Positions 1-56,919 of a stretch of DNA of 56,919 nucleotides are shown here, one piece after another. Position numbers and translations under genes: made by a program. The stretch spans positions 1 to 56,919 of the forward strand of contig CAJBLH010000130.1 of the NCBI GenBank assembly GCA_903953895.1, read 5' to 3'. This DNA comes from an uncultured Desulfobacteraceae bacterium. GTDB taxonomy: Bacteria; Desulfobacterota; Desulfobacteria; Desulfobacterales; Desulfatirhabdiaceae. Within the stretch, counting starts at the first letter, position 1, and each line of letters opens with the position of its first letter. Under the pieces are notes generated by a model that had not been told where the DNA came from, did no database searches, and saw nothing but the letters and a program-made list of their open reading frames with translations.

Positions 1-249
1 CACCGGCACCACAGACCGGTGAATATCCGCATAATGTTCCTGCTCGAAAAACAACCGGTTGACCACGCGCTTGAATATCTCGGTTTTTCCCATGCGCCGC
101 TGTCCCAGCAGCACCAGGGACATACTGCGGCGTTCGATGGCGTTTAACGCTGCCTGGTGCAGATAATTCAGATGCTCTGTCCGGTCGGTATAGACAGGTT
201 CCGGAACGATGGGCCGAATGGCGTATCGGGGCAGGGGATGATGATTCAT
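1..249 (-). CDS. P-loop ATPase, N-terminal part (gene runs off the left edge)
   Basis: The first 83 codons of a minus-strand gene that continues past the left edge. Seen: ATG at 249 with a GAGGAG ribosome-binding site about 10 bases upstream, and a Walker A loop GQRRMGKT at residues 49-56 after a short basic N-terminus. The order (start, about 45 residues, then the P-loop) matches archaeal-ATPase/AAA-type ATP-binding proteins that often carry a C-terminal PD-(D/E)XK or winged-helix domain. That C-terminal part lies outside the window, so the function cannot be stated. An ATPase is fairly certain; the subfamily is not. Its promoter must lie in the AT-rich gap to the right. Confidence 0.75.
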   Translation of the reverse strand, partial: MNHHPLPRYAIRPIVPEPVYTDRTEHLNYLHQAALNAIERRSMSLVLLGQRRMGKTEIFKRVVNRLFFEQEHYADIHRSVVPV

Positions 250-704
250 GGAAAATGACTCCTCGGCAGTTCGCTGGTTTCCGTTTACCTATCTGCGCCA
301 GGCAGGATGTCGCTGGAGGAACGAAACATAACTGTTCATTTTTTTGGGTGGTTGTGGCGGTAACCCAACATGCGATACTACATTCTCATGAATTCATCAT
401 ATATCGTATATGCCATAAAATAAAAACCCCCCTGACACCGATTTGTACCATCGGATCAGAGGGGCATATATCATCGCTGTTTCTCTCGAATGGCAAAATT
501 AGTGCCAACTGTCATTTACGGTCATAGATTAATTTCATTGCGTTATATGCCTTCATATTTTATGTTTGGTATAAAGCGGGCAAAATTAGAAATAAGCCCA
601 AAAGATCACTTTCATTTTCAGATGTCAAACAGCCGGCTTTCAGCAGGGGATAGGTTTTTGACTTTTCATATTCAATCTGAATCATTGTCTCTGGGGACCC
701 ATTC
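250..704. other. Intergenic region between divergent genes
   Basis: About 455 bases separate the leftward ATPase gene from the rightward gene at 705. It is more AT-rich than its surroundings. It holds one clear inverted repeat (427-464, listed separately). The open frames across it have no ribosome-binding site and no recognisable product. I see no convincing gene in it. Confidence 0.5.
427..464 (-). terminator. Terminator-like hairpin facing left
   Basis: An imperfect inverted repeat: CCCC-CTGA-CCGAT on the left arm and ATCGG-ATCAG-AGGGG on the right, around a short TTGTACC loop. The minus-strand 3' side is followed by a T-rich run (complement of AAAATAAAAA at about 417-426), as in a rho-independent terminator reading leftward. 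No minus-strand gene is evident just upstream of it, so it may serve a small RNA, lie in the leader of the leftward ATPase gene, or have no function. Confidence 0.4.
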
Positions 705-1364
705 ATGAAAAATATCTGGATTATCGGTGCGGGACGATTTGGTAAAAAAGCGGTATCGGCAATGAAACTACGTTATCCGGAAACCGCCCTCACCGTAGTG
801 GACCACTGTTCCAAAGCCTGTGAGGCCATTACGGAACCCGGCTTGACGGTGGTGTGCATGGATGGCGTATCTTTTCTGAACAAATTCCTCAGTGATGAGG
901 ATGCGCCTGACTGGGTGATACCGGTCATACCGGTTCATCTGTCTTTTGCGTGGATACAGCTCAGGCTATTGCCAGATATTTTGTTGGCTCCTGTTGAAAT
1001 TCCTGAGGTCATCTGTAGATCGCTTCCCAACGTCTTTTCCGGACAGGCTGGTCAGATTTTTGCCAGCAATGCCTCCTTTGTCTGTCCGGAGAACTGTTCG
1101 GAACCTCAGGAACTGTGTACCCATACCCATCTGCCCAGAAAACAGTTCCTGTACCAAGCGATCGCAGCGCTTTCCTGCGATGGTTTTTTGAATCGTGTTC
1201 TGCAAAGCCATCAACTGGCGCCAGGCATCGGAGGGATTACGCCGGTTGCATTGTTTCAAGCACTCTCTGCCGTGGCGAAATATCCCGGAAACATCCTTCT
1301 GAGTACTGCCTGTCGCTGTCACGGGGTTGTTCAGGCATTCAGAAAAATCCATCTGGAAAGTTGA
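705..1364 (+). CDS. Rossmann-fold protein with conserved-looking cysteine motifs
   Basis: 219 residues. The N-terminus has a beta-strand and the dinucleotide-binding motif GAGRFG (residues 8-13), as in TrkA-N/RCK-type NAD-binding domains. It is not a transporter: no membrane segments are seen. The C-terminal half carries C127-x3-C131-x6-C138 (in CPENCSEPQELCTHTHLPR) and a late CRCH motif (C203, C205, H206), which together could bind a metal or Fe-S cluster. The ATG at 705 has a weak GGGGAC ribosome-binding site. It heads a plus-strand run with a methyltransferase and the AmmeMemoRadiSam radical SAM gene, so it may act with them (inference). I recall similar proteins in other Deltaproteobacteria but know no assigned function. 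Confidence 0.7.
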   Translation: MKNIWIIGAGRFGKKAVSAMKLRYPETALTVVDHCSKACEAITEPGLTVVCMDGVSFLNKFLSDEDAPDWVIPVIPVHLSFAWIQLRLLPDILLAPVEIPEVICRSLPNVFSGQAGQIFASNASFVCPENCSEPQELCTHTHLPRKQFLYQAIAALSCDGFLNRVLQSHQLAPGIGGITPVALFQALSAVAKYPGNILLSTACRCHGVVQAFRKIHLES

Positions 1365-1442
1365 AGCTGCCGGTTTCAGGCTGTGTTCGGTGACACGATG
1401 TTTCCAGGATTTTCCTTGATTTAACCCCTGTTTTTTTCCATA

Positions 1443-2198
1443 ATGGCTCATATGAGTTATATTTTTGACTTTCATACCGCCAGAGCCTACGAACAGTGGT
1501 CAAACAGACCGGAAATCAAACGTGCAGAGACATCCGAACTCCGGTTGATGATGGAGATGCTCAGCCCCATGCGGGGAAAGACTGTTTTGGAAGTTGGCTG
1601 TGGAATCGGGTCCGGTCTGATTCCATTCATCGAAAAAGGGCTGCTGGCTACCGGGATTGACCCGTCTCCCTATATGCTGGATATTGCGCACCGTCGGCTT
1701 GAAGATCGGGCGGATCTGCATCGGGGTTCGGGAGAAGATCTGCCTTTTGAAGACAATTCATTCAATTATGTTTGTCTGAATTCCACCCTTGAATTTGTGG
1801 ATGACTATAAGGCGGTGATCGAAGAAGCCTGCCGGGTAGCTAAGAATATGGTTTATATCGGCATGATGAACCGTTTTGCACTGAAAGGGTATCGTCACCG
1901 CTTCAATGAGATTTTATCCGAGAACATTCGGGTTCAGCTACAGTATTTCAGTATCGGGGAAATCAAATGCATTTTGCGCCGGCTTCTTGGCGATGTTCCG
2001 ATTGAGTCACGGGCCATCTTCCATTTTCCGGTTTCGCTGATGCGGCTGTTTTCCCGACTGGAGCAATCCAGATTTTTTCAGAGATGTCCGTTCGGAGCTT
2101 ATGCGGGAATTGTGGCGGTGCTGGTTCCCCGGTTCAAAACCAGGCCTCTGGCTCTGGAGTATCGGCCGGAAAGGAGCCCGGGTCCGGTTCCAGGATGA
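1443..2198 (+). CDS. Class I SAM-dependent methyltransferase
   Basis: 251 residues. Motif I is VLEVGCGIGSG at residues 48-58, followed by an acidic residue at the end of strand beta2 (GIDPSP, D73), the standard S-adenosylmethionine-binding layout. Later features are the GEDLPFEDNSFNYV segment (post-motif I and motif II of the UbiE/Methyltransf_11 type) and a basic C-terminal region. The substrate cannot be told from the sequence. The start could be ATG 1443 or ATG 1452; neither has a good ribosome-binding site. It lies 78 bases after the Rossmann/Cys protein and 22 bases before the radical SAM gene, consistent with one transcript. Confidence 0.85.
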   Translation: MAHMSYIFDFHTARAYEQWSNRPEIKRAETSELRLMMEMLSPMRGKTVLEVGCGIGSGLIPFIEKGLLATGIDPSPYMLDIAHRRLEDRADLHRGSGEDLPFEDNSFNYVCLNSTLEFVDDYKAVIEEACRVAKNMVYIGMMNRFALKGYRHRFNEILSENIRVQLQYFSIGEIKCILRRLLGDVPIESRAIFHFPVSLMRLFSRLEQSRFFQRCPFGAYAGIVAVLVPRFKTRPLALEYRPERSPGPVPG

Positions 2199-2220
2199 AT
2201 CGGATACTTGAGGAGGTTCA

Positions 2221-3240
2221 ATGGAAGCCTGTTTGTATGAATCTTTGAAGAATCTGAAAGTTCAATGCCATCTGTGCAGTCACCGCTGCGTTATTTCCGA
2301 AGGTCAACGCGGAAAATGCTGCGTCAGGGAAAATCAGGGCGGCGTCTTGAAAACGCTGGTCTATGGCAGATTGATTGATGCCCGCGGGGACCCGATCGAA
2401 AAAAAACCGTTTTTCCATTTCATGCCCGGAAGCCTCTCTTTTTCCATTGCAACGGTGGGCTGTAACTTCTCATGCCTTTTCTGTCAAAACGCCGGTAGTT
2501 CCCGAATGCCGGCGGATCAGAATGGAAGAATCGCGGGAACTTTCTGCGATGCGACAGTGGTTGTGGATGAAGCGCTAAAAACCGGGTGTCGCAGCATTGC
2601 TTACACCTATACGGAGCCGACAGTCTTTTTTGAATTTGCAATGGACACGGCAAGGCTGGCCAAAGAAAAAGGGCTGCGAAACGTTTTTGTGACCAACGGG
2701 TTTATGACGCCCGAGGCACTTGAGAAAATCCGACCCTGTCTGGATGCCGCCAATGTGGACTTGAAGGCTTTTCGGGAAGAATTTTATCAGCAAATTTGTG
2801 GTGCCGCTCTCAAGCCTGTTCAAAAAAACCTGGTACGAATGAAATCCATGGGAATTCATCTCGAAATTACAACTCTATTGATACCCGGAATGAATGATGA
2901 TCCTGTTCAGCTTTCCGAAATGGCTGCCTTTATAGCCGCTGATCTTGGCGCGGACACTCCCTGGCATATCAGCCGTTTCCATCCGACATACAAACTAACC
3001 GATTGCCCGCCGACCCCGGTCAGCAGTCTGACAAATGCCAGAGAAATCGGTATTCAGGCTGGTCTGCATTATGTTTATACCGGAAATATTCCCGGCGATC
3101 ATGGCGAGAATACGTATTGCCACCACTGCGGTAAACTACTCGTCGAAAGATGGGGATATACCATCCAACAAAATCGGATACGCAACAGCCGATGTCCGTT
3201 CTGTCAGGTGCTGATACCCGGAATAGAAATATCTGGATAA
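2221..3240 (+). CDS. amrS: AmmeMemoRadiSam system radical SAM enzyme
   Basis: 339 residues, the usual length for this family. The radical SAM [4Fe-4S] motif CNFSCLFC has C81, C85 and C88. The N-terminus has extra cysteines (C16, C19, C23, C33, C34), and the C-terminus has two CxxC pairs (C300/C303 and C325/C328) that look like a zinc ribbon. This architecture is that of the PflA-like enzyme that co-occurs across genomes with MEMO1 (protein B) and AMMECR1 (protein A). The reaction is uncertain; an anaerobic radical modification is inferred. The start ATG 2221 has an excellent GAGGAGG site. The protein B partner lies at 24277-25128; no AMMECR1 gene is in the window. Confidence 0.9.
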   Translation: MEACLYESLKNLKVQCHLCSHRCVISEGQRGKCCVRENQGGVLKTLVYGRLIDARGDPIEKKPFFHFMPGSLSFSIATVGCNFSCLFCQNAGSSRMPADQNGRIAGTFCDATVVVDEALKTGCRSIAYTYTEPTVFFEFAMDTARLAKEKGLRNVFVTNGFMTPEALEKIRPCLDAANVDLKAFREEFYQQICGAALKPVQKNLVRMKSMGIHLEITTLLIPGMNDDPVQLSEMAAFIAADLGADTPWHISRFHPTYKLTDCPPTPVSSLTNAREIGIQAGLHYVYTGNIPGDHGENTYCHHCGKLLVERWGYTIQQNRIRNSRCPFCQVLIPGIEISG

Positions 3241-3259
3241 ATTTTCCAGGGTTAATTGT

Positions 3260-3296
3260 TAAGGCAACTCACATGAAATAATCTCCCAGTTCGAGA
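3260..3296 (+). repeat. Partial copy of a palindromic repeat
   Basis: The stretch starting AAGGCAACTC and continuing ACATGAAATAATCTCCC matches the left arm of the palindromic element at 45120-45184 (AGGCAACTCGCATGAAATAATATCCC) with only a few differences. The right arm is not preserved; after CTCCC the sequence diverges. It sits just after the amrS stop codon. Confidence 0.5.
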
Positions 3297-3333
3297 TGTT
3301 TTTAATTATGAAACCAACACATTCAGGATGGTC

Positions 3334-3573
3334 ATGACAAAAGAAAAAATGATGATGCAGTTTGTCTGGGGAATTGCCTTGTTTCTGGCAGGTATTGGGA
3401 TGTTTTTCAGAATTCCCCAAGTCATGCCGCAAATCAAATCCAATCCCCAATTTGCTGATGGTATTGGTTTTATCTATTTTTGTTTGTATCTTCTGGGCGT
3501 GTTGCTTGTGGGTGGCGGTATCAAAAAACTGGCGCATACCTATAAAAAATACAATGAAATGCATTCTCCATAA
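3334..3573 (+). CDS. Small two-helix membrane protein
   Basis: About 79 residues from ATG 3334, which is preferred over ATG 3328 because AGGA lies five bases upstream. Two hydrophobic segments are visible: residues about 8-24 (FVWGIALFLAGIGMFF) and about 48-65 (GFIYFCLYLLGVLLVGGG), joined by a polar loop with PQVMPQIKSNP, with a basic C-terminal tail. No known family is recognised. It sits between amrS and the GAF-GspE gene on the same strand, 49 bases before the latter. A real small membrane protein is likely, but the role is unknown. Confidence 0.6.
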   Translation: MTKEKMMMQFVWGIALFLAGIGMFFRIPQVMPQIKSNPQFADGIGFIYFCLYLLGVLLVGGGIKKLAHTYKKYNEMHSP

Positions 3574-3621
3574 TCCAGGTGTTCACAAATCACAATTTGC
3601 AACCAAATGTGGGGGGATATT

Positions 3622-5931
3622 ATGTCACTCACTCCTGAGAAAAGCAGTGGCGACGACACCAAGCTTCAAAACCTGCAGGCAGAGGTTGGATACCGCGTTA
3701 AGCTTCAGGAAATTGGAAATCGGATTCATGCCGCTTCGGATCTCGACGAAATCCTGGTCCATCTGAAAGATGAAATTATCAAATTTTTTGAAGCAGATCG
3801 CATCACCATTTATGCCGTTGATCCCCAGAAACGAGAGTTGTTTTCCCGGTATAAATCCGGAAATGAAATCGAAGAGATCCGGATTCCGGTTTCCCCCGGC
3901 AGCATTGCCGGGTTTTCCGCCTTCAAGCAGCAACTGGTTAGTGTCAAAAACGTGTATGACGACAATGAACTCTCCCTTATCGATCCGAGTCTACAGTTTG
4001 ACAGATCCTGGGATCAAAAATCGAGTTATGCAACCCGGCAGGTACTGGCATGTCCCATCACCCATCTGAAATATTTGCTGGGTGTGGTCCAACTGATCAA
4101 CCGTAAATCCGGCGGTTTTTTCACGGCCAAGGATGAACAGGCCGTCCAGGAAATCGCCAGGATTCTTGGCATCGCTTTTTTCAATCAGCGGCGGATATCC
4201 GGTAACTGGCATTCCAAGTTCGACTATCTGATTGATAATGGGATGTTGACACGGGAGGAGCTGAAAAAAGCCTTTCTTGTGGCGGATCAGAAAAAACTAC
4301 CCATCGAATCCGTGCTGCAAAGTCAATATAAAATTACCAAGCAGACCATCGGCCGATCTCTCAGCGAGTTCTACAAGGTTCCTTTTGTGGCATATAACCC
4401 CGATGCCCCCGTTCCGGAAGAACTGCTGTCCCGCGTCAAATCGTCATTCATGCGACATAATGTATGGGTTCCACTGCGAAACGAAGCGGGTCGAGTCGTT
4501 GTCGCTGTCAGTAACCCCGCTGATACGCAAAAAATCCATGAAATCAAGACGATTTTTAAGAAAGACGGAGCTATCCACTGCTGTGTGGCGATGCGGGAGG
4601 ATATTTTTCGCTATATCGATCTGTTTGCCCGTGCCGAAAAACAAGGCGCCGGGATCGCGGATATTCTTTCGCGGTTTCAGCCGGAAAAAACTGAATCTGC
4701 GGAAACAGACGTCGTTGTTGGGGAAGAAGACAGCGCAGTGGTGCAATTGGTCAACAAGATCATCCTCGATGCAGTCGAGCAAAAAGCCTCGGATATTCAT
4801 ATCGAACCCTATCCGGACAAAGAAAACACCCAGGTTCGCATGCGCGTTGACGGTAGCTGCCGGATTTATCAAAGTTTTCCTCACCATTTTCGCAAGGCTG
4901 TTGTCTCACGCATCAAAATCATGTCGGACCTCGACATTTCTGAACAGCGTAAGCCTCAGGATGGAAAGATTAAGTTTAAAAAATTCGGCGGAAAGGATAT
5001 TGAGATCCGCGTGGCAACCATTCCGACACAGGGCGGCATGGAAGACGTCGTAATGCGGCTTCTGGGATCGGAGGAGCCGGTTTCCCTCGACAAGATGGGT
5101 TTTTCGAAACAGAATCTGGAAAAATTCATCCGGGTGATTACCACGCCGTACGGGCTTGTTGTTGTCTGTGGACCGACGGGGTCCGGAAAAACGACCACTC
5201 TGCATTCGGCTCTGGGATACATCAACAAACCCGAAACCAAAATCTGGACAGTGGAAGATCCCGTTGAAATTTCCCAGAAAGGGCTGCGCCAGGTTCAGGT
5301 AAAGCCAAAAATCGGCCTGGACTTTGCCGCAGCCTTGCGGGCGTTTTTAAGGGCCGACCCGGATGTCATCATGGTAGGCGAAATGCGGGACAAGGAAACC
5401 GCAAAAATCTGCATCGAAGCATCGCTGACCGGTCATCTGGTCTTTTCAACCCTTCACACCAACAGTGCTCCGGAAAGTATCACCCGGCTTCTGAACCTCG
5501 GGATGGATCCGTTCAATTTTTCCGATGCGTTGTTATGTATTCTGGCGCAACGCCTGGTAAAAAAACTTTGCAGCCAATGTAAAAAACCCTATCATCCCGA
5601 CCGGTCTGAATATGAAGATCTGGTGCGCGAATATGGCACTGAGGATTTTCATCGAAACGTCAATATCCCCTATACGGCGTCTCTGGAGCTTTTTCAGTCT
5701 GCGGGCTGCGATGCTTGCAACAAATCCGGATATCGCGGCAGAATGGGGATTCATGAACTGTTGATCGGAACCGATCCTATCAAAGAGATTATCCAGCAGA
5801 AAGTCGGGATTGAAACACTCCGGGAGCAGGCCATCAAAGATGGCATGAGAACCCTCAAACAGGATGGCATCGAGAAAATTTTCGGGGGGAACTGCAACCT
5901 GGTTCAGGTTCGAAATGTCTGCATCAGATAG
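3622..5931 (+). CDS. GspE/PilB-type secretion ATPase with N-terminal GAF domain
   Basis: 769 residues. Start ATG 3622 is chosen for its GGGGGG site seven bases upstream. Order of domains: an N-terminal GAF-like domain (about residues 15-200), a GspE/MshE N-terminal domain (about 205-330), then a type II/IV secretion ATPase. The Walker A GPTGSGKTTT begins at G517. Also seen are the Asp box DIHIEP, the Walker B segment DPDVIMVGEMRD, the His box and a four-cysteine zinc motif (C650/C653 and C696/C699). Such ATPases power pilus or pseudopilus assembly. No other pilus or secretion gene is nearby, so this is an orphan, GAF-equipped motor. Coupling of a small-molecule or redox signal to motor activity is inferred. 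It converges on the UbiB-like gene with a 21-base gap. Confidence 0.88.
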   Translation: MSLTPEKSSGDDTKLQNLQAEVGYRVKLQEIGNRIHAASDLDEILVHLKDEIIKFFEADRITIYAVDPQKRELFSRYKSGNEIEEIRIPVSPGSIAGFSAFKQQLVSVKNVYDDNELSLIDPSLQFDRSWDQKSSYATRQVLACPITHLKYLLGVVQLINRKSGGFFTAKDEQAVQEIARILGIAFFNQRRISGNWHSKFDYLIDNGMLTREELKKAFLVADQKKLPIESVLQSQYKITKQTIGRSLSEFYKVPFVAYNPDAPVPEELLSRVKSSFMRHNVWVPLRNEAGRVVVAVSNPADTQKIHEIKTIFKKDGAIHCCVAMREDIFRYIDLFARAEKQGAGIADILSRFQPEKTESAETDVVVGEEDSAVVQLVNKIILDAVEQKASDIHIEPYPDKENTQVRMRVDGSCRIYQSFPHHFRKAVVSRIKIMSDLDISEQRKPQDGKIKFKKFGGKDIEIRVATIPTQGGMEDVVMRLLGSEEPVSLDKMGFSKQNLEKFIRVITTPYGLVVVCGPTGSGKTTTLHSALGYINKPETKIWTVEDPVEISQKGLRQVQVKPKIGLDFAAALRAFLRADPDVIMVGEMRDKETAKICIEASLTGHLVFSTLHTNSAPESITRLLNLGMDPFNFSDALLCILAQRLVKKLCSQCKKPYHPDRSEYEDLVREYGTEDFHRNVNIPYTASLELFQSAGCDACNKSGYRGRMGIHELLIGTDPIKEIIQQKVGIETLREQAIKDGMRTLKQDGIEKIFGGNCNLVQVRNVCIR

Positions 5932-5952
5932 CTGGATCCGCCGGTATGCCGC

Positions 5953-7668
5953 TTACATTTTTCCGGATCGAAATATCGAATAGATCAGCCAGATGCCCAG
6001 AAGTGTTGCAATCGTGTAGCCGGCCAGCCCCAGAATTCCGGTAATGCTCAGGGTTTGCTGACCCATGAAATGAAAGGAAAATTCCAGCACTTTCTGGGAG
6101 GAATTCAGAATCAGGGATGCGGCGATGGTGGAGGCCGCAATGACGATGCCGATGGTCAGCCGGTTGATGCCTTTTTCCAGCCGGGCGTCCATACTGGAAA
6201 AACCGCTGTGATGCAACTCCAGCCGCTGTTTTCCGGCAGCGGTCTGTTTCAGGATTTCATGGAGCCACTTGGGCGTTGTTTTGAGCTGAGACCCCATCTC
6301 ACGAATATCTTTCGCCATTTCGGTGAACAGACTCTGAGGATCATATCGTTTTTCAAGAAATTTTTTGGCAAAAGGTCGGGAGATTTCCAGAAGGCTGGCG
6401 TTGCTTTCTAAAATCTTACCCAGCGCCTCGGTCTGAATGAGCGTTTTGAAAAGCAGCAAGAGATTTCGGGGAAGCTTGATGCGATATTTCAAAACCAACT
6501 GCATGACCTGATCATAAACATCTCTGACGGAAATGGTTTTCAGGGATCGGCCATAAAACGGTTCCGATACGTCCTTGAGATCGGCTTTGAATTCCTGGAG
6601 ATTTGCCATGTCCTGCCGAAGAATTCCGGCATCCTCAAGCGCTTCCATCACCATATCATAATCACGTTCGGCAAAACCAAGCAGCAGGTGGGCGACATGG
6701 CGCATCATGTCGTCATCCAGAAACCCCATGATGCCAAAATCCACGATGCCGACGCAGTTGGCGGTCATGACAATGGTATTGGCCGGGTGGGGATCTGCGT
6801 GAAAAAACCCGAATTCCATGAGCTGTCTGGAAAATGATCTCAACCCGATCAGAGCGATCTTCTGCGGATCGATGCCTGCCGCCCGAAGTGTTTCCACCTG
6901 ATCCATTTTGATCCCATCGATGAACTCCATAACCAGCACGGATTTCGATGTCAGATCCCAATACACTTGTGGAATATGGATTTCATCGCTGTCTTTGAAA
7001 TTTTTACCGAACCGATCGATGTTGCCGGCTTCGATGAACATATCGAGTTCGTTGAAAATGGTTCGTTCAAATTCTTTTACGATATTGGTAGCGCCGACAA
7101 CCTTTCCGAGTTCAAAGTTCTTTTCGATGATCCCGGAAAGAGAATACATCAGCCGGATGTCCTGTTCGATGATTTTGCGTATTCCGGGACGGATGACCTT
7201 GACGGCCACTTTCTCCCCGGTAAACAGCCGTGCAGCGTGTACCTGGGAAACCGATGCCGCGGCAATGGATTCTGCATGACATTCCCTGAAAATGGATGGA
7301 ACGGGCTTTTTCAGCTCTTCTTCAATCACCTGCTGGATTTCTGAAAATGGGACGGCAGGCACCTGATCCTGAAGCTTTCGCAATTCTTCGATATAGGAGG
7401 CCGGGAAAATATCCGCCCGCGTACTCATCAACTGACCCAGTTTGATAAAGCTAGGTCCGAGTTCCTCGAATATCCTGCGAATACGCTCTGGAGAGGGGAA
7501 CCCGGTTGCAGCTTTGCCCACCATATCGAGGGGGCGTTTGGTCACTGCGGCGCCAAATCCGCCTAACCAGTCAAAAAAATTGCCGAAGCCATGTCGAACC
7601 AGAATCCGGCATATCCCGGCAACCCGTTTAACGCCCATCACCCCGGAAAATCCTTTTGCCATATTCAT
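5953..7668 (-). CDS. UbiB/AarF (ABC1) family atypical kinase
   Basis: 571 residues. Family marks: the KxGQ motif (KLGQ, residues 76-79) followed by STRADIFP; AVKVIRPG for the ATP-binding lysine; HADPHPAN in the catalytic loop; and DFG-like VDFGIMG. Two C-terminal hydrophobic segments (about residues 505-525 and 540-565) anchor it in the inner membrane, as in the family. UbiB proteins support quinone-lipid metabolism through ATPase activity; the partner here is unknown. ATG 7668 follows an AAGGCGA site. It is 73 bases downstream of the acyl-CoA ligase on the same strand, so it is probably the last gene of the fatty-acid operon. Confidence 0.9.
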   Translation of the reverse strand: MNMAKGFSGVMGVKRVAGICRILVRHGFGNFFDWLGGFGAAVTKRPLDMVGKAATGFPSPERIRRIFEELGPSFIKLGQLMSTRADIFPASYIEELRKLQDQVPAVPFSEIQQVIEEELKKPVPSIFRECHAESIAAASVSQVHAARLFTGEKVAVKVIRPGIRKIIEQDIRLMYSLSGIIEKNFELGKVVGATNIVKEFERTIFNELDMFIEAGNIDRFGKNFKDSDEIHIPQVYWDLTSKSVLVMEFIDGIKMDQVETLRAAGIDPQKIALIGLRSFSRQLMEFGFFHADPHPANTIVMTANCVGIVDFGIMGFLDDDMMRHVAHLLLGFAERDYDMVMEALEDAGILRQDMANLQEFKADLKDVSEPFYGRSLKTISVRDVYDQVMQLVLKYRIKLPRNLLLLFKTLIQTEALGKILESNASLLEISRPFAKKFLEKRYDPQSLFTEMAKDIREMGSQLKTTPKWLHEILKQTAAGKQRLELHHSGFSSMDARLEKGINRLTIGIVIAASTIAASLILNSSQKVLEFSFHFMGQQTLSITGILGLAGYTIATLLGIWLIYSIFRSGKM

Positions 7669-7741
7669 GAAAATCGCCTTCTTGCCAGAGAGACATCTCT
7701 TTCTTATCTAAAATTTCACGCAACCTATAAGGAGAATGGCG

Positions 7742-9406
7742 TTACTTGCTCTGGGAAAAGAGCTCCTGGTTGGACGCCCGCATGTCCCGCTTCAGAATTT
7801 TTCCAGTGGGGGTTTTGGGAAGCGCGTCCATGATCACGATTTTCTTGGGAACTTTAAAGGGCGCCAGCTCTTTTTTGCAGTGTTCGATGATTTCCTGCTC
7901 CGTTATTTTCTGGCCGCGCCGGACTACGACAAAGGCTGTAACCGCTTCCACCCAGGAAGGATGATTGATGCCGACCACCGCCACTTCCTCGACACGGCTG
8001 TCCTGATAGATCACTTCTTCCACCTCGCGGGTCGAGACATTTTCCCCGCCGGTTTTGATCATGTCTTTCTTGCGATCCACCACAGCGATATAGCTGTCCG
8101 CATCGAGAACACCGATGTCGCCTGAATGAAACCATCCGCCTTTCATGGCCTCATCGGTTTTCTGAGGCTCTTTGAAGTACATCATCAAGGCATGAGGGCC
8201 TCTGCCGCAGATCTCGCCGGGAACATTGATATCGGTGATCGGCAGATTTTCTTCATCTTCCAGCCGGGTTTCCATGTTCAGAGCTGCCATGCCGGCAGAT
8301 CCCAGCTTGGTCATGGCGTCCTTGGCTCTTAACATCGTGTGATACGGAGCCAGCTCGGTCTGTCCATAATAATTGTAAACCTTGCTTCCGGGCAGGCGTT
8401 TTATGATTTCCTTCAGAACTTCAACGGGCATGATGGATGCGCCATAATAGCATTTTTTCAAACTGGATAAATCGTATTTATCAAAATCGGGGTGACGCAT
8501 CAGGCCGATCCAGACCGTGGGCGGGGCAAAAAACACGGTTGCCTTGTAATCCGCGATGGTTTTAAGAATTTTATCGATTTCCGGCGACAACAGGATGTTG
8601 GTGGCGCCGACCCAGAACATGGGATTCATGAATACGTCCCGCTGGGCGCAGTGAAAAATGGGAAGGGCATTGACGCTGATATCATCCGACTGATACTCGC
8701 CGTCGATTATGGTACTCATGTATTCGGACATCAGTGCCTGGTTACTGATGATAACGCCCTTGGGAAGCGATTCTGTTCCGCTGGTATAAGTCATCTGACA
8801 GGGATCTTCGATATTCAGGATCATGTCCGGTTCGGTTGTGGGATAAGACTGGCACCAGGTATCGAAATCCGTGAACCGGTCGCTGATTGGCGGTTTCCCT
8901 GCACCCTGATTGGACCAGATCAAGGTTTTAACGGTCGGCATGTCATCCAGGACATCCTTCACCAGATCGTAAAGCGCATCTTCCACGATAAACAGCGTGC
9001 TTTCGGAATGATTGATACAATAGGTGATATCTTTTCCGCGCAGCAGGTAATTGATGGCCAGATATACGGCCCCGGCCTTGCAGCATCCCAGCCAGGTCAC
9101 CACGTGATGAATCGTGTTGTGGGCCAGAATGGCCACCCGGTCGTATTTTTGAACGCCGAGCCCGATCAGGGCGTTGGCCACACGATTGGACTGTTCTTCG
9201 AGTTCGGTGTAGGTCAGACTCTTATCGCCGAAAATCAGCGCTTTTTTGTCCGGATAATGATAGGCGCTTCTCCGGATCATGTCTGCGATGACCCATCGAT
9301 TGACCTTGTTGTACCGGTTTTTCAAAAATTCGACGGTGTCTTTATTGATGACGTTGTAATGTGCCGATTCTTCGCCGGTCAAAGGAACAATTTTACTGTT
9401 GGACAT
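7742..9406 (-). CDS. Acyl-CoA ligase (AMP-binding family)
   Basis: 554 residues. Activates a carboxylic acid, most likely a fatty acid, to the CoA ester through an acyl-adenylate. Seen: the P-loop-like MTYTSGTESLPKG; the adenine/acyl-site region YNYYGQTELAP; the hinge STGD-equivalent FHSGDIGVLDADSY; VDRKKDMIKTGGENVS; and the C-terminal lysine motif PKTPTGKILKRDMR. All catalytic elements are present and the length is normal. ATG 9406 follows GGGAGAC. It is the third gene of the minus-strand acyl-CoA dehydrogenase/thiolase/ligase set. A 107-bp palindromic element lies between it and the thiolase. Chain-length preference cannot be read from the sequence. Confidence 0.92.
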   Translation of the reverse strand: MSNSKIVPLTGEESAHYNVINKDTVEFLKNRYNKVNRWVIADMIRRSAYHYPDKKALIFGDKSLTYTELEEQSNRVANALIGLGVQKYDRVAILAHNTIHHVVTWLGCCKAGAVYLAINYLLRGKDITYCINHSESTLFIVEDALYDLVKDVLDDMPTVKTLIWSNQGAGKPPISDRFTDFDTWCQSYPTTEPDMILNIEDPCQMTYTSGTESLPKGVIISNQALMSEYMSTIIDGEYQSDDISVNALPIFHCAQRDVFMNPMFWVGATNILLSPEIDKILKTIADYKATVFFAPPTVWIGLMRHPDFDKYDLSSLKKCYYGASIMPVEVLKEIIKRLPGSKVYNYYGQTELAPYHTMLRAKDAMTKLGSAGMAALNMETRLEDEENLPITDINVPGEICGRGPHALMMYFKEPQKTDEAMKGGWFHSGDIGVLDADSYIAVVDRKKDMIKTGGENVSTREVEEVIYQDSRVEEVAVVGINHPSWVEAVTAFVVVRRGQKITEQEIIEHCKKELAPFKVPKKIVIMDALPKTPTGKILKRDMRASNQELFSQSK

Positions 9407-9421
9407 ATGTGTCTCCCATGC

Positions 9422-9528
9422 TATAGACTTTCAGAAAATTCATTTCGCAAGGCAGCAGGGAGGGAATAGGCCTTTTTCGGCCATTCCCGACCGATAACGC
9501 AGCGAAATTATTTTTCTGAAAGTCTATA
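9422..9528. repeat. 107-bp palindromic MITE-like element, copy 1
   Basis: The terminal inverted repeats TATAGACTTTCAGAAAA and TTTTCTGAAAGTCTATA are perfect over 17 bases. An inner palindrome GGGAATAGGCC/GGCCATTCCC surrounds a CTTTTTC loop. No open frame of use is inside. The reverse complement matches the copy at 54425-54531 over the same 107 bases with about nine differences. The ends (TA just outside TAGAC...GTCTA) resemble IS630/Tc1-type target sites, but this is inference. It lies between the thiolase and acyl-CoA ligase genes of one operon, so it would form a strong RNA hairpin in the transcript. Confidence 0.85.
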
Positions 9529-9653
9529 ATGAATGTATTGTGAACAGGGATATACAGAATGAAAAGAATCCATATTTTTCTTTTATCCTGTATATCCTGT
9601 CCATCCATGTGAATGAAAATTCATCCGCTTAATAGCTATTTCATGTGTGACGA

Positions 9654-10904
9654 TTAAAGCATTTCGATGGCGCAGGCCATGGACACACCGCCGCCGCCGC
9701 AGAGGGTGGCCAGACCCAGGGTGTTGCCGCGTTTTTTCATGGCATGCATCAGGGTGACCATGAGCCGCGCGCCGGTGGCTCCTACGGGATGACCCAGCCC
9801 GATACCCGAACCGTTGATGTTGGTGATCTCGCGGTTCAAGCCCAGCTCTTTTTCGCAGCCGACATACTGGGCTGCAAAGGCTTCGTTGACTTCGATCAGC
9901 TCGAAATCACCGAGTTTGAGATTGTTGTTTAGAAGCAGATTTTTAACGGCTGGAACCGGGGAAAGCCCCATGATCGCCGGATGGCATCCCCCTCTTGAGA
10001 CAGCCTTGATTCGGGCGATGGGGGAAATCCCCAGCTCTTTGGCTTTTTCAGCAGACATGATGACCATGCCGGCGGAGCCGTCATTCAGGCCGCTGGAATT
10101 GCCGGCTGTGACCTTGCCGGTTTTGGGAACAAAACCCGGCGGCAGTTTCTGCAGTTGATCCAGGGTCATACCCGGCCGGAAATGTTCGTCCTTGTCGAAA
10201 ATGATCGGCGCTTTTTTCCGCTGCGGAACTTCAACCGGAACGATCTCTTCTTTAAAAGAGCCGTCGTTTGTGGCCCGCTCGGCGTTATTGTGGCTTCTTA
10301 ACGCCACTTCGTCCATTTCCTCACGGCTGATATTCAGAAGTTGCGCCACGAATTCGGCGGTCTGCCCCATGATATAAGGTTTGCCGATAAACGATTTGGC
10401 GGGAGCTTCTTCCAGATTCAGGGGGGCCGTGGCATCCAGGGGCATGAGCATCGAGCCGCAGTGCAGGGCGTGAATCATGGCATCGACAAACTGCTGATCC
10501 TGAAGCCGGCATCCCCACCGGGCGCCGGGAACCGTGTAGGGAACCCCGGACATATGCTCGACACCACCGGCCAGAATGACATCGGCCATGCCCGCCTGAA
10601 TCATGGCCATGCCGGAAACGACGGCTTCCATACCGGAAATGCAGACGCGGTTGACGGTAGCGGCAGTCACGGTTTCCGGGATGCCTGCCATCAGCGCCGC
10701 CACCCGCGTCGTATTCAGGGTATCGTGATGTTCCAGGCAGCACCCGTAACGCACATCATCGATCAGCGCCGGGTCGATATTGGCCCGCCGGACAGCTTCT
10801 TTCATGGTGATGCTGGCAAGGGTGGCGCCGTTCAAGTCTTTCAAACTGCCGCCGAACGTGCCGATAGCGGTCCGGCATGCAGATACAATGACTACATCCT
10901 TCAT
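9654..10904 (-). CDS. Thiolase (acetyl-CoA acyltransferase)
   Basis: 416 residues from ATG 10904, which has AAGGAG eight bases upstream; the TTG at 10910 is a less likely start. It cleaves 3-ketoacyl-CoA with CoA (or condenses two acyl-CoAs). Seen: the nucleophilic cysteine in NRVCISG (C88), the NEAFAAQ motif, GHPVGATGAR with the catalytic histidine, and the second cysteine motif CGGGG near the C-terminus. The family is certain; degradative versus biosynthetic direction is inferred from its neighbours, an acyl-CoA dehydrogenase upstream and an acyl-CoA ligase downstream. Exact 13-base inverted copies of GGATATACAGGAT flank the gene (9585-9597 and 10953-10965). Confidence 0.93.
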   Translation of the reverse strand: MKDVVIVSACRTAIGTFGGSLKDLNGATLASITMKEAVRRANIDPALIDDVRYGCCLEHHDTLNTTRVAALMAGIPETVTAATVNRVCISGMEAVVSGMAMIQAGMADVILAGGVEHMSGVPYTVPGARWGCRLQDQQFVDAMIHALHCGSMLMPLDATAPLNLEEAPAKSFIGKPYIMGQTAEFVAQLLNISREEMDEVALRSHNNAERATNDGSFKEEIVPVEVPQRKKAPIIFDKDEHFRPGMTLDQLQKLPPGFVPKTGKVTAGNSSGLNDGSAGMVIMSAEKAKELGISPIARIKAVSRGGCHPAIMGLSPVPAVKNLLLNNNLKLGDFELIEVNEAFAAQYVGCEKELGLNREITNINGSGIGLGHPVGATGARLMVTLMHAMKKRGNTLGLATLCGGGGVSMACAIEML

Positions 10905-10978
10905 TTTCAAATCTCCTTAATAATTTTGACGGTTATCCATTAATTTTTACATGGATATACAGGATGAACCGGTAACGT

Positions 10979-12793
10979 CTATTTTCCGCCAAAAGCATCT
11001 TCGGCAATATCGACGACCGTGCTGTCGGCGGCGTTAATCACGTCCATTTTTCCGCGGGTGATTGGAAGAACCGTGTTGATATAGAATCGGGCGCCGGCAA
11101 TCTGCCCTTCATAGAATACCGCATCCTTGCCCTTGGCGCCGGCTTGCAGTTTTTTGCCGGCCACAGTTGCCCGCCACAGCAGCATCCAGGCCATCACCGC
11201 ATCGCCTGTGACATCCATGAATGCATACGCATGGGAATAAGCGGTCATGGCTTTTTCGGAAGCCGCCATCTTGCCGATGAAAGCAGCGGTCTTTTCCAGT
11301 TCCGCTGCAGCCGTCTCCATCTTGCCGGCCAATCCTTCAAGACCGCTGATATTTTTAGCAGTTGCTATGGTCTGCCGGATTTCGGCAAGCAGATCCCGGA
11401 AAGGCTGTCCCTTATTGAGTCCCAGTTTTCTTCCCAATAGATCCATGGCCTGAATGCCGTTGGTGCCTTCATAAATATGGGTGATCTTGCAGTCCCGCAG
11501 ATACTGTTCCTGGGGATATTCCTTGGTATAACCATACCCGCCGTAAACCTGAATTCCCATGCTGCATACTTCGAATGCCCTGTCCGTAACGTAGCCCTTG
11601 GCAATGGGAATCAATAAATCGATGAGCCCCTGATACCTGGCTTTTTCAGCCGGATCACTGCTGATATGGATCATGTCTTCGCAATAGCCGATATAGTATA
11701 GAATGCTTCGGCTGGCCTCCGTACAGGTTTTCATACTCAGCAGCATCCGGCGTACATCCGGGTGCTGAATGATGGGAACCGGCGGGGCATCCTTTCCGCT
11801 AGCTGTCAGGTGCCTGCTCTGGACGCGCTCCCTGGCATAGTTCAGCGAATTCTGAAAAGATGCGGACGAACATCCCAGACCCTGCATGCCCACATCCAGG
11901 CGGGCCTCGTTCATCATGACGAACATGGCCCGCATCCCCTTGTTTTCTTCACCCAGCAGGGTGCCCCGGCATTTTCCCTTGCCGCCCAGGGTCAGGGAGC
12001 AGGTGGGGCTGCCGTGGATGCCCATCTTTTCTTCGATTCCCGTACAGACAACATCATTGAATTCTCCCAGGCTGCCGTCATCGTTGACCCATATTTTGGG
12101 AACCAGAAACAGCGAAATGCCGGAAGTTCCCGGAGGCGCACCTTCAAGACGGGCCAGTACCGGGTGAATGATGTTTTCGACCAGGTCATGCTCACCGCTG
12201 GAGATAAATATCTTGTTGCCGGTAATGGAATAGGTGCCGTCGGCGTTTTTCACGGCAGTGGCCGTCAACGCCCCCACATCCGATCCGGCCTGGGGTTCGG
12301 TCAGGAGCATGGTGCCACTCCATTCACCCGTGTACATTTTTTTCAAAAACAGATTTTTTTGCTTTTCAGTACCGAAATTCTCCACCAGTTTCCCGGCGCC
12401 GTGAGACAAAAGGATGGCCAGGGTAAAGGGGAAGTTGGCGCCGTGAAAATAGTTTTTTACCGCCATGGAAACGGATGTGGGCATCCCCTGGCCGCCCCAC
12501 TTGGGGTCATCACACAAAGAAATCCATTCGCCTTCCTTGAAAAGTTCGTAAATGCGATGAAACGATTCCGGAACCCTGACCGTGCCGTTTTCTAATTTAC
12601 ATCCCTCTTCATCCGCAATTCTTAGAACCGGCAACATTTCTTTGACGGCCAGATTGCGCGCTTCGGCAATAATCAAGTCCACGGTTTTTTTAGTGAACTC
12701 GGCAAATCGTTCGTGTTTTGCCAGCTTTTCTACTTCCAATTGTTCATGAAGGACAAACTCCACATCTCTTTTGTCCATGATTACCTGTGCCAT
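10979..12793 (-). CDS. Acyl-CoA dehydrogenase, long C-terminally extended type
   Basis: About 604 residues. It oxidises acyl-CoA to trans-2-enoyl-CoA with FAD, passing electrons to ETF. Seen: MLLTEPQAGSDVGAL (FAD/substrate-binding loop), ITGNKIFIS, and YEGTNGIQAMDLLGRK, whose glutamate matches the catalytic base of the family. An extra C-terminal domain of about 130 residues is present, as in the AcdH/FadE5-like class abundant in Deltaproteobacteria. ATG 12793 is chosen over 12799 because AAGGAG then lies eight bases upstream. First gene of the operon continuing into the thiolase and ligase, about 120 bases downstream of a sigma-54 promoter. Confidence 0.93.
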   Translation of the reverse strand: MAQVIMDKRDVEFVLHEQLEVEKLAKHERFAEFTKKTVDLIIAEARNLAVKEMLPVLRIADEEGCKLENGTVRVPESFHRIYELFKEGEWISLCDDPKWGGQGMPTSVSMAVKNYFHGANFPFTLAILLSHGAGKLVENFGTEKQKNLFLKKMYTGEWSGTMLLTEPQAGSDVGALTATAVKNADGTYSITGNKIFISSGEHDLVENIIHPVLARLEGAPPGTSGISLFLVPKIWVNDDGSLGEFNDVVCTGIEEKMGIHGSPTCSLTLGGKGKCRGTLLGEENKGMRAMFVMMNEARLDVGMQGLGCSSASFQNSLNYARERVQSRHLTASGKDAPPVPIIQHPDVRRMLLSMKTCTEASRSILYYIGYCEDMIHISSDPAEKARYQGLIDLLIPIAKGYVTDRAFEVCSMGIQVYGGYGYTKEYPQEQYLRDCKITHIYEGTNGIQAMDLLGRKLGLNKGQPFRDLLAEIRQTIATAKNISGLEGLAGKMETAAAELEKTAAFIGKMAASEKAMTAYSHAYAFMDVTGDAVMAWMLLWRATVAGKKLQAGAKGKDAVFYEGQIAGARFYINTVLPITRGKMDVINAADSTVVDIAEDAFGGK

Positions 12794-12913
12794 AATCATA
12801 TCTCCTTGATTTATTTTAGATTTTATTTAAGCCTTTTGCCATCGTTTCCATCGAATCACGTGCCGGCTTCTTCTTTTAGGATAGCACCGGACGAAACAGT
12901 GCCGTAATTGAAT

Positions 12914-12928
12914 GCACAAGTTGTGCCA
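12914..12928 (-). promoter_or_regulatory. Sigma-54 (-24/-12) promoter for the fatty-acid operon
   Basis: On the minus strand the sequence is TGGCACAACTTGTGC. GG of the -24 box and GC of the -12 box are exactly 10 bases apart, and TGGCAC is the consensus -24 element. Transcription would begin near 12902 and read into the acyl-CoA dehydrogenase (ATG 12793), giving a leader of about 110 bases. The only nearby regulator gene (13087, divergent) encodes a sigma-54 activator. The sequence also contains the perfect 13-base palindrome GCACAAGTTGTGC, so part of the match could reflect an operator instead. Confidence 0.75.
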
Positions 12929-12990
12929 GTTTGAATAATTGCGATAATTCAGATAGATAAGATGGTTAACCAATAACAAACAATACCCTG

Positions 12991-13008
12991 GTACAGTTAC
13001 ATCTGTAC
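12991..13008. promoter_or_regulatory. Inverted repeat, probable activator binding site (UAS)
   Basis: GTACAG-TTACAT-CTGTAC is a perfect 6+6+6 inverted repeat, extendable by one more base pair. Its centre is about 98 bases upstream of the predicted sigma-54 start site, the usual distance for an enhancer-like site of a bacterial enhancer-binding protein. It also lies about 85 bases upstream of the activator gene, so it could serve autoregulation. The binding protein is inferred to be the product of 13087-14649. Confidence 0.6.
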
Positions 13009-13086
13009 TATTTGCCGGTTTTATCATATAACTGTTCCATGGTAATGAAGCATCTGTAACCCCATCATGACCCCACAGAGGGCAGC

Positions 13087-14649
13087 ATGAATATCGATGA
13101 AAAGGATTTTTTCCGGCAGGTCACACTCCGGATCTGCAGCAGTCTGGAAATTGAAAAAGCCCTGTGGCAATGCCTGTTGTATATCCGGAATTTTCTGCCG
13201 GCCAGCCAGATGAGCCTTCATATTTACCATCGCGATGTGGGCATTGTGGAGACCGTGGCCAATGCCACCATCAAGGGGTCCCGGGCCATGGCGCTGAATT
13301 CACAGCTCTCGGATGAAACGCGAAAAAACATCGAAAAGCAAGGGTTGATGCGGGTCCGGGCCATTCCCAGACTCGGTGATGATCCGGTGTGCAGCCCGGT
13401 TGCTGAAAAATTCAATGCACTGGATCTGCCGGCCGTGGTTTCCGACCTGGTTCTGGAGGGAAAACTCCTGGGGGTGCTGGCTATTTTCGGCAATGGGCGC
13501 ACCGCTTTCACCGAAGAGCATATGCAGCTTATCGGCACCATCAACGAGCCTTTTGCCGTAGCCCTCACCAACAGCCTGCGGTACCGGGAGCTGCAGAAAC
13601 TCAGGGATCTTCTGGCGGATGACAACCGGTATTTTCAGGACGAACTGCGGCGGATGATCGGTGAAGATGTCGTGGGCGCGGATTTCGGGCTGAAAACCGT
13701 CATGGATCTGGTCCGCCAGGTCGCTCCACTCGACAGTCCGGTATTGCTGCTGGGCGAAACCGGTTCCGGCAAAGAAGTGGTTGCCAATGCCATTCACAAA
13801 ACATCTTCCCGCAGGCAGGCGCCGTTTATCAAAGTCAATTGCGGCGCCATTCCACCGACTTTGATGGACAGTGAATTGTTCGGACACGAAAAAGGCGCTT
13901 TTACCGGCGCCCTTTCCCAGAAGCGGGGACGAATCGAACGGGCCCACACCGGCACCCTGTTTCTGGATGAAATCGGCGAATTGTCCATGGATGCTCAGGT
14001 CCGGCTGCTTCGCGTCCTTCAGGAAAAAGAGATCGAGCGTGTCGGTGGATCGAGCCCAACACCGGTGAATATCCGCATCATTGCCGCCACCCACCGGAAT
14101 CTGGAAAAAATGATGGCTGGCGGTGCTTTCCGGGAGGATCTGTATTTCCGCCTGCGGGTCTTTCCAATCCCCATTCCGCCCTTAAGAAGCCGGATGATGG
14201 ATCTGCCAGCCCTGGTCAAACACTTCATACAGAAAAAAGCCCGTGAGATGAAACGCAGTCCTGCACCGGGATTGGCATCCGGCGCCCTGGATCGCCTGAT
14301 GGCCTACCACTGGCCCGGCAATGTCCGCGAGCTGGAAAACGCCGTGGAACGGGCGCTCATCCTCAGCCGGGGGGAACCGCTGGTCTTTGATGACATCGCA
14401 CCCAAAACCGATAAAATTCCGCCGGACCCATCCTTTCCATTCTATGCACCTTTGCCGGAAATTCAAGACTTAAATGCCTTGACAAGCCAGCACATCCGCC
14501 GGACCCTCGATCTTTGCAAGGGCCGTGTGGAAGGGGAAAATGGAGCGGCCAGACGCCTGAACATCCATCCTTCCACGCTGCGCAAGCGCATGCGAAAACT
14601 GGGGATTCCGTTCGGCAGATCGGCGACCATCGATGCATCACCGCCATGA
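13087..14649 (+). CDS. Sigma-54-dependent transcriptional activator with GAF sensor domain
   Basis: 520 residues. Domains: an N-terminal GAF-like sensor (about 15-175); an AAA+ sigma-54 interaction domain with Walker A GETGSGKE (223-230), the sigma-54 contact loop GAFTGA (270-275), Walker B LFLDEIGEL (291-299) and the arginine-finger region; and a C-terminal Fis-type helix-turn-helix (about 490-512, LNIHPSTLRKRMRKLGI). It should bind upstream DNA and remodel sigma-54 RNA polymerase when the GAF domain senses a ligand; acyl-CoA or a fatty acid is a guess from context. It is divergent from the acyl-CoA dehydrogenase operon, whose promoter is sigma-54 type. ATG 13087 follows GAGGGCA. Confidence 0.93.
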   Translation: MNIDEKDFFRQVTLRICSSLEIEKALWQCLLYIRNFLPASQMSLHIYHRDVGIVETVANATIKGSRAMALNSQLSDETRKNIEKQGLMRVRAIPRLGDDPVCSPVAEKFNALDLPAVVSDLVLEGKLLGVLAIFGNGRTAFTEEHMQLIGTINEPFAVALTNSLRYRELQKLRDLLADDNRYFQDELRRMIGEDVVGADFGLKTVMDLVRQVAPLDSPVLLLGETGSGKEVVANAIHKTSSRRQAPFIKVNCGAIPPTLMDSELFGHEKGAFTGALSQKRGRIERAHTGTLFLDEIGELSMDAQVRLLRVLQEKEIERVGGSSPTPVNIRIIAATHRNLEKMMAGGAFREDLYFRLRVFPIPIPPLRSRMMDLPALVKHFIQKKAREMKRSPAPGLASGALDRLMAYHWPGNVRELENAVERALILSRGEPLVFDDIAPKTDKIPPDPSFPFYAPLPEIQDLNALTSQHIRRTLDLCKGRVEGENGAARRLNIHPSTLRKRMRKLGIPFGRSATIDASPP

Positions 14650-14651
14650 TC

Positions 14652-14855
14652 TCACCCAAGACAAGACCTGACGGATATGCTTTTTCCACCCTCTGAAGCC
14701 CGTGCATCCGCCATCAGTGCGTCGGGTCTCGACAGTTGATTGACGAGCCCGATTGTAAGCGCCTCTTCCGCCGACATTTTTTTGCTCAGCAGAATCATTT
14801 CGAGCGCCCTGGATCGGCCTACAATCCGCGAAAGCCGCTGCGTGCAACTATTTGA
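14652..14855 (-). pseudogene. Remnant of an enoyl-CoA hydratase (crotonase)
   Basis: Directly after the TGA of the acyl-CoA dehydrogenase, in the same reading frame, the minus strand encodes TQRLSRIVGRSRALEMILL and, further on, SAEEALTIGLVNQ. This is the central crotonase region (GTQRLxRxVGxxxAxEM...AxEAxxxGLVN). The usual N-terminal half is missing, including the oxyanion-hole and first catalytic-glutamate segments, and so is the C-terminal trimerisation region. There is no start codon. The frame ends at TGA 14652-14654 after about 67 codons, the last 15 or so not crotonase-like. A decayed gene that once followed the dehydrogenase in an operon. Confidence 0.75.
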
Positions 14856-16643
14856 TCAAAATGCATAATCCGGCATTTCCACGATTTCTCTGCCGTGACG
14901 ACAGCAGATCGCAATGCTTGCCAGCGTATGCGGAAGGGTTATATCTGCAAAAAAAGTGGCCTGTAAGACTTTTCCTTTGTAAAAATCACTTTCCTTGCCT
15001 GTTTTCCGGGAAGCGGGATGGGCGATGACAGCCATATCGAGAAGACGCCAGGCCATGGCGACTTCACCAAAAGCGATCAGGGCCGGATAGGTGTAGGAAG
15101 CCCACTGCAGGGGGTCGGTCTTCATCCGGTTTTTCATTTCTCCAGCAGTTTCCCAGAGCCTGGATCCGACGCTTGCCAAGGCCCGAACACTCTCACCCAG
15201 TTCCGGGTGATCCCCGTGCTTCTGGCAGAAAGCATCGATTTCGGATTTGAATGCTGCAAACGGGCCGCCGTTCCGTATCGTCATTTTCCGGCCCATCAAA
15301 TCCATGGACTGGATGCCGTTGGTTCCCTCATAAAGCGACATGATCTTGGCGTCCCGCAAGTACTGCTCCAGCGGATAGTCCTTGCAGAAACCATAACCGC
15401 CGAGGCACTGAATGGCGGTTTCACAGACCCGGAACCCCATATCCGAACAATAGGCTTTGATGATGGGGGTCGTAAAATCCACCAGATCCTGATAATGACG
15501 CTTTTGCTTTCCATCGGGCATCTCCATCGCCAGATCCGCCCAGTAGGCGCCGGAATAGATCAAAGAGCGCATCCCATCCACCATTGCCTTCATCCACAGC
15601 AGCATACGCCGCACATCCGGGTGATCGAAGGTGGCCACGTTGCCTTCTTTTCGCCGGGCGATGTCCCTCCCCTGCACCCGCAGTCGGGTGTATTCCAGTG
15701 CGTTTCGGTAGGCAGTACCTGCCAACGTCATGCCGCTGACGCCTGTATTGATTCTGGCAGCATTCATCATCTGGAACATATGGGCCAGGCCGTTATTTTC
15801 TTCACCGCAGAGATACCCGATGCACCCATCGGATGTGCCGAAATTCAGCACAGCGGTCGGAGACGCATGCAAGCCGAGTTTTTCTTCGATAGCGCCGCAG
15901 ATCACATCGTTTGGTTCACCCAGCGAGCCGTTGGCATTGACACGAATCTTGGGAACGACAAAAAGAGAAATTCCCCGGATTCCTTCAGGGGCGCCATCGA
16001 TCCGGGCCAGCACCAGATGAATGATATTATCCGTCAAATCGTGTTCACCCCAGGAAATGAAGACTTTCGTTCCCTTGATGTGAAAATGGTCTTGTTGCCG
16101 GTATGCGGTGGTCTGGATATCCGCCAGATTGGAACCGGCGTGGGATTCGGTCAGACACATGGTGCCGGACCACTCCCCACCGAACATTTTCGGAACAAAC
16201 CGTTTTTTGATATCTTCACTGCCGAAACTCTCTATCAGATGGGCTGCACCGTGGGTCAGACTCGGCGCCATGTTGAAAGCCTGGCAAGCCCCGTACATCA
16301 AGTCGTTGATGACAATACGCATCATATGGGGAAAGCCCTGTCCACCGTATTCCGTATCTCTGGCTGCGGCTGTCCAGCCGTTCTCCCCATACTGCCTGAA
16401 CGCTTTTTTAAACTCCGGGGGGCACAAGACTTTCCCCTTGTCGAATATCAGCCCCCGGCTTTCTCCGATGTCGTTCAGGGGGTCCAAAACCCCTCTGGCA
16501 AAGCTGAGGGCTTCGCTGACCAAAAGATCGAATGTCTTTTCATTTAATTCTTTGTAGCGGTTCAGGGTACAAAGTTGACCGTAATTGAGCTGTTCCTTCA
16601 ATATGAAAAAAATATCTTTCGGGTTGATCTTGAAATGCCCCAT
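14856..16643 (-). CDS. Acyl-CoA dehydrogenase, long type (second paralogue)
   Basis: 595 residues, a paralogue of the enzyme at 10979-12793. It has MCLTESHAGSNLADI, IKGTKVFISWGEHD, and YEGTNGIQSMDLMGRK with the catalytic glutamate, plus the extended C-terminal domain. It appears intact: full length, no frameshift, normal motifs. ATG 16643 has AAAGGA eight bases upstream. Its two neighbours on the same strand, a 3-hydroxyacyl-CoA dehydrogenase before it and a crotonase after it, are both degraded, so this is the surviving member of a former beta-oxidation operon. Whether it is still expressed is unknown; the ribosome-binding site of the broken upstream gene remains good. Confidence 0.92.
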   Translation of the reverse strand: MGHFKINPKDIFFILKEQLNYGQLCTLNRYKELNEKTFDLLVSEALSFARGVLDPLNDIGESRGLIFDKGKVLCPPEFKKAFRQYGENGWTAAARDTEYGGQGFPHMMRIVINDLMYGACQAFNMAPSLTHGAAHLIESFGSEDIKKRFVPKMFGGEWSGTMCLTESHAGSNLADIQTTAYRQQDHFHIKGTKVFISWGEHDLTDNIIHLVLARIDGAPEGIRGISLFVVPKIRVNANGSLGEPNDVICGAIEEKLGLHASPTAVLNFGTSDGCIGYLCGEENNGLAHMFQMMNAARINTGVSGMTLAGTAYRNALEYTRLRVQGRDIARRKEGNVATFDHPDVRRMLLWMKAMVDGMRSLIYSGAYWADLAMEMPDGKQKRHYQDLVDFTTPIIKAYCSDMGFRVCETAIQCLGGYGFCKDYPLEQYLRDAKIMSLYEGTNGIQSMDLMGRKMTIRNGGPFAAFKSEIDAFCQKHGDHPELGESVRALASVGSRLWETAGEMKNRMKTDPLQWASYTYPALIAFGEVAMAWRLLDMAVIAHPASRKTGKESDFYKGKVLQATFFADITLPHTLASIAICCRHGREIVEMPDYAF

Positions 16644-16680
16644 GTTTTTGTTCCTTTATTCCTTTCGGGTTCCGTCTGCG

Positions 16681-16887
16681 TTGTAATGTGTACCAGCCCT
16701 TACCGGTTTTGCGGCCCAGATGGCCGGCCTTGACTTTGCGCCTGAGCAGCAGGGGCGGGTAGAATCGGGCATCGCCGGTTTCGTTGTAGATAGACATCAT
16801 CGCCCCATAACCGGCCTGAGCGCACACCTGGGCGATTCCGCTTCCCATCAGGCCGGACCCCACAACCATTACCTTTTGAACATTCAT
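16681..16887 (-). pseudogene. 3-hydroxyacyl-CoA dehydrogenase with large in-frame internal deletion
   Basis: ATG 16887 has AGGAG eight bases upstream. The first 27 residues are the NAD-binding start of 3-hydroxybutyryl-CoA dehydrogenase (MNVQKVMVVGSGLMGSGIAQ, then VCAQAGY). The frame then jumps to the family's C-terminal signature (SIYNETGD, then RFYPPLLLRRKVKAG and GRKTGKGWY). Roughly 200 of about 280 residues are missing, including the catalytic histidine and glutamate. No stop follows the natural C-terminus: the frame runs on to 16540, overlapping the acyl-CoA dehydrogenase start out of frame. It cannot be an active dehydrogenase. The deletion is exactly in frame, so a short Rossmann peptide could still be made. 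Confidence 0.85.
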
Positions 16888-16955
16888 CTGTCTTCTCCTG
16901 ATCACGGATTGATCGATTACCATCTTGAACGCAACAATGCAGAAAAACGACGCAC

Positions 16956-16995
16956 AAAAAAAGCCCCGGTCTCAAACAGGAGACCGGAGCTTTTT
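16956..16995 (-). terminator. Bidirectional rho-independent terminator
   Basis: The stem GCCCCGGTCTC (16963-16973) pairs with GAGACCGGAGC (16980-16990) around the AAACAG loop. There is a T5 run on the plus side and a seven-A run on the left, which gives U7 on the minus strand. It lies about 45 bases past the stop of the minus-strand calcium-binding-repeat gene and most likely ends that transcript, isolating it from the broken beta-oxidation cluster. Confidence 0.85.
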
Positions 16996-17038
16996 GGGGG
17001 GAAGAAGGATAAAAACGTCTGACGATCAATCGGCAATA

Positions 17039-18148
17039 TCAGACGGTCAGATTCAAATGCTGGATCGTCTTGACGCCACCTTTCTCGTCGGCATAAATTC
17101 CGGTTGCTGCGATCTGTCCGTTTGACTGATTATTTTCATCTTTCAGATCAAACACTGTTTTCGCGCTCGACAGATAGATCGCACCGACATTTTTTGCCTG
17201 TAGGCTGCTCAGCTCATCTTCGCCCTGATCATTTTTTGTCCAGACGGACAACTGATTGTAAATTGCGTCATTTTCGTCTATCCAGTTGTTATTATCCGTA
17301 TCGTACGCAGCCAGCTCCGAAAATCCGTCGCCGGTTCCCGGGCCGAAGAGTTCACTGCCGTCGTTGACAATACCGTCCTGATTCTTGTCGAACACCAGAA
17401 AACCGCTGCCGGGCCGGACAAAAGAGATATTGTCTTCGGTTCCATCCACATCCAGATCGAAAGAAAACTTGGCATCGGTCAGCTCGGCGGCCCCACCGTC
17501 GAAATTGATGACCAGCGGGTCTTTCTGAACCGCATCCCCGGCCCTGAACGAAACATTGCTTTCCTGATAATATTCCCGGCTCATTTCAATGCTGAGAGAA
17601 AAATTGATTTCCCGTCCATCCGCTGTCTTGATTGTACCTTCTGAAGCAAATGAAGCTGTCTGCACCTCGGAATAGGATTCATGAGAATCGTATGAAATAC
17701 CCCATCCCTGCTCGGTTTGGACCTGGTCGCCCGATGGCTGGACCGGCACATCCGCACCGGCAGCCACATTTCCGCTATTGAGATTTTGGTAATTGACGAT
17801 ATTGATTTTTCTTCCGGTAAGCCTTTCGACCAGAAGTTTCAATACGGAAAGCTGATCGGAGATACCATCCGATGATTCGCTCTGCTGACATTCGTTGCAC
17901 TGCTGGATGGCATCCTGTTTCAGATGACCAGATGCTCTCGGTTGCTGCCGTTGAGGTGAAAGTGTCACCCGATCTTCAAAAACATCCTGTGAGCGGCCGG
18001 CCGCAGCACCGGAGATACTACCGGCATTTGCGTTGGAAGGCCGTTCCGGTCTTTTCCCTTTCCAGATTTCCAGATTTTCGCTTTTCTCGCTTTTCGATGC
18101 AAATGTATTTTTCGAGGCCATTTGAATATCTGACGATATAATTTTCAT
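17039..18148 (-). CDS. Protein with EF-hand/RTX-like calcium-binding segment
   Basis: 369 residues. The N-terminal 120 are polar and low in complexity (many Ser, Lys, Gln), with no signal peptide or membrane segment. The C-terminal half has Asp-rich loops DKNQDGIVNDG and DTDNNNWIDENDA separated by LFGPGTGDGFSELAAYD, then QLSVWTKNDQGEDEL. This resembles the calcium-binding linker found in large RTX or hemolysin-type secreted proteins and in dockerin/EF-hand-like repeats. Calcium binding is likely. Location and role are unknown; a type I secreted protein without a visible transporter nearby is possible. ATG 18148 follows GAGGAAG. It has its own terminator at 16956-16995. Confidence 0.75.
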   Translation of the reverse strand: MKIISSDIQMASKNTFASKSEKSENLEIWKGKRPERPSNANAGSISGAAAGRSQDVFEDRVTLSPQRQQPRASGHLKQDAIQQCNECQQSESSDGISDQLSVLKLLVERLTGRKINIVNYQNLNSGNVAAGADVPVQPSGDQVQTEQGWGISYDSHESYSEVQTASFASEGTIKTADGREINFSLSIEMSREYYQESNVSFRAGDAVQKDPLVINFDGGAAELTDAKFSFDLDVDGTEDNISFVRPGSGFLVFDKNQDGIVNDGSELFGPGTGDGFSELAAYDTDNNNWIDENDAIYNQLSVWTKNDQGEDELSSLQAKNVGAIYLSSAKTVFDLKDENNQSNGQIAATGIYADEKGGVKTIQHLNLTV

Positions 18149-18187
18149 CTCTTCCTCCCGATGTTAAATTGTCCATCAACGCTTCCC

Positions 18188-18220
18188 CTCCTCCCAACCG
18201 CCCCCCGCCGGGGGAAGGAG
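18188..18220. repeat. GC-rich REP-like hairpin
   Basis: CTCCTCCCAACCGCCCCCC-GCC-GGGGGAAGGAG: a C5/G5 core with CTCC/GGAG flanks. It belongs with similar C-run/G-run hairpins at 21985-22018, 28961-28981 and 56544-56561. It sits between the calcium-binding-repeat protein and the upstream hydrolase gene on the minus strand. Confidence 0.5.
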
Positions 18221-18239
18221 CAGGTGGTGTAAAACTATT

Positions 18240-19124
18240 TTAACTATCGGCCTCTTTTTGATGAACTTGAGAAAAAAGACAGGAATGCCGATCCATAAAT
18301 CCATCGATCGCAGGTAGATATCCCGGTGTCTGGCTGGAATCGCTATGTCCGGCGCCAGGAGCGATATAAATTTCCGCCTGGCCAGGTCTGAAACTGTTTT
18401 TCAAGGTATGGGCGTAGGCAACCGGAAACCGCTGATCTTTTTCCCCATGAATCACCAGAACCGGCATCGTGATATCGGGTGCAATCAGGGCCGGACTTGT
18501 CTGGTTGATGTCGCTCCGATAAAAGACATCCATCCAGAAAATGATGGCCGGTCCAAAAAAAGTTCCAAAAGACTGATTGAACCAACGATACAGATTAATC
18601 AGGGCTTCCTTGGTATAGGCATAGCACCCTTCGAGAAAGAGAAGCTGAATGCGGTGAGAATTTCGGGAGGCTGCCAGAATGGAGCCGCCGGCGCCGGCGG
18701 AATGACCATAAAGAATCACAGGGCTTCCCACCCAGCCGAGAACCGCCTCGATGTCTTCGCAGAATTTGACGGCATTCATGAACCGCCGGGGGCTTGAATT
18801 GCCATGATCTCTGGCGCTGTGCAGGATGGTCGTAAATCCCATTTTGCCGAATACCCTGGCGCGGCCGACCATCCGGTCCCGGTTCCGGCCCCAGCCATGC
18901 GCCAGCACCACTGTTCCCCTCGACGGCCCATCCGGTTCGATCCGCCAGACTTCAAGCGATCCGCCGTCAACTGCCGGAATCCGGGTATCGAAAACATCTC
19001 CCCAGTCGGGGATATCTGTTACCGGGTTTCGAGGATACTGCTGAACCAGATAGGTAAATATCAGAGACAGGACGATATAGATGCCGATCATCCCCATCAG
19101 GCCATACGCCAGCACCCCCATCAT
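18240..19124 (-). CDS. Alpha/beta hydrolase with N-terminal membrane anchor
   Basis: 294 residues. A single N-terminal hydrophobic helix (about residues 3-27) probably anchors it in the inner membrane. The alpha/beta-hydrolase core has the oxyanion HGW (76-78), the nucleophile elbow GHSAG (S142), an acid in HGEKD (D230) and a histidine in GAGHS (H260), so the catalytic triad is complete. The substrate is unknown; the layout resembles the YfhR/BEM46-like family. Its start overlaps the cinA stop (ATGA type), so the two are translationally coupled. Confidence 0.85.
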   Translation of the reverse strand: MMGVLAYGLMGMIGIYIVLSLIFTYLVQQYPRNPVTDIPDWGDVFDTRIPAVDGGSLEVWRIEPDGPSRGTVVLAHGWGRNRDRMVGRARVFGKMGFTTILHSARDHGNSSPRRFMNAVKFCEDIEAVLGWVGSPVILYGHSAGAGGSILAASRNSHRIQLLFLEGCYAYTKEALINLYRWFNQSFGTFFGPAIIFWMDVFYRSDINQTSPALIAPDITMPVLVIHGEKDQRFPVAYAHTLKNSFRPGQAEIYIAPGAGHSDSSQTPGYLPAIDGFMDRHSCLFSQVHQKEADS

Positions 19125-20386
19125 GACAAACTCGCCGGCCGGATGCCCAGCAATTCCAGACGCAGCATATCCAGGGCCATCATGGCAAACATCTGCTTGT
19201 TCATCTCCCGACTTCTGAATCGGTAGTGAAAGCGATAAGCGCGAACGTCATTCGGCGTTGCCAGGCCGATACAGACCGTGCCCACGGGTTTTTCATCGGT
19301 TCCGCCGCCAGGGCCGGCGATACCACTTGTGGAAAGCCCGTAGGTTGCGCCGGTAATCTGCCGGACCCGCAGCGCCATTTCCCCGGCGGTCGCTTCATGA
19401 ACCGCACCATGCCGGTTCAAAGTATCCTGGGAAACACCCAGGAGGGAGACCTTGGCCTGATTGGCATACACCACACCGGAATACAAAAAGTAATCGGAAC
19501 TTCCGGCAACGTTGGTCAGCCAGTTGGCGATCAGCCCACCCGTACAGCTCTCTGCAACGGCAATAGTGGATTGTTGTTGAGAAAGCAGGCGGCCGACGAC
19601 CGCTTCCATAGATTGCCCATCGGCGGAAATGAGTTTATGACCCAGTTTTTCAGCAACCCAGTCGTTTGCCTCCCGAATCAACATTTCCACCTTCTCGGCA
19701 TCGGTTCCACGAACATAGAACTTCACTTGAATTTCAGGAAACTTGGCGCGAAATCCCAGTTGAATTTCGGGAAAAACGGTTGAAAAACCTTTCAGCTTTT
19801 CTCCGGTCAGCGATTCGGTCAGACCAAAAGTTGTCAGGGTTTTCACCCGGCAAACCTGCAGGACCCCGCCGATCAGTGTTTCTATTCGGGGAAGCACGGA
19901 TTCGGAGAGCATCCGGCGCATTTCAACAGGAACACCGGGCAGAAAGAAAAACAGGCATCGCCCCAGTTTCATCATGAATCCCGGTGCAGTGCCGATGGGA
20001 TTCGGCAGGCAGGTGGATCCGTCTGGAAGATAGGACTGTTTGATATTGGAAGCGGTAATCGGACGATGAAATGTTCTGAAAAAAGATTCTACCATTTCAA
20101 GCGCTTCAGGGCTTTGAATCAGAGATACACCGGCCGCATCGGCCGCGGCTTCGGCAGTCAGATCATCCGAAGTGGGACCCAGCCCGCCGGTGACCACACA
20201 GATATCCGCCCGCAAACCGATTTCCCGAAGCACGGAACCCATCACCGGGATATCATCGCCGACAGAATGATGCCGAACCACCGGAACCCCGGTTTCTTCC
20301 AGTTTCTGTGCGATATGCGCCGAATTGCTGTCTACAAGCGTGCCGGAGCGGATTTCATCTCCGGTGGCAAGAATTTCTGCGATCAT
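19121..20386 (-). CDS. cinA: CinA-like protein (nicotinamide-nucleotide amidase)
   Basis: 421 residues, normal length. The N-terminal molybdopterin-binding-like (MoCF) domain begins MIAEILATGDEIRSGTLVDSN and includes VVTGGLGPTSDD. The C-terminal CinA domain has AESCTGGLIANWLT and STSGIAGPGGG. The C-terminal domain of characterised homologues deamidates nicotinamide mononucleotide for NAD recycling; the N-terminal domain is a pyrophosphatase in some. ATG 20386 has AGGAG seven bases upstream. It precedes the hydrolase with a four-base overlap. An NAD-related gene, nadE, lies elsewhere in the window (27272). Confidence 0.93.
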   Translation of the reverse strand: MIAEILATGDEIRSGTLVDSNSAHIAQKLEETGVPVVRHHSVGDDIPVMGSVLREIGLRADICVVTGGLGPTSDDLTAEAAADAAGVSLIQSPEALEMVESFFRTFHRPITASNIKQSYLPDGSTCLPNPIGTAPGFMMKLGRCLFFFLPGVPVEMRRMLSESVLPRIETLIGGVLQVCRVKTLTTFGLTESLTGEKLKGFSTVFPEIQLGFRAKFPEIQVKFYVRGTDAEKVEMLIREANDWVAEKLGHKLISADGQSMEAVVGRLLSQQQSTIAVAESCTGGLIANWLTNVAGSSDYFLYSGVVYANQAKVSLLGVSQDTLNRHGAVHEATAGEMALRVRQITGATYGLSTSGIAGPGGGTDEKPVGTVCIGLATPNDVRAYRFHYRFRSREMNKQMFAMMALDMLRLELLGIRPASLS

Positions 20387-20398
20387 GAATATTCTCCT

Positions 20399-20442
20399 AA
20401 AAAAGGTGCAGGGGGCAGAAATAACTTCCTGCCCCCTGCACC
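20399..20442 (-). terminator. Rho-independent terminator after degQ
   Basis: A perfect 14-base stem GGTGCAGGGGGCAG (20405-20418) pairs with CTGCCCCCTGCACC (20429-20442) around a 10-base loop. On the minus strand it is followed by T6 (A run 20399-20404). It lies 17 bases past the degQ stop and about 20 bases before the cinA start, so it should end the degQ transcript; cinA would then need its own promoter or read-through. Confidence 0.85.
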
Positions 20443-20458
20443 CTGCCCCCTATTTTTT

Positions 20459-21916
20459 CTATTTGGTAAGTTTGACGACCACAAAACCGGCATTCATCCG
20501 CCAGATAAACATCTGGATGGCATCACTTTTTTTCAGCTTGGCGATCTGGGCGGCATAATCCTTTGCGGATTTGACCGCCTGGTGGTTGATCTCCTTGATC
20601 ACATCCCCTTCCTGAACCCCGGCTTCCGCTGCCTTGCTGCCGGACTCGACACTTTCCACCAGCACACCTTCGCCCGGTGAAATATTCAAGCGCTGAGCAA
20701 GCTCCTTCGTCAGATTCGTTACCCGGATTCCCAGTTCATCTTCACGGCCTTTCTCGGGATTTTTCGAGGCCAGTTTGCTTTCTTCGGGACGTTTGGCTAT
20801 CTCAACCGTAAATGTTTGTTTCTTGTTGTTTCGAAGAATCACGATCTTGACTTTTTCACCGACAGGAACGCCAGCGATGTGATTGGTCAGATCCCTGCTG
20901 GTTTCTACAAGATGATCGTTCACTTCAAGAATGATGTCATTGGCCTGAATGCCGGCCAGATCCGCCGGGTCGCCCTTGACGACTTCCATGACCATCGCGC
21001 CTTTTTTATCCTTGACACCGTAGTATTCGGCCACATCATCGTTGATATCGGAGATGACAACCCCGAGCCAGCCGCGGGTAACTTCTCCCTTGTTCTTCAA
21101 CTGCTCGATAATGCCGCCGGCCAGATTGATCGGAATGGCGAATCCGATTCCCTGTCCGCTGGCAATGATGGCGGTATTGATGCCGATGACTTTCCCCTGC
21201 ATATCGATCAAGGGCCCGCCGCTGTTGCCCGGATTGATGGAGGCATCGGTCTGCAGAAAATTATCGTAAGGGCCCGATCCGATCACCCGGCCTTTGGCGC
21301 TGAGGATACCGGCGGTAACCGTCTGCTCGAGACCAAACGGACTGCCGATGGCCACCACCCACTGGCCGACTTTCAGATCGTTGGAATCGCCGAAAGCGAT
21401 CACCGGCAGGTTGTTGCCGGAAGGCACCTTGATGAGGGCAAGATCAGTGGATGGATCTCTGCCGATGATCTCGGCATTGTATTCTTTTCCGTCCTTCAGT
21501 TTGACCTTGATCTTATCCGCATTTTCGATCACATGATTGTTGGTGACGATAAATCCATCCCGATCGATGATAAATCCGGAGCCGAGGCTCCGTTCTTTGT
21601 GTTCTTTCGGCATCTGCTCACCGAAAAACTTTTCGAAAAAATCATTGAACCGATCATCATTTCCAAATGGGTTCTGATGAAACTGGCGAAGGGCTCGGCC
21701 TGCTCCCTGTACGTTTTTTTCGGTGCGTACGTTAACAACCGCCGGACTGACCATCTCCGCAAGAGTGCTGAAACTCTCCGGCACCATGACAACATCAGCG
21801 GTTTTAGCCTCTGCACAACGATATGTCGCCGGAAGGAAAACCAGCCCGATCAAAATAGCAACCAGGAAAAAGCCGGGAAATAGACGGACTTTAGAATCAC
21901 CTTGTAAACATCGCAT
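20459..21916 (-). CDS. degQ: Periplasmic serine protease DegQ/HtrA
   Basis: About 485 residues from ATG 21916, which has a GGAG site eight bases upstream; ATG 21931 lacks one. An N-terminal signal segment (LFPGFFLVAILIGLVFLPA) is followed by the trypsin-like domain with triad H128 (TNNHV), D158 (STDLALIK) and S232 (GNSGGP), then two PDZ domains. Degrades or refolds misfolded envelope proteins. All catalytic residues are present and the length fits the family. It has a strong terminator after its stop and a GC-rich hairpin before its start. A stress promoter is expected upstream, but I could not pick one out. Confidence 0.95.
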   Translation of the reverse strand: MRCLQGDSKVRLFPGFFLVAILIGLVFLPATYRCAEAKTADVVMVPESFSTLAEMVSPAVVNVRTEKNVQGAGRALRQFHQNPFGNDDRFNDFFEKFFGEQMPKEHKERSLGSGFIIDRDGFIVTNNHVIENADKIKVKLKDGKEYNAEIIGRDPSTDLALIKVPSGNNLPVIAFGDSNDLKVGQWVVAIGSPFGLEQTVTAGILSAKGRVIGSGPYDNFLQTDASINPGNSGGPLIDMQGKVIGINTAIIASGQGIGFAIPINLAGGIIEQLKNKGEVTRGWLGVVISDINDDVAEYYGVKDKKGAMVMEVVKGDPADLAGIQANDIILEVNDHLVETSRDLTNHIAGVPVGEKVKIVILRNNKKQTFTVEIAKRPEESKLASKNPEKGREDELGIRVTNLTKELAQRLNISPGEGVLVESVESGSKAAEAGVQEGDVIKEINHQAVKSAKDYAAQIAKLKKSDAIQMFIWRMNAGFVVVKLTK

Positions 21917-21984
21917 AATCGACTCCATCATTGTAATTAGTTACCAGCATGTAAATTTAATGCCCTGATTATCGTTTCGGTCGC

Positions 21985-22018
21985 CCCCGACCATTCCCCC
22001 GCAGGGTGAGGGTCGGGG
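21985..22018. repeat. GC-rich REP-like hairpin
   Basis: CCCCGACC (21985-21992) pairs with GGTCGGGG (22011-22018) around a CCCCCGCAGGGTGAG-containing loop that can itself pair. The wording is close to the widespread ACCCTCACCC...CGCAGGGTGAGGG type of intergenic palindrome. It lies between the DUF1844 gene and degQ. There is no U-run, so it is not a standard terminator. Confidence 0.5.
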
Positions 22019-22198
22019 TGTAAGTCAAAATGACCGATTCACCATCGGGTATCAAAATAATTTTTCTTCCTGAGTTGTCAATACCGGCAAGCGTCTTTAA
22101 TGTGAAAAGACAGTAATCAGTTGTCAGCAATCAGTAAAAAGCGGATGCATGTCATTTTCATGTCTGGGGGGGTGAAGCCAGGCATGATTCATGAGGGT

Positions 22199-22501
22199 TT
22201 AACGCAATTCTTTAACGTAGATGATCCGCAAATCATAAAGAACGCTTTTCAGTATGGTGGTTTCATCCGGGGTCAGGTTACCCCGTGTTTTTTCTTCGAG
22301 CATGGCCAGAATGTCGATTGTCTGTTTTGCCAGAGGCAGATTCTGGGTCCGCCTGCCGGCGCCGGGTTCATCGATGATGCCAAGATTGGCCAGAACAGCG
22401 GCGTTGAGCGAGGCAATAAAAGTGGAAAAGGTAATCATTGGCATATTGGAAAAAGATTTCTCTTTGGCGGAATCGCCTCTTTCCGTCGTTACTTCCGGCA
22501 T
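22199..22501 (-). CDS. DUF1844 family protein
   Basis: 100 residues from ATG 22501 (AGGAG seven bases upstream; ATG 22507 would sit on top of the site). The core ITFSTFIASLNAAVLANLG, LAKQTIDILAMLEEKTRGNL and a C-terminal LKSVLYDLRIIYVKEL are the DUF1844 signature. The family is small, soluble and common in Deltaproteobacteria, with unknown function. It lies 85 bases downstream of serA on the same strand. Confidence 0.85.
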   Translation of the reverse strand: MPEVTTERGDSAKEKSFSNMPMITFSTFIASLNAAVLANLGIIDEPGAGRRTQNLPLAKQTIDILAMLEEKTRGNLTPDETTILKSVLYDLRIIYVKELR

Positions 22502-22534
22502 ATTCATTCTCCTGATAAAGGGTTGAAGGTTGCA

Positions 22535-22568
22535 GGGCTGAAGAACGTGTGTAATCCCCCTTCAGCCC
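22535..22568 (-). terminator. Weak hairpin after serA
   Basis: GGGCTGAA (22535-22542) pairs with TTCAGCCC (22561-22568) around an 18-base loop, just past the serA stop on the minus strand. No U-run follows, so it may be a processing or stabilising hairpin rather than a terminator. Confidence 0.35.
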
Positions 22569-22586
22569 GTACCCGCCGGAACCGAC

Positions 22587-24167
22587 CTAAAATTCCAGCG
22601 GAATCGCCATTTTGACCGAAGGCAGAGACCGCAGTTCACCAATCACATCGTCAGGAATGGGCGTATCGGTACACAGAAAGATGATATTGCGGTTTCCTTC
22701 CTCTTCCTGCCCGACCTGCATTCGGCCGATATTGATGTTATGTTTACCCAGACAGGTTCCGATTTCACCGATGGAACCCGGTTTGTCGATATTGTAGATC
22801 AGCGCCAGATGGCCGATCGGAATCATCTCGAGCCGGAACGTATTGATGCGGACAATCCGGGTTTCCTTTTTACCGAAAAGGGTGCCTGCAACCGTATTGG
22901 TCATTTCAGCGGTGATGGCTTTTACGGTAATCAGATTGACATAATCCTCGGAGTCAAAGCCGGCTGTTTCGGTAACCTTGATGCCCCGTTCCTTGGCAAT
23001 GATGCGGGCATTGATAAAATTCACATCATCCTTGACCACCGCCGCAAGAATTCCCCTGAGAACCGCGGTGGACACCGGCGTGAGATCCAACCCCTGAAAA
23101 TCACCGGCAAATTCGATGATGACTTCCTTGAGTGGCCCCTTGATGAGCTGAGACTGAAGTTTTCCGATCTGATCGGCCAGGGATAGAAAGGGTCCGAGCT
23201 TGACCAGCAGCTCACCCGTAATCGATGGAACATTGACTGCATTGCGAATGGTGCCTTTTTTTAAATAATCGATGATCTGCTCGGCAATGGCAACCGCCAC
23301 ATTGGTCTGGGCTTCCTGGGTGGAGGCTCCCAAATGCGGCGTGCCAATCACCCGGTCCAGCGCAAACAGGGGAGATTCGCCCGGCGGCTCGGTTGCAAAG
23401 ACATCGAGGGCGGCGCCACCCACTTTCCCGGATTTAATGGCTTCCACCAGATCCGCTTCATCCACGATACCGCCGCGGGCGCAATTGATGATCATCACCC
23501 CTTTTTTCATCTGGTCGAATGCGGATTTGTTTAAAAATCCGAGGGTATCTTTCAGTTTGGGCACATGCACCGTAATGTAATCGGAAAGCGAATACAGGGT
23601 TTCCAGGGAAACACATTCAAAACCGGCTTTTTCGATGAGATCCCGGGTAACGAACGGGTCGAAGACGATAACCCGCATCTTGAGCCCTCGGGCGCGATCC
23701 GCCACGATCGACCCGATTTTACCGAATCCGATGACACCCAGAACCTTGTTGAAAATTTCCCGTCCCTGAAGATTCTTCTTTTCCCATTTACCCGCTTTTA
23801 AGGAAGCGGTTCCCTGCGGAATATTCCGAGTCAGCGACAGCATCATGGAAATGGCATGTTCGGCCGTGGTGATTACATTGCCGCCCGGCGTGTTCATCAC
23901 GATAATGCCCTGTTTGGTGGCTGCCGGAATATCGACATTGTCGAGCCCGATGCCAGCACGGCCCACGACTTTGAGGTTGGCGCCGGCCTTGATGATATCG
24001 GCAGTTACCTTGGTGGCGCTGCGAATCACCAGCGCGTCGTATTGATGAATGATGTTTTTGAGTTCATCCGGAGACAACCCTGTTTTGACATCCACATCGA
24101 TTCCATTTTCTTTACGAAACATTTCAATGCCGATCTCCCCCAGATTATCACTGACCAGTACTTTCAT
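22587..24167 (-). CDS. serA: D-3-phosphoglycerate dehydrogenase
   Basis: 526 residues, the long form. It oxidises 3-phosphoglycerate to 3-phosphohydroxypyruvate, the first step of serine biosynthesis. Seen: the substrate-binding start MKVLVSDNLGEIGIEMF; the NAD motif VIGFGKIGSIVADRARG; INCARGGIVDEADL; and PHLGASTQEAQTNVA with the catalytic histidine. An intervening ASB domain follows, then a C-terminal ACT domain (about residues 450-526, LALIYNIDKPGSIGEIGTCL), which binds serine in feedback-regulated homologues. ATG 24167 has GGGAGA upstream. Complete. Confidence 0.96.
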   Translation of the reverse strand: MKVLVSDNLGEIGIEMFRKENGIDVDVKTGLSPDELKNIIHQYDALVIRSATKVTADIIKAGANLKVVGRAGIGLDNVDIPAATKQGIIVMNTPGGNVITTAEHAISMMLSLTRNIPQGTASLKAGKWEKKNLQGREIFNKVLGVIGFGKIGSIVADRARGLKMRVIVFDPFVTRDLIEKAGFECVSLETLYSLSDYITVHVPKLKDTLGFLNKSAFDQMKKGVMIINCARGGIVDEADLVEAIKSGKVGGAALDVFATEPPGESPLFALDRVIGTPHLGASTQEAQTNVAVAIAEQIIDYLKKGTIRNAVNVPSITGELLVKLGPFLSLADQIGKLQSQLIKGPLKEVIIEFAGDFQGLDLTPVSTAVLRGILAAVVKDDVNFINARIIAKERGIKVTETAGFDSEDYVNLITVKAITAEMTNTVAGTLFGKKETRIVRINTFRLEMIPIGHLALIYNIDKPGSIGEIGTCLGKHNINIGRMQVGQEEEGNRNIIFLCTDTPIPDDVIGELRSLPSVKMAIPLEF

Positions 24168-24276
24168 TTAAGTTCTCCCTTTACAGCAACTTGATATATT
24201 GACAGATAAATTTATGGTCCGCAGACCGAAACAAAAATGCATCTGGTTCCGTAATATAGATTCGCGACAAAATCAA

Positions 24277-25128
24277 TTAAAATACAATACCGGTATATCC
24301 CACAAAACTTTCTCCGGGGCTTTTTTCATGGCTGGTTGCATAGGTTACCAGTCTGGATTCAACCGCCCCCATCGCCATCCCCGCAGACAAGGCGGCGGCC
24401 GCAGCCCCAGCACAGCAGGCATTGTGTTTTTGCTGAGCATCCCGGATAATATTCAGCGGGTCCATGGACAAAATTGCAGCGATAACACTGCGATCGTTTA
24501 TTTCGCTGACCCACTGCAGGGCGGCTTTGCCACGGCCCTTGGGCGTATAGCCGTAGTTGGGGCCATAATGTGTTAAATCCGTTGAACCCAGAATAAGGAT
24601 TTTCAACCCCATTTTCTGCGCCACCTCAGCCACGATCTTTCCCATCTCGACCGATTTCGGAGAAGGTGGCGCACTGATGGGAAGAATTTTGATATCTTTC
24701 CAGAAGTACTTGATGAAAGGAAGTTGAACCTCGATGGTGTTATCCGGCGCATCGTTCTGAGTTTCGATGTCGAACGGAACCTGTAAACACAGTTCCCTGG
24801 CAAAGGATTCATGAATGATTAGGTCTCCCAGCGGGGTTTCCCATGCACCTTCTTTCATGATGGCAACAGGCGCATCCGGATACAGGTGCGTGCCGAAAAT
24901 CACCAGAGCATCCGGAGCAGATTCTCCGCCGCTCAGCAGTCGAATGACATCACAGGCAATACTTCCAGAATAATACCAGCCGGCGTGCGGAACGATTCCG
25001 CCGACAGCCGGACGGGATGGATCCGGCAGAACGGTTGAATTTTTGATGAAATATTCAATCTCCTGCCGACATCCCGAAGCTGTTCCCGAATACCATGACC
25101 CGGATAGGGCCGCTTGTCTGATTTTCAT
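24277..25128 (-). CDS. amrB: AmmeMemoRadiSam system protein B (MEMO1 family)
   Basis: 283 residues. MEMO1 signature: ALSGSWYSG near the N-terminus, GGIVPHAGWYYSG with the metal-site histidine, VIFGTHLYPD, GSTDLTHYGPNYGY, and a late HNACCAGAAAAAL segment. The fold is related to extradiol dioxygenases; eukaryotic MEMO1 binds copper, while the bacterial role is unknown. In many genomes it co-occurs with the radical SAM enzyme found here at 2221-3240. In this window the two are 21 kb apart on opposite strands. It is divergent from nifU. ATG 25128 follows AAAGGCG. Confidence 0.9.
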   Translation of the reverse strand: MKIRQAALSGSWYSGTASGCRQEIEYFIKNSTVLPDPSRPAVGGIVPHAGWYYSGSIACDVIRLLSGGESAPDALVIFGTHLYPDAPVAIMKEGAWETPLGDLIIHESFARELCLQVPFDIETQNDAPDNTIEVQLPFIKYFWKDIKILPISAPPSPKSVEMGKIVAEVAQKMGLKILILGSTDLTHYGPNYGYTPKGRGKAALQWVSEINDRSVIAAILSMDPLNIIRDAQQKHNACCAGAAAAALSAGMAMGAVESRLVTYATSHEKSPGESFVGYTGIVF

Positions 25129-25146
25129 ATCGCCTTTCCTCCTTTC

Positions 25147-25175
25147 TTGACCTTTGTCATCAGGTTTACTATTTA
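25147..25175 (+). promoter_or_regulatory. Probable sigma-70 promoter for nifU-nifS-nadE
   Basis: TTGACC (25147-25152), a 17-base spacer, and TATTTA (25170-25175) fit a housekeeping promoter reading rightward. The start would be near 25182, leaving an untranslated leader of about 94 bases before nifU. No confident IscR- or Fur-like operator is seen. Confidence 0.5.
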
Positions 25176-25275
25176 AGATGGACTTTAGTCAAAATCGTTC
25201 TTATTGTTTATCACCTTTTCAGACGTAAGAAATCAACGTTTTTTATTTAACGGGCAATCATATCAGGAGGCAGCT

Positions 25276-26106
25276 ATGTGGGAATATACGGATAAGGTAA
25301 AAGATCATTTTCTCAATCCCCGCAATGTCGGAGAGATCGAGAATCCGGACGGGGTCGGCGAGGTCGGATCACTGGCCTGCGGAGACGCGTTGACCCTCTA
25401 TTTCAAATTGGACGATCACGAGCGGATCAAGGACGCCAAATTCAAGACATTCGGGTGCGCCAGCGCCATTGCATCCTCTTCAGCCTTGACCGAAATGCTG
25501 ATCGGCAAGACATTGAAAGAGGCCGAAACAATAACCAATGAAAACATCGCCGATTATCTGGGCGGATTGCCCAAGGAAAAAATGCACTGCTCGGTCATGG
25601 GACGGGACGCCCTGGAAAAAGCGATCACCTGCTATCGCGGAAGTGCCGAAAAAAAGGTCGAAGGCAATATCGTCTGTGAATGTTTTGGCGTTACAGACAT
25701 TCAAATTGAACGGGCTGTCCGTGAAAACCACCTGACGACCATCGAGCAGGTCACAGATTATGTCAAGGCAGGCGGCGGATGCGGAAACTGCCATGAAAAG
25801 ATTCAGGAGATCATCAATACGGTACTGGGCAAAGAAACGCCGGCCAGAAAAAAATCGCCGGCGCTGACCAATCTCCAGAAAATCAAACTGATCGAACAAA
25901 CCCTGGAACGGGAGATTAAACCAGCCTTGAACAAGGACGGCGGAGATATCGAGCTGATCGATGTTTCCGGAAACATCGTACAAGTAAGACTTCGGGGTAC
26001 CTGCGCCACCTGCAAGAAATCCCAGATTACGCTCAAAAATTATGTTGAAGCCAAACTTCGCGAGCTGGTCACACCCGAAATCATGGTCGAGGAGGTAACC
26101 CTATGA
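25276..26106 (+). CDS. nifU: Fe-S cluster scaffold protein NifU (three-domain)
   Basis: 276 residues from ATG 25276, chosen for its AGGAGG site seven bases upstream; a longer frame starting at 25204 lacks one. Three domains: IscU-like with C35, C61, C105 (and the CGD motif); a central Bfd-type [2Fe-2S] domain with C134, C136, C169, C172; and a C-terminal Nfu domain with C243 and C246 (CATC). All nine cluster cysteines are present. It receives sulfur from NifS, encoded immediately downstream with a four-base overlap, and passes clusters to apo-proteins. No nitrogenase gene is in the window; in Delta- and Epsilonproteobacteria NifU/NifS also serve general Fe-S assembly. Confidence 0.96.
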   Translation: MWEYTDKVKDHFLNPRNVGEIENPDGVGEVGSLACGDALTLYFKLDDHERIKDAKFKTFGCASAIASSSALTEMLIGKTLKEAETITNENIADYLGGLPKEKMHCSVMGRDALEKAITCYRGSAEKKVEGNIVCECFGVTDIQIERAVRENHLTTIEQVTDYVKAGGGCGNCHEKIQEIINTVLGKETPARKKSPALTNLQKIKLIEQTLEREIKPALNKDGGDIELIDVSGNIVQVRLRGTCATCKKSQITLKNYVEAKLRELVTPEIMVEEVTL

Positions 26107-27275
26107 ATCCGCTGTATTTCGACAACAATGCCACCACTCGGGTCGCTCCCGAAGTGGTTGAAGCCATGCTTCCCTATTTTACCGAATACTACGGCAATCC
26201 TTCCAGCATGCATACATTCGGAGGGTCGGTCGCCGCTCAGATCAACGATGCCAGAGCCAAACTGTCGGATCTGCTGGGCGCATCCCCCGATGAAATCCTC
26301 TACACGAGCTGCGGCACGGAAAGCGACAGCACCGCCATCATGGCGGCCCTTCGGTCCAACCCGGACAAAAAGCATGTCATCACGTCCCGGGTCGAGCATC
26401 CGGCCATCAAAAATCTCTGCGAATACCTGGCCAAAATCGGCTATCGGATATCCTTCGTACCGGTGGATCACAAGGGGCGGCTCGATATGGAATATCTGAT
26501 CCGCCACCTGACCGATGACACGGCCATTGCCAGCTTCATGTGGGCCAATAACGAAACGGGCGTGATTTTTCCCATCGATGAACTGGCCGAAATCCTGTCG
26601 GAAAGAGGAATCCTCTTTCATACCGATGCGGTTCAGGCTGTCGGTAAAGTGCCTATCGATCTCAAAAAGACCCGGATCGACATGCTGTCGCTGTCTGGCC
26701 ACAAGCTGCATGCTCCCAAAGGCATCGGCGCATTGTATGTCCGAAAAGGCACCAAGTTCTCACCGTTTCTGATCGGTGGGCATCAGGAAAAAGGCAGACG
26801 GGGCGGCACGGAAAACGTGGCGTCCATTATCGGCCTTGGCAAAGCCAGCGAAATTGTGGCCGCCCATATGGCTGAAGAAAACAGCCGCATCAAAGCCCTT
26901 CGGAACAAACTGGAAACCCAGCTCGTTCAGAAAATCCCCAACGCCTTGGTCAACGGCGATACGGCCAATCGGCTTCCCAACACCAGCAGCATTGCCTTTG
27001 AATTCGTGGAGGGAGAATCCATTCTGCTGATGATGAACGAATTCGGCATCTGTGCGTCTTCCGGGTCCGCCTGTACGTCCGGTTCCTTGGAACCATCGCA
27101 TGTGCTTCGGGCCATGGGAGTTCCGTTCACCGCCGCACATGGAACCATCCGTTTCAGTCTCAGCATTTACAACACCGAATCGGAAGTGGATCTGATCGTT
27201 GAAAAGCTTCCGCCCATCATCGAACGGCTCAGAACCATGTCTCCGTTCTGGAAAGGGGGCTGTGGCTGTTCATGA
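26103..27275 (+). CDS. nifS: Cysteine desulfurase NifS
   Basis: 390 residues. PLP enzyme that removes sulfur from cysteine for cluster assembly. Seen: VEHPA (H99), the Schiff-base lysine K201 in SLSGHKLHAPKG, and the flexible loop SSGSACTSGSLEPSHV with the catalytic cysteine C324. The C-terminus ends in GGCGCS, a short Cys-rich tail also seen in some NifS-type enzymes. It overlaps nifU by four bases and nadE by four bases, so the three genes form a tightly coupled operon. Confidence 0.96.
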   Translation: MNPLYFDNNATTRVAPEVVEAMLPYFTEYYGNPSSMHTFGGSVAAQINDARAKLSDLLGASPDEILYTSCGTESDSTAIMAALRSNPDKKHVITSRVEHPAIKNLCEYLAKIGYRISFVPVDHKGRLDMEYLIRHLTDDTAIASFMWANNETGVIFPIDELAEILSERGILFHTDAVQAVGKVPIDLKKTRIDMLSLSGHKLHAPKGIGALYVRKGTKFSPFLIGGHQEKGRRGGTENVASIIGLGKASEIVAAHMAEENSRIKALRNKLETQLVQKIPNALVNGDTANRLPNTSSIAFEFVEGESILLMMNEFGICASSGSACTSGSLEPSHVLRAMGVPFTAAHGTIRFSLSIYNTESEVDLIVEKLPPIIERLRTMSPFWKGGCGCS

Positions 27276-28918
27276 AAATCGGCATCGCTCAGATCAATCC
27301 GGTTATCGGCGATTTTGTTTACAACTGCAATCGCCTGATCCGTTACTCGGAAAAAGCCAAAGCGCGTAATTGCGATCTGATTGTTTTTTCCGAACTGGCG
27401 ATTCCCGGCTACCCTCCCCGTGATCTGCTGGAGAAGGCCGAATTTGTTCAGTCGAACCAGAAAGCCATGGAATACATCGTGGAGCGGATTCAGGGGATTG
27501 GAGTCATCTGCGGGTTTGTGGAAAAAAATCCCGCAGATCAGGGGAATCCGCTTTTCAATGCCGCGCTTTTGTTTGAAGACGGGCATATCCTGCACAAGGC
27601 CCGCAAACGGCTGTTGCCGACATACGACGTGTTTGATGAACGGCGGTATTTTGAACCCGGCAAAGAGAGCCGGGTTTTTGCCTACAAAGGCAGAAAGATC
27701 GGGCTGACCATCTGCGAAGATGCCTGGAACGACCAGGATATTTTTCAAAAACGCATTTACCCAATCGATCCGGTTGCGCTGCTGGTAGAGGACGGGGCGG
27801 ATCTGATCATCAATCTTTCTGCATCCGTTTACCACGTCGGCAAATCCGATTTCAGAACCCACATGCTGGGATCCATTGCACGAAAACACGGCATTCCGCT
27901 AATATATGCCAATCAGGTCGGCGGCAATGACAGCGTTTTGTTCGACGGATGCAGCATGGCGTTTGATTCCCATGGCGCCAAAATCGCCCAGGCGGCGGAT
28001 TTTGAAGAAGATATGGTGGCTGTCGATTTGGACATTCCTGGCGCCCGGGAAATACATCCGGTGTCTGAATCTCAGGCGGCTTCGGTATTAAAGGCCCTGG
28101 TGACCGGCACGCGGGATTACGTCAGGAAATGCGGATTTTCCCAGACGGTTGTCGGTCTGAGCGGCGGTATCGACTCCGCCCTGACCCTGGTGATCGCGGA
28201 AATGGCCCTCGGCAGGGAAAACGTATCCGCCGTCTTCATGCCGTCACCTTATACGTCGATGGATAATTATGAAGATACCGCAGACCTCTGCTGGCGGTTG
28301 GACATCGGGCTGACCACCATTCCCATCGACGGCATTTTCACGGAATTCGCGTCCGTCCTGTCCCCCGGCTTCAAAACCGATGTACCGGGAATCGCCGAAC
28401 AGAATATTCAGGCCAGAATCCGGGGTACCCTGTTGATGGCCGTTTCGAACATGAACGGCTGTCTGGTGCTGTCCACCGGAAACAAATCCGAGCTTGCCGT
28501 CGGATACTGTACACTTTACGGAGACATGAACGGCGGACTTGCGGTAATATCGGATGTTCCTAAAACCATGGTGTATGACCTTGCCCGTTATGTCAATGCC
28601 CAAAAACCTGTCATTCCTGAACGCATTCTGGATAAAGCCCCTTCCGCCGAGCTCAAACCGGACCAGACCGATCAGGACGATCTGCCGCCTTACGACATCC
28701 TGGATGCCGTTCTCAAAGCCAGCGTTGAAGACCTCAAGTCATTCGAGGATATCATCAACATGGGGTTTGATCCGGTTCTGGTAAAAGATATTCTTTCCCG
28801 GATCGACCGCAACGAATACAAGCGCAGTCAGGCAGCCCCTGGCCTGAAGGTCACTTCCAAGGCATTCGGTTACGGCAGACGGTATCCCCTGGCCAAACGC
28901 CTGACCGAATTGTTCTGA
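27272..28918 (+). CDS. nadE: Glutamine-hydrolysing NAD+ synthase
   Basis: 548 residues. An N-terminal nitrilase-type glutaminase domain (about 1-260) has the catalytic triad E41, K112 and C148 (GLTICEDAW). The C-terminal NAD synthetase domain has the P-loop GLSGGIDSALT near residue 290. Makes NAD from deamido-NAD using glutamine-derived ammonia. Complete and of normal length. It overlaps nifS by four bases. The pairing with Fe-S assembly may relate to the oxygen-labile Fe-S quinolinate synthase of the same pathway (inference). Confidence 0.95.
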   Translation: MKIGIAQINPVIGDFVYNCNRLIRYSEKAKARNCDLIVFSELAIPGYPPRDLLEKAEFVQSNQKAMEYIVERIQGIGVICGFVEKNPADQGNPLFNAALLFEDGHILHKARKRLLPTYDVFDERRYFEPGKESRVFAYKGRKIGLTICEDAWNDQDIFQKRIYPIDPVALLVEDGADLIINLSASVYHVGKSDFRTHMLGSIARKHGIPLIYANQVGGNDSVLFDGCSMAFDSHGAKIAQAADFEEDMVAVDLDIPGAREIHPVSESQAASVLKALVTGTRDYVRKCGFSQTVVGLSGGIDSALTLVIAEMALGRENVSAVFMPSPYTSMDNYEDTADLCWRLDIGLTTIPIDGIFTEFASVLSPGFKTDVPGIAEQNIQARIRGTLLMAVSNMNGCLVLSTGNKSELAVGYCTLYGDMNGGLAVISDVPKTMVYDLARYVNAQKPVIPERILDKAPSAELKPDQTDQDDLPPYDILDAVLKASVEDLKSFEDIINMGFDPVLVKDILSRIDRNEYKRSQAAPGLKVTSKAFGYGRRYPLAKRLTELF

Positions 28919-28960
28919 GCTGCATTGTTCATTGTTTCCGCCATTTCGTATTTCCCCCGC

Positions 28961-28981
28961 CCCCCCTGCAAGAGGGGGGGG
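28961..28981. repeat. C-run/G-run hairpin after nadE
   Basis: CCCCCC (28961-28966), a TGCAAGAG-type loop, and a run of Gs to 28981 make a GC-only stem about 42 bases after the nadE stop. No U-run follows directly. It could slow polymerase or belong to the REP-like group seen at 18188, 21985 and 56544. Confidence 0.45.
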
Positions 28982-29195
28982 ATATCCTTTCGGCTCCGCA
29001 ACAGCCTTTCTTTTTGTGTCTTTTATTTCTTTCGGGGTTGATATTGTTTTCATGGAAAATATGGCGTTTGTCTTTCCGATTCGACCTTGACATCAGTCGT
29101 ACCAGTATTATTTTTCGATCACTCGAAACGGAATTGAATAATGATGAATCAACAGAAAGCTTTTAACTATGAATCGAAGGAGATTCTTCTGGAAC

Positions 29196-29792
29196 ATGAG
29201 CAACCCCCAAGCCCCTCATAAAAAAACTGAAAAACCATCTTCCGAAGCAGATATCCCAGCCCCTCCTGCTGATGATCAATCCCTGGAAAACGAAGTTGTT
29301 TCCGATTCGATAAAGGAATTGGAAACCCGATGTGAAACAGCCGAACAGGAGTCGAAGCAACATTACGAAAGACTGCTTCGGGTCTCTGCCGACTTCGAGA
29401 ATTTCAAGAAACGCTCGTTCAAGGAAGCTGAAGATTTCAGAAAGTACGCCAACGAACTGCTGCTTCTCGAGCTGCTTACGGTCGTGGATAATCTGGAACG
29501 CGCCGTTCAATCCACTGACAACGAAAACAATGCAGCCGGTTGCGTCATCGAGGGGGTTGAGATGACACTGAAGTCCCTGCTGAAGATTTTTGAGAAATTT
29601 TCTGTCAAAGTCATCGACGCTGTCGGGAAACCCTTTGATCCCAATTTTCATCAGGCCATGATGCAGGAAGCATCGGCTGAATACCCTGAAAACACGATCC
29701 TGCGTGAGTTTCAGAAAGGCTACCTGTTGCACGACAGGCTTATGCGTCCTTCCATGGTGGTGGTTTCCAAAGGGCCTGAAAAAACTGAATAA
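29196..29792 (+). CDS. grpE: Co-chaperone GrpE (nucleotide exchange factor)
   Basis: About 198 residues from ATG 29196, where the conserved-looking N-terminus begins; AAGGAG lies 14 bases upstream. An alternative ATG at 29169 has no ribosome-binding site. A polar N-terminal tail is followed by a long coiled coil (about residues 30-110) and the GrpE beta-domain signature (GVEMTLKSLLKIFEKFSV, NFHQAMMQ, VLREF-like ILREFQKGY, RPSMVVVSKG). Releases ADP from DnaK. It lies 96 bases upstream of dnaK. No CIRCE repeat is seen upstream. Confidence 0.93.
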   Translation: MSNPQAPHKKTEKPSSEADIPAPPADDQSLENEVVSDSIKELETRCETAEQESKQHYERLLRVSADFENFKKRSFKEAEDFRKYANELLLLELLTVVDNLERAVQSTDNENNAAGCVIEGVEMTLKSLLKIFEKFSVKVIDAVGKPFDPNFHQAMMQEASAEYPENTILREFQKGYLLHDRLMRPSMVVVSKGPEKTE

Positions 29793-29888
29793 CATCCTTA
29801 CGGCGGCCGCCGGTGGCGTCTTTCGTTCCGGAAGCCTTACTATTTTGTTAAAGATATTGTCTTATATATATTCTAAGGAGGAGTACCC

Positions 29889-31832
29889 ATGGGCAAAATT
29901 ATTGGAATTGATTTAGGCACCACCAACTCATGCGTGGCCATCATGGAAGGGGGCGAAGCCAAGGTATTGACCAATGCCGAAGGCGGTCGTACCACGCCTT
30001 CCATTGTCGCGATTTCTGAAAGCGGCGAACGTCTTGTCGGCCAGATTGCCAAACGCCAGGCCATCACCAACCCGCAAAATACCGTTTTTGCCGTAAAACG
30101 GCTGATCGGCCGTAAATTTCAGACCCCGGAAGTACAACGAGACATCAAGGTGCTTCCGTACATACTCGAAGAAGCCAGTAACGGGGATGTTCGGATCAAT
30201 GTCCGGGACAAGAACCTGAGCCCTGCGGAAATCTCTTCCTATATTCTGGCCAACATCAAGAAAACCGCCGAAGATTATTTAGGAGAAACCATCACCGATG
30301 CCGTCATTACCGTACCGGCCTATTTTAACGACAGTCAGCGTCAGGCCACGAAAGACGCCGGTAAAATCGCCGGACTGAACGTGCTTCGTATCATCAACGA
30401 ACCAACGGCGGCTTCTCTGGCGTATGGCCTCGACAAGAAAAAAGAAGAAAAAATTGCCGTTTTCGACCTGGGTGGCGGCACCTTCGATGTATCCATTCTG
30501 GAAATCGGCGAAGGTGTTTTTGAAGTCAAATCCACCAATGGCGACACCCACCTGGGCGGCGAGGACTTCGACCTGCGGCTGATCGAATATCTGGCCAGTG
30601 AATTCAAAAAAGAACAGGGCATCGATATCCGTAGCGACAAAATGGCCTTGCAACGTCTGAAAGAGGCTTCGGAAAAAGCCAAGATGGAGCTATCGACCTC
30701 CATGGAAACCGATGTCAACCTGCCTTTCATTACGGCAGACGCCAATGGCCCCAAACACTTGAATATCCGAATCACCCGGGCAAAACTCGAAGCACTGGTG
30801 GCTGACCTGCTGGATAATTTGGAAGGCCCCTGCCGCATCGCGCTCAAAGATGCCGGTATGTCTGCAAGCGACATCCAGGAAGTTGTTCTGGTCGGCGGCA
30901 TGACCCGCATGCCGGCTGTCCAGGATCGGGTAAAACGCATTTTCGGCAAGGAACCCCACAGGGGTGTAAATCCGGATGAGGTTGTCGCCATCGGCGCCGC
31001 CATTCAGGGTGGGGTTTTGGGCGGTGATGTCAAAGATGTACTGCTGCTTGATGTCACCCCGCTGTCACTCGGTATCGAAACCTTGGGCGGTGTCATGACC
31101 CGGCTGATTGAAAAGAACACGACGATTCCCACAAAGAAAAGCCAGGTATTTTCAACTGCCGCAGACAACCAGCCTGCGGTTTCCATTCATGTGCTTCAGG
31201 GTGAACGGGAAATGGCGGGCGGAAACAAGACACTCGGACGTTTTGAACTGGTCGGCATTCCGCCAGCACCACGGGGCGTGCCCCAGGTTGAGGTAACGTT
31301 TGACATCGACGCCAACGGTATTGTCAATGTCTCTGCCAAAGATCTGGGAACCGGTAAAGAACAGTCCATCAAGATCACGGCTTCCAGCGGTCTCAACAAG
31401 GATGAAATCGATAAGCTCATCCGGGATGCCGAAATGCATGCCGAAGAAGACAAAAAGAAAAAAGAGCTGGTCGAGGCCAGAAATGCGGCGGATACCCTGA
31501 TCTATTCAACGGAGAAATCCATGAAAGATCTTGGGGATAAGGTGGACGGGGCCACCCGCGGTCAGGTTGAAGCTGCAATCGCGCCGCTTCGCACGGCAAT
31601 GGAAGGCGATGACATCGAACAGATCAAACGCCTGACTGATCAACTTATGCAGGCGTCTCATAAAGTCGCTGAAGCCATGTATCAGAAGGCTTCTCAATCC
31701 GGAGAAACCGGTGAAGGCCCCACCGGCGGCCCGGGTGCCGGACCTGGATCGGCAGGATTTTCGTCATCCAAATCAGCCGGTGATGATGATGTGGTGGATG
31801 CGGATTTTGAGGAAGTCAAGGGAAAGAAATAA
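29889..31832 (+). CDS. dnaK: Chaperone DnaK (Hsp70)
   Basis: 647 residues. The ATPase domain starts [19 protein letters not shown] and contains the phosphate loop [14 protein letters not shown] and [13 protein letters not shown]. The substrate-binding domain (about 390-505) contains [13 protein letters not shown], and the C-terminal lid ends in a Gly/Pro/Ser-rich linker and [12 protein letters not shown], the acidic tail typical of proteobacterial DnaK. The start has a strong AAGGAGGAG site. dnaJ and hrcA are absent from this locus, so DnaJ must be encoded elsewhere. Confidence 0.98.
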
Positions 31833-31851
31833 ACGGGTCACTTAACGGCCA

Positions 31852-31903
31852 AAGTATGAAGTATGAATGAGGATAACTCCAGTTTGATTCATACTTCATA
31901 CTT
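31852..31903. repeat. Perfect 17-bp AT-rich inverted repeat
   Basis: AAGTATGAAGTATGAAT (31852-31868) is perfectly mirrored by ATTCATACTTCATACTT (31887-31903) around an 18-base loop. It lies between convergent dnaK and acyl-CoA ligase genes, where a bidirectional terminator is expected. However, its stem is AT-rich and itself made of near-direct AAGTATGA repeats, so it may be a dispersed repeat instead. Confidence 0.6.
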
Positions 31904-31944
31904 CATCACTGGAAGCTGGAAACTCCGCCTTAACTCACGTCTGT

Positions 31945-33522
31945 TCATTCGATTTTGAAGCTTTCCGCGGTTCCCGCATACACTTTTCGCAGTTTCGGTT
32001 TTTCGATCTTTCCGGTCGGGTTTCGCGGCACTTCGGCAAAAATGATTTTTCGAGGTCGCTTGTACCGGGGAAGATCATTGCAGAACACATTGATTTCATC
32101 CTTGGTCAGTTCCTGTCCCGGTTTGATCTGAACGATGGCGGTTGCGATTTCTCCGAGACGAAAACTGGGAAGACCGATGACCGCAACATCCTGAATTTTG
32201 GGGTGAGACTGAAGCCAGTCTTCGATTTCAACCGGGAAAATGTTTTCCCCGCCGGTGATTATCACATCTTTTTTGCGATCCACCAGCCAAAGAAATCCAT
32301 CTTCATCCTCCCGGGCGATGTCTCCCGTCAAGAGCCACCCGTCCACCAGCACACTCCGGGTGGCCTCCGGATTGCAATGGTATTCTTTCATCACCCCCGG
32401 CCCCCGGATCATGAGTTCACCGGGATATCCTTTATCGACAGGATTCAGATCGATATCGACGATTTTGTATTCCCAGTCGAATCCCGGCCGGCCGATGGCG
32501 CCGACCTTGTGCATGTTTTCCACACCGAGATGAACACAGCCGGGTCCGGTGGATTCTGTCAGTCCGTAATTGGTATCGTATTCATGCCAGGGAAAGACTT
32601 TTTTCCATTCCCGGATCAGACTGGGTGGAACCGGCTGAGCACCGATATGCATCAGTCGCCACTGGTCCAGATCATAATTTTTCAGCTTGATATCGCCGCT
32701 TTCGATGGCAAACAAGATATCCAGTGCCCAGGGAACCAGCAACCAGACAATGGTCACTTTTTCCTCGGAGATTACCTGCATGATCTGCTGGGGATCGATA
32801 CCTTTCATAATAACAGCTCTGGCGCCGACGATGAAATTTCCGAACCAGTGCATCTTGGCCCCCGTGTGATAAAGCGGGGGAAGGCATAGAAAATTGTCCG
32901 AATGGGTCTGGCGATGGTGATGATTTTCAACCACACAGGCAAATTCAAGATTCCGCTGGGTCAATAGTGTTGCCTTGGGTGTACCCGTCGTTCCGGAAGT
33001 GAAATACAGCCCGGCTTCATCGGTCAACTGGATTGGAACAGCCGGATCTTCGGCGGGATACGGTGCGATCACTTCCGGATACGTTTTTGCGTAGACGGGA
33101 CACATCGGTGCATCCCCGACAAACCAGTACGTTTCAATCCACCTGTTCAGTTTCGGTTTGATGATTTCAATCCGTTCGATGAATTCCGGACCGAAAATCA
33201 AGGCCCTGGCTTCTGCGGTTTCAATGCACTGTAAAATGGTGGTGGCATCGAACCGGAAATTCAGCGGTACGACCCAGGCTCCGGTACGCAGGATGCCGAA
33301 ATAAACAGGCAACCATTCGATACAATTCGTCATCAGTTGAACGACTTTGTCCCCTTTCCGGACACCCCGATCGATCAGTGCTTGAGCGATCCGATTGGAA
33401 GTGTGGTCAAATTCATTCCAGGTGATTTCCACCCGTTTGTTTTTCGCTGGTTCTCGCTCGATCAGTGCGGTTTCCATCCCGTACATCCGGGCGTTTCTGG
33501 CCAGTATTTCAGTTATCAGCAT
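31945..33522 (-). CDS. Fatty acyl-CoA ligase (AMP-binding family), second
   Basis: 525 residues. Signature motifs: GLYFTSGTTGTPKATLLT (P-loop), TNYGLTESTGPG, LTGDIAREDEDGFLWLVDRKKDVIITGGENI, and the C-terminal NPTGKIEKPKLRK with the catalytic lysine. A complete adenylate-forming ligase of the medium/long-chain FadD type. ATG 33522 follows AAGGAAA. It is a monocistronic minus-strand gene facing dnaK, with two degenerate palindromic repeats upstream of it. It is clearly diverged from the ligase at 7742, so it is probably a different substrate-range enzyme. Confidence 0.93.
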   Translation of the reverse strand: MLITEILARNARMYGMETALIEREPAKNKRVEITWNEFDHTSNRIAQALIDRGVRKGDKVVQLMTNCIEWLPVYFGILRTGAWVVPLNFRFDATTILQCIETAEARALIFGPEFIERIEIIKPKLNRWIETYWFVGDAPMCPVYAKTYPEVIAPYPAEDPAVPIQLTDEAGLYFTSGTTGTPKATLLTQRNLEFACVVENHHHRQTHSDNFLCLPPLYHTGAKMHWFGNFIVGARAVIMKGIDPQQIMQVISEEKVTIVWLLVPWALDILFAIESGDIKLKNYDLDQWRLMHIGAQPVPPSLIREWKKVFPWHEYDTNYGLTESTGPGCVHLGVENMHKVGAIGRPGFDWEYKIVDIDLNPVDKGYPGELMIRGPGVMKEYHCNPEATRSVLVDGWLLTGDIAREDEDGFLWLVDRKKDVIITGGENIFPVEIEDWLQSHPKIQDVAVIGLPSFRLGEIATAIVQIKPGQELTKDEINVFCNDLPRYKRPRKIIFAEVPRNPTGKIEKPKLRKVYAGTAESFKIE

Positions 33523-33598
33523 GGGTTTCCTTATCGTTTATTAAGAAAATGAATTTCGACCATATCTCGTCGCTTCCATTGAACATCGAGTGATTGTA

Positions 33599-33709
33599 TA
33601 TAAACGTTCGGAAAAATAATTTCGCGGTGTCGGTGTTATCGGTCGGAGATATACTACAGTATTATCTCCTCCCATCTGTCTTGCGAAGTGAATTTTCTGA
33701 AAGTCCATA
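33599..33709. repeat. Palindromic MITE-like element, degenerate copy 2
   Basis: Same orientation as the 54425 copy: TATAAACGTTCGGAAAAATAA at the left end, GTTATCGGTCGG inside, then TCTGTCTTGCGAAGTGAATTTTCTGAAAGTCCATA at the right end (positions 33675-33709). The central GGGAATGGCC palindrome has decayed. Length about 111 bases. It abuts another relative at 33705-33815. Confidence 0.65.
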
Positions 33710-33815
33710 GCTTTCAAGATAAATATATTGAGAAGGCCGCAAAGGTGAGAATATTACTTTTTCGTACATTCCCGGACCGATAGCGCATCTAAAATCTTTA
33801 TCGTGAAAGCTATAG
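33705..33815. repeat. Palindromic MITE-like element, diverged copy 3
   Basis: The terminal arms CCATAGCTTTCAAGATAAA and TTTATCGTGAAAGCTATAG are inverted repeats. Internally CTTTTTCGTACATTCCCGGACCGATAGCGCATCT matches the CTTTTTCGGCCATTCCCGACCGATAACGCAGCG block of copy 1 (positions 33759-33790), but in copy 1 orientation. The arms use AGCTTTCA instead of AGACTTTCA. It overlaps the end of copy 2 by a few bases, so the pair looks like nested or tandem insertions. Confidence 0.55.
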
Positions 33816-34000
33816 ATTGTTCGGTTGGATTATATCAACTATTCAGTTATTTCAAATTATTTTTTCTGCAACGGTCGTATCGTAAAAGTTTTTTCACTGA
33901 AAACGACCTGGTTGCTGCACACTGATTTTTCTCAGTAATTTGTATTGCACGCTATGGTGAGAGTGTTATGGGAGATTCGAAAAAACAGATGTGTTTTTCA

Positions 34001-34029
34001 TTGACAAATTCTTGCTGCTGACATAAGAA
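34001..34029 (+). promoter_or_regulatory. Promoter of the tRNA-Pro gene
   Basis: A consensus TTGACA (34001-34006), a 17-base spacer, and TAAGAA (34024-34029). The expected start is around 34036, a few bases before the mature tRNA 5' end. Confidence 0.7.
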
Positions 34030-34041
34030 AGAAAGATGAGT

Positions 34042-34118
34042 CGGGACGTGGCTCAGCCTGGTAGAGCACAGCGTTCGGGACGCTGGGGTCGCTGGTTCAA
34101 ATCCAGTCGTCCCGACCA
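34042..34118 (+). tRNA. tRNA-Pro, anticodon CGG
   Basis: A complete cloverleaf: the acceptor arm CGGGACG pairs with CGTCCCG; the D-arm is GCTCAGCCTGGTAGAGC; the anticodon stem CAGCG/CGCTG has the loop TTCGGGA (anticodon CGG, reads CCG); the variable loop is GGGTC; the T-arm is CTGG-TTCAAAT-CCAG. The discriminator A and an encoded CCA end at 34118. It is 77 bases long and preceded by a good promoter. Confidence 0.97.
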
Positions 34119-34209
34119 CATAAAAGCAGCAAGTTACGATTGAAATTCGAGTGATCATTTTTGAAAAGATGGTAAACTGATTTATCAGTGAGAAGATGAG
34201 ATATCGCAA

Positions 34210-34803
34210 ATATAGGGCTCATGCACTATGTAACCGTTCACATCCCCCCGTTCTAATTATGCGCTAGCAAGTTGGTGTGATTGGGAAAGAGGCAAAACCC
34301 TTGCGAGCAAGTCGGATAGTTTCGGCATTGGTCGAAGGAAGTTTCGGATTTTTTGGCAAGCGCACCACCGCATTCCAATCATTGAGAATCTCTTGGTCAG
34401 AGATTTCAATTGTAGGATCCTTCTTTTTCTCCCCGGATGCATGCCGTTTTCAGTCGGGCGAGGTTTGGGATGCACTTTCGCTGAAAAAGTATCCTCACCC
34501 CCCCTTTCAGTGATGCCTTGAACTCTTCTTTAAGAACCAATCCCCCGACCTTGCTGCCTTGTCCAGATAAGAGTGGCTGCTTTTCGAATAAGGCGTACCA
34601 CACCTTTGATGCGGGCAATATTCCGGTGGAAGCCTTACTTTTTCAGACGGGATATCTGACCGTGGATACTGCGAGTTCATTCCCGGCCTGTGTGCTTTGT
34701 TTCATTCCTTTTATGCAAGCATTAACACTGGCTGGCAATGTCCTTCAGCAGATTCATTTGGCTTATTCTTTATTGCGAATGACCTAAATTATCTCTATTG
34801 ATA
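34210..34803. other. Gene-poor stretch with decayed fragments
   Basis: About 590 bases after the tRNA with no intact gene. Apart from the ATPase-family fragment (listed separately), the minus strand from about 34450 to 34250 has an open frame without a start codon. It encodes SDQEILNDWNAVVRLPKNPK and then TNAETIRLARKGFASFPNH, protein-like in composition but not a family I recognise. It looks like gene debris next to a tRNA. Confidence 0.4.
34605..34667 (+). pseudogene. Fragment of an AAA-ATPase-like/PD-(D/E)XK family gene
   Basis: The plus strand encodes FDAGNIPVEALLFQTGYLTV. It matches, from memory, the conserved ALLFQTGYLTI segment in the middle of the AAA-ATPase_like proteins that end in a PD-(D/E)XK nuclease domain. 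Upstream and downstream the frame is not family-like and no start or nuclease part is seen. A remnant only; the identification rests on one 20-residue segment. Confidence 0.45.
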
Positions 34804-35226
34804 TCAGGTAGGTACACAAAAAATGTGATCCGGTTTTTCACTGCCTGGCTTGGCGCTGGCCCCACCAAAATATTTGACGGACTGGTAAACACAATTTGCC
34901 CGGAAACCGGGCATTCCATCTTCCAGACAGATTTTTTTCAATAACAGGTCGGCATAGTTCTTGTAGTGAAAAGGAATGTGTTCAAGGCGGATCAATTGAT
35001 ACAACGTATCATGAATGAGTGATCCTCGCATGAAATTTATAGTATCGAAAGTCGGACCGCTGGGGCCGTCCCAGGCATAGCCTGTGGAAATCTCCAATCG
35101 GCCATCTACGGACAGCCTGATGTAGGGTATATCGATGGTGTATCCTGTTATACCGATGACTTGGTGGTACGGTTCAACTAACTGATATTTATATTTATTC
35201 AATTTTCTATAATGGGCTTTACACAT
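34804..35226 (-). CDS. DUF1353 family protein
   Basis: 140 residues from ATG 35226, which has GGAGG six bases upstream; a longer frame to 35268 lacks a site. Contains SVDGRLEISTGYAWDGPSGP, the DUF1353 hallmark (TDGASIP-like turn), and a following helix INFMRGSLIHDTLYQLIRL. DUF1353 proteins are small, often phage-linked and of unknown function. There is no signal peptide. It is the last gene of a minus-strand run with an HD hydrolase, Dus and a lipoprotein. Confidence 0.75.
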   Translation of the reverse strand: MCKAHYRKLNKYKYQLVEPYHQVIGITGYTIDIPYIRLSVDGRLEISTGYAWDGPSGPTFDTINFMRGSLIHDTLYQLIRLEHIPFHYKNYADLLLKKICLEDGMPGFRANCVYQSVKYFGGASAKPGSEKPDHIFCVPT

Positions 35227-35294
35227 TTCTTTCCTCCGGGTTCGGGTCGGAATGATTTCGATCGACAATCACATGTCTGAATCTGGCGGAAAAC

Positions 35295-35876
35295 TCATTG
35301 ATGGAAATCCCCCAACTTGTCATCAGGCAGTAATTTTATGATTGCATCGGGGCAAAAGGGGAGTTCTGCAAAAATTCTTTCCTCCAGAAGCTGCGTTTCG
35401 TTCCATAGAATCAGTAGCTGGTTTTTACGTTCTTCGGTAGAGCCGTATTTCTCAAGGATGTATCCCATCCGATCGTTCAAAGGAACGATCTTGTCGTGGA
35501 GAACCCGTTTGTCCGCATAATTGACGATCTGCGCATCCGTCGGTGTTCCGGCAGCAGGGGCGTTTCGGTTGAGGCGGACATGCTGGCCGATGATGGCGGC
35601 GACTTCCGGGTACCCCAGGTCCGAGAGCATCTGGGCGCCAGTTTCTGCATGATTCTCGTGGGTATGGAAACTTCGCGTTTTGGTGATGTCGTGGAGAATC
35701 GCTGCAGCCCCGATCAGTTCTCGATGGATGCCAATAATGCCGAGATGGTCGGCCAGCAACAGGGAAACCCGGCAAACCTGATGGCTGTGGGCGACAATAT
35801 GATCCAGCATGCCCATGTCGGAAATCATTCGACGGCATTCCGCTCTGGATGGAAACTTGATCTGATCGGCTTTCAT
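35295..35876 (-). CDS. HD-domain phosphohydrolase
   Basis: 193 residues. The metal-binding HD pattern is present: H32 (AHSHQV), H62-D63 (ILHDITKT with K66), then HENHAETGA and QHVRLNR with later metal/phosphate ligands. The family cleaves phosphoester bonds of nucleotides or signalling molecules; the substrate is unknown. It follows dus by 60 bases. ATG 35876 has a weak site (AATCCCC). Confidence 0.85.
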   Translation of the reverse strand: MKADQIKFPSRAECRRMISDMGMLDHIVAHSHQVCRVSLLLADHLGIIGIHRELIGAAAILHDITKTRSFHTHENHAETGAQMLSDLGYPEVAAIIGQHVRLNRNAPAAGTPTDAQIVNYADKRVLHDKIVPLNDRMGYILEKYGSTEERKNQLLILWNETQLLEERIFAELPFCPDAIIKLLPDDKLGDFHQ

Positions 35877-35936
35877 GGGGATTATATAGCAGTTTTGTTG
35901 AAGGATTGCCAGGGGATTGACAAGCGGCTTCGGGTA

Positions 35937-36968
35937 TCACAGACAGGCTGAATTTGACGGATGAATGGATAGGGCAGGTCGCCCGGAACACCGCCATATG
36001 GCATCCCCTCCCAGGAAGTTCCCTGTGATATCTTCGTATTTCTTCAATGTGCTGATTTTTTTGATTTTTTTGAACAAAATTTCTCCGTTTTCAAATGACC
36101 TGAAAAAATACAGCCAGTAGCTTTTCATTTTATCAATCAAATGGGATTGCCCGCTCAACTCGGCCCGGTAAGCCTCAAACAGATCATCGTGGAAATTTTT
36201 AAATCGTTCCACAGACCGGGGGATGTTTTCTTCCCCGGATCGAAGAATTTCCGGCAGGAACGGATTGGATAGGACCCCCCTTCCGATCAGCCATCGGGAG
36301 ACAGTTTTGAACCTTTCCCTCAGTTTGACAAAGGAATCGTAGTCATGGATGTCGCCATTATAGGTAACGGGGATTTTCAGCAGCGGCAGGCATTCTTCAA
36401 ATGTAGATAGATCCACTTCGCCGGTGTACATCTGAACTCCGGTTCGTGGGTGGATGATCAACTCGACAAGCGGATATTGATTGAATATGGGAAGCAGCTT
36501 GAATATTTCCTCCTTTTTTTTTCTTCCAATTCTGGTTTTGATTGACAGCCGGGTCGGGATGCGCGGCAGAACATCGTCCAGAAACGCCTCGATCGATTCC
36601 GGGTGCGGCAGCAGGCCGGAGCCCCGGCGTTTGTTTGCCACCATGGGGGCCGGGCAGCCCAGATTCCAGTTAACGGTGTCGAAGCCAAGATCGTGACACA
36701 TTGTGGCAAGTTGAATGAATCCTTCTGAATCATTGCCGATGATCTGAGGGACCACCGACATTCCGTGATTGTTTTCGGGCAAAATGTCTTTGATATGGGA
36801 GCGGTTGATCTGTTTTGCCGAAAGTGTGTTGATAAACGGGGCGATCGCGGTGTCGATCCCCTGGAAATGAACGGCATAGAGATTGCGGTAGAGGGCATTC
36901 GTGAAGCCCCGAAGCGGCGCAAGAGAGAGAAAAAAAGGCTTTACGGAGTTGTCGTGTTGAAGAATCAA
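35937..36968 (-). CDS. tRNA-dihydrouridine synthase family flavoenzyme
   Basis: 343 residues from a TTG at 36968; no ATG is available before the conserved LSLAPLRGFTNALYRN start. Dus signature: NWNLGCPAPMVANKRRGSGLL with the catalytic cysteine C105, RLSIKTRIG, HPRTG and YNGDIHD. Reduces uridines in tRNA using FMN. It begins six bases after the lipoprotein stop, so the two are co-transcribed. Which uridine it modifies cannot be told. Confidence 0.88.
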   Translation of the reverse strand: MILQHDNSVKPFFLSLAPLRGFTNALYRNLYAVHFQGIDTAIAPFINTLSAKQINRSHIKDILPENNHGMSVVPQIIGNDSEGFIQLATMCHDLGFDTVNWNLGCPAPMVANKRRGSGLLPHPESIEAFLDDVLPRIPTRLSIKTRIGRKKKEEIFKLLPIFNQYPLVELIIHPRTGVQMYTGEVDLSTFEECLPLLKIPVTYNGDIHDYDSFVKLRERFKTVSRWLIGRGVLSNPFLPEILRSGEENIPRSVERFKNFHDDLFEAYRAELSGQSHLIDKMKSYWLYFFRSFENGEILFKKIKKISTLKKYEDITGNFLGGDAIWRCSGRPALSIHPSNSACL

Positions 36969-36974
36969 TCTGTT

Positions 36975-37436
36975 TCACTTTCCATTCGAAAGAAAGGGTG
37001 TAATGTCGTAGGCAAAGGAAATTGCCATGGCGCCCTCAGGCAGGGGTATCGTTTTTTCGAAATCCATGGGGATCATGATCATACGGCGGGAATTTTCGCC
37101 TGAATAGATAAGCGTGTCAGCCATAATCACCCCCTGGTCGTCGAGTGCCAACAGGTATACGGCAATGTGGCTGAAATATTTGTTGCCACCGGCCAGTTCG
37201 GCAGTTCCGGAAAGTTTCAATACCTGAGAAGACATCTGGTATCGATACATTATCGCAAGCTCATTGCTTCTCCACACCCCCTGTTGATTTCCATCCTGAA
37301 GCCGGACCATGAGCGACTCTTGGGTGATTTTGCTCCCTTTGTAGGAGAAAAGATTTCCGCTGCAGCCGGCAAGGAATATGGCTGCAATCATTACAATGAA
37401 AAATCCTTTGATGAATTGCCTGTCTTTTGAATGCAC
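36975..37436 (-). CDS. Small outer- or inner-membrane lipoprotein
   Basis: 153 residues with a GTG start at 37436 (GGGGGG site). The N-terminus is a lipoprotein signal: basic residues, a hydrophobic stretch, and the lipobox LAGC with C25 as the lipidated residue. The rest is beta-rich (SQVLKLSGTAELAGG, HIAVYLLALDDQGVI) with no recognised domain. Upstream of dus in the same transcript. The function is unknown. Confidence 0.75.
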   Translation of the reverse strand: MHSKDRQFIKGFFIVMIAAIFLAGCSGNLFSYKGSKITQESLMVRLQDGNQQGVWRSNELAIMYRYQMSSQVLKLSGTAELAGGNKYFSHIAVYLLALDDQGVIMADTLIYSGENSRRMIMIPMDFEKTIPLPEGAMAISFAYDITPFLSNGK

Positions 37437-37608
37437 TGGATACCCCCCCCGCGATTATCAAGTAGATCGATGACTCCGGATGTGCAATGATGCTTTGAAT
37501 TTTTGGCCTGAATCGAAAATGAAGCTGTATTTGACTTTTTACAGGAGCATCAGCTATTAATTCAAGAAAAAAATATCTTTCTGGACTTATAAATAGAGTC
37601 TTTGCCTC

Positions 37609-38922
37609 ATGAAGAAAGCACAGAAAAAACTGTTCGTTTTTACCCGCTATCCCGAACCCGGAAAAACCAAAACGCGGTTGATCGGCGCGCTTGGCCCGCA
37701 CGGCGCTGCCGAGCTTCACAGACAGATGGCGGAGCAGGCGGTTGCCGCTGCGCGTGCATTGAGAGATTGGACCGACACCGGTATCGAAATCCGGTTTATC
37801 GGCGCTGATGATTTTCGGATGCGGCAGTGGCTAGGAAATGATATGACCTATGTGAAGCAGATCGGGGAGAATCTTGGCGAACGGATGGACAATGCTTTTA
37901 AAGATGGGTTCAGCCAGGGATGCGATCGCATTGTCGTGATGGGTTCCGATTGTCCCGATCTGACAGCGGATATCCTGAAAACGGCTTTTCAGGCTTTGGA
38001 AGATCATCCCGTAGTGCTGGGACCTGCCGCTGACGGTGGATATTATCTGATCGGGATGAAACAAAGGGTTTCGCGCATTTTTCAGGGGATTTCCTGGGGG
38101 ACGGAGACAGTTCTGGAGGAGACGCAAAACGTACTTGCTTCTTCCGGAGTCTCCTGTGTGATGCTGGCGCAGTTGTGTGATGTGGATAGGCCGGAAGATC
38201 TGTCTGTCTGGAAAAACGCCCGAAAAGCAAAAGCAGGCGATAATTCCCTTTCCATCGTCATCCCGGCGCTGAACGAATCGATTCACATTCAGCAAGTCAT
38301 CAAAACAGCCCTGCGAGAATTTCCGTTTGAAATCATCGTTGTGGACGGCGGCAGCCGGGATGATACGGTTCAAATGGCTGCAAGGGCTGGGGCGACCGTT
38401 ATCCAGGCGTTGCAGGGCAGGGCGGTTCAAATGAATGCTGGCGCCCGAATTGCCGGTGGGGATCATCTTCTTTTTCTCCATGCAGATACCCGGCTTCCGG
38501 ATGGCTATGCGGCACTTATCCGCAGAATTTTAAGTGGTCCGGCTGCCGGCGGTGCGTTTCGCTTCGGCATCGTTGATCCGTTTTTCGGTCGCAGCCTGAT
38601 CGAATGGATGACCAATATCCGGGCGCGTCATTTTCAATTGCCGTATGGCGATCAGGCGATTTTTGTTCGCAAGCGCGATTTTATCGAGATGGGCGGCTAC
38701 ACCCCGCTGCCGATCATGGAAGATTTCGATTTTATTCAAAGACTGAAATGTCGGGGCCGCATCGTGATCGCGGATGCGCAGGTACTGACCTCGGGCCGCA
38801 GGTGGCGTGAGCTTGGCGTGTTTCGAACTACGCTGATCAATCAACTGGTGATTGCCGGCTACTATTGTGGGGTAACACCTGAAAAATTGGCCATGTTTTA
38901 CAGACACATGAATTATGGATGA
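37609..38922 (+). CDS. Fused arsenosugar-type glycosyltransferase pair
   Basis: 437 residues with two domains. Residues about 1-205 are the DUF2064/TIGR04282 type (LFVFTRYPEPGKTKTRL, then VVMGSDCPDL and GPAADGGYYLIGM), a cobalamin-guanylyl/nucleotidyltransferase-like fold. Residues about 213-437 are a family 2 glycosyltransferase of the TIGR04283 type (LSIVIPALNESIHIQQVI, VVDGGSRDDTV, GRAVQMNAGA, FLHADTRLP, GDQAIFV). The two are usually separate neighbouring genes; here they are one frame without a stop. These families were named for a proposed role in arsenosugar synthesis, but no arsenic gene (arsM, arsenosugar radical SAM) is nearby, so the substrate is open. Start ATG 37609, with no strong ribosome-binding site. 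Confidence 0.85.
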   Translation: MKKAQKKLFVFTRYPEPGKTKTRLIGALGPHGAAELHRQMAEQAVAAARALRDWTDTGIEIRFIGADDFRMRQWLGNDMTYVKQIGENLGERMDNAFKDGFSQGCDRIVVMGSDCPDLTADILKTAFQALEDHPVVLGPAADGGYYLIGMKQRVSRIFQGISWGTETVLEETQNVLASSGVSCVMLAQLCDVDRPEDLSVWKNARKAKAGDNSLSIVIPALNESIHIQQVIKTALREFPFEIIVVDGGSRDDTVQMAARAGATVIQALQGRAVQMNAGARIAGGDHLLFLHADTRLPDGYAALIRRILSGPAAGGAFRFGIVDPFFGRSLIEWMTNIRARHFQLPYGDQAIFVRKRDFIEMGGYTPLPIMEDFDFIQRLKCRGRIVIADAQVLTSGRRWRELGVFRTTLINQLVIAGYYCGVTPEKLAMFYRHMNYG

Positions 38923-39136
38923 TTCAATCGTTGCAAAACAATCATCATGATTAAAAAAGGAAACCCGCAGGAGGCGATTTCATTTATTTCGCGATCGGGG
39001 CGCCTCGGCAAACCAGCTTTGTGTCAGCCTGCTTAAGTCTGGCTAAAGCGATTGGAATCGGATATACTGCTGATTCAAGTACGGGAATAAACGCTATCCA
39101 ACCTTATCCATCAATGATTTGAGGAGGATTCATTCC

Positions 39137-39691
39137 GTGAGGTATCCCAAGGAAGTCGTTCTGAAAGAAGGAAAGGAAGCTGTCATTCGACTCCTCGAAA
39201 AGGAGGATGAGGGCCTGCTGGGCCGGTTTTATGCCGAACTGCCGGAATCGGACCGGTGGTTCATGCGATATGATGTTCTGGATCCGAAAGTGATCCGAAA
39301 ATGGATTGACGGCATCGATACGGCAACGGTTTTTTCCATTGTCGCGGTATCGGAAGATACAATTGTCGGCCACGCAAGCCTGCATATCAGGGGGTTTGGA
39401 TGTACCCGGCACGTGGGGCGGATTCGCGTGATGATCCTGCCGCCGTATCGTCATATACGCCTGGGCACCTGGATGCTTCTGGATCTCATCCAACTGGGCA
39501 TGGACAAAGGACTGGAAGAGTTGCGTACAGACCTGATTGTCGGCGTTGAAGATCCGGCCATCGAATCTGCACACAAACTGGATTTTTTTGAACGGGGTGA
39601 GTTGAAAAATTATGTCAAGGATTCGTCCGGTAATTTGCATCATCTCGTCATTATGACCAAGCGGCTGCATAAGAACTGGGGCGATTATTGA
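39137..39691 (+). CDS. GNAT family N-acetyltransferase
   Basis: 184 residues from GTG 39137, with GAGGAGG nine bases upstream; the TTG at 39119 precedes the site and is unlikely. GNAT features: VVLKEGKEAVIRLLEKEDEG (beta1), VGHASLHI (beta4), then VMILPPYRHIRLGTWMLLDLI, in which RHIRLG takes the place of the acetyl-CoA loop Q/RxxGxG. The substrate is unknown. It is 25 bases before a second GNAT gene on the same strand. Confidence 0.8.
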   Translation: MRYPKEVVLKEGKEAVIRLLEKEDEGLLGRFYAELPESDRWFMRYDVLDPKVIRKWIDGIDTATVFSIVAVSEDTIVGHASLHIRGFGCTRHVGRIRVMILPPYRHIRLGTWMLLDLIQLGMDKGLEELRTDLIVGVEDPAIESAHKLDFFERGELKNYVKDSSGNLHHLVIMTKRLHKNWGDY

Positions 39692-39716
39692 TTGCTCCAT
39701 GCCTCAGGGGGGATGC

Positions 39717-40355
39717 ATGGGTGAAACAGCATCAACGACACTTGTTTGGGAAACGCCTGTCGGAAAGATTCTGATCCGATCATTTTGCAGCAGGGATGAA
39801 ATTCGACTGTGCAGTTTCGACAGTCAGTTCGGTATTCATCCCCATTATAAATCGCTTTACACTCGGAAAGAGACGATCGAGAATATTGCGGAAATGCCCG
39901 ATGCCAATGTCGTTCTGGCCCTGATCGACTATAGACACATCATCGGGTTCGGCGTTCTGGTTCATCCCGAGCCGGAGGAGCGGTGGTCTGAACTGGGTAC
40001 GGGAATCATGATCGAGATCAAGGCCATCGAAGTCTGTAGAGACTGGCGATCCACGGGAGTTGCCCACGGTATCGTTCAACAACTGATGAATCATCCCCGG
40101 ATCGAGGATATGATTGCCTATATGGTGGGATATTCCTGGACCTGGGACCTGGACGGCGCACTCAAAACCGCCCAGGATTATCACACCATGCTCATCCGCC
40201 TGTTCGGGCCGTTTGGATTTCAGGAATTTCAGACCAATGAGCCCAATATCTGCCTGAAACCGGAAAACATTTTTATGGCAAGAACCGGCAAATCCATTAC
40301 CAAAGAGGTTCAGACTCAGTTCAAGTGGCTGAGATTCGGTGTTTCACCGTCATAA
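39717..40355 (+). CDS. AcuA-like GNAT acetyltransferase
   Basis: 212 residues from ATG 39717 (GGGGGG site four bases upstream). Contains NVVLALIDYRHIIGFGVLVHP and IEVCRDWRSTGVAHGIVQQLM, where RSTGVA is the acetyl-CoA pyrophosphate loop. The overall pattern recalls Bacillus AcuA, which acetylates and inactivates acetyl-CoA synthetase. In a cell with several acyl-CoA ligases a similar control is plausible (inference). It follows the other GNAT gene by 25 bases. Confidence 0.75.
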   Translation: MGETASTTLVWETPVGKILIRSFCSRDEIRLCSFDSQFGIHPHYKSLYTRKETIENIAEMPDANVVLALIDYRHIIGFGVLVHPEPEERWSELGTGIMIEIKAIEVCRDWRSTGVAHGIVQQLMNHPRIEDMIAYMVGYSWTWDLDGALKTAQDYHTMLIRLFGPFGFQEFQTNEPNICLKPENIFMARTGKSITKEVQTQFKWLRFGVSPS

Positions 40356-40452
40356 GCATAGGCATGAAGTGTTCGTAAGCGTTCAAACCCATCCAGCGGG
40401 AAGATGTTGGGAAGGGGGTGCGTTTTCTGGGAGAAATCATGCGGGGTTGCCA

Positions 40453-41946
40453 TTAACCGGGAAGGGCCGGAAGGTAGATATTTACGGTTGTGCCCAGATT
40501 GACTTCGGATTCGATAAAAATAAATCCTTCATGCTTGTGAATGATGGAATATACGGTGGTCAGGCCAAGTCCCATGCCTTTTTGGGGGCCCATTTCCTTA
40601 GTGGTGTAATAGGGATCGAATATTCGGGGAAGATGTTCGGATGAAATACCCTTTCCCTGGTCTTTGATCATCATGTGCAGAAAACGGCCCGCAGAAATCG
40701 GGTGGACGGGAAAAGGCGGTTTATCAGAAGATATGATGTTCCGGATCATTATATAAACCTTTCCGCCGTCCGGCATGGACTCTATTGCATTGCTCATCAA
40801 ATGGGAGAGAACATATCTTATCTGATACTCATCGACTTCAATCTTCCAGAGGTCATCGGGCAAATCCAGGACAACATCAACTTTCGGGTGTGGATTTTCG
40901 ATAATCGAAGACTTATTCAGAAGTTTACGAATTGAAGATGTCTTTTTTGAAGGATATCCGCATTTTGACAGGATGATAAATTGGTGGGTAAGCGCTTTGC
41001 CTTCATTGCAGGCGGACTCGGCTCTTTCAAGAATCTTGAATGCTTTGTCTTCAGGGTTTAGAAAAATCTGCGCAAGAGAAATATTGCCCATGATAGACAT
41101 CAGCAGATTGTTGAAATCGTGGGCGATTCCGCCGGCCAGGGTGGCGGTGAATTCGAGTTGCTGGGCTTTAAAAACGCTGTCCGGGTTTGTCGATTTATGC
41201 GAAAGGTCGTACAGCGTACAATATGCGGATCGATTTTTATTGTGGATATCGGTTTCCTGAAAGCTGTTGAACGAAACGCGGACCACAGATCCATCTTTTC
41301 GGCATATATTCAGTTCGATATCCTGAGCGGGTTCGGCGACATCGTTGTTTGAAAAATAAGCACGGAGACATTCCGCATCCGAAGCCGGCAGCATCTCATA
41401 AAAGGATTTTCGTATTGTATCCGCCTTCTTATAGCCCAACAGTTTCTCCCATGCCGGATTGACCGATAGGATGTATCCTTTTTCATCGAGTGTCATAAAC
41501 GCCACCCGGGCTTTTTCGTACATTCGCCGAAAACGTTTTTCACCGGCCTGAAAGGCATTCCGGATCGATTTGATTTTCAGCATCGCCTGAATTCGAGAAG
41601 ACAGTTCCTGGTTGGAGAGGGGACCAGCGATGTAACTATCTGTAAAAGCTTCAATAGCTTCAATCTGATCATCGGACAACGTTGAAGCCCTGTCAAACAG
41701 GGCGACAAAACACTCCGAGAGCAAGGGTTCGGATTTAATCTGTCGGCAGATATCAAGACCGCCGGCATCCGGCAGCGCCGCATCGACAAGGATTAAATCC
41801 GGAATGATATCCTTTGCAAGCTGAAGCCCCTCGGCTCCGGATGGGGCACAGGCCGCAGTATAGCCCGCGGATTCTGCACCCTGCAGCATTCCCAAAACGT
41901 TCAACGGGTTTTCATGAATCACGATCAATTGCATCCGGCCGGTCAT
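40453..41946 (-). CDS. Receiver-PAS-histidine kinase with a degenerate receiver
   Basis: 497 residues. N-terminal receiver-like domain (about 5-125) with D55 in LILVDAALPDAGG. The acidic pair is replaced (VIHENP, H11/E12 instead of DD), and the usual conserved lysine is Gly in YIAGPLS (about residue 108). A PAS domain follows (about 140-250), then a histidine kinase with the phospho-acceptor H276 in GGIAHDFNNLL, an N-box SNAIES, DQGKGIS, and a glycine-rich KGMGLGLT ATP lid. There are no membrane segments, so it is cytoplasmic. The partner response regulator is not in the window. ATG 41946 follows AAGGAAA. Confidence 0.88.
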   Translation of the reverse strand: MTGRMQLIVIHENPLNVLGMLQGAESAGYTAACAPSGAEGLQLAKDIIPDLILVDAALPDAGGLDICRQIKSEPLLSECFVALFDRASTLSDDQIEAIEAFTDSYIAGPLSNQELSSRIQAMLKIKSIRNAFQAGEKRFRRMYEKARVAFMTLDEKGYILSVNPAWEKLLGYKKADTIRKSFYEMLPASDAECLRAYFSNNDVAEPAQDIELNICRKDGSVVRVSFNSFQETDIHNKNRSAYCTLYDLSHKSTNPDSVFKAQQLEFTATLAGGIAHDFNNLLMSIMGNISLAQIFLNPEDKAFKILERAESACNEGKALTHQFIILSKCGYPSKKTSSIRKLLNKSSIIENPHPKVDVVLDLPDDLWKIEVDEYQIRYVLSHLMSNAIESMPDGGKVYIMIRNIISSDKPPFPVHPISAGRFLHMMIKDQGKGISSEHLPRIFDPYYTTKEMGPQKGMGLGLTTVYSIIHKHEGFIFIESEVNLGTTVNIYLPALPG

Positions 41947-42106
41947 TCAGATGCTTTCCTTACGAATGGGTTGCCTGGTTCCTGCCACATATATCCTTGA
42001 TCAAATGCAACACTTGGTCTATACAACCCAAAAAAGGTTGTTTGAAGTATATACAGTTTTTTGAAGAAAATAACCACTGGAATATCCGTGAACAAAGGAA
42101 TTTATT

Positions 42107-43018
42107 TTGATCGTCGCGCATACCGGATGCATCATCGACAGACTCTACATGCTGGAAAATCCGGCAGTTCCCGTCTATTTGCTGGATGGGGAAAATCCGG
42201 CAATTTTTGACGCCGGCTTTTCTTTTCTAGGCCACCACTATGCGGCTGCCATTTCCAAAGTGCTGGGAAACCGGGCGCCCGCGTATTGTCTGTTGACCCA
42301 TTCTCATTTCGATCATTGCGGGTCTGTGTCGGTGCTGAAATCGCATTTTCCGAAGATGAAGGTTGTCTGCTCAGAACCTGCCAAAGCCACATTGGCCCGG
42401 CCGAATGCCATTGCATTGATTCGAGAACTGAACCGTTCGTCGGCTGAAGTGTTCCGGAAAAATGGATTTTCAGGGGATGCATCGCTTCAATTTACCCCGT
42501 TTGAAATTGACATGACGGTTAAAGAAGGGGACGTGTTACGGATATCTCCGGATCGCACCCTGCAAGTGATCGAGACACCGGGCCATACGCGGGACTGTTT
42601 GAGTTATTACATTCCTGAAATCAAGGCCCTGATCTGTTCGGAAGCCGCCGGCATCGCAGATCCAACCGGCTATATCGTATCCGACTGTCTGGTGGATTAC
42701 GATCAATATGTGAATTCGATGAAAAAACTGAAACTTCTGGATTCGGATGTGATATGCTTGGCACATCGGTATGTCTTTACCGGACAGGACGCCGGAAACT
42801 ACATCCCGCAATCCCTGAAATATTGCGATGAATTCAGAATTCTGGTAGAAACCTGTCTGGCAGAGGAACACGGCGACATTTCGCATGTTATGACCCGGAT
42901 CAAGGCAGTCGAGTACGATGACAAACCAGAGCCCAAACAGCCGGAACCCGCATATCTTCTTAATCTTGAAGCCCGCATCAAGGCCGTGGGCAAACGCATA
43001 GGATATACCTGGGAATGA
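42107..43018 (+). CDS. MBL-fold metallo-hydrolase
   Basis: 303 residues from TTG 42107 (AAGGAA six bases upstream). Metallo-beta-lactamase fold with THSHFDHCG (H65, H67, D69, H70), VIETPGHTRDC and a late HRYVFTG supplying the last histidine. A generic hydrolase: glyoxalase II-like or a thioester hydrolase. It ends four bases into pyrD (ATGA overlap), so the two are translationally coupled. The pairing gives no clear clue to its substrate. Confidence 0.85.
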   Translation: MIVAHTGCIIDRLYMLENPAVPVYLLDGENPAIFDAGFSFLGHHYAAAISKVLGNRAPAYCLLTHSHFDHCGSVSVLKSHFPKMKVVCSEPAKATLARPNAIALIRELNRSSAEVFRKNGFSGDASLQFTPFEIDMTVKEGDVLRISPDRTLQVIETPGHTRDCLSYYIPEIKALICSEAAGIADPTGYIVSDCLVDYDQYVNSMKKLKLLDSDVICLAHRYVFTGQDAGNYIPQSLKYCDEFRILVETCLAEEHGDISHVMTRIKAVEYDDKPEPKQPEPAYLLNLEARIKAVGKRIGYTWE

Positions 43019-43938
43019 AACCATCCGTTGATCTTCAGGTAACGATTGCCGGACTTCACCTGAAAAATCCAGTCATGACCGCTTCGGGAACCTTCGGGTA
43101 TGCCGCAGAATTTGTTGATCTGGTGGATCTGAACCGACTCGGCGCCATTATTGTCAAGGGCCTTTCCCTCGAGCCTTCCATCGGCAACCCGCCACCCCGG
43201 ATTGTCGAAACCCCCTGTGGCATGCTGAATGCCATCGGCCTCGAGAATGTGGGAATCAAGGCATTTATCAGCGAAAAACTGCCGTTTTTACGCACCCTGT
43301 CTCCGCCGTTGATCGTCAATATTTACGGAAAATGCATCGAAGACTATTGCGAGCTGGCCCGGCAGATTGCAGATATTGATGATATTTCCGCAATCGAGGT
43401 CAATATTTCCTGCCCGAATGTCCAATCCGGCGGTATTGCCTTCGGGGTGGAACCGCAGGCGGCCTTCGATGTGATCCATGCGGTACGAAAGTGCTACCCC
43501 GGGCCCCTGATCGTAAAACTTTCTCCGAATGTCACGGATATCACCCGGATTGCCTGCAGCGTAGTGGATGCCGGGGCAGACTGTTTGTCCCTCATCAATA
43601 CCCTGACCGGCATGGCCATCGATATTGAAACCAGGCGGCCGAAACTGGCCAACATCACCGGCGGGCTGTCGGGTCCGGCCATTCGGCCGGTGGCGGTACG
43701 AATGGTCTGGCAGGTGGCGCAGGCCGTTTCGGTTCCGATTATCGGTATCGGCGGGATCATGACAGCCGCCGATGCGCTGGAGTTTTTAATCGCCGGCGCT
43801 TCCGCCGTTCAGGTGGGAACCGCCAATTTCGTCAATCCCCGGGCAACACTGGATATCATCGAAGGGATTGAGGTGTTTATGGTTCAGCATCATATTGAAA
43901 ACCTGGCTGATATCACGGGAACACTGAAAACGGGATAA
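43015..43938 (+). CDS. pyrD: Dihydroorotate dehydrogenase, class 1B catalytic subunit
   Basis: 307 residues. Oxidises dihydroorotate to orotate in pyrimidine synthesis with FMN. Seen: MTASGTFGYA, K48 in GAIIVKGLS, NISCPNVQSGG with catalytic C133, and IGIGGIMTAADALEFLIAGA for phosphate/FMN binding. The cysteine base marks class 1 and the overall pattern fits PyrD(B), which needs an electron-transfer subunit PyrK. pyrK is not next to it here. Confidence 0.94.
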   Translation: MKPSVDLQVTIAGLHLKNPVMTASGTFGYAAEFVDLVDLNRLGAIIVKGLSLEPSIGNPPPRIVETPCGMLNAIGLENVGIKAFISEKLPFLRTLSPPLIVNIYGKCIEDYCELARQIADIDDISAIEVNISCPNVQSGGIAFGVEPQAAFDVIHAVRKCYPGPLIVKLSPNVTDITRIACSVVDAGADCLSLINTLTGMAIDIETRRPKLANITGGLSGPAIRPVAVRMVWQVAQAVSVPIIGIGGIMTAADALEFLIAGASAVQVGTANFVNPRATLDIIEGIEVFMVQHHIENLADITGTLKTG

Positions 43939-43944
43939 TAAAAG

Positions 43945-44010
43945 GGGGCAGGTAGCAGGTAGCAGGGACAGGTAGAAGCAGGTAGCAGCAGGTAGCAGGG
44001 GGGCAATCAA
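43945..44010. repeat. Short purine-rich tandem repeat
   Basis: Irregular repeats of CAGGTAGCA/GGTAGCAG (at least five units) in 66 bases between pyrD and the ferritin-like gene. It is a simple-sequence tract, likely slippage-prone. The downstream gene starts 35 bases later, so unit-number changes would alter the leader but not a reading frame. Confidence 0.65.
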
Positions 44011-44044
44011 CAGGGAGCAGAATTTATCAAGAAAGGGTATGGGT

Positions 44045-44515
44045 ATGGAATTTCAGAGCTATCAGGCCATCATCGATTTTGCCATTGAAAAGGAAATGGA
44101 GGCGGTCTCTTTTTATGAAGAAGCGGCGGGCAATGAATCCCGGGAGGAAACCCGGAAAATGTTTCTTGATTTTGCCAAGGAAGAACAAAAACATCTGTAT
44201 CTGCTGCAAAACCTGGACTGCACGGGGGAGTGTACGCTGGTAACCCAGGATTATAAATTTAAATGGATCAGCGATCTCAAGCGCAGTGACCTGATGGTGG
44301 GTATTGTCTGGCAGAAAGGCATGTCGTACCGCGATATTCTGATTCTGGCCATGAAACGGGAAGAAAATGCTTTGAGGCTCTATAATGAACTGCATCGACA
44401 GTCTGAGACCGAAACTGCCAGAAATATCTTCAAAATTCTCTGCCAGGAAGAAGCACGGCACAAACTGGGGCTGGAAAAGCTGTTTGACGACTATATGGCG
44501 CAACTGGGCGATTGA
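44045..44515 (+). CDS. Rubrerythrin/ferritin-like protein
   Basis: 156 residues from ATG 44045 (AAAGGG seven bases upstream; the ATG at 44039 is too close). A four-helix bundle with repeated E-x-x-H-type pairs: AIEKEMEAVSFYEE, FAKEEQKHL, ILAMKREENALRLYNEL and CQEEARHK, giving the ligands of a diiron site. It lacks a C-terminal rubredoxin domain, so it is the YhjR/ferritin-like diiron class. A role in peroxide or iron handling in an anaerobe is inferred. Followed by a YtfJ-like exported protein. Confidence 0.82.
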   Translation: MEFQSYQAIIDFAIEKEMEAVSFYEEAAGNESREETRKMFLDFAKEEQKHLYLLQNLDCTGECTLVTQDYKFKWISDLKRSDLMVGIVWQKGMSYRDILILAMKREENALRLYNELHRQSETETARNIFKILCQEEARHKLGLEKLFDDYMAQLGD

Positions 44516-44571
44516 TTGGTTTTTTTGCCGGAATTTATTTGGTTGACAACCTGTTGGAAAGGAGTGCTGGC

Positions 44572-45111
44572 ATGAGTCGAAAGTTGATGGTGGTCTTGAG
44601 TCTGATGGCGGTGGTGCTGTGCTGGAGTTCCATGGTGCAAGCAGAGTCATTGATGGCGGGCATGAAGGCGTCGGACTGGTCATTCAAGGATGCAGATGGA
44701 AACGCCTTTTCGATGGAATCCTGGGCTGGGAAAATCCTGCTGATCAATTATGTGGATCCGGATGAGTCCGACCTGAACGAGCATTTTACCGATGCCATGA
44801 AAAAGGCCAAAGACCAGGGATTGCTGAAGGAAGAGACTTACAAGGGAATCGGGATTGTGGATTGCAAGGCCACATGGAAGCCCGACGCCCTGATCCGGAC
44901 GATGGCCGGGAAAAAAGCCAAAAAATACAATACCACGATTTTGTTTGATTATGAGGCTATTCTCAGAAATGCCTGGGGTCTGGAAGCCGATACTGCCAAT
45001 GCCGTTCTTCTCGACAAAAACCGGGTCGTTCGGGTGATCGTTCGCGGTAAAGTTCCGCAAAGCGAAGTGGATTCCATTGTCGGGATGGCTATCAAGATTC
45101 AGGATGAATAA
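44572..45111 (+). CDS. YtfJ-like periplasmic thioredoxin-fold protein
   Basis: 179 residues from ATG 44572, chosen for the GGAAAGGAG site seven bases upstream. A clear signal peptide (LMVVLSLMAVVLCWSS, cut after VQA). The mature part has DWSFKDADGNAFSMESWAGK and LLINYVDPDESDLNEHF, the AhpC/TlpA-like layout. The position of the active CxxC is occupied by non-cysteines, as in YtfJ. VLLDKNRVVRVIVRGKV forms the last strands. It is therefore redox-inactive at the usual site and of unknown function. Confidence 0.8.
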   Translation: MSRKLMVVLSLMAVVLCWSSMVQAESLMAGMKASDWSFKDADGNAFSMESWAGKILLINYVDPDESDLNEHFTDAMKKAKDQGLLKEETYKGIGIVDCKATWKPDALIRTMAGKKAKKYNTTILFDYEAILRNAWGLEADTANAVLLDKNRVVRVIVRGKVPQSEVDSIVGMAIKIQDE

Positions 45112-45119
45112 ACAAGTCG

Positions 45120-45184
45120 TCAGGCAACTCGCATGAAATAATATCCCGGATCAAAAGGGTGGATTATTTTTTTGAGTTGCCTGA
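45120..45184. repeat. 65-bp palindromic element between convergent genes
   Basis: TCAGGCAACTC (45120-45130) and GAGTTGCCTGA (45174-45184) are perfect inverted ends. Inside, AATAATATCCC pairs loosely with GGGTGGATTATT followed by TTTTT. Its left half recurs at 3260-3296. Position between the YtfJ-like gene and leuA, and the T-run, suggest it also works as a terminator for the rightward gene. Confidence 0.65.
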
Positions 45185-45193
45185 ATACATTTA

Positions 45194-46726
45194 TCATTCC
45201 ATCGGCGTGATCGGATGTGCCTTCAGATATTCCAGCCGATTCAGGCCGTTGATGTAAGCTTTGGCACCGGCTGTGATTACATCCGGATCTGCGCCTCTTC
45301 CCATGGCCTCCAGCCCATTTTCTCGCAGCCGGACCGTCACCTCGCCCTGGGCATCGGTACCGCCGGTAATGGCGTTGATTGAAAATCGCAGCAGTTCAGA
45401 ACCGGTTCCGGTAAGCCCTGCAATGGCTTTATAGACGGCGTCGATGGGGCCGTTTCCGTATTCGGCGCCCTGAACCGGCCTGCCATTGATCAGAATCCGC
45501 ACGCTGGCCATGGGAAGAACGGTCGTGCCACTGGTGACATGCAGATAATCCAGGGCAAAGACATCATGGCTTTGCAGAATTCCCTCGGTAACCAGCACTT
45601 CCAGATCCTCATCCACCACATGCTTTTTCTTGTCGGCCAGTTCCTTGAATTTGGTAAAAACCAGTTGCAGTTCTTCATCCGATAGATCGTACCCCAAGTC
45701 CTTCAAGTGGGTACGCAAGGCATGACGGCCGGAATGTTTTCCCAGAACCAGTTTGTTGGTGTTCAGTCCGATGGCTTCCGGTTTCATGATTTCATAAGTC
45801 ATGGGGTTTTTTAAAACCCCGTCCTGGTGAATTCCGGCTTCATGGGAAAAGGCGTTGGCGCCGACAATGGCCTTGTTGGGCTGAACCGGAATGCCGGTAA
45901 TCATGCTGACCAGACGGCTGGTGGGATAGATGAATTCCGTCTTGATACCGGATGTGAATGAAAGATAATTGGGCCGGGTGTGCAGGGCCATGACGACTTC
46001 TTCAAGAGATGTGTTGCCGGCCCGCTCCCCGATGCCGTTGATGGTAACCTCCGCCTGCCTGGCTCCGGCGCAGATGGCGGCCAGGGTATTGGCTGTGGCC
46101 AGTCCCAGATCGTTGTGGCAGTGAACGCTTAAAACGGCCTGATGGATATTGGTGGTATGGGACATGACGTACTGAACCAGTTCGGCGTATTCCTGTGGGA
46201 TGGCGTATCCAACGGTATCCGGCAGATTGATGGTGGTGGCGCCGGCTGCGATGGCGGCTTCAAAAACCCGGCATAAGAAATCCCGATCGCTTCGAGAGCC
46301 GTCTTCGGCTGAAAATTCCACCCGTTCCGTCAAAGATCGGGCATATCGAACGGCTTCCACGGCTGTGGCGACGACTTCATCGCGATTCATCCGAAGCTTA
46401 TAAGTCAGATGAATGTCGGATGTGGCGATAAAAGTGTGTATCCGGGGAAATGCCGCATGCTGAATGGCGCCCCAGGCCCGATCGATGTCTTTTTTTGAAG
46501 TACGGGCCAGGGCGGCTACCTCGGTGTGTTTCAAGTGCCCGGCGATGCGGGATACCGCTTCGAAGTCGCCATCCGAGGCTGCCGGAAATCCGGCCTCCAG
46601 AACGTCTACTCCCAGTTTTTCCAACTGGGTGGCCAGGCGCAATTTTTCGCCGGTATTCATGCTGGCGCCGGGGGACTGCTCGCCGTCTCTTAATGTGGTA
46701 TCGAAAATAATGATGCGCTCGGTCAT
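45194..46726 (-). CDS. leuA: 2-isopropylmalate synthase
   Basis: 510 residues from ATG 46726 (AAAGGAG seven bases upstream; the frame to 46765 has no site). Condenses acetyl-CoA with 2-oxoisovalerate, committing carbon to leucine. Seen: [16 protein letters not shown] (metal Asp and catalytic Arg), [15 protein letters not shown] (metal histidines), [15 protein letters not shown], and a C-terminal regulatory domain (about 395-510, [20 protein letters not shown]) that binds leucine in homologues. Last gene of the branched-chain operon. Confidence 0.95.
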
Positions 46727-46826
46727 GATATTACTCCTTTTGTAAAAATGGGCCATGATCATCATTCGGACAGGGTTGTGCGAAAATGATGATGTCGAAA
46801 AAAGTCAAAATTGAAATTGGTTGACA

Positions 46827-48416
46827 TCAAGCGTCAACATGCCTGGACAGCTTATATTGAAAGCTGTCCGCCAGGGCATGCCAACTGGCTTCGATGATAT
46901 CTTCGGATACGCCGATGGTACTCCAGACATGGTCTTCATCCCTGGATTCGATAAACACGCGCACTCTGGCGGCGGTTCCCGCCCGCCCGTCGATGACGCG
47001 AACCTTGAAATCCACGAGTCTCATGTGATCCAGGTGGGGGAAAAAATTATCCAGCGCTTTACGCAGGGCGCTGTCGAGAGCACTGACCGGGCCGCTTCCT
47101 TCGGCTGCCGTAATTTCCTGTTTGCCGTCAACCGAAATTTTGATGGTGGCATGGGCGGAGCATGGCTGGTTTTTGTCTTTCTCGATGGTTACCCGAAACG
47201 ATTCCAACTCGAACAGGGGCTGGTACTGTTCGGTCAGTTTTTCCAGCAGAATCTTGAAAGATCCGTCGGCCACATCGAACTGATAGCCTTCTTGCTCCAT
47301 GCGCTTGATTTCAGAGACGACTTTCTGCCGATCCGATCCGTTCAGTTCGACACCGAGTTCCCGGGCCTTGTATTCCACATTGCTTTTGCCGGAAAGATCG
47401 GAAACCAGAACCTTGCGTTTGTTTCCAACCAGCACCGGATCAATGTGCTCATAGGCTCTGGGAAGCTTCATGATGGCGCTGACATGCACACCGCCTTTAT
47501 GAGCAAAGGCGCTTTTTCCCACAAACGGCATGTTGTTATGGGGTATCATGTTGGCGGTTTCACTGACGAACCGGGATAGTTTCTTCAGCCGTGAAAGGTT
47601 TTCAGAAGAGATGCAGGGCCGATTCATTTTCAGACATAATATGGGAATGATGCTGGTCAGGTCCGCATTGCCGCATCGTTCCCCGTATCCGTTGATGGTA
47701 CCCTGAACCATGGTTGCCCCGGCTTTTACCGCACAGATGCTGTTGGCTATGGCAAGGCCCGAGTCATTGTGGGTATGGATACCGATTCGGATGGGTGACG
47801 GACAGGGATGTTTTTTTTCCGCCACCACCTGATGCACCCTGGCGATCATCGGCTCAATGTCATAGGTCAGCGTGCCGCCATTGGTGTCGCAGAGAACAAT
47901 ACAGTCTGCGCCGCCTTTTACAGCCGCCGCCAGAGTGGACAGGGCATAATCCGGGTTGGCTTTATAGCCGTCGAAAAAATGTTCAGCGTCATAAATGACT
48001 TCCCGGGAATGGTCTTTCAGATACGCTACCGAATCATGGATCATGGCCAGATTTTCTTCCAGGGTATTGCCCATGATCTTTCCGACATGAAGATCCCAGC
48101 TTTTCCCAAAAATGGTGATAACCGGGGTTCGGGCTGCCAGAAGCGCCTGAATGTTGGGATCATCGCCGCAGGAAAATCCGGGCTTACGGGTCGAGCCGAA
48201 TGCGGCAAGTTTGGCATGCTTGAAATCAACCTGCTGCGCCAGCTCGAAAAACTGCAAATCCCTGGGGTTGGAGCCCGGCCATCCGCCTTCGATATAGTGA
48301 ATGCCGAAGTCATCCAGGCGCTGGGCGATCATGATTTTTTCTTCAGCCGAAAAATTGACATCTTCCCCTTGCGTGCCGTCTCTGAGGGTGGTGTCGTAGA
48401 GGTGAATCGGTTCCAT
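46827..48416 (-). CDS. cimA: Citramalate synthase
   Basis: 529 residues from ATG 48416 (AAAGGA five bases upstream). Same fold as LeuA but of the CimA family: IHLYDTTLRDGTQGEDVNFS, IEGGWPGSNPRDLQFF, IHTHNDSGLAIANS, and NGYGERCGNADLTSI. Condenses pyruvate and acetyl-CoA to (R)-citramalate, giving 2-oxobutyrate for isoleucine without threonine deaminase. It has a full C-terminal regulatory domain. Placing cimA in the ilv operon implies isoleucine comes from pyruvate here; leuCD, needed for both arms, are not in the window. Confidence 0.92.
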   Translation of the reverse strand: MEPIHLYDTTLRDGTQGEDVNFSAEEKIMIAQRLDDFGIHYIEGGWPGSNPRDLQFFELAQQVDFKHAKLAAFGSTRKPGFSCGDDPNIQALLAARTPVITIFGKSWDLHVGKIMGNTLEENLAMIHDSVAYLKDHSREVIYDAEHFFDGYKANPDYALSTLAAAVKGGADCIVLCDTNGGTLTYDIEPMIARVHQVVAEKKHPCPSPIRIGIHTHNDSGLAIANSICAVKAGATMVQGTINGYGERCGNADLTSIIPILCLKMNRPCISSENLSRLKKLSRFVSETANMIPHNNMPFVGKSAFAHKGGVHVSAIMKLPRAYEHIDPVLVGNKRKVLVSDLSGKSNVEYKARELGVELNGSDRQKVVSEIKRMEQEGYQFDVADGSFKILLEKLTEQYQPLFELESFRVTIEKDKNQPCSAHATIKISVDGKQEITAAEGSGPVSALDSALRKALDNFFPHLDHMRLVDFKVRVIDGRAGTAARVRVFIESRDEDHVWSTIGVSEDIIEASWHALADSFQYKLSRHVDA

Positions 48417-48453
48417 AAGTATCCTTTCAAAAAACATCCCTTGTCTTCAGCCG

Positions 48454-49506
48454 TTATTTACTGCGGTTTTCCGGTCGCAGCGAGCGGACGGCTGCCCCTG
48501 CCTGCCACATTTCAGACAGGCGGATGGCTTCAAGCTCTTCATGAAGTTTTTCCCGGTAATCCGGAGCGCTGTTGCGCTCGATGGTTCTGCGGGTTTCTTC
48601 TCCGGAGACCACACTTTCATACAGTTGATCAAACACCGGTTTGACCGCATCCCGGAATCGCGGCGACCAGTCGAGTGCGCCTCTTTGGGCGGTGGTGCTG
48701 CAATTGGCGAACATCCAGTCCATGCCGTTTTCAGCCACCAGGCGGATCAGGCTCTGGGTAAGTTCTTCAACGGTTTCATTGAAGGCTTCGCTGGGGCTGT
48801 GGCCATGTTTTCGAAGCAGGGTGTACTGGGCTTCCATGACCCCTGCCAGACATCCCATGAGTACTCCGCGCTCTCCGGTCAAATCGCTGTGAACTTCTTT
48901 TTCAAACGTTGTGGGGAACAGATATCCGGAACCGATGGCAATCCCCAGAGCAATGGCCCGCTCCCTGGCTTTGCCCGTATAGTCCTGATGAACGGCAAAG
49001 CTGGAGTTGATCCCGCTTCCCGCCAGAAAATTGGTACGAACCGTTTTGCCGGAGCCTTTCGGGGCTGCCAGAATCACATCGACAAAATCCGGAGGGATGA
49101 TGCCCGTCTGATCGCTGTAGACAATACCGAATCCATGAGAAAAATACAGGGCATCTCCAGGATTCAGGCAGAGCTTGATTTTTGGCCATGCCGCCACCTG
49201 ACCGGCATCGGAAAGCAGGTACTGAACAATTGTCGCTTTTTGGGCGGCGGCTTCCAGGGGAAACAGCGTTTTTCCGGGAACAAAACCGTCGGCTACCGCA
49301 CGATTCCAGGACTCGGTGCCTTCCCGCTGACCGACAATGACTTGAAATCCATTATCTTTCATATTCAGCGCCTGGCCCGGCCCCTGAACGCCATATCCCA
49401 GAATGGCGATAATTTCATTTTTCAGAACTGCTTTGGCCTGATCCAGAGTAAATTCAGAAGCGGTGATCACTTCTTCCGTAACGCCACCAAAATTGATTTG
49501 TGCCAT
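48454..49506 (-). CDS. ilvC: Ketol-acid reductoisomerase
   Basis: 350 residues from ATG 49506 (AAGGAG upstream). Isomerises and reduces acetolactate or acetohydroxybutyrate. NADPH site GYGVQGPGQALNMKDNG and the loop VGQREGTESW; magnesium ligands in DLTGERGVLMG and FNETVEELTQ; then MDWMFANCSTTAQRGALDW. From memory these motifs, and the C-terminal SEMWQAGAAVRSLRPE, are closer to Bacteroidetes/plastid-like enzymes than to the common proteobacterial class I (GYGSQGHAHALNL) form. Complete. Confidence 0.93.
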   Translation of the reverse strand: MAQINFGGVTEEVITASEFTLDQAKAVLKNEIIAILGYGVQGPGQALNMKDNGFQVIVGQREGTESWNRAVADGFVPGKTLFPLEAAAQKATIVQYLLSDAGQVAAWPKIKLCLNPGDALYFSHGFGIVYSDQTGIIPPDFVDVILAAPKGSGKTVRTNFLAGSGINSSFAVHQDYTGKARERAIALGIAIGSGYLFPTTFEKEVHSDLTGERGVLMGCLAGVMEAQYTLLRKHGHSPSEAFNETVEELTQSLIRLVAENGMDWMFANCSTTAQRGALDWSPRFRDAVKPVFDQLYESVVSGEETRRTIERNSAPDYREKLHEELEAIRLSEMWQAGAAVRSLRPENRSK

Positions 49507-49633
49507 TTTTATTACATCTCCTTGTTGAAGTATTATCATGGTTAAATTTTAAAAGGGTTGCTGGGATGTCGTCACTTACAGTTTTCATTTTCTCGATAAT
49601 GGGGAATTGAAAACGAATCTCTTGTTTTCCAGA

Positions 49634-50122
49634 CTATTTCGGTTCCCGGAACAAGGCTACAATACCGGTCCGGGCAATTTTTTTGATGCCGATGGGCTTC
49701 AGTAAATTGATGATGGCTGCCAGTTTTCCCTCATCTCCGGTAACTTCGATGATATAGTGTTCAATCCCCGTATCCACGACTTTGCAGCGAAAAATATCCA
49801 CGATCCGCAGGACTTCGGCCCGGTGTTCGGGCTTGGCCTTGACACAGATCAATGCCATTTCCCGCTGTACGGCCTTGGATTTATCCATGTCGCGCACCTT
49901 GATGACGTTGATCAGTTTTCTGAGCTGTTTCATAATCTGTTCCAGTACCAGGGGGTCGGCCCGGGTGACCAGGGTGATCCGGGATATTTCAGGATCTGTG
50001 GTTTCTGCCACGCACAGACTTTCGATATTGAAGCCTCTGCCGCCGAAAAGTCCGACAACCCGGGCCAGAACGCCGGGCTGATTATCCACCAGCATGGTGA
50101 CAACATGTTTTTCTTCCGTCAT
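49634..50122 (-). CDS. ilvN: Acetolactate synthase small (regulatory) subunit
   Basis: 162 residues from ATG 50122 (GGAGG nine bases upstream); a longer frame to 50368 runs into ilvB and is not real. An N-terminal ACT domain (HVVTMLVDNQPGVLARVVGLFGG split over residues about 5-27, then FNIESLCVAETTDPEISRIT) and a C-terminal domain typical of IlvH/IlvN. Binds valine and gives feedback control to IlvB, encoded immediately upstream. Confidence 0.94.
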   Translation of the reverse strand: MTEEKHVVTMLVDNQPGVLARVVGLFGGRGFNIESLCVAETTDPEISRITLVTRADPLVLEQIMKQLRKLINVIKVRDMDKSKAVQREMALICVKAKPEHRAEVLRIVDIFRCKVVDTGIEHYIIEVTGDEGKLAAIINLLKPIGIKKIARTGIVALFREPK

Positions 50123-50148
50123 GTTGAAAATCCTCCATTCATACGAGG

Positions 50149-51849
50149 TTAAACCAGCAGCATTTCCGTAAGAGTCGCTCCGGCTGGAACCATCGGATAC
50201 ACACATTCCTCCCGATCCACCCAGAAATCCATGATCGCCGCCTGAGGTGAGGACAGGCCCTGCGTCAGGACCGACTCGACTTGATCCGGGCGCGTCGCTC
50301 GGAGACCCAGGGCACCATAAGCCTCGGCCAGTTTCACGAAATCCGGAGCATATTCCATGTCGGTGCATGCATAGCGCTTATTGTAGAACAATTCCTGCCA
50401 CTGCCGCACCATGCCCAGGTACCGGTTGTTTAAAATCACCACTTTCACCGGAAGGCCGTACTGAATGGCGGTTGCCATTTCCTGAATATTCATCTGAATG
50501 CTGCCGTCTCCGGCAATATCCACAACGAGCTTTTTCGGTTGCGCCACCTGCGCACCGATGGCGGCCGGAAGGCCAAAGCCCATGACACCCAGACCGCCCG
50601 ATGTGATGAAATGATCGGGAAAATCAAAGTGATAATATTGGGCGGCCCACATCTGGTTCTGCCCCACCTCGGTCGTGATGATGGCCTGACCCTGGGTGAT
50701 CCGATACAGGGTTTCCACCACGTACTGGGGTTTGATTACGGTCGTCTGATCGTAATTCATGGCGCCGGTCTGTTTCCACTGATCGATTTGATCCAGCCAG
50801 TCGTGCCGTTGCTTTTTCAGATCGCCGAAATCGATGGTTTCGATCAAGCGGTTCAATTCCGAGAGCGTGATCCGGCAATCGCCGACCAGGGGCAGCGATA
50901 CCAGAACATTTTTGCGGATCGAAGTCGGATCGATGTCGATGTGGACAATCTTGGCCTGGGCTGCAAACGCATCGGTCCGTCCGGTGACCCGGTCGTCGAA
51001 TCGGACGCCGATCGCAATCAGCAGATCACAGGCGCCCGTGGCCATGTTGGCCCGATAGGTTCCGTGCATGCCGATCATTCCCAGGCAGAGGGGGTCTGTT
51101 CCCGGAAATGCCCCCATGCCCATGAGGGATGTGGTAACGGGCATCATGGTTTTGCGGGCGAAGTCCGTCAGCTCTGCCGATCCTTTTGAGAGAATGACGC
51201 CGCCGCCGGCGAAAATCATCGGGCGCCGGGATTCCTGAATCAGGGCGATCACTTTTTCCAGTTGCCACTTGTTGGGCTGGTAGGTCGGGTTGTAGGATTT
51301 CATCCGAACCGGCTCAATCGGGGTGTAAGCTGTCCGGTTTTTGGCGACGTCCTTTGGAATATCCACCAGTACCGGGCCAGGTCTGCCGGATCGGGCGATA
51401 TAAAAAGCCTCCTTGAGGATTTTTCCCAGATCTTCGATCCGTTTCACCAGGTAATTGTGCTTGGTGCAAGGTCGGGTGATGCCGACAATGTCCACCTCCT
51501 GGAATGCATCGTTTCCGATCAGGTGGGTGGGTACCTGGCCGGTGATAATTACCACCGGGATGGAATCCATGTAGGCCGAGGCAATGCCGGTAACGGTATT
51601 GGTGGCTCCGGGGCCCGATGTTACCAGGCAGACGCCTACTTTGCCGCTGGCCCGGGCATATCCGTCCGCCGCATGAACCGCGCCCTGTTCATGCCGGACC
51701 AGGATATGCCGGATGGGGGTTTTGGCCAGTTCGTCATAGATGTCGATGACGGCACCTCCGGGAAACCCGAAGATGGTATCCACCCCTTCTTCCTGAAGTA
51801 CCGTCATCAGGATTTGTGCACCGGTCAACATATTTTCGTTGGGTTTCAT
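50149..51849 (-). CDS. ilvB: Acetolactate synthase large (catalytic) subunit
   Basis: 566 residues. ThDP enzyme making acetolactate or acetohydroxybutyrate. Seen: GVDTIFGFPGGAVIDIYD with the ThDP glutamate following (RHEQGAVHAADGYARASG), FAD region GMIGMHGTYRAN, and the ThDP/Mg motif GDGSIQMNIQEMATAIQ ending in ILNN. ATG 51849 follows AGGAG. It lies between ilvD and ilvN, with gaps under 30 bases. Confidence 0.96.
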   Translation of the reverse strand: MKPNENMLTGAQILMTVLQEEGVDTIFGFPGGAVIDIYDELAKTPIRHILVRHEQGAVHAADGYARASGKVGVCLVTSGPGATNTVTGIASAYMDSIPVVIITGQVPTHLIGNDAFQEVDIVGITRPCTKHNYLVKRIEDLGKILKEAFYIARSGRPGPVLVDIPKDVAKNRTAYTPIEPVRMKSYNPTYQPNKWQLEKVIALIQESRRPMIFAGGGVILSKGSAELTDFARKTMMPVTTSLMGMGAFPGTDPLCLGMIGMHGTYRANMATGACDLLIAIGVRFDDRVTGRTDAFAAQAKIVHIDIDPTSIRKNVLVSLPLVGDCRITLSELNRLIETIDFGDLKKQRHDWLDQIDQWKQTGAMNYDQTTVIKPQYVVETLYRITQGQAIITTEVGQNQMWAAQYYHFDFPDHFITSGGLGVMGFGLPAAIGAQVAQPKKLVVDIAGDGSIQMNIQEMATAIQYGLPVKVVILNNRYLGMVRQWQELFYNKRYACTDMEYAPDFVKLAEAYGALGLRATRPDQVESVLTQGLSSPQAAIMDFWVDREECVYPMVPAGATLTEMLLV

Positions 51850-51857
51850 AAAGACTC

Positions 51858-53531
51858 CTATTTGACAATCGCACCTGTGCTGGCGGACGACACGTTCCGA
51901 GCATACCTTGCCAGGTATCCGGACGTGATTTTGGGTTCAGGGGGCTTCCATGTGGAAAGCCTGCTTTGAATTTTGCTATCGGAAATATCCAGGGTGATGG
52001 TTTTTCCGGGGATATCGATGGAAATCAGATCACCTTCGCAGACAACCGCCAGGGGGCCACCCGATGCCGCCTCCGGGGAAATATGGCCGATTGCGGCGCC
52101 GCGGGTGCCGCCTGAAAATCGGCCGTCCGTGATCAATGCCACGGAATCATCCAGTCCCATGCCCGCGATGGCGGATGTCGGAGACAGCATTTCCTGCATA
52201 CCAGGGCCGCCTTTGGGCCCTTCATATCGGATGATGACAACATCGCCTTTGTGGATTTGACCCGATAAAATGGCCTGACAGGCGCTGGCCTCGGAATCGA
52301 AAACCCTGGCCGGCCCCTGGTGTCGGAGCATTTCATCGCGAACCGCTGACTGTTTGACCACACAACCGTCCGGCGCCAGATTTCCAAAAAGAACGGCCAG
52401 GCCGCCTTGCTTGTGATAGGGGTTATCCATGGTGCGGATGACATCCGGATTCAGGATGGCAGCCGAAGCGCAGGCTTCTACAACGGTTTTTCCGGTAACC
52501 GTCAGGCAATCCCCGTTGATCAGACCGGCATGCAGCAGTTCCTGCATCACGGCCGGAATGCCGCCTGCCCGGTATAGATCTTCAACATGATATTTGCCGC
52601 CAGGGCTTAGAGAACATAAATGTGGCGTTGCTTGGCTGATGCGGTTGATCAGATTCAGATCGAAATCCACGCTGGCTTCCCGGGCAATGGCGGCCAGATG
52701 CAAGACGGTATTGGTCGAGCAACCCAGCGCCATATCCACGGTCAGGGCATTGTGAAATGCTTCTGTTGTCAGGATTCTGCCGGGGGTGATGCCTTTTTCC
52801 AGAAGATACATGATCTTCATTCCGGTTTCTTTGGCCAGACGGATCCGTGCGGACATCACCGAGGGGATGGTGCCGTTTCCCGGAAGCCCCATCCCGATGG
52901 CTTCCGTCAGGCAGTTCATGGAATTCGCGGTAAACATACCGGCGCAGGAGCCGCAGGTGGGGCAAGCCGTATCTTCGATTCGAGACAGTTCATCTTCTGT
53001 CATTTTGCCGGATTTGACGGCGCCGACCGATTCAAATACCGAAATGAGATCGATTTTTTGCGGAGAGACGTGGATGGACGGGTGAATTCCCGCCAGCATC
53101 GGGCCGCCGCAGATGAAAATGGACGGCAGGTTGAGGCGGGCGGCGGCCATCAGCATCCCCGGAACGATTTTATCGCAACTGCTGACCATCACCAGAGCGT
53201 CGAAGGCATGGGCTGTTGCCATGATTTCAACGGAATCGGCGATGATTTCCCGGCTGGCCAGAGAGTATTTCATGCCCACATGGTTCATGGCAATGCCGTC
53301 GCAAACGCCAATGACACCGAATTCGACGGGTGTTCCGCCAGCCATGTAAATGCCGGCTTTAACCGCTTCCATAATGGTGTTCAGGTGGATGTGGCCAGGG
53401 ATGATGTCGTTGGCGGCATTGGCAATACCGATCATCGGCCTGCGAATTTCAGTGTCAGTATATCCCATGGCCTTTAAGAGCGACCGCTGGGGGGATCGTT
53501 CGATGCCGTTCTTGATAATTTGACTTTTCAT
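51858..53531 (-). CDS. ilvD: Dihydroxy-acid dehydratase
   Basis: 557 residues from ATG 53531 (AGGA five bases upstream). Dehydrates dihydroxyisovalerate and dihydroxymethylvalerate using an Fe-S cluster. Cluster cysteines are visible in SSCDKIVPG and [16 protein letters not shown]; the C-terminal [21 protein letters not shown] is the family signature. First structural gene of the operon. A leader-peptide attenuator lies between it and its promoter, about 30-230 bases upstream. Confidence 0.96.
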
Positions 53532-53561
53532 AAGTTTCCTGTGAGTATCGGGTTGAAGCAC

Positions 53562-53604
53562 AAAAAAAAATCCGTTATCAGCTTTTTGGCTGATAACGGA
53601 TTTT
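53562..53604 (-). terminator. Attenuator terminator of the ilv operon
   Basis: A perfect stem TCCGTTATCAGC (53571-53582) pairs with GCTGATAACGGA (53589-53600) around a six-base loop, extended by A-T pairs. On the minus strand it is followed by nine T (A run 53562-53570). It lies about 30 bases before the ilvD start codon and after the leader peptide, so it would stop transcription before the structural genes unless the antiterminator (53634-53645 with 53571-53582) forms. Confidence 0.9.
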
Positions 53605-53633
53605 CTTTAATTGAAAAGACAGAAAAAATCAGG

Positions 53634-53645
53634 CCATTATCAACC
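53634..53645 (-). promoter_or_regulatory. Antiterminator strand overlapping the leader stop codon
   Basis: The RNA segment GGUUGAUAAUGG here can pair with CCGUUAUCAGCC, the 5' strand of the terminator stem and its loop edge. That is 12 consecutive pairs with two G-U. This excludes the terminator. The segment contains the leader peptide stop codon (UGA), so a ribosome finishing the leader would cover it, while one stalled earlier would leave it free. Confidence 0.75.
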
Positions 53646-53723
53646 CGGCGCCTCGTAGGGGAGAAGAATTCCTACGAGGACAAGAATAAGGCTAATAAGG
53701 ATGACGATGGCTATAATTGTCAT
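53640..53723 (-). CDS. ilvL: ilv operon leader peptide
   Basis: 27 codons, ATG 53723 to TGA 53640. The peptide begins MTIIAIVILISLILVLVG and ends ILLPYEAPG. Ile (7), Leu (6) and Val (3) make up 16 of 27 residues, almost all in one run. These are the amino acids made by the operon that follows. A stalled ribosome on these codons would signal shortage. No Shine-Dalgarno is seen; the predicted transcription start is only about five bases upstream, so translation may be leaderless. It is analogous to, but not recognisably similar in sequence to, E. coli IlvL. Confidence 0.88.
   Translation of the reverse strand: MTIIAIVILISLILVLVGILLPYEAPG
53651..53679 (-). promoter_or_regulatory. Pause hairpin inside the leader
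   Basis: CCTCGTAGG (53651-53659) and CCTACGAGG (53671-53679) form a perfect nine-base stem with an 11-base loop, within the last third of the leader coding sequence. In ribosome-mediated attenuators such a 1:2 hairpin pauses polymerase so that the first ribosome catches up. Confidence 0.7.
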
Positions 53724-53734
53724 AAGTTTAGTTC

Positions 53735-53764
53735 AAAATACCAGCGATAATATCTTCTTGTCAA
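53735..53764 (-). promoter_or_regulatory. Promoter of the ilv operon
   Basis: On the minus strand there is a consensus TTGACA (53764-53759), an 18-base spacer and TATTTT (53740-53735). The start is predicted near 53728, just before the leader ATG at 53723. The -35 box is perfect; the -10 box is moderate. Confidence 0.6.
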
Positions 53765-53832
53765 GAAGTACTTTTCAGCGAAAATTCAAGGATGATGGTG
53801 ACATTCGGGCGGGAAAATGGTATAAGGCGCTG

Positions 53833-54375
53833 TCAAAAGTCATTTTTTCCTTTTTTTGTCTGCTCTCGTTCCCATGTAAACATTTCTTTTGCGATAACAT
53901 CAGAGACCAACTTCGCCTCAGTTTTCATAAAATAATCAAATTTTAGATTATATGAATAGTTATATCTTAGATAAGCGTTTGTTGTTTCTCCAATCCATGC
54001 ATAGAAATCATTATCTGATTGGGTCGGAAACCCAAGCCTGTCTTTAAATGCATTTAGAAGAGCTCTTTGGTTGTCGGACCCGGTACAGGTAATATTTATG
54101 GAATACAGCCTGCCATCCCAAAAAAGATACGAGATGCTTTCCACATTTGCAGCTCCAACTTTTATTTCATCCCCCGTGCGCTTATATGAAGATAAAACTT
54201 TGCCGGCGTACTGTTTTTTTTCGATGAGCTTCATGCCCTCTTTTGGTAAAGGATCACCCCACTTAATCCCTCTGAATCCGGTAACTCCTTCAGCCAGAAC
54301 CGGAGTCGAAAAACCAGAAACCGATAAAAACAGCAGGATAAAGCACAAAAACAAAACCAGTATTTTTCTTGGCAT
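53833..54375 (-). CDS. Exported protein of unknown function
   Basis: 180 residues from ATG 54375 (AAGGAAA seven bases upstream; the ATG at 54411 lacks a site). A strong signal peptide (KILVLFLCFILLFLSVSGF, cut probably near VLA). The mature part starts GVTGFRGIKWGDPLP, an N-terminal motif seen in several small periplasmic proteins, and contains paired aromatic strands (YLRYNYSYNLKFDYF). The C-terminus is lysine-rich. No domain is recognised. It lies upstream of the ilv leader region on the same strand and is probably separate from it. Confidence 0.75.
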   Translation of the reverse strand: MPRKILVLFLCFILLFLSVSGFSTPVLAEGVTGFRGIKWGDPLPKEGMKLIEKKQYAGKVLSSYKRTGDEIKVGAANVESISYLFWDGRLYSINITCTGSDNQRALLNAFKDRLGFPTQSDNDFYAWIGETTNAYLRYNYSYNLKFDYFMKTEAKLVSDVIAKEMFTWEREQTKKGKNDF

Positions 54376-54424
54376 TTCTGTTTCCTTTTTGAACTGATAT
54401 CGTAATTTCACAATAAGGTCAAAT

Positions 54425-54531
54425 TATAGACATTCAGAAAAATAAATTCGCTGCGTTATCGGTCGGGAATGGCCGAAAAATGCCTATTCCCTCCCTGCTG
54501 TCTTGCGAAATGCCTTTCCTGGAAGTTTATA
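54425..54531. repeat. 107-bp palindromic MITE-like element, copy 4
   Basis: Reverse-complement partner of the 9422-9528 copy: the same 107-base length, with about nine differences by hand alignment. Most differences are in one terminal arm (right end CCTTTCCTGGAAGTTTATA). The core GTTATCGGTCGGGAATGGCC is identical. It lies between the exported-protein gene and the divergent CoA-disulfide reductase gene. Confidence 0.85.
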
Positions 54532-54691
54532 GCAAAGTTAGTTTTTATAGTACAGTTTTTTTTAAGGTGACTCGATTTTTTTGAGAAGTTATGTTATCTC
54601 TCTTCTAGCGGATTTTCCTCCAGCGAAATAAAGCCGGCCGGAACAAAGATCAATGCCGAAAAATTAACGGATATATGAAAGGAGGTCGAGG

Positions 54692-56359
54692 ATGAAGGTC
54701 ATTATCGTTGGCGGAGTGGCGGGTGGTGCCTCGTGTGCGGCGCGCCTGCGCAGGCTCGATGAACTCGCTGATATTCTCATGGTAGAACGTGGGCCGTATG
54801 TTTCATTTGCCAATTGCGGACTGCCATATCATGTCGGGGGGGTGATCAAAAAAGAGTCGAACCTTCTGGTTGCCGATGAAGAGACGTTTCGGGTGCAGTT
54901 TTCCGTCGATGTCCGCACACGTTGCGAGGCTGTCGAAATTTCACCGAAAGAAAAGACGGTGATGTTGCGGGATGTTGTCACTGGTCAGAAGGTCATCCAG
55001 TCATATGACAAGCTGGTGTTGTCGCCCGGGGCGGTTTCCGTCCGTCCGCCGCTGCCCGGAATAGACCTCCCAGGGATTTTTCATGTCAGAACTGTGCCGG
55101 ATGCCCGAGAAATCCGGGCGTGGATCGATCATTCCGGCGGATTGCCGTCACGAAGATTCAGGCTGCGGGCGGTTGTTGTCGGTGGCGGGTTCATCGGCCT
55201 GGAGATGGTGGAAAATTTATTTCATCGCGGTATTGACGTTACACTGGTGGAAATGTTCGATCAGGTTCTGCCACCGATCGATATGGAATATGCACGCCTG
55301 GTCGAGGCGCTTCTGATAAAACAGGGTATCCGTCTGGCGCTGGGTGACGGGGTGGCTGCCTTCAGACAGGCTGAAAACGGTGTCATCGATGTCGAGACCC
55401 GATCCGGAAAGGCATATTCGGCCGATCTTGTGGTGCTTGCTCTGGGGGTGCGCCCGGATATCGCCCTGGCTAAAACTGCCGGCCTTGTAATCGGCGAGCG
55501 CGGAGGAATCCGTGTCGATGAACACATGCGGACGAGTGATCTGGATATTTTTGCGGTCGGAGATGCCGTCGAGGTCAAGGATTTCGTTACCGGCCAATGG
55601 AGTTTGATCCCGATGGCGGGCCCGGCCAACCGGCAGGGCCGGATTGCGGCCGATGTGATTTCAGGACGCAATTCCCGTTTTCGGGGCACGCAGGGTACTG
55701 CCATTGTCGGCTTGTTTGGTATGGCTGTTGCTTGGACGGGTGTCAGTGAAAAGATGCTGAACCGGATCGGTGATACGGATTATGAAAAAATTTATCTCTA
55801 TCCATTCTCCCATGCAGGGTATTATCCGGGCGCCAAGCCCATCACGATGAAAGTCATTTTCCGAAAATCCGACGGACGTCTGCTGGGTGTACAGGCCATC
55901 GGAGAGGATGGTGTCGACAAGCGGATAAGTATTTTGGCTGCCATGCTCCAAATGGGCGCCACGGTATATGATCTTGAAGAATCCGAGCTTTGCTATGCCC
56001 CTCAGTTCGGCAGCGCCAAAGATCCGGTGAACTTTGCCGGGATGATTGCCGCCGATGTCCTCCGGAACGATATGCCGGTGGTCCATTGGAATGCTGCTTC
56101 GGATGGATTCCTGCTGGATGTTCGAGAACCGAGGGAACTGGTCGTGGAAAAAGGTCCGGAAGGGCTCAACATCCCGCTGGGGCAGCTTCGGGCGCGTCTT
56201 TCCGAACTTCCCCGCGACCGAGAAATTTATATCACTTGCCGTTCCGGTCAGCGTTCCTATTATGCAACACGGATACTGCTGCAGAATGGATTCAAGGTCA
56301 GGAATATCTCCGGTGGGATACTGTCTCCGCTCCTCAACACCGGCCATGGTCACCAATAA
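54692..56359 (+). CDS. CoA-disulfide reductase fused to a rhodanese domain
   Basis: 555 residues. An FAD-dependent pyridine nucleotide-disulfide oxidoreductase: the FAD motif VIIVGGVAGGASCAARLRR at the start, active-site cysteine C42 in SFANCGLPY, a second NAD(P)-binding motif VVVGGGFIGLEMVENL, FAD contact IFAVGDAVEV, then the dimerisation domain. A C-terminal rhodanese domain (about 465-550) has its cysteine C516 in TCRSGQRSY. This CoADR-RHD/Npsr architecture reduces CoA-disulfides or persulfides and is linked to sulfur metabolism and oxygen tolerance. ATG 54692 follows AAGGAGG. It is monocistronic by position. Confidence 0.93.
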   Translation: MKVIIVGGVAGGASCAARLRRLDELADILMVERGPYVSFANCGLPYHVGGVIKKESNLLVADEETFRVQFSVDVRTRCEAVEISPKEKTVMLRDVVTGQKVIQSYDKLVLSPGAVSVRPPLPGIDLPGIFHVRTVPDAREIRAWIDHSGGLPSRRFRLRAVVVGGGFIGLEMVENLFHRGIDVTLVEMFDQVLPPIDMEYARLVEALLIKQGIRLALGDGVAAFRQAENGVIDVETRSGKAYSADLVVLALGVRPDIALAKTAGLVIGERGGIRVDEHMRTSDLDIFAVGDAVEVKDFVTGQWSLIPMAGPANRQGRIAADVISGRNSRFRGTQGTAIVGLFGMAVAWTGVSEKMLNRIGDTDYEKIYLYPFSHAGYYPGAKPITMKVIFRKSDGRLLGVQAIGEDGVDKRISILAAMLQMGATVYDLEESELCYAPQFGSAKDPVNFAGMIAADVLRNDMPVVHWNAASDGFLLDVREPRELVVEKGPEGLNIPLGQLRARLSELPRDREIYITCRSGQRSYYATRILLQNGFKVRNISGGILSPLLNTGHGHQ

Positions 56360-56425
56360 AAGTTCCCTGGCTCGGGTGGCGGCTACATACCGTTCTTGAA
56401 TGGGGGAGACGCCTGTCCGCGCCAT
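56340..56425 (-). pseudogene. Fragment of a UvrD/AddA-type helicase
   Basis: The minus strand encodes ERYVAATRARELLLVT, the motif VI of superfamily I DNA helicases (YVAxTRAxxxLxL). About ten codons before and after are not helicase-like, and the stretch overlaps the 3' end of the CoA-disulfide reductase gene on the other strand. Too short to be a gene. Interpreted as debris of a helicase or RecB/AddA-like protein. Confidence 0.5.
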
Positions 56426-56517
56426 TAAACAGCAATTCCTGCTCTAATCGCTGCTTCACCAGCTTGCACCTCATCATTGAAGGCGATGATTTATATATAC
56501 TGCCAACGGCCATAATC

Positions 56518-56919
56518 TTAACTTTTGAACCCACACCCCAACCCTCCCCCGCTGGGGGGAGAAGGTGAATGATTACCCGTTGACAGTATATTTGGATCAG
56601 CCGTCTCTTCCCACCAGATACGTTCAAACCCCAGAGACACAACCGCATAGCATTTCAGATTCAGGTTTCCGTATTTCCCGTTCAGCGATTTTCCATATTG
56701 ATCCACCTGAATTCGGGCATCGGCCATCTTCTCAGCCAGTGCCGGGATGGATTTCAGAGCATCAGAACTCAGGCCGCCGGCTTCTTCACCGCTCAATCCC
56801 GCATCTGCAAGGGATACAAACTTGAATTCGATCAGGATATCAAAAACCTTCACCTGCATCGTATCGGGTCGCCTGATCAGGGTCAGGTCCGCATGCCTGC
56901 GGGTGATTTCTTTTTCTGA
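56518..56919 (-). CDS. C-terminal part of a PD-(D/E)XK nuclease-domain protein (runs off the right edge)
   Basis: The last 133 codons of a minus-strand gene that enters from beyond the right edge. It contains ADLTLIRRPDTMQVKVFDIL followed by IEFKFVSL, the D...ExK core of the PD-(D/E)XK nuclease domain at the C-terminus of AAA-ATPase_like proteins, and QVDQYGKSLNGKYGNLNLKC then VVSLGFERIWWEE, the typical end of the domain. The normal stop appears lost: the frame continues through a GC-rich REP-like hairpin (56544-56561) as HSPSPPSGGGLGCG and stops at 56518. The N-terminal ATPase domain is outside the window. Confidence 0.75.
   Translation of the reverse strand, partial: SEKEITRRHADLTLIRRPDTMQVKVFDILIEFKFVSLADAGLSGEEAGGLSSDALKSIPALAEKMADARIQVDQYGKSLNGKYGNLNLKCYAVVSLGFERIWWEETADPNILSTGNHSPSPPSGGGLGCGFKS
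56544..56561. repeat. GC-rich REP-like hairpin inside the PD-(D/E)XK frame
   Basis: CTCCCCC (56544-56550), loop GCT, GGGGGGAG (56554-56561), with outer ACC/GGT pairs. It is the same style as the hairpins at 18188, 21985 and 28961. It lies within the extended 3' end of the minus-strand nuclease-domain frame. Confidence 0.55.

Follow-up and report, generated by a model that had tools for sequence, protein, structure and literature searches.

The window analysed here is a 56,919-nt stretch of DNA from an uncultured Desulfobacteraceae bacterium (contig CAJBLH010000130.1), which carries on its minus strand genes in the order ilvD-ilvB-ilvN-ilvC-cimA-leuA, as assigned with NCBIfam models. ilvD is the first gene of this operon (51858–53531, ATG at 53531, TIGR00110) and ilvB, ilvN, ilvC, cimA, and leuA follow within 45194–51849. 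The cimA product scores 738 bits against TIGR00977, for which the cut-off is 450. Between 44900 and 53560, counting both strands, there are eight promoter-like sites where 7.2 are expected by chance, and seven terminator-like sites where 10.6 are expected. As neither exceeds chance, the interval is compatible with a single transcription unit, without proving one, and control of the whole ilvD-to-leuA operon by an attenuator ahead of ilvD is plausible. On the same strand, a 192-aa ORF (54411–53833) lies further upstream.

Promoter, leader frame and RNA strands ahead of ilvD

A predicted sigma-70 promoter occupies 53735–53764 on the minus strand, with TTGACA at 53764–53759, an 18-nt spacer, and TATTTT at 53740–53735. 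A preliminary description of this DNA had placed such a promoter ahead of the leader, and both boxes can be read directly from the sequence. Motif scoring makes it the top-scoring promoter-like site of 53300–54700 (10/12 matches), an interval containing four such sites against 2.8 expected. Of 101 non-redundant leaders from relatives, described below, 94 have a TTGAC no more than 110 nt before their ATG.

The leader frame MTIIAIVILISLILVLVGILLPYEAPG at 53640–53723 (minus strand; ATG at 53723, TGA stop at 53642–53640) was identified by sequence reading and by comparison with relatives. It comprises 27 codons, 16 of which, as had been claimed earlier, specify Ile, Leu, or Val and would be control codons for the end products of the operon. 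The predicted 27-aa peptide is short enough to be easily overlooked by gene callers. The leader stop lies 108 nt from ilvD with a strong terminator in between. Across the 101 leaders the Ile/Leu/Val fraction is 0.526 in the coding frame, compared with 0.235 and 0.066 in the other frames. Leader Leu codons shun CTG, which makes up 5% of them versus 40% in 34 ilvD bodies; the preferred codons are CTT, CTC, and CTA for Leu and ATT for Ile. A passage of PMC1183508 discusses CUA as a suitable Leu control codon in E. coli.

A Shine-Dalgarno-like word is absent from 75 of the 101 leaders, and with a stricter list of such words the motif is found at 14/101 leader starts versus 92/101 ilvD starts. The distance from the end of the -10 box to the leader ATG is 11 nt in the window, compared with ~30 nt in most relatives with a recognised promoter, and the predicted window 5' UTR, as estimated from the -10 position, extends only ~4–5 nt before the ATG. 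The window's leader transcript would therefore be nearly leaderless if this promoter is used. The rarity of Shine-Dalgarno motifs and this short predicted 5' UTR count against attenuation by a translated leader, as they do not account for its initiation.

Several strands of the leader RNA, all on the minus strand, can pair with one another. S1 (CCTTATTAGCCT, 53689–53700) lies within Ile/Leu/Ser codons, corresponding to codons 8–12 of the window leader, and was assigned from the minimum-energy fold and codon-permutation tests. S2 (GGGTTGATAATGG, 53646–53634) is a 13-nt strand that overlaps the leader stop codon, assigned from S2:S3 covariation and the position of the stop. S3 (53589–53604) is both the 5' arm of the terminator and the alternative partner of S2. 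The remainder of the terminator (53562–53588) consists of its loop, the 3' arm S4 (about 53582–53567), and a T run, and like S3 is assigned from sequence and covariation. Nested between S1 and S2 at 53651–53679 is a hairpin, termed a pause hairpin in the preliminary description, in which CCTCGTAGG and CCTACGAGG form a perfect 9-bp pairing of 53679–53671 with 53659–53651 that is evident in both sequence and fold. The intrinsic terminator TCCGTTATCAGC/GCTGATAACGGA is also as previously described, with a perfect 12-bp core and nine T at 53570–53562, the core being lengthened by A:T pairs.

The leader RNA has a folding energy of -56.9 kcal/mol compared with -30.0 (sd 3.6) in 200 shuffles, giving a z of -7.5. 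S1:S2 pairing is present in the minimum-energy fold of the window, and the sequence allows 12 continuous S2:S3 pairs, two of which are G-U. As S2 can pair with either S1 or S3, the RNA can form each of the helices 1:2, 2:3, and 3:4 known from the classical model. A full set of attenuation parts had been claimed for this region, and the promoter, peptide, hairpin, and terminator are all in place. However, no antiterminator had been listed; S2 supplies it, and the S1:S2 and antiterminator S2:S3 pairings are additions to the earlier list of parts.

Conservation and covariation in relatives

The upstream regions of ilvD were collected from 133 loci of the same order and nine named loci (L003–L011), the latter being the best named IlvD relatives, at 65–73% identity. 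They are Desulfobacterota, mostly Desulfobacterales by title or taxonomic placement, which makes it probable that the window's lineage is Desulfobacterales too. This set of 142 loci includes the window, and one species may occur in it twice, as a name and as a handle. It leaves out the last 19 ilvD matches listed (58–61% identity, one partial match excepted) and those not listed. Terminators were called by folding, as detection of perfect stems had missed members with a mismatch. Of the 142 upstream regions, 119 were called as having an Ile/Leu/Val-rich ORF with a terminator after it; the element is present, for example, in the cultured Desulfobacterales strain Desulfatitalea alkaliphila (L005). 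With two loci having <200 nt upstream dropped, this corresponds to 119/140, compared with 4/140 reverse complements and 0/280 dinucleotide shuffles. Relatives lacking the frame and terminator, had they prevailed, would have counted against the preliminary description; the majority instead retain both. Removal of 18 near-identical leaders left 101 of the 119 for further analysis.

The 21 negatives among the 140 were inspected by eye and fall into three kinds. Four (L091, L121, L125, L192) are members that the thresholds missed. In eight (L006, L149, L154, L156, L171, L180, L186, L198), ilvD follows the apparent end of cimA and is not at the operon head. The other nine (L007, L127, L136, L138, L184, L189, L195, L204, L215) have no leader and terminator directly before ilvD. 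The genomes of L127, L195, and L215 have the element elsewhere, before ilvB, cimA, and ilvB, respectively. A terminator core without a recognised leader precedes ilvD in L136 (G169:C166:4590-5390) and L138 (G046:C253:2595-3395), which are possibly decayed or remodelled attenuators.

A comparison group of 71 loci (L012–L082), which is not purely unrelated as it contains a few Desulfobacterota by title, gave four calls (L036, L053, L059, L077). L077 is convincing as a member by eye. L059, from Veillonella sp. R32, has a 50-residue ORF with 23 Ile/Leu/Val residues and then a terminator 62 nt before ilvD, and is possibly a separate, unrelated branched-chain attenuator in a Firmicute.

Folding of the 101 leaders in silico gave different structures depending on the simulated position of the ribosome. 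When the RNA was freed as by a ribosome stalled in the control codons, S2:S3 formed, with ≥6 expected pairs, in 100/101. Placing the ribosome on the stop codon gave S3:S4 in all 101, and in the full RNA without a ribosome S1:S2 was paired in 99. In unoccupied RNA before S4 is made, the means are 7.3 pairs for S2:S3 and 4.7 for S1:S2, with values of 5.2 and 6.9, respectively, in the window. The average excess of S2:S3 at this stage suggests that silence without translation may be leaky.

The order of codons in the leader is also non-random. Compared with codon-permuted leaders, the native leader+S2 fold is better than the mean in 100/101 (mean z -3.1, window -3.5), and leader-to-S2 pairing is above the permuted mean in 93/101. 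The isolated S1:S2 duplex gives a weaker signal, with a mean z of -1.4 and p<0.05 in 37% of single sequences.

Covariation was assessed in two sets of sequences. In the 101 non-redundant leaders, 94.1% of S2:S3 cells are paired versus 92.2% (sd 0.2) with S3 reassigned among sequences, a value reached by 0/2000 permutations. In 50 sequences chosen from the phylum, 90.8% of S2:S3 cells are paired versus 84.9% when shuffled, and double-change cells number 34 versus 13.5, which none of 500 shuffles reached. Six of the 12 S2:S3 pairs are changed on both sides, equalled by 18/500 shuffles; column pair 9-72, for example, is G-C in 22 sequences and C-G in 15. For S3:S4 in the same 50 sequences, 96.7% of cells are paired, nine of 14 pairs are changed on both sides, and double-change cells number 64 versus 22.5 when shuffled. 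As the sequences are related and many pairs are invariant, shuffle controls overstate independence, and these figures are indicative and are not probabilities.

The leader stop lies within S2 in 75/101 leaders and starts two bases past S2 in 22, together 97/101. The first base of the stop is at +4 of S2 in 55, at +7 in 20, and at +15 in 22, with the remaining four at -2, -1, +18, or +26. Among the 75 leaders whose stop is at +4 or +7, 51 have a second in-frame stop immediately after it.

Proposed mechanism and alternative explanations

The region ahead of ilvD is very probably a ribosome-mediated transcription attenuator of the ilvD-ilvB-ilvN-ilvC-cimA-leuA operon, judging from its sequence and modelled folds. 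The presence of the parts, their conservation and covariation, and the non-random codon order are directly supported. From these sequences we infer that the leader is translated, that transcription terminates, and that starvation elicits a response. With an ample supply of charged Ile-, Leu-, and Val-tRNA, translation would proceed as far as the stop codon inside S2 and the ribosome would cover this strand, allowing the S3:S4 terminator to form and transcription to stop before ilvD. When any of the three amino acids is short, the ribosome would stall in the Ile/Leu/Val codons and mask S1, leaving S2 free. S2 would then pair with S3 before S4 is made, preventing the terminator from forming and allowing transcription of the operon. 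An untranslated leader would have S1 paired with S2, and the terminator would form. The role of S2, a strand of 13 nt, is directly testable. If correct, this mechanism would extend leader-peptide attenuation of the textbook type to a group of environmental importance in which sulfate reducers abound.

Several other explanations can be weighed against attenuation. The terminator may only end transcription of an upstream gene, with the hydrophobic ORF being accidental, and the 192-aa ORF on the same strand would be a candidate for such a gene. However, a promoter-like site lies between this ORF and the leader, the terminator 5' arm covaries with S2, and leader and terminator occur together in 119/140 loci versus 0/280 shuffles, making this explanation very improbable. 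It is similarly improbable that the ORF is a functional small membrane protein for which the RNA structure is secondary. Around half of the residues are Ile/Leu/Val, with a recurring core like NLISLIIVLVVG by eye, which counts in favour of such a protein. Against it, S1 falls, by eye, on the N-L-I-S codons that recur among the leaders, and the frame in which the C-terminus ends differs between them (GLIMA, or a stop inside S2). The codon order, too, is non-random with respect to the leader+S2 fold.

A leader-peptide switch could also work chiefly through translation reinitiation or Rho and not through intrinsic termination. Leader starts mostly lack a Shine-Dalgarno motif, which fits this idea, and PMC4833913 contains a general proposal of reinitiation at leader genes. 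Against it, the strong terminator stands within the 108 nt that separate the leader stop from ilvD, and ilvD has its own Shine-Dalgarno in 92/101; a switch of this kind is hardly to be expected. The high conservation of an RNA sequence ahead of amino acid genes would also suit a ligand- or tRNA-binding riboswitch, such as a T-box or ppGpp riboswitch, accompanied by a chance ORF. However, scans of the window region and of six loci gave no Rfam match at gathering score, and the conserved stretches are the switching strands, leaving a riboswitch the least probable of these alternatives. The attenuation reading put forward in the preliminary description remains by far the best explanation, based on the 119/140 conservation of leader and terminator, S2:S3 covariation, and codon order.

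Known leaders, spread and sequence constraint

Rfam scans covered window positions 53300–54000 and the loci L229, L234, L242, L253, L246, and L077, and no family reached its gathering score in either. The riboswitch and known-leader readings were rejected on this basis. His_leader (RF00514) gave 25.6 bits against a gathering score of 49; membership was rejected as the score falls below this threshold, and the architecture is shared.

In E. coli and Salmonella, the ilvGMEDA, ilvBN, and leuABCD attenuators combine a leader peptide in which the end-product amino acids abound with helices that exclude one another and a terminator before the first gene. The window resembles these in its Ile/Leu/Val-rich leader, exclusive helices, and terminator, but differs in its operon order, its inclusion of cimA, and the lack of a match to Rfam leader families at gathering score. 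In Staphylococcus aureus, ilvD is the first gene of the branched-chain operon. A leucine-rich attenuator peptide is reported for that operon in PMC5794164, a likeness drawn by description only; unlike the window's host, S. aureus is a Firmicute and, according to the title of that paper, uses CodY control as well. Attenuated operons of the E. coli and Salmonella type are listed in a passage of PMC1183508.

Similarity also extends to the ilvB-II, ilvB-OMG, and ilvB motifs, which are structured RNAs with upstream frames rich in branched-chain amino acids found before ilvB, from Corynebacterium, various phyla, and Leptospira, respectively (in part of PMC10272879). The 28 Rfam matches listed for the window region up to E 10 include no ilvB motif, so that the element is presumably distinct from ilvB-OMG to the extent that Rfam 15 contains these motifs. 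Candidate ilvB leaders of actinobacteria are alike in having short ORFs with runs of Ile, Val, and Leu, and terminators; passages of PMC1262725 describe their mode of regulation as unclear and report that a candidate codon substitution was without effect in Streptomyces coelicolor ilvB. Branched-chain attenuators or candidates are described for Corynebacterium, Streptomyces, Mycobacterium, and Leptospira in parts of PMC1262725 and PMC10272879, and Listeria also turns up by term counts.

No such element is reported for Desulfobacterota in the parts of the open-access literature searched. By term search, 'ilv' and 'leader peptide' are absent from the main text of Rodionov 2004 on delta-proteobacteria (PMC545781), and 'ilv' and 'desulfo' from the text of Naville 2010 (PMC2965389). 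The element is filed as a putative new RNA family, given the lack of an Rfam match, that would work by classical attenuation, with priority subject to Vitreschak 2004 and Lopatovskaya 2010.

Two covariance models, R1 and R2, were used to trace the element in samples that include genomes from which the models were built. In a phylum sample of 395 genomes, R1 found the element in 40 and R2 in 53. At E 0.001, R2 found it in 329/389 genomes of a class sample, or 189/201 among good genomes, and the class-sample genomes listed for R2 are all from the window's own order. The background in a control order (Clostridium relatives) was 10/147 at E 0.001, with a best value of 2.5e-5, and 0/147 at 1e-5. 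At the latter threshold R2 retained 44/395 genomes of the phylum sample, of which 29 are outside the order, indicating that the element is present in a minority of genomes there. It is therefore near-general in the order and occurs in a minority elsewhere in the phylum. Of the weak model matches in the genomes of named loci, five were inspected: L319–L322 do not look genuine but L318 does. L318 (G778:C26:86688-86778, E 3.8e-4) is a divergent member whose S2 GGGGTCGGTAATGG is matched by S3 CCGTTACCGACCCC, by eye an apparent compensated switch helix.

The gene that follows the element varies. The R1 search supplied 36 places for inspection, of which 34 are outside the order. With the next gene assigned by its best tblastn match to the window operon, it is cimA in 22, ilvB in six, leuA in three, and ilvD in one; the rest comprise one acyl-CoA dehydrogenase-like gene (L247), two aroK/aroC-like genes (L258, L260, by eye), and one place with none (L265). 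An Ile/Leu/Val-rich ORF was not found at 5/36 of the places examined. The class search supplied a further 25 places, of which 20 were picked mostly for a weak or absent ilvD match; here the next gene was ilvB in 21, ilvD in two, and cimA in one, with one contig end. The element heads cimA-then-ilvD in two further genomes and ilvB in a third. With ilvD, ilvB, cimA, or leuA as the next gene, the element tracks the operon head and not one gene, and the covariance model marks the heads of branched-chain amino acid operons in most sampled genomes of the order. Valine accounts for 13.4% of residues in the 101 ilvD-headed leaders versus 7.5% in cimA-headed leaders, the latter value coming from 17 of the 22 that were selected and typed by hand.

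Several features bear on why the strands are so conserved. With S2 as their common partner, S1 and S3 would have to resemble each other, and in 83/101 leaders the best 8-base match to the leader's own S3 core has ≤2 mismatches, whereas codon permutation predicts this in ~47. UGA-UAA has as its complement UUAUCA, which is AUU-AUC in the Ile frame. With S1 serving as the sensing codons, S2 carrying or preceding the stop, and S4 complementing S3, the sequence would be under a joint constraint. Across the leaders S1 is at about codons 6–10, where Ile/Leu/Val make up 61% compared with 56% elsewhere in the leader, a small difference; its codons are 30% I, 22% L, 13% N, and 11% S. UGA-UAA does not serve as the stop in the 22 leaders whose stop is at +15, and conservation there would come from pairing alone. 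In attenuators, according to part of PMC1262725, patterns shared by several helices are conserved over long distances.

It is tentatively proposed, at a little short of an even chance, that one ancestral attenuator RNA acts as the general branched-chain amino acid switch of the order and of scattered other Desulfobacterota lineages, and has been kept at the operon head (ilvD, ilvB, cimA, or leuA) through rearrangements. Its sequence may have been frozen by the genetic code, in that the S2 stops UGA-UAA have as their complement the Ile/Leu codons AUUAUC and CUUAUU, so that S1, S2, and S3/S4 would have to keep the same sequence. Most of its leader starts would lack a Shine-Dalgarno motif, and the family may be wider, as hinted by a Tyr/Phe-rich cousin ahead of aroK-aroC-like genes.

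At L247:419-501 an Ile-rich attenuator precedes the acyl-CoA dehydrogenase-like gene, which is not a biosynthetic one; its best NCBIfam model is acryloyl-CoA reductase, below the cut-off of that model. Leaders rich in Tyr/Phe with the same layout as the attenuator are found on the minus strand at L258 (G334:C86:30719-30801; MGYQLIMFTYQSVQDYYFFYYTWRGTGLPMD) and L260 (G306:C283:598-681). By eye, the next genes encode shikimate kinase at both loci and chorismate synthase at L258, and these leaders are a possible aromatic cousin of the attenuator.
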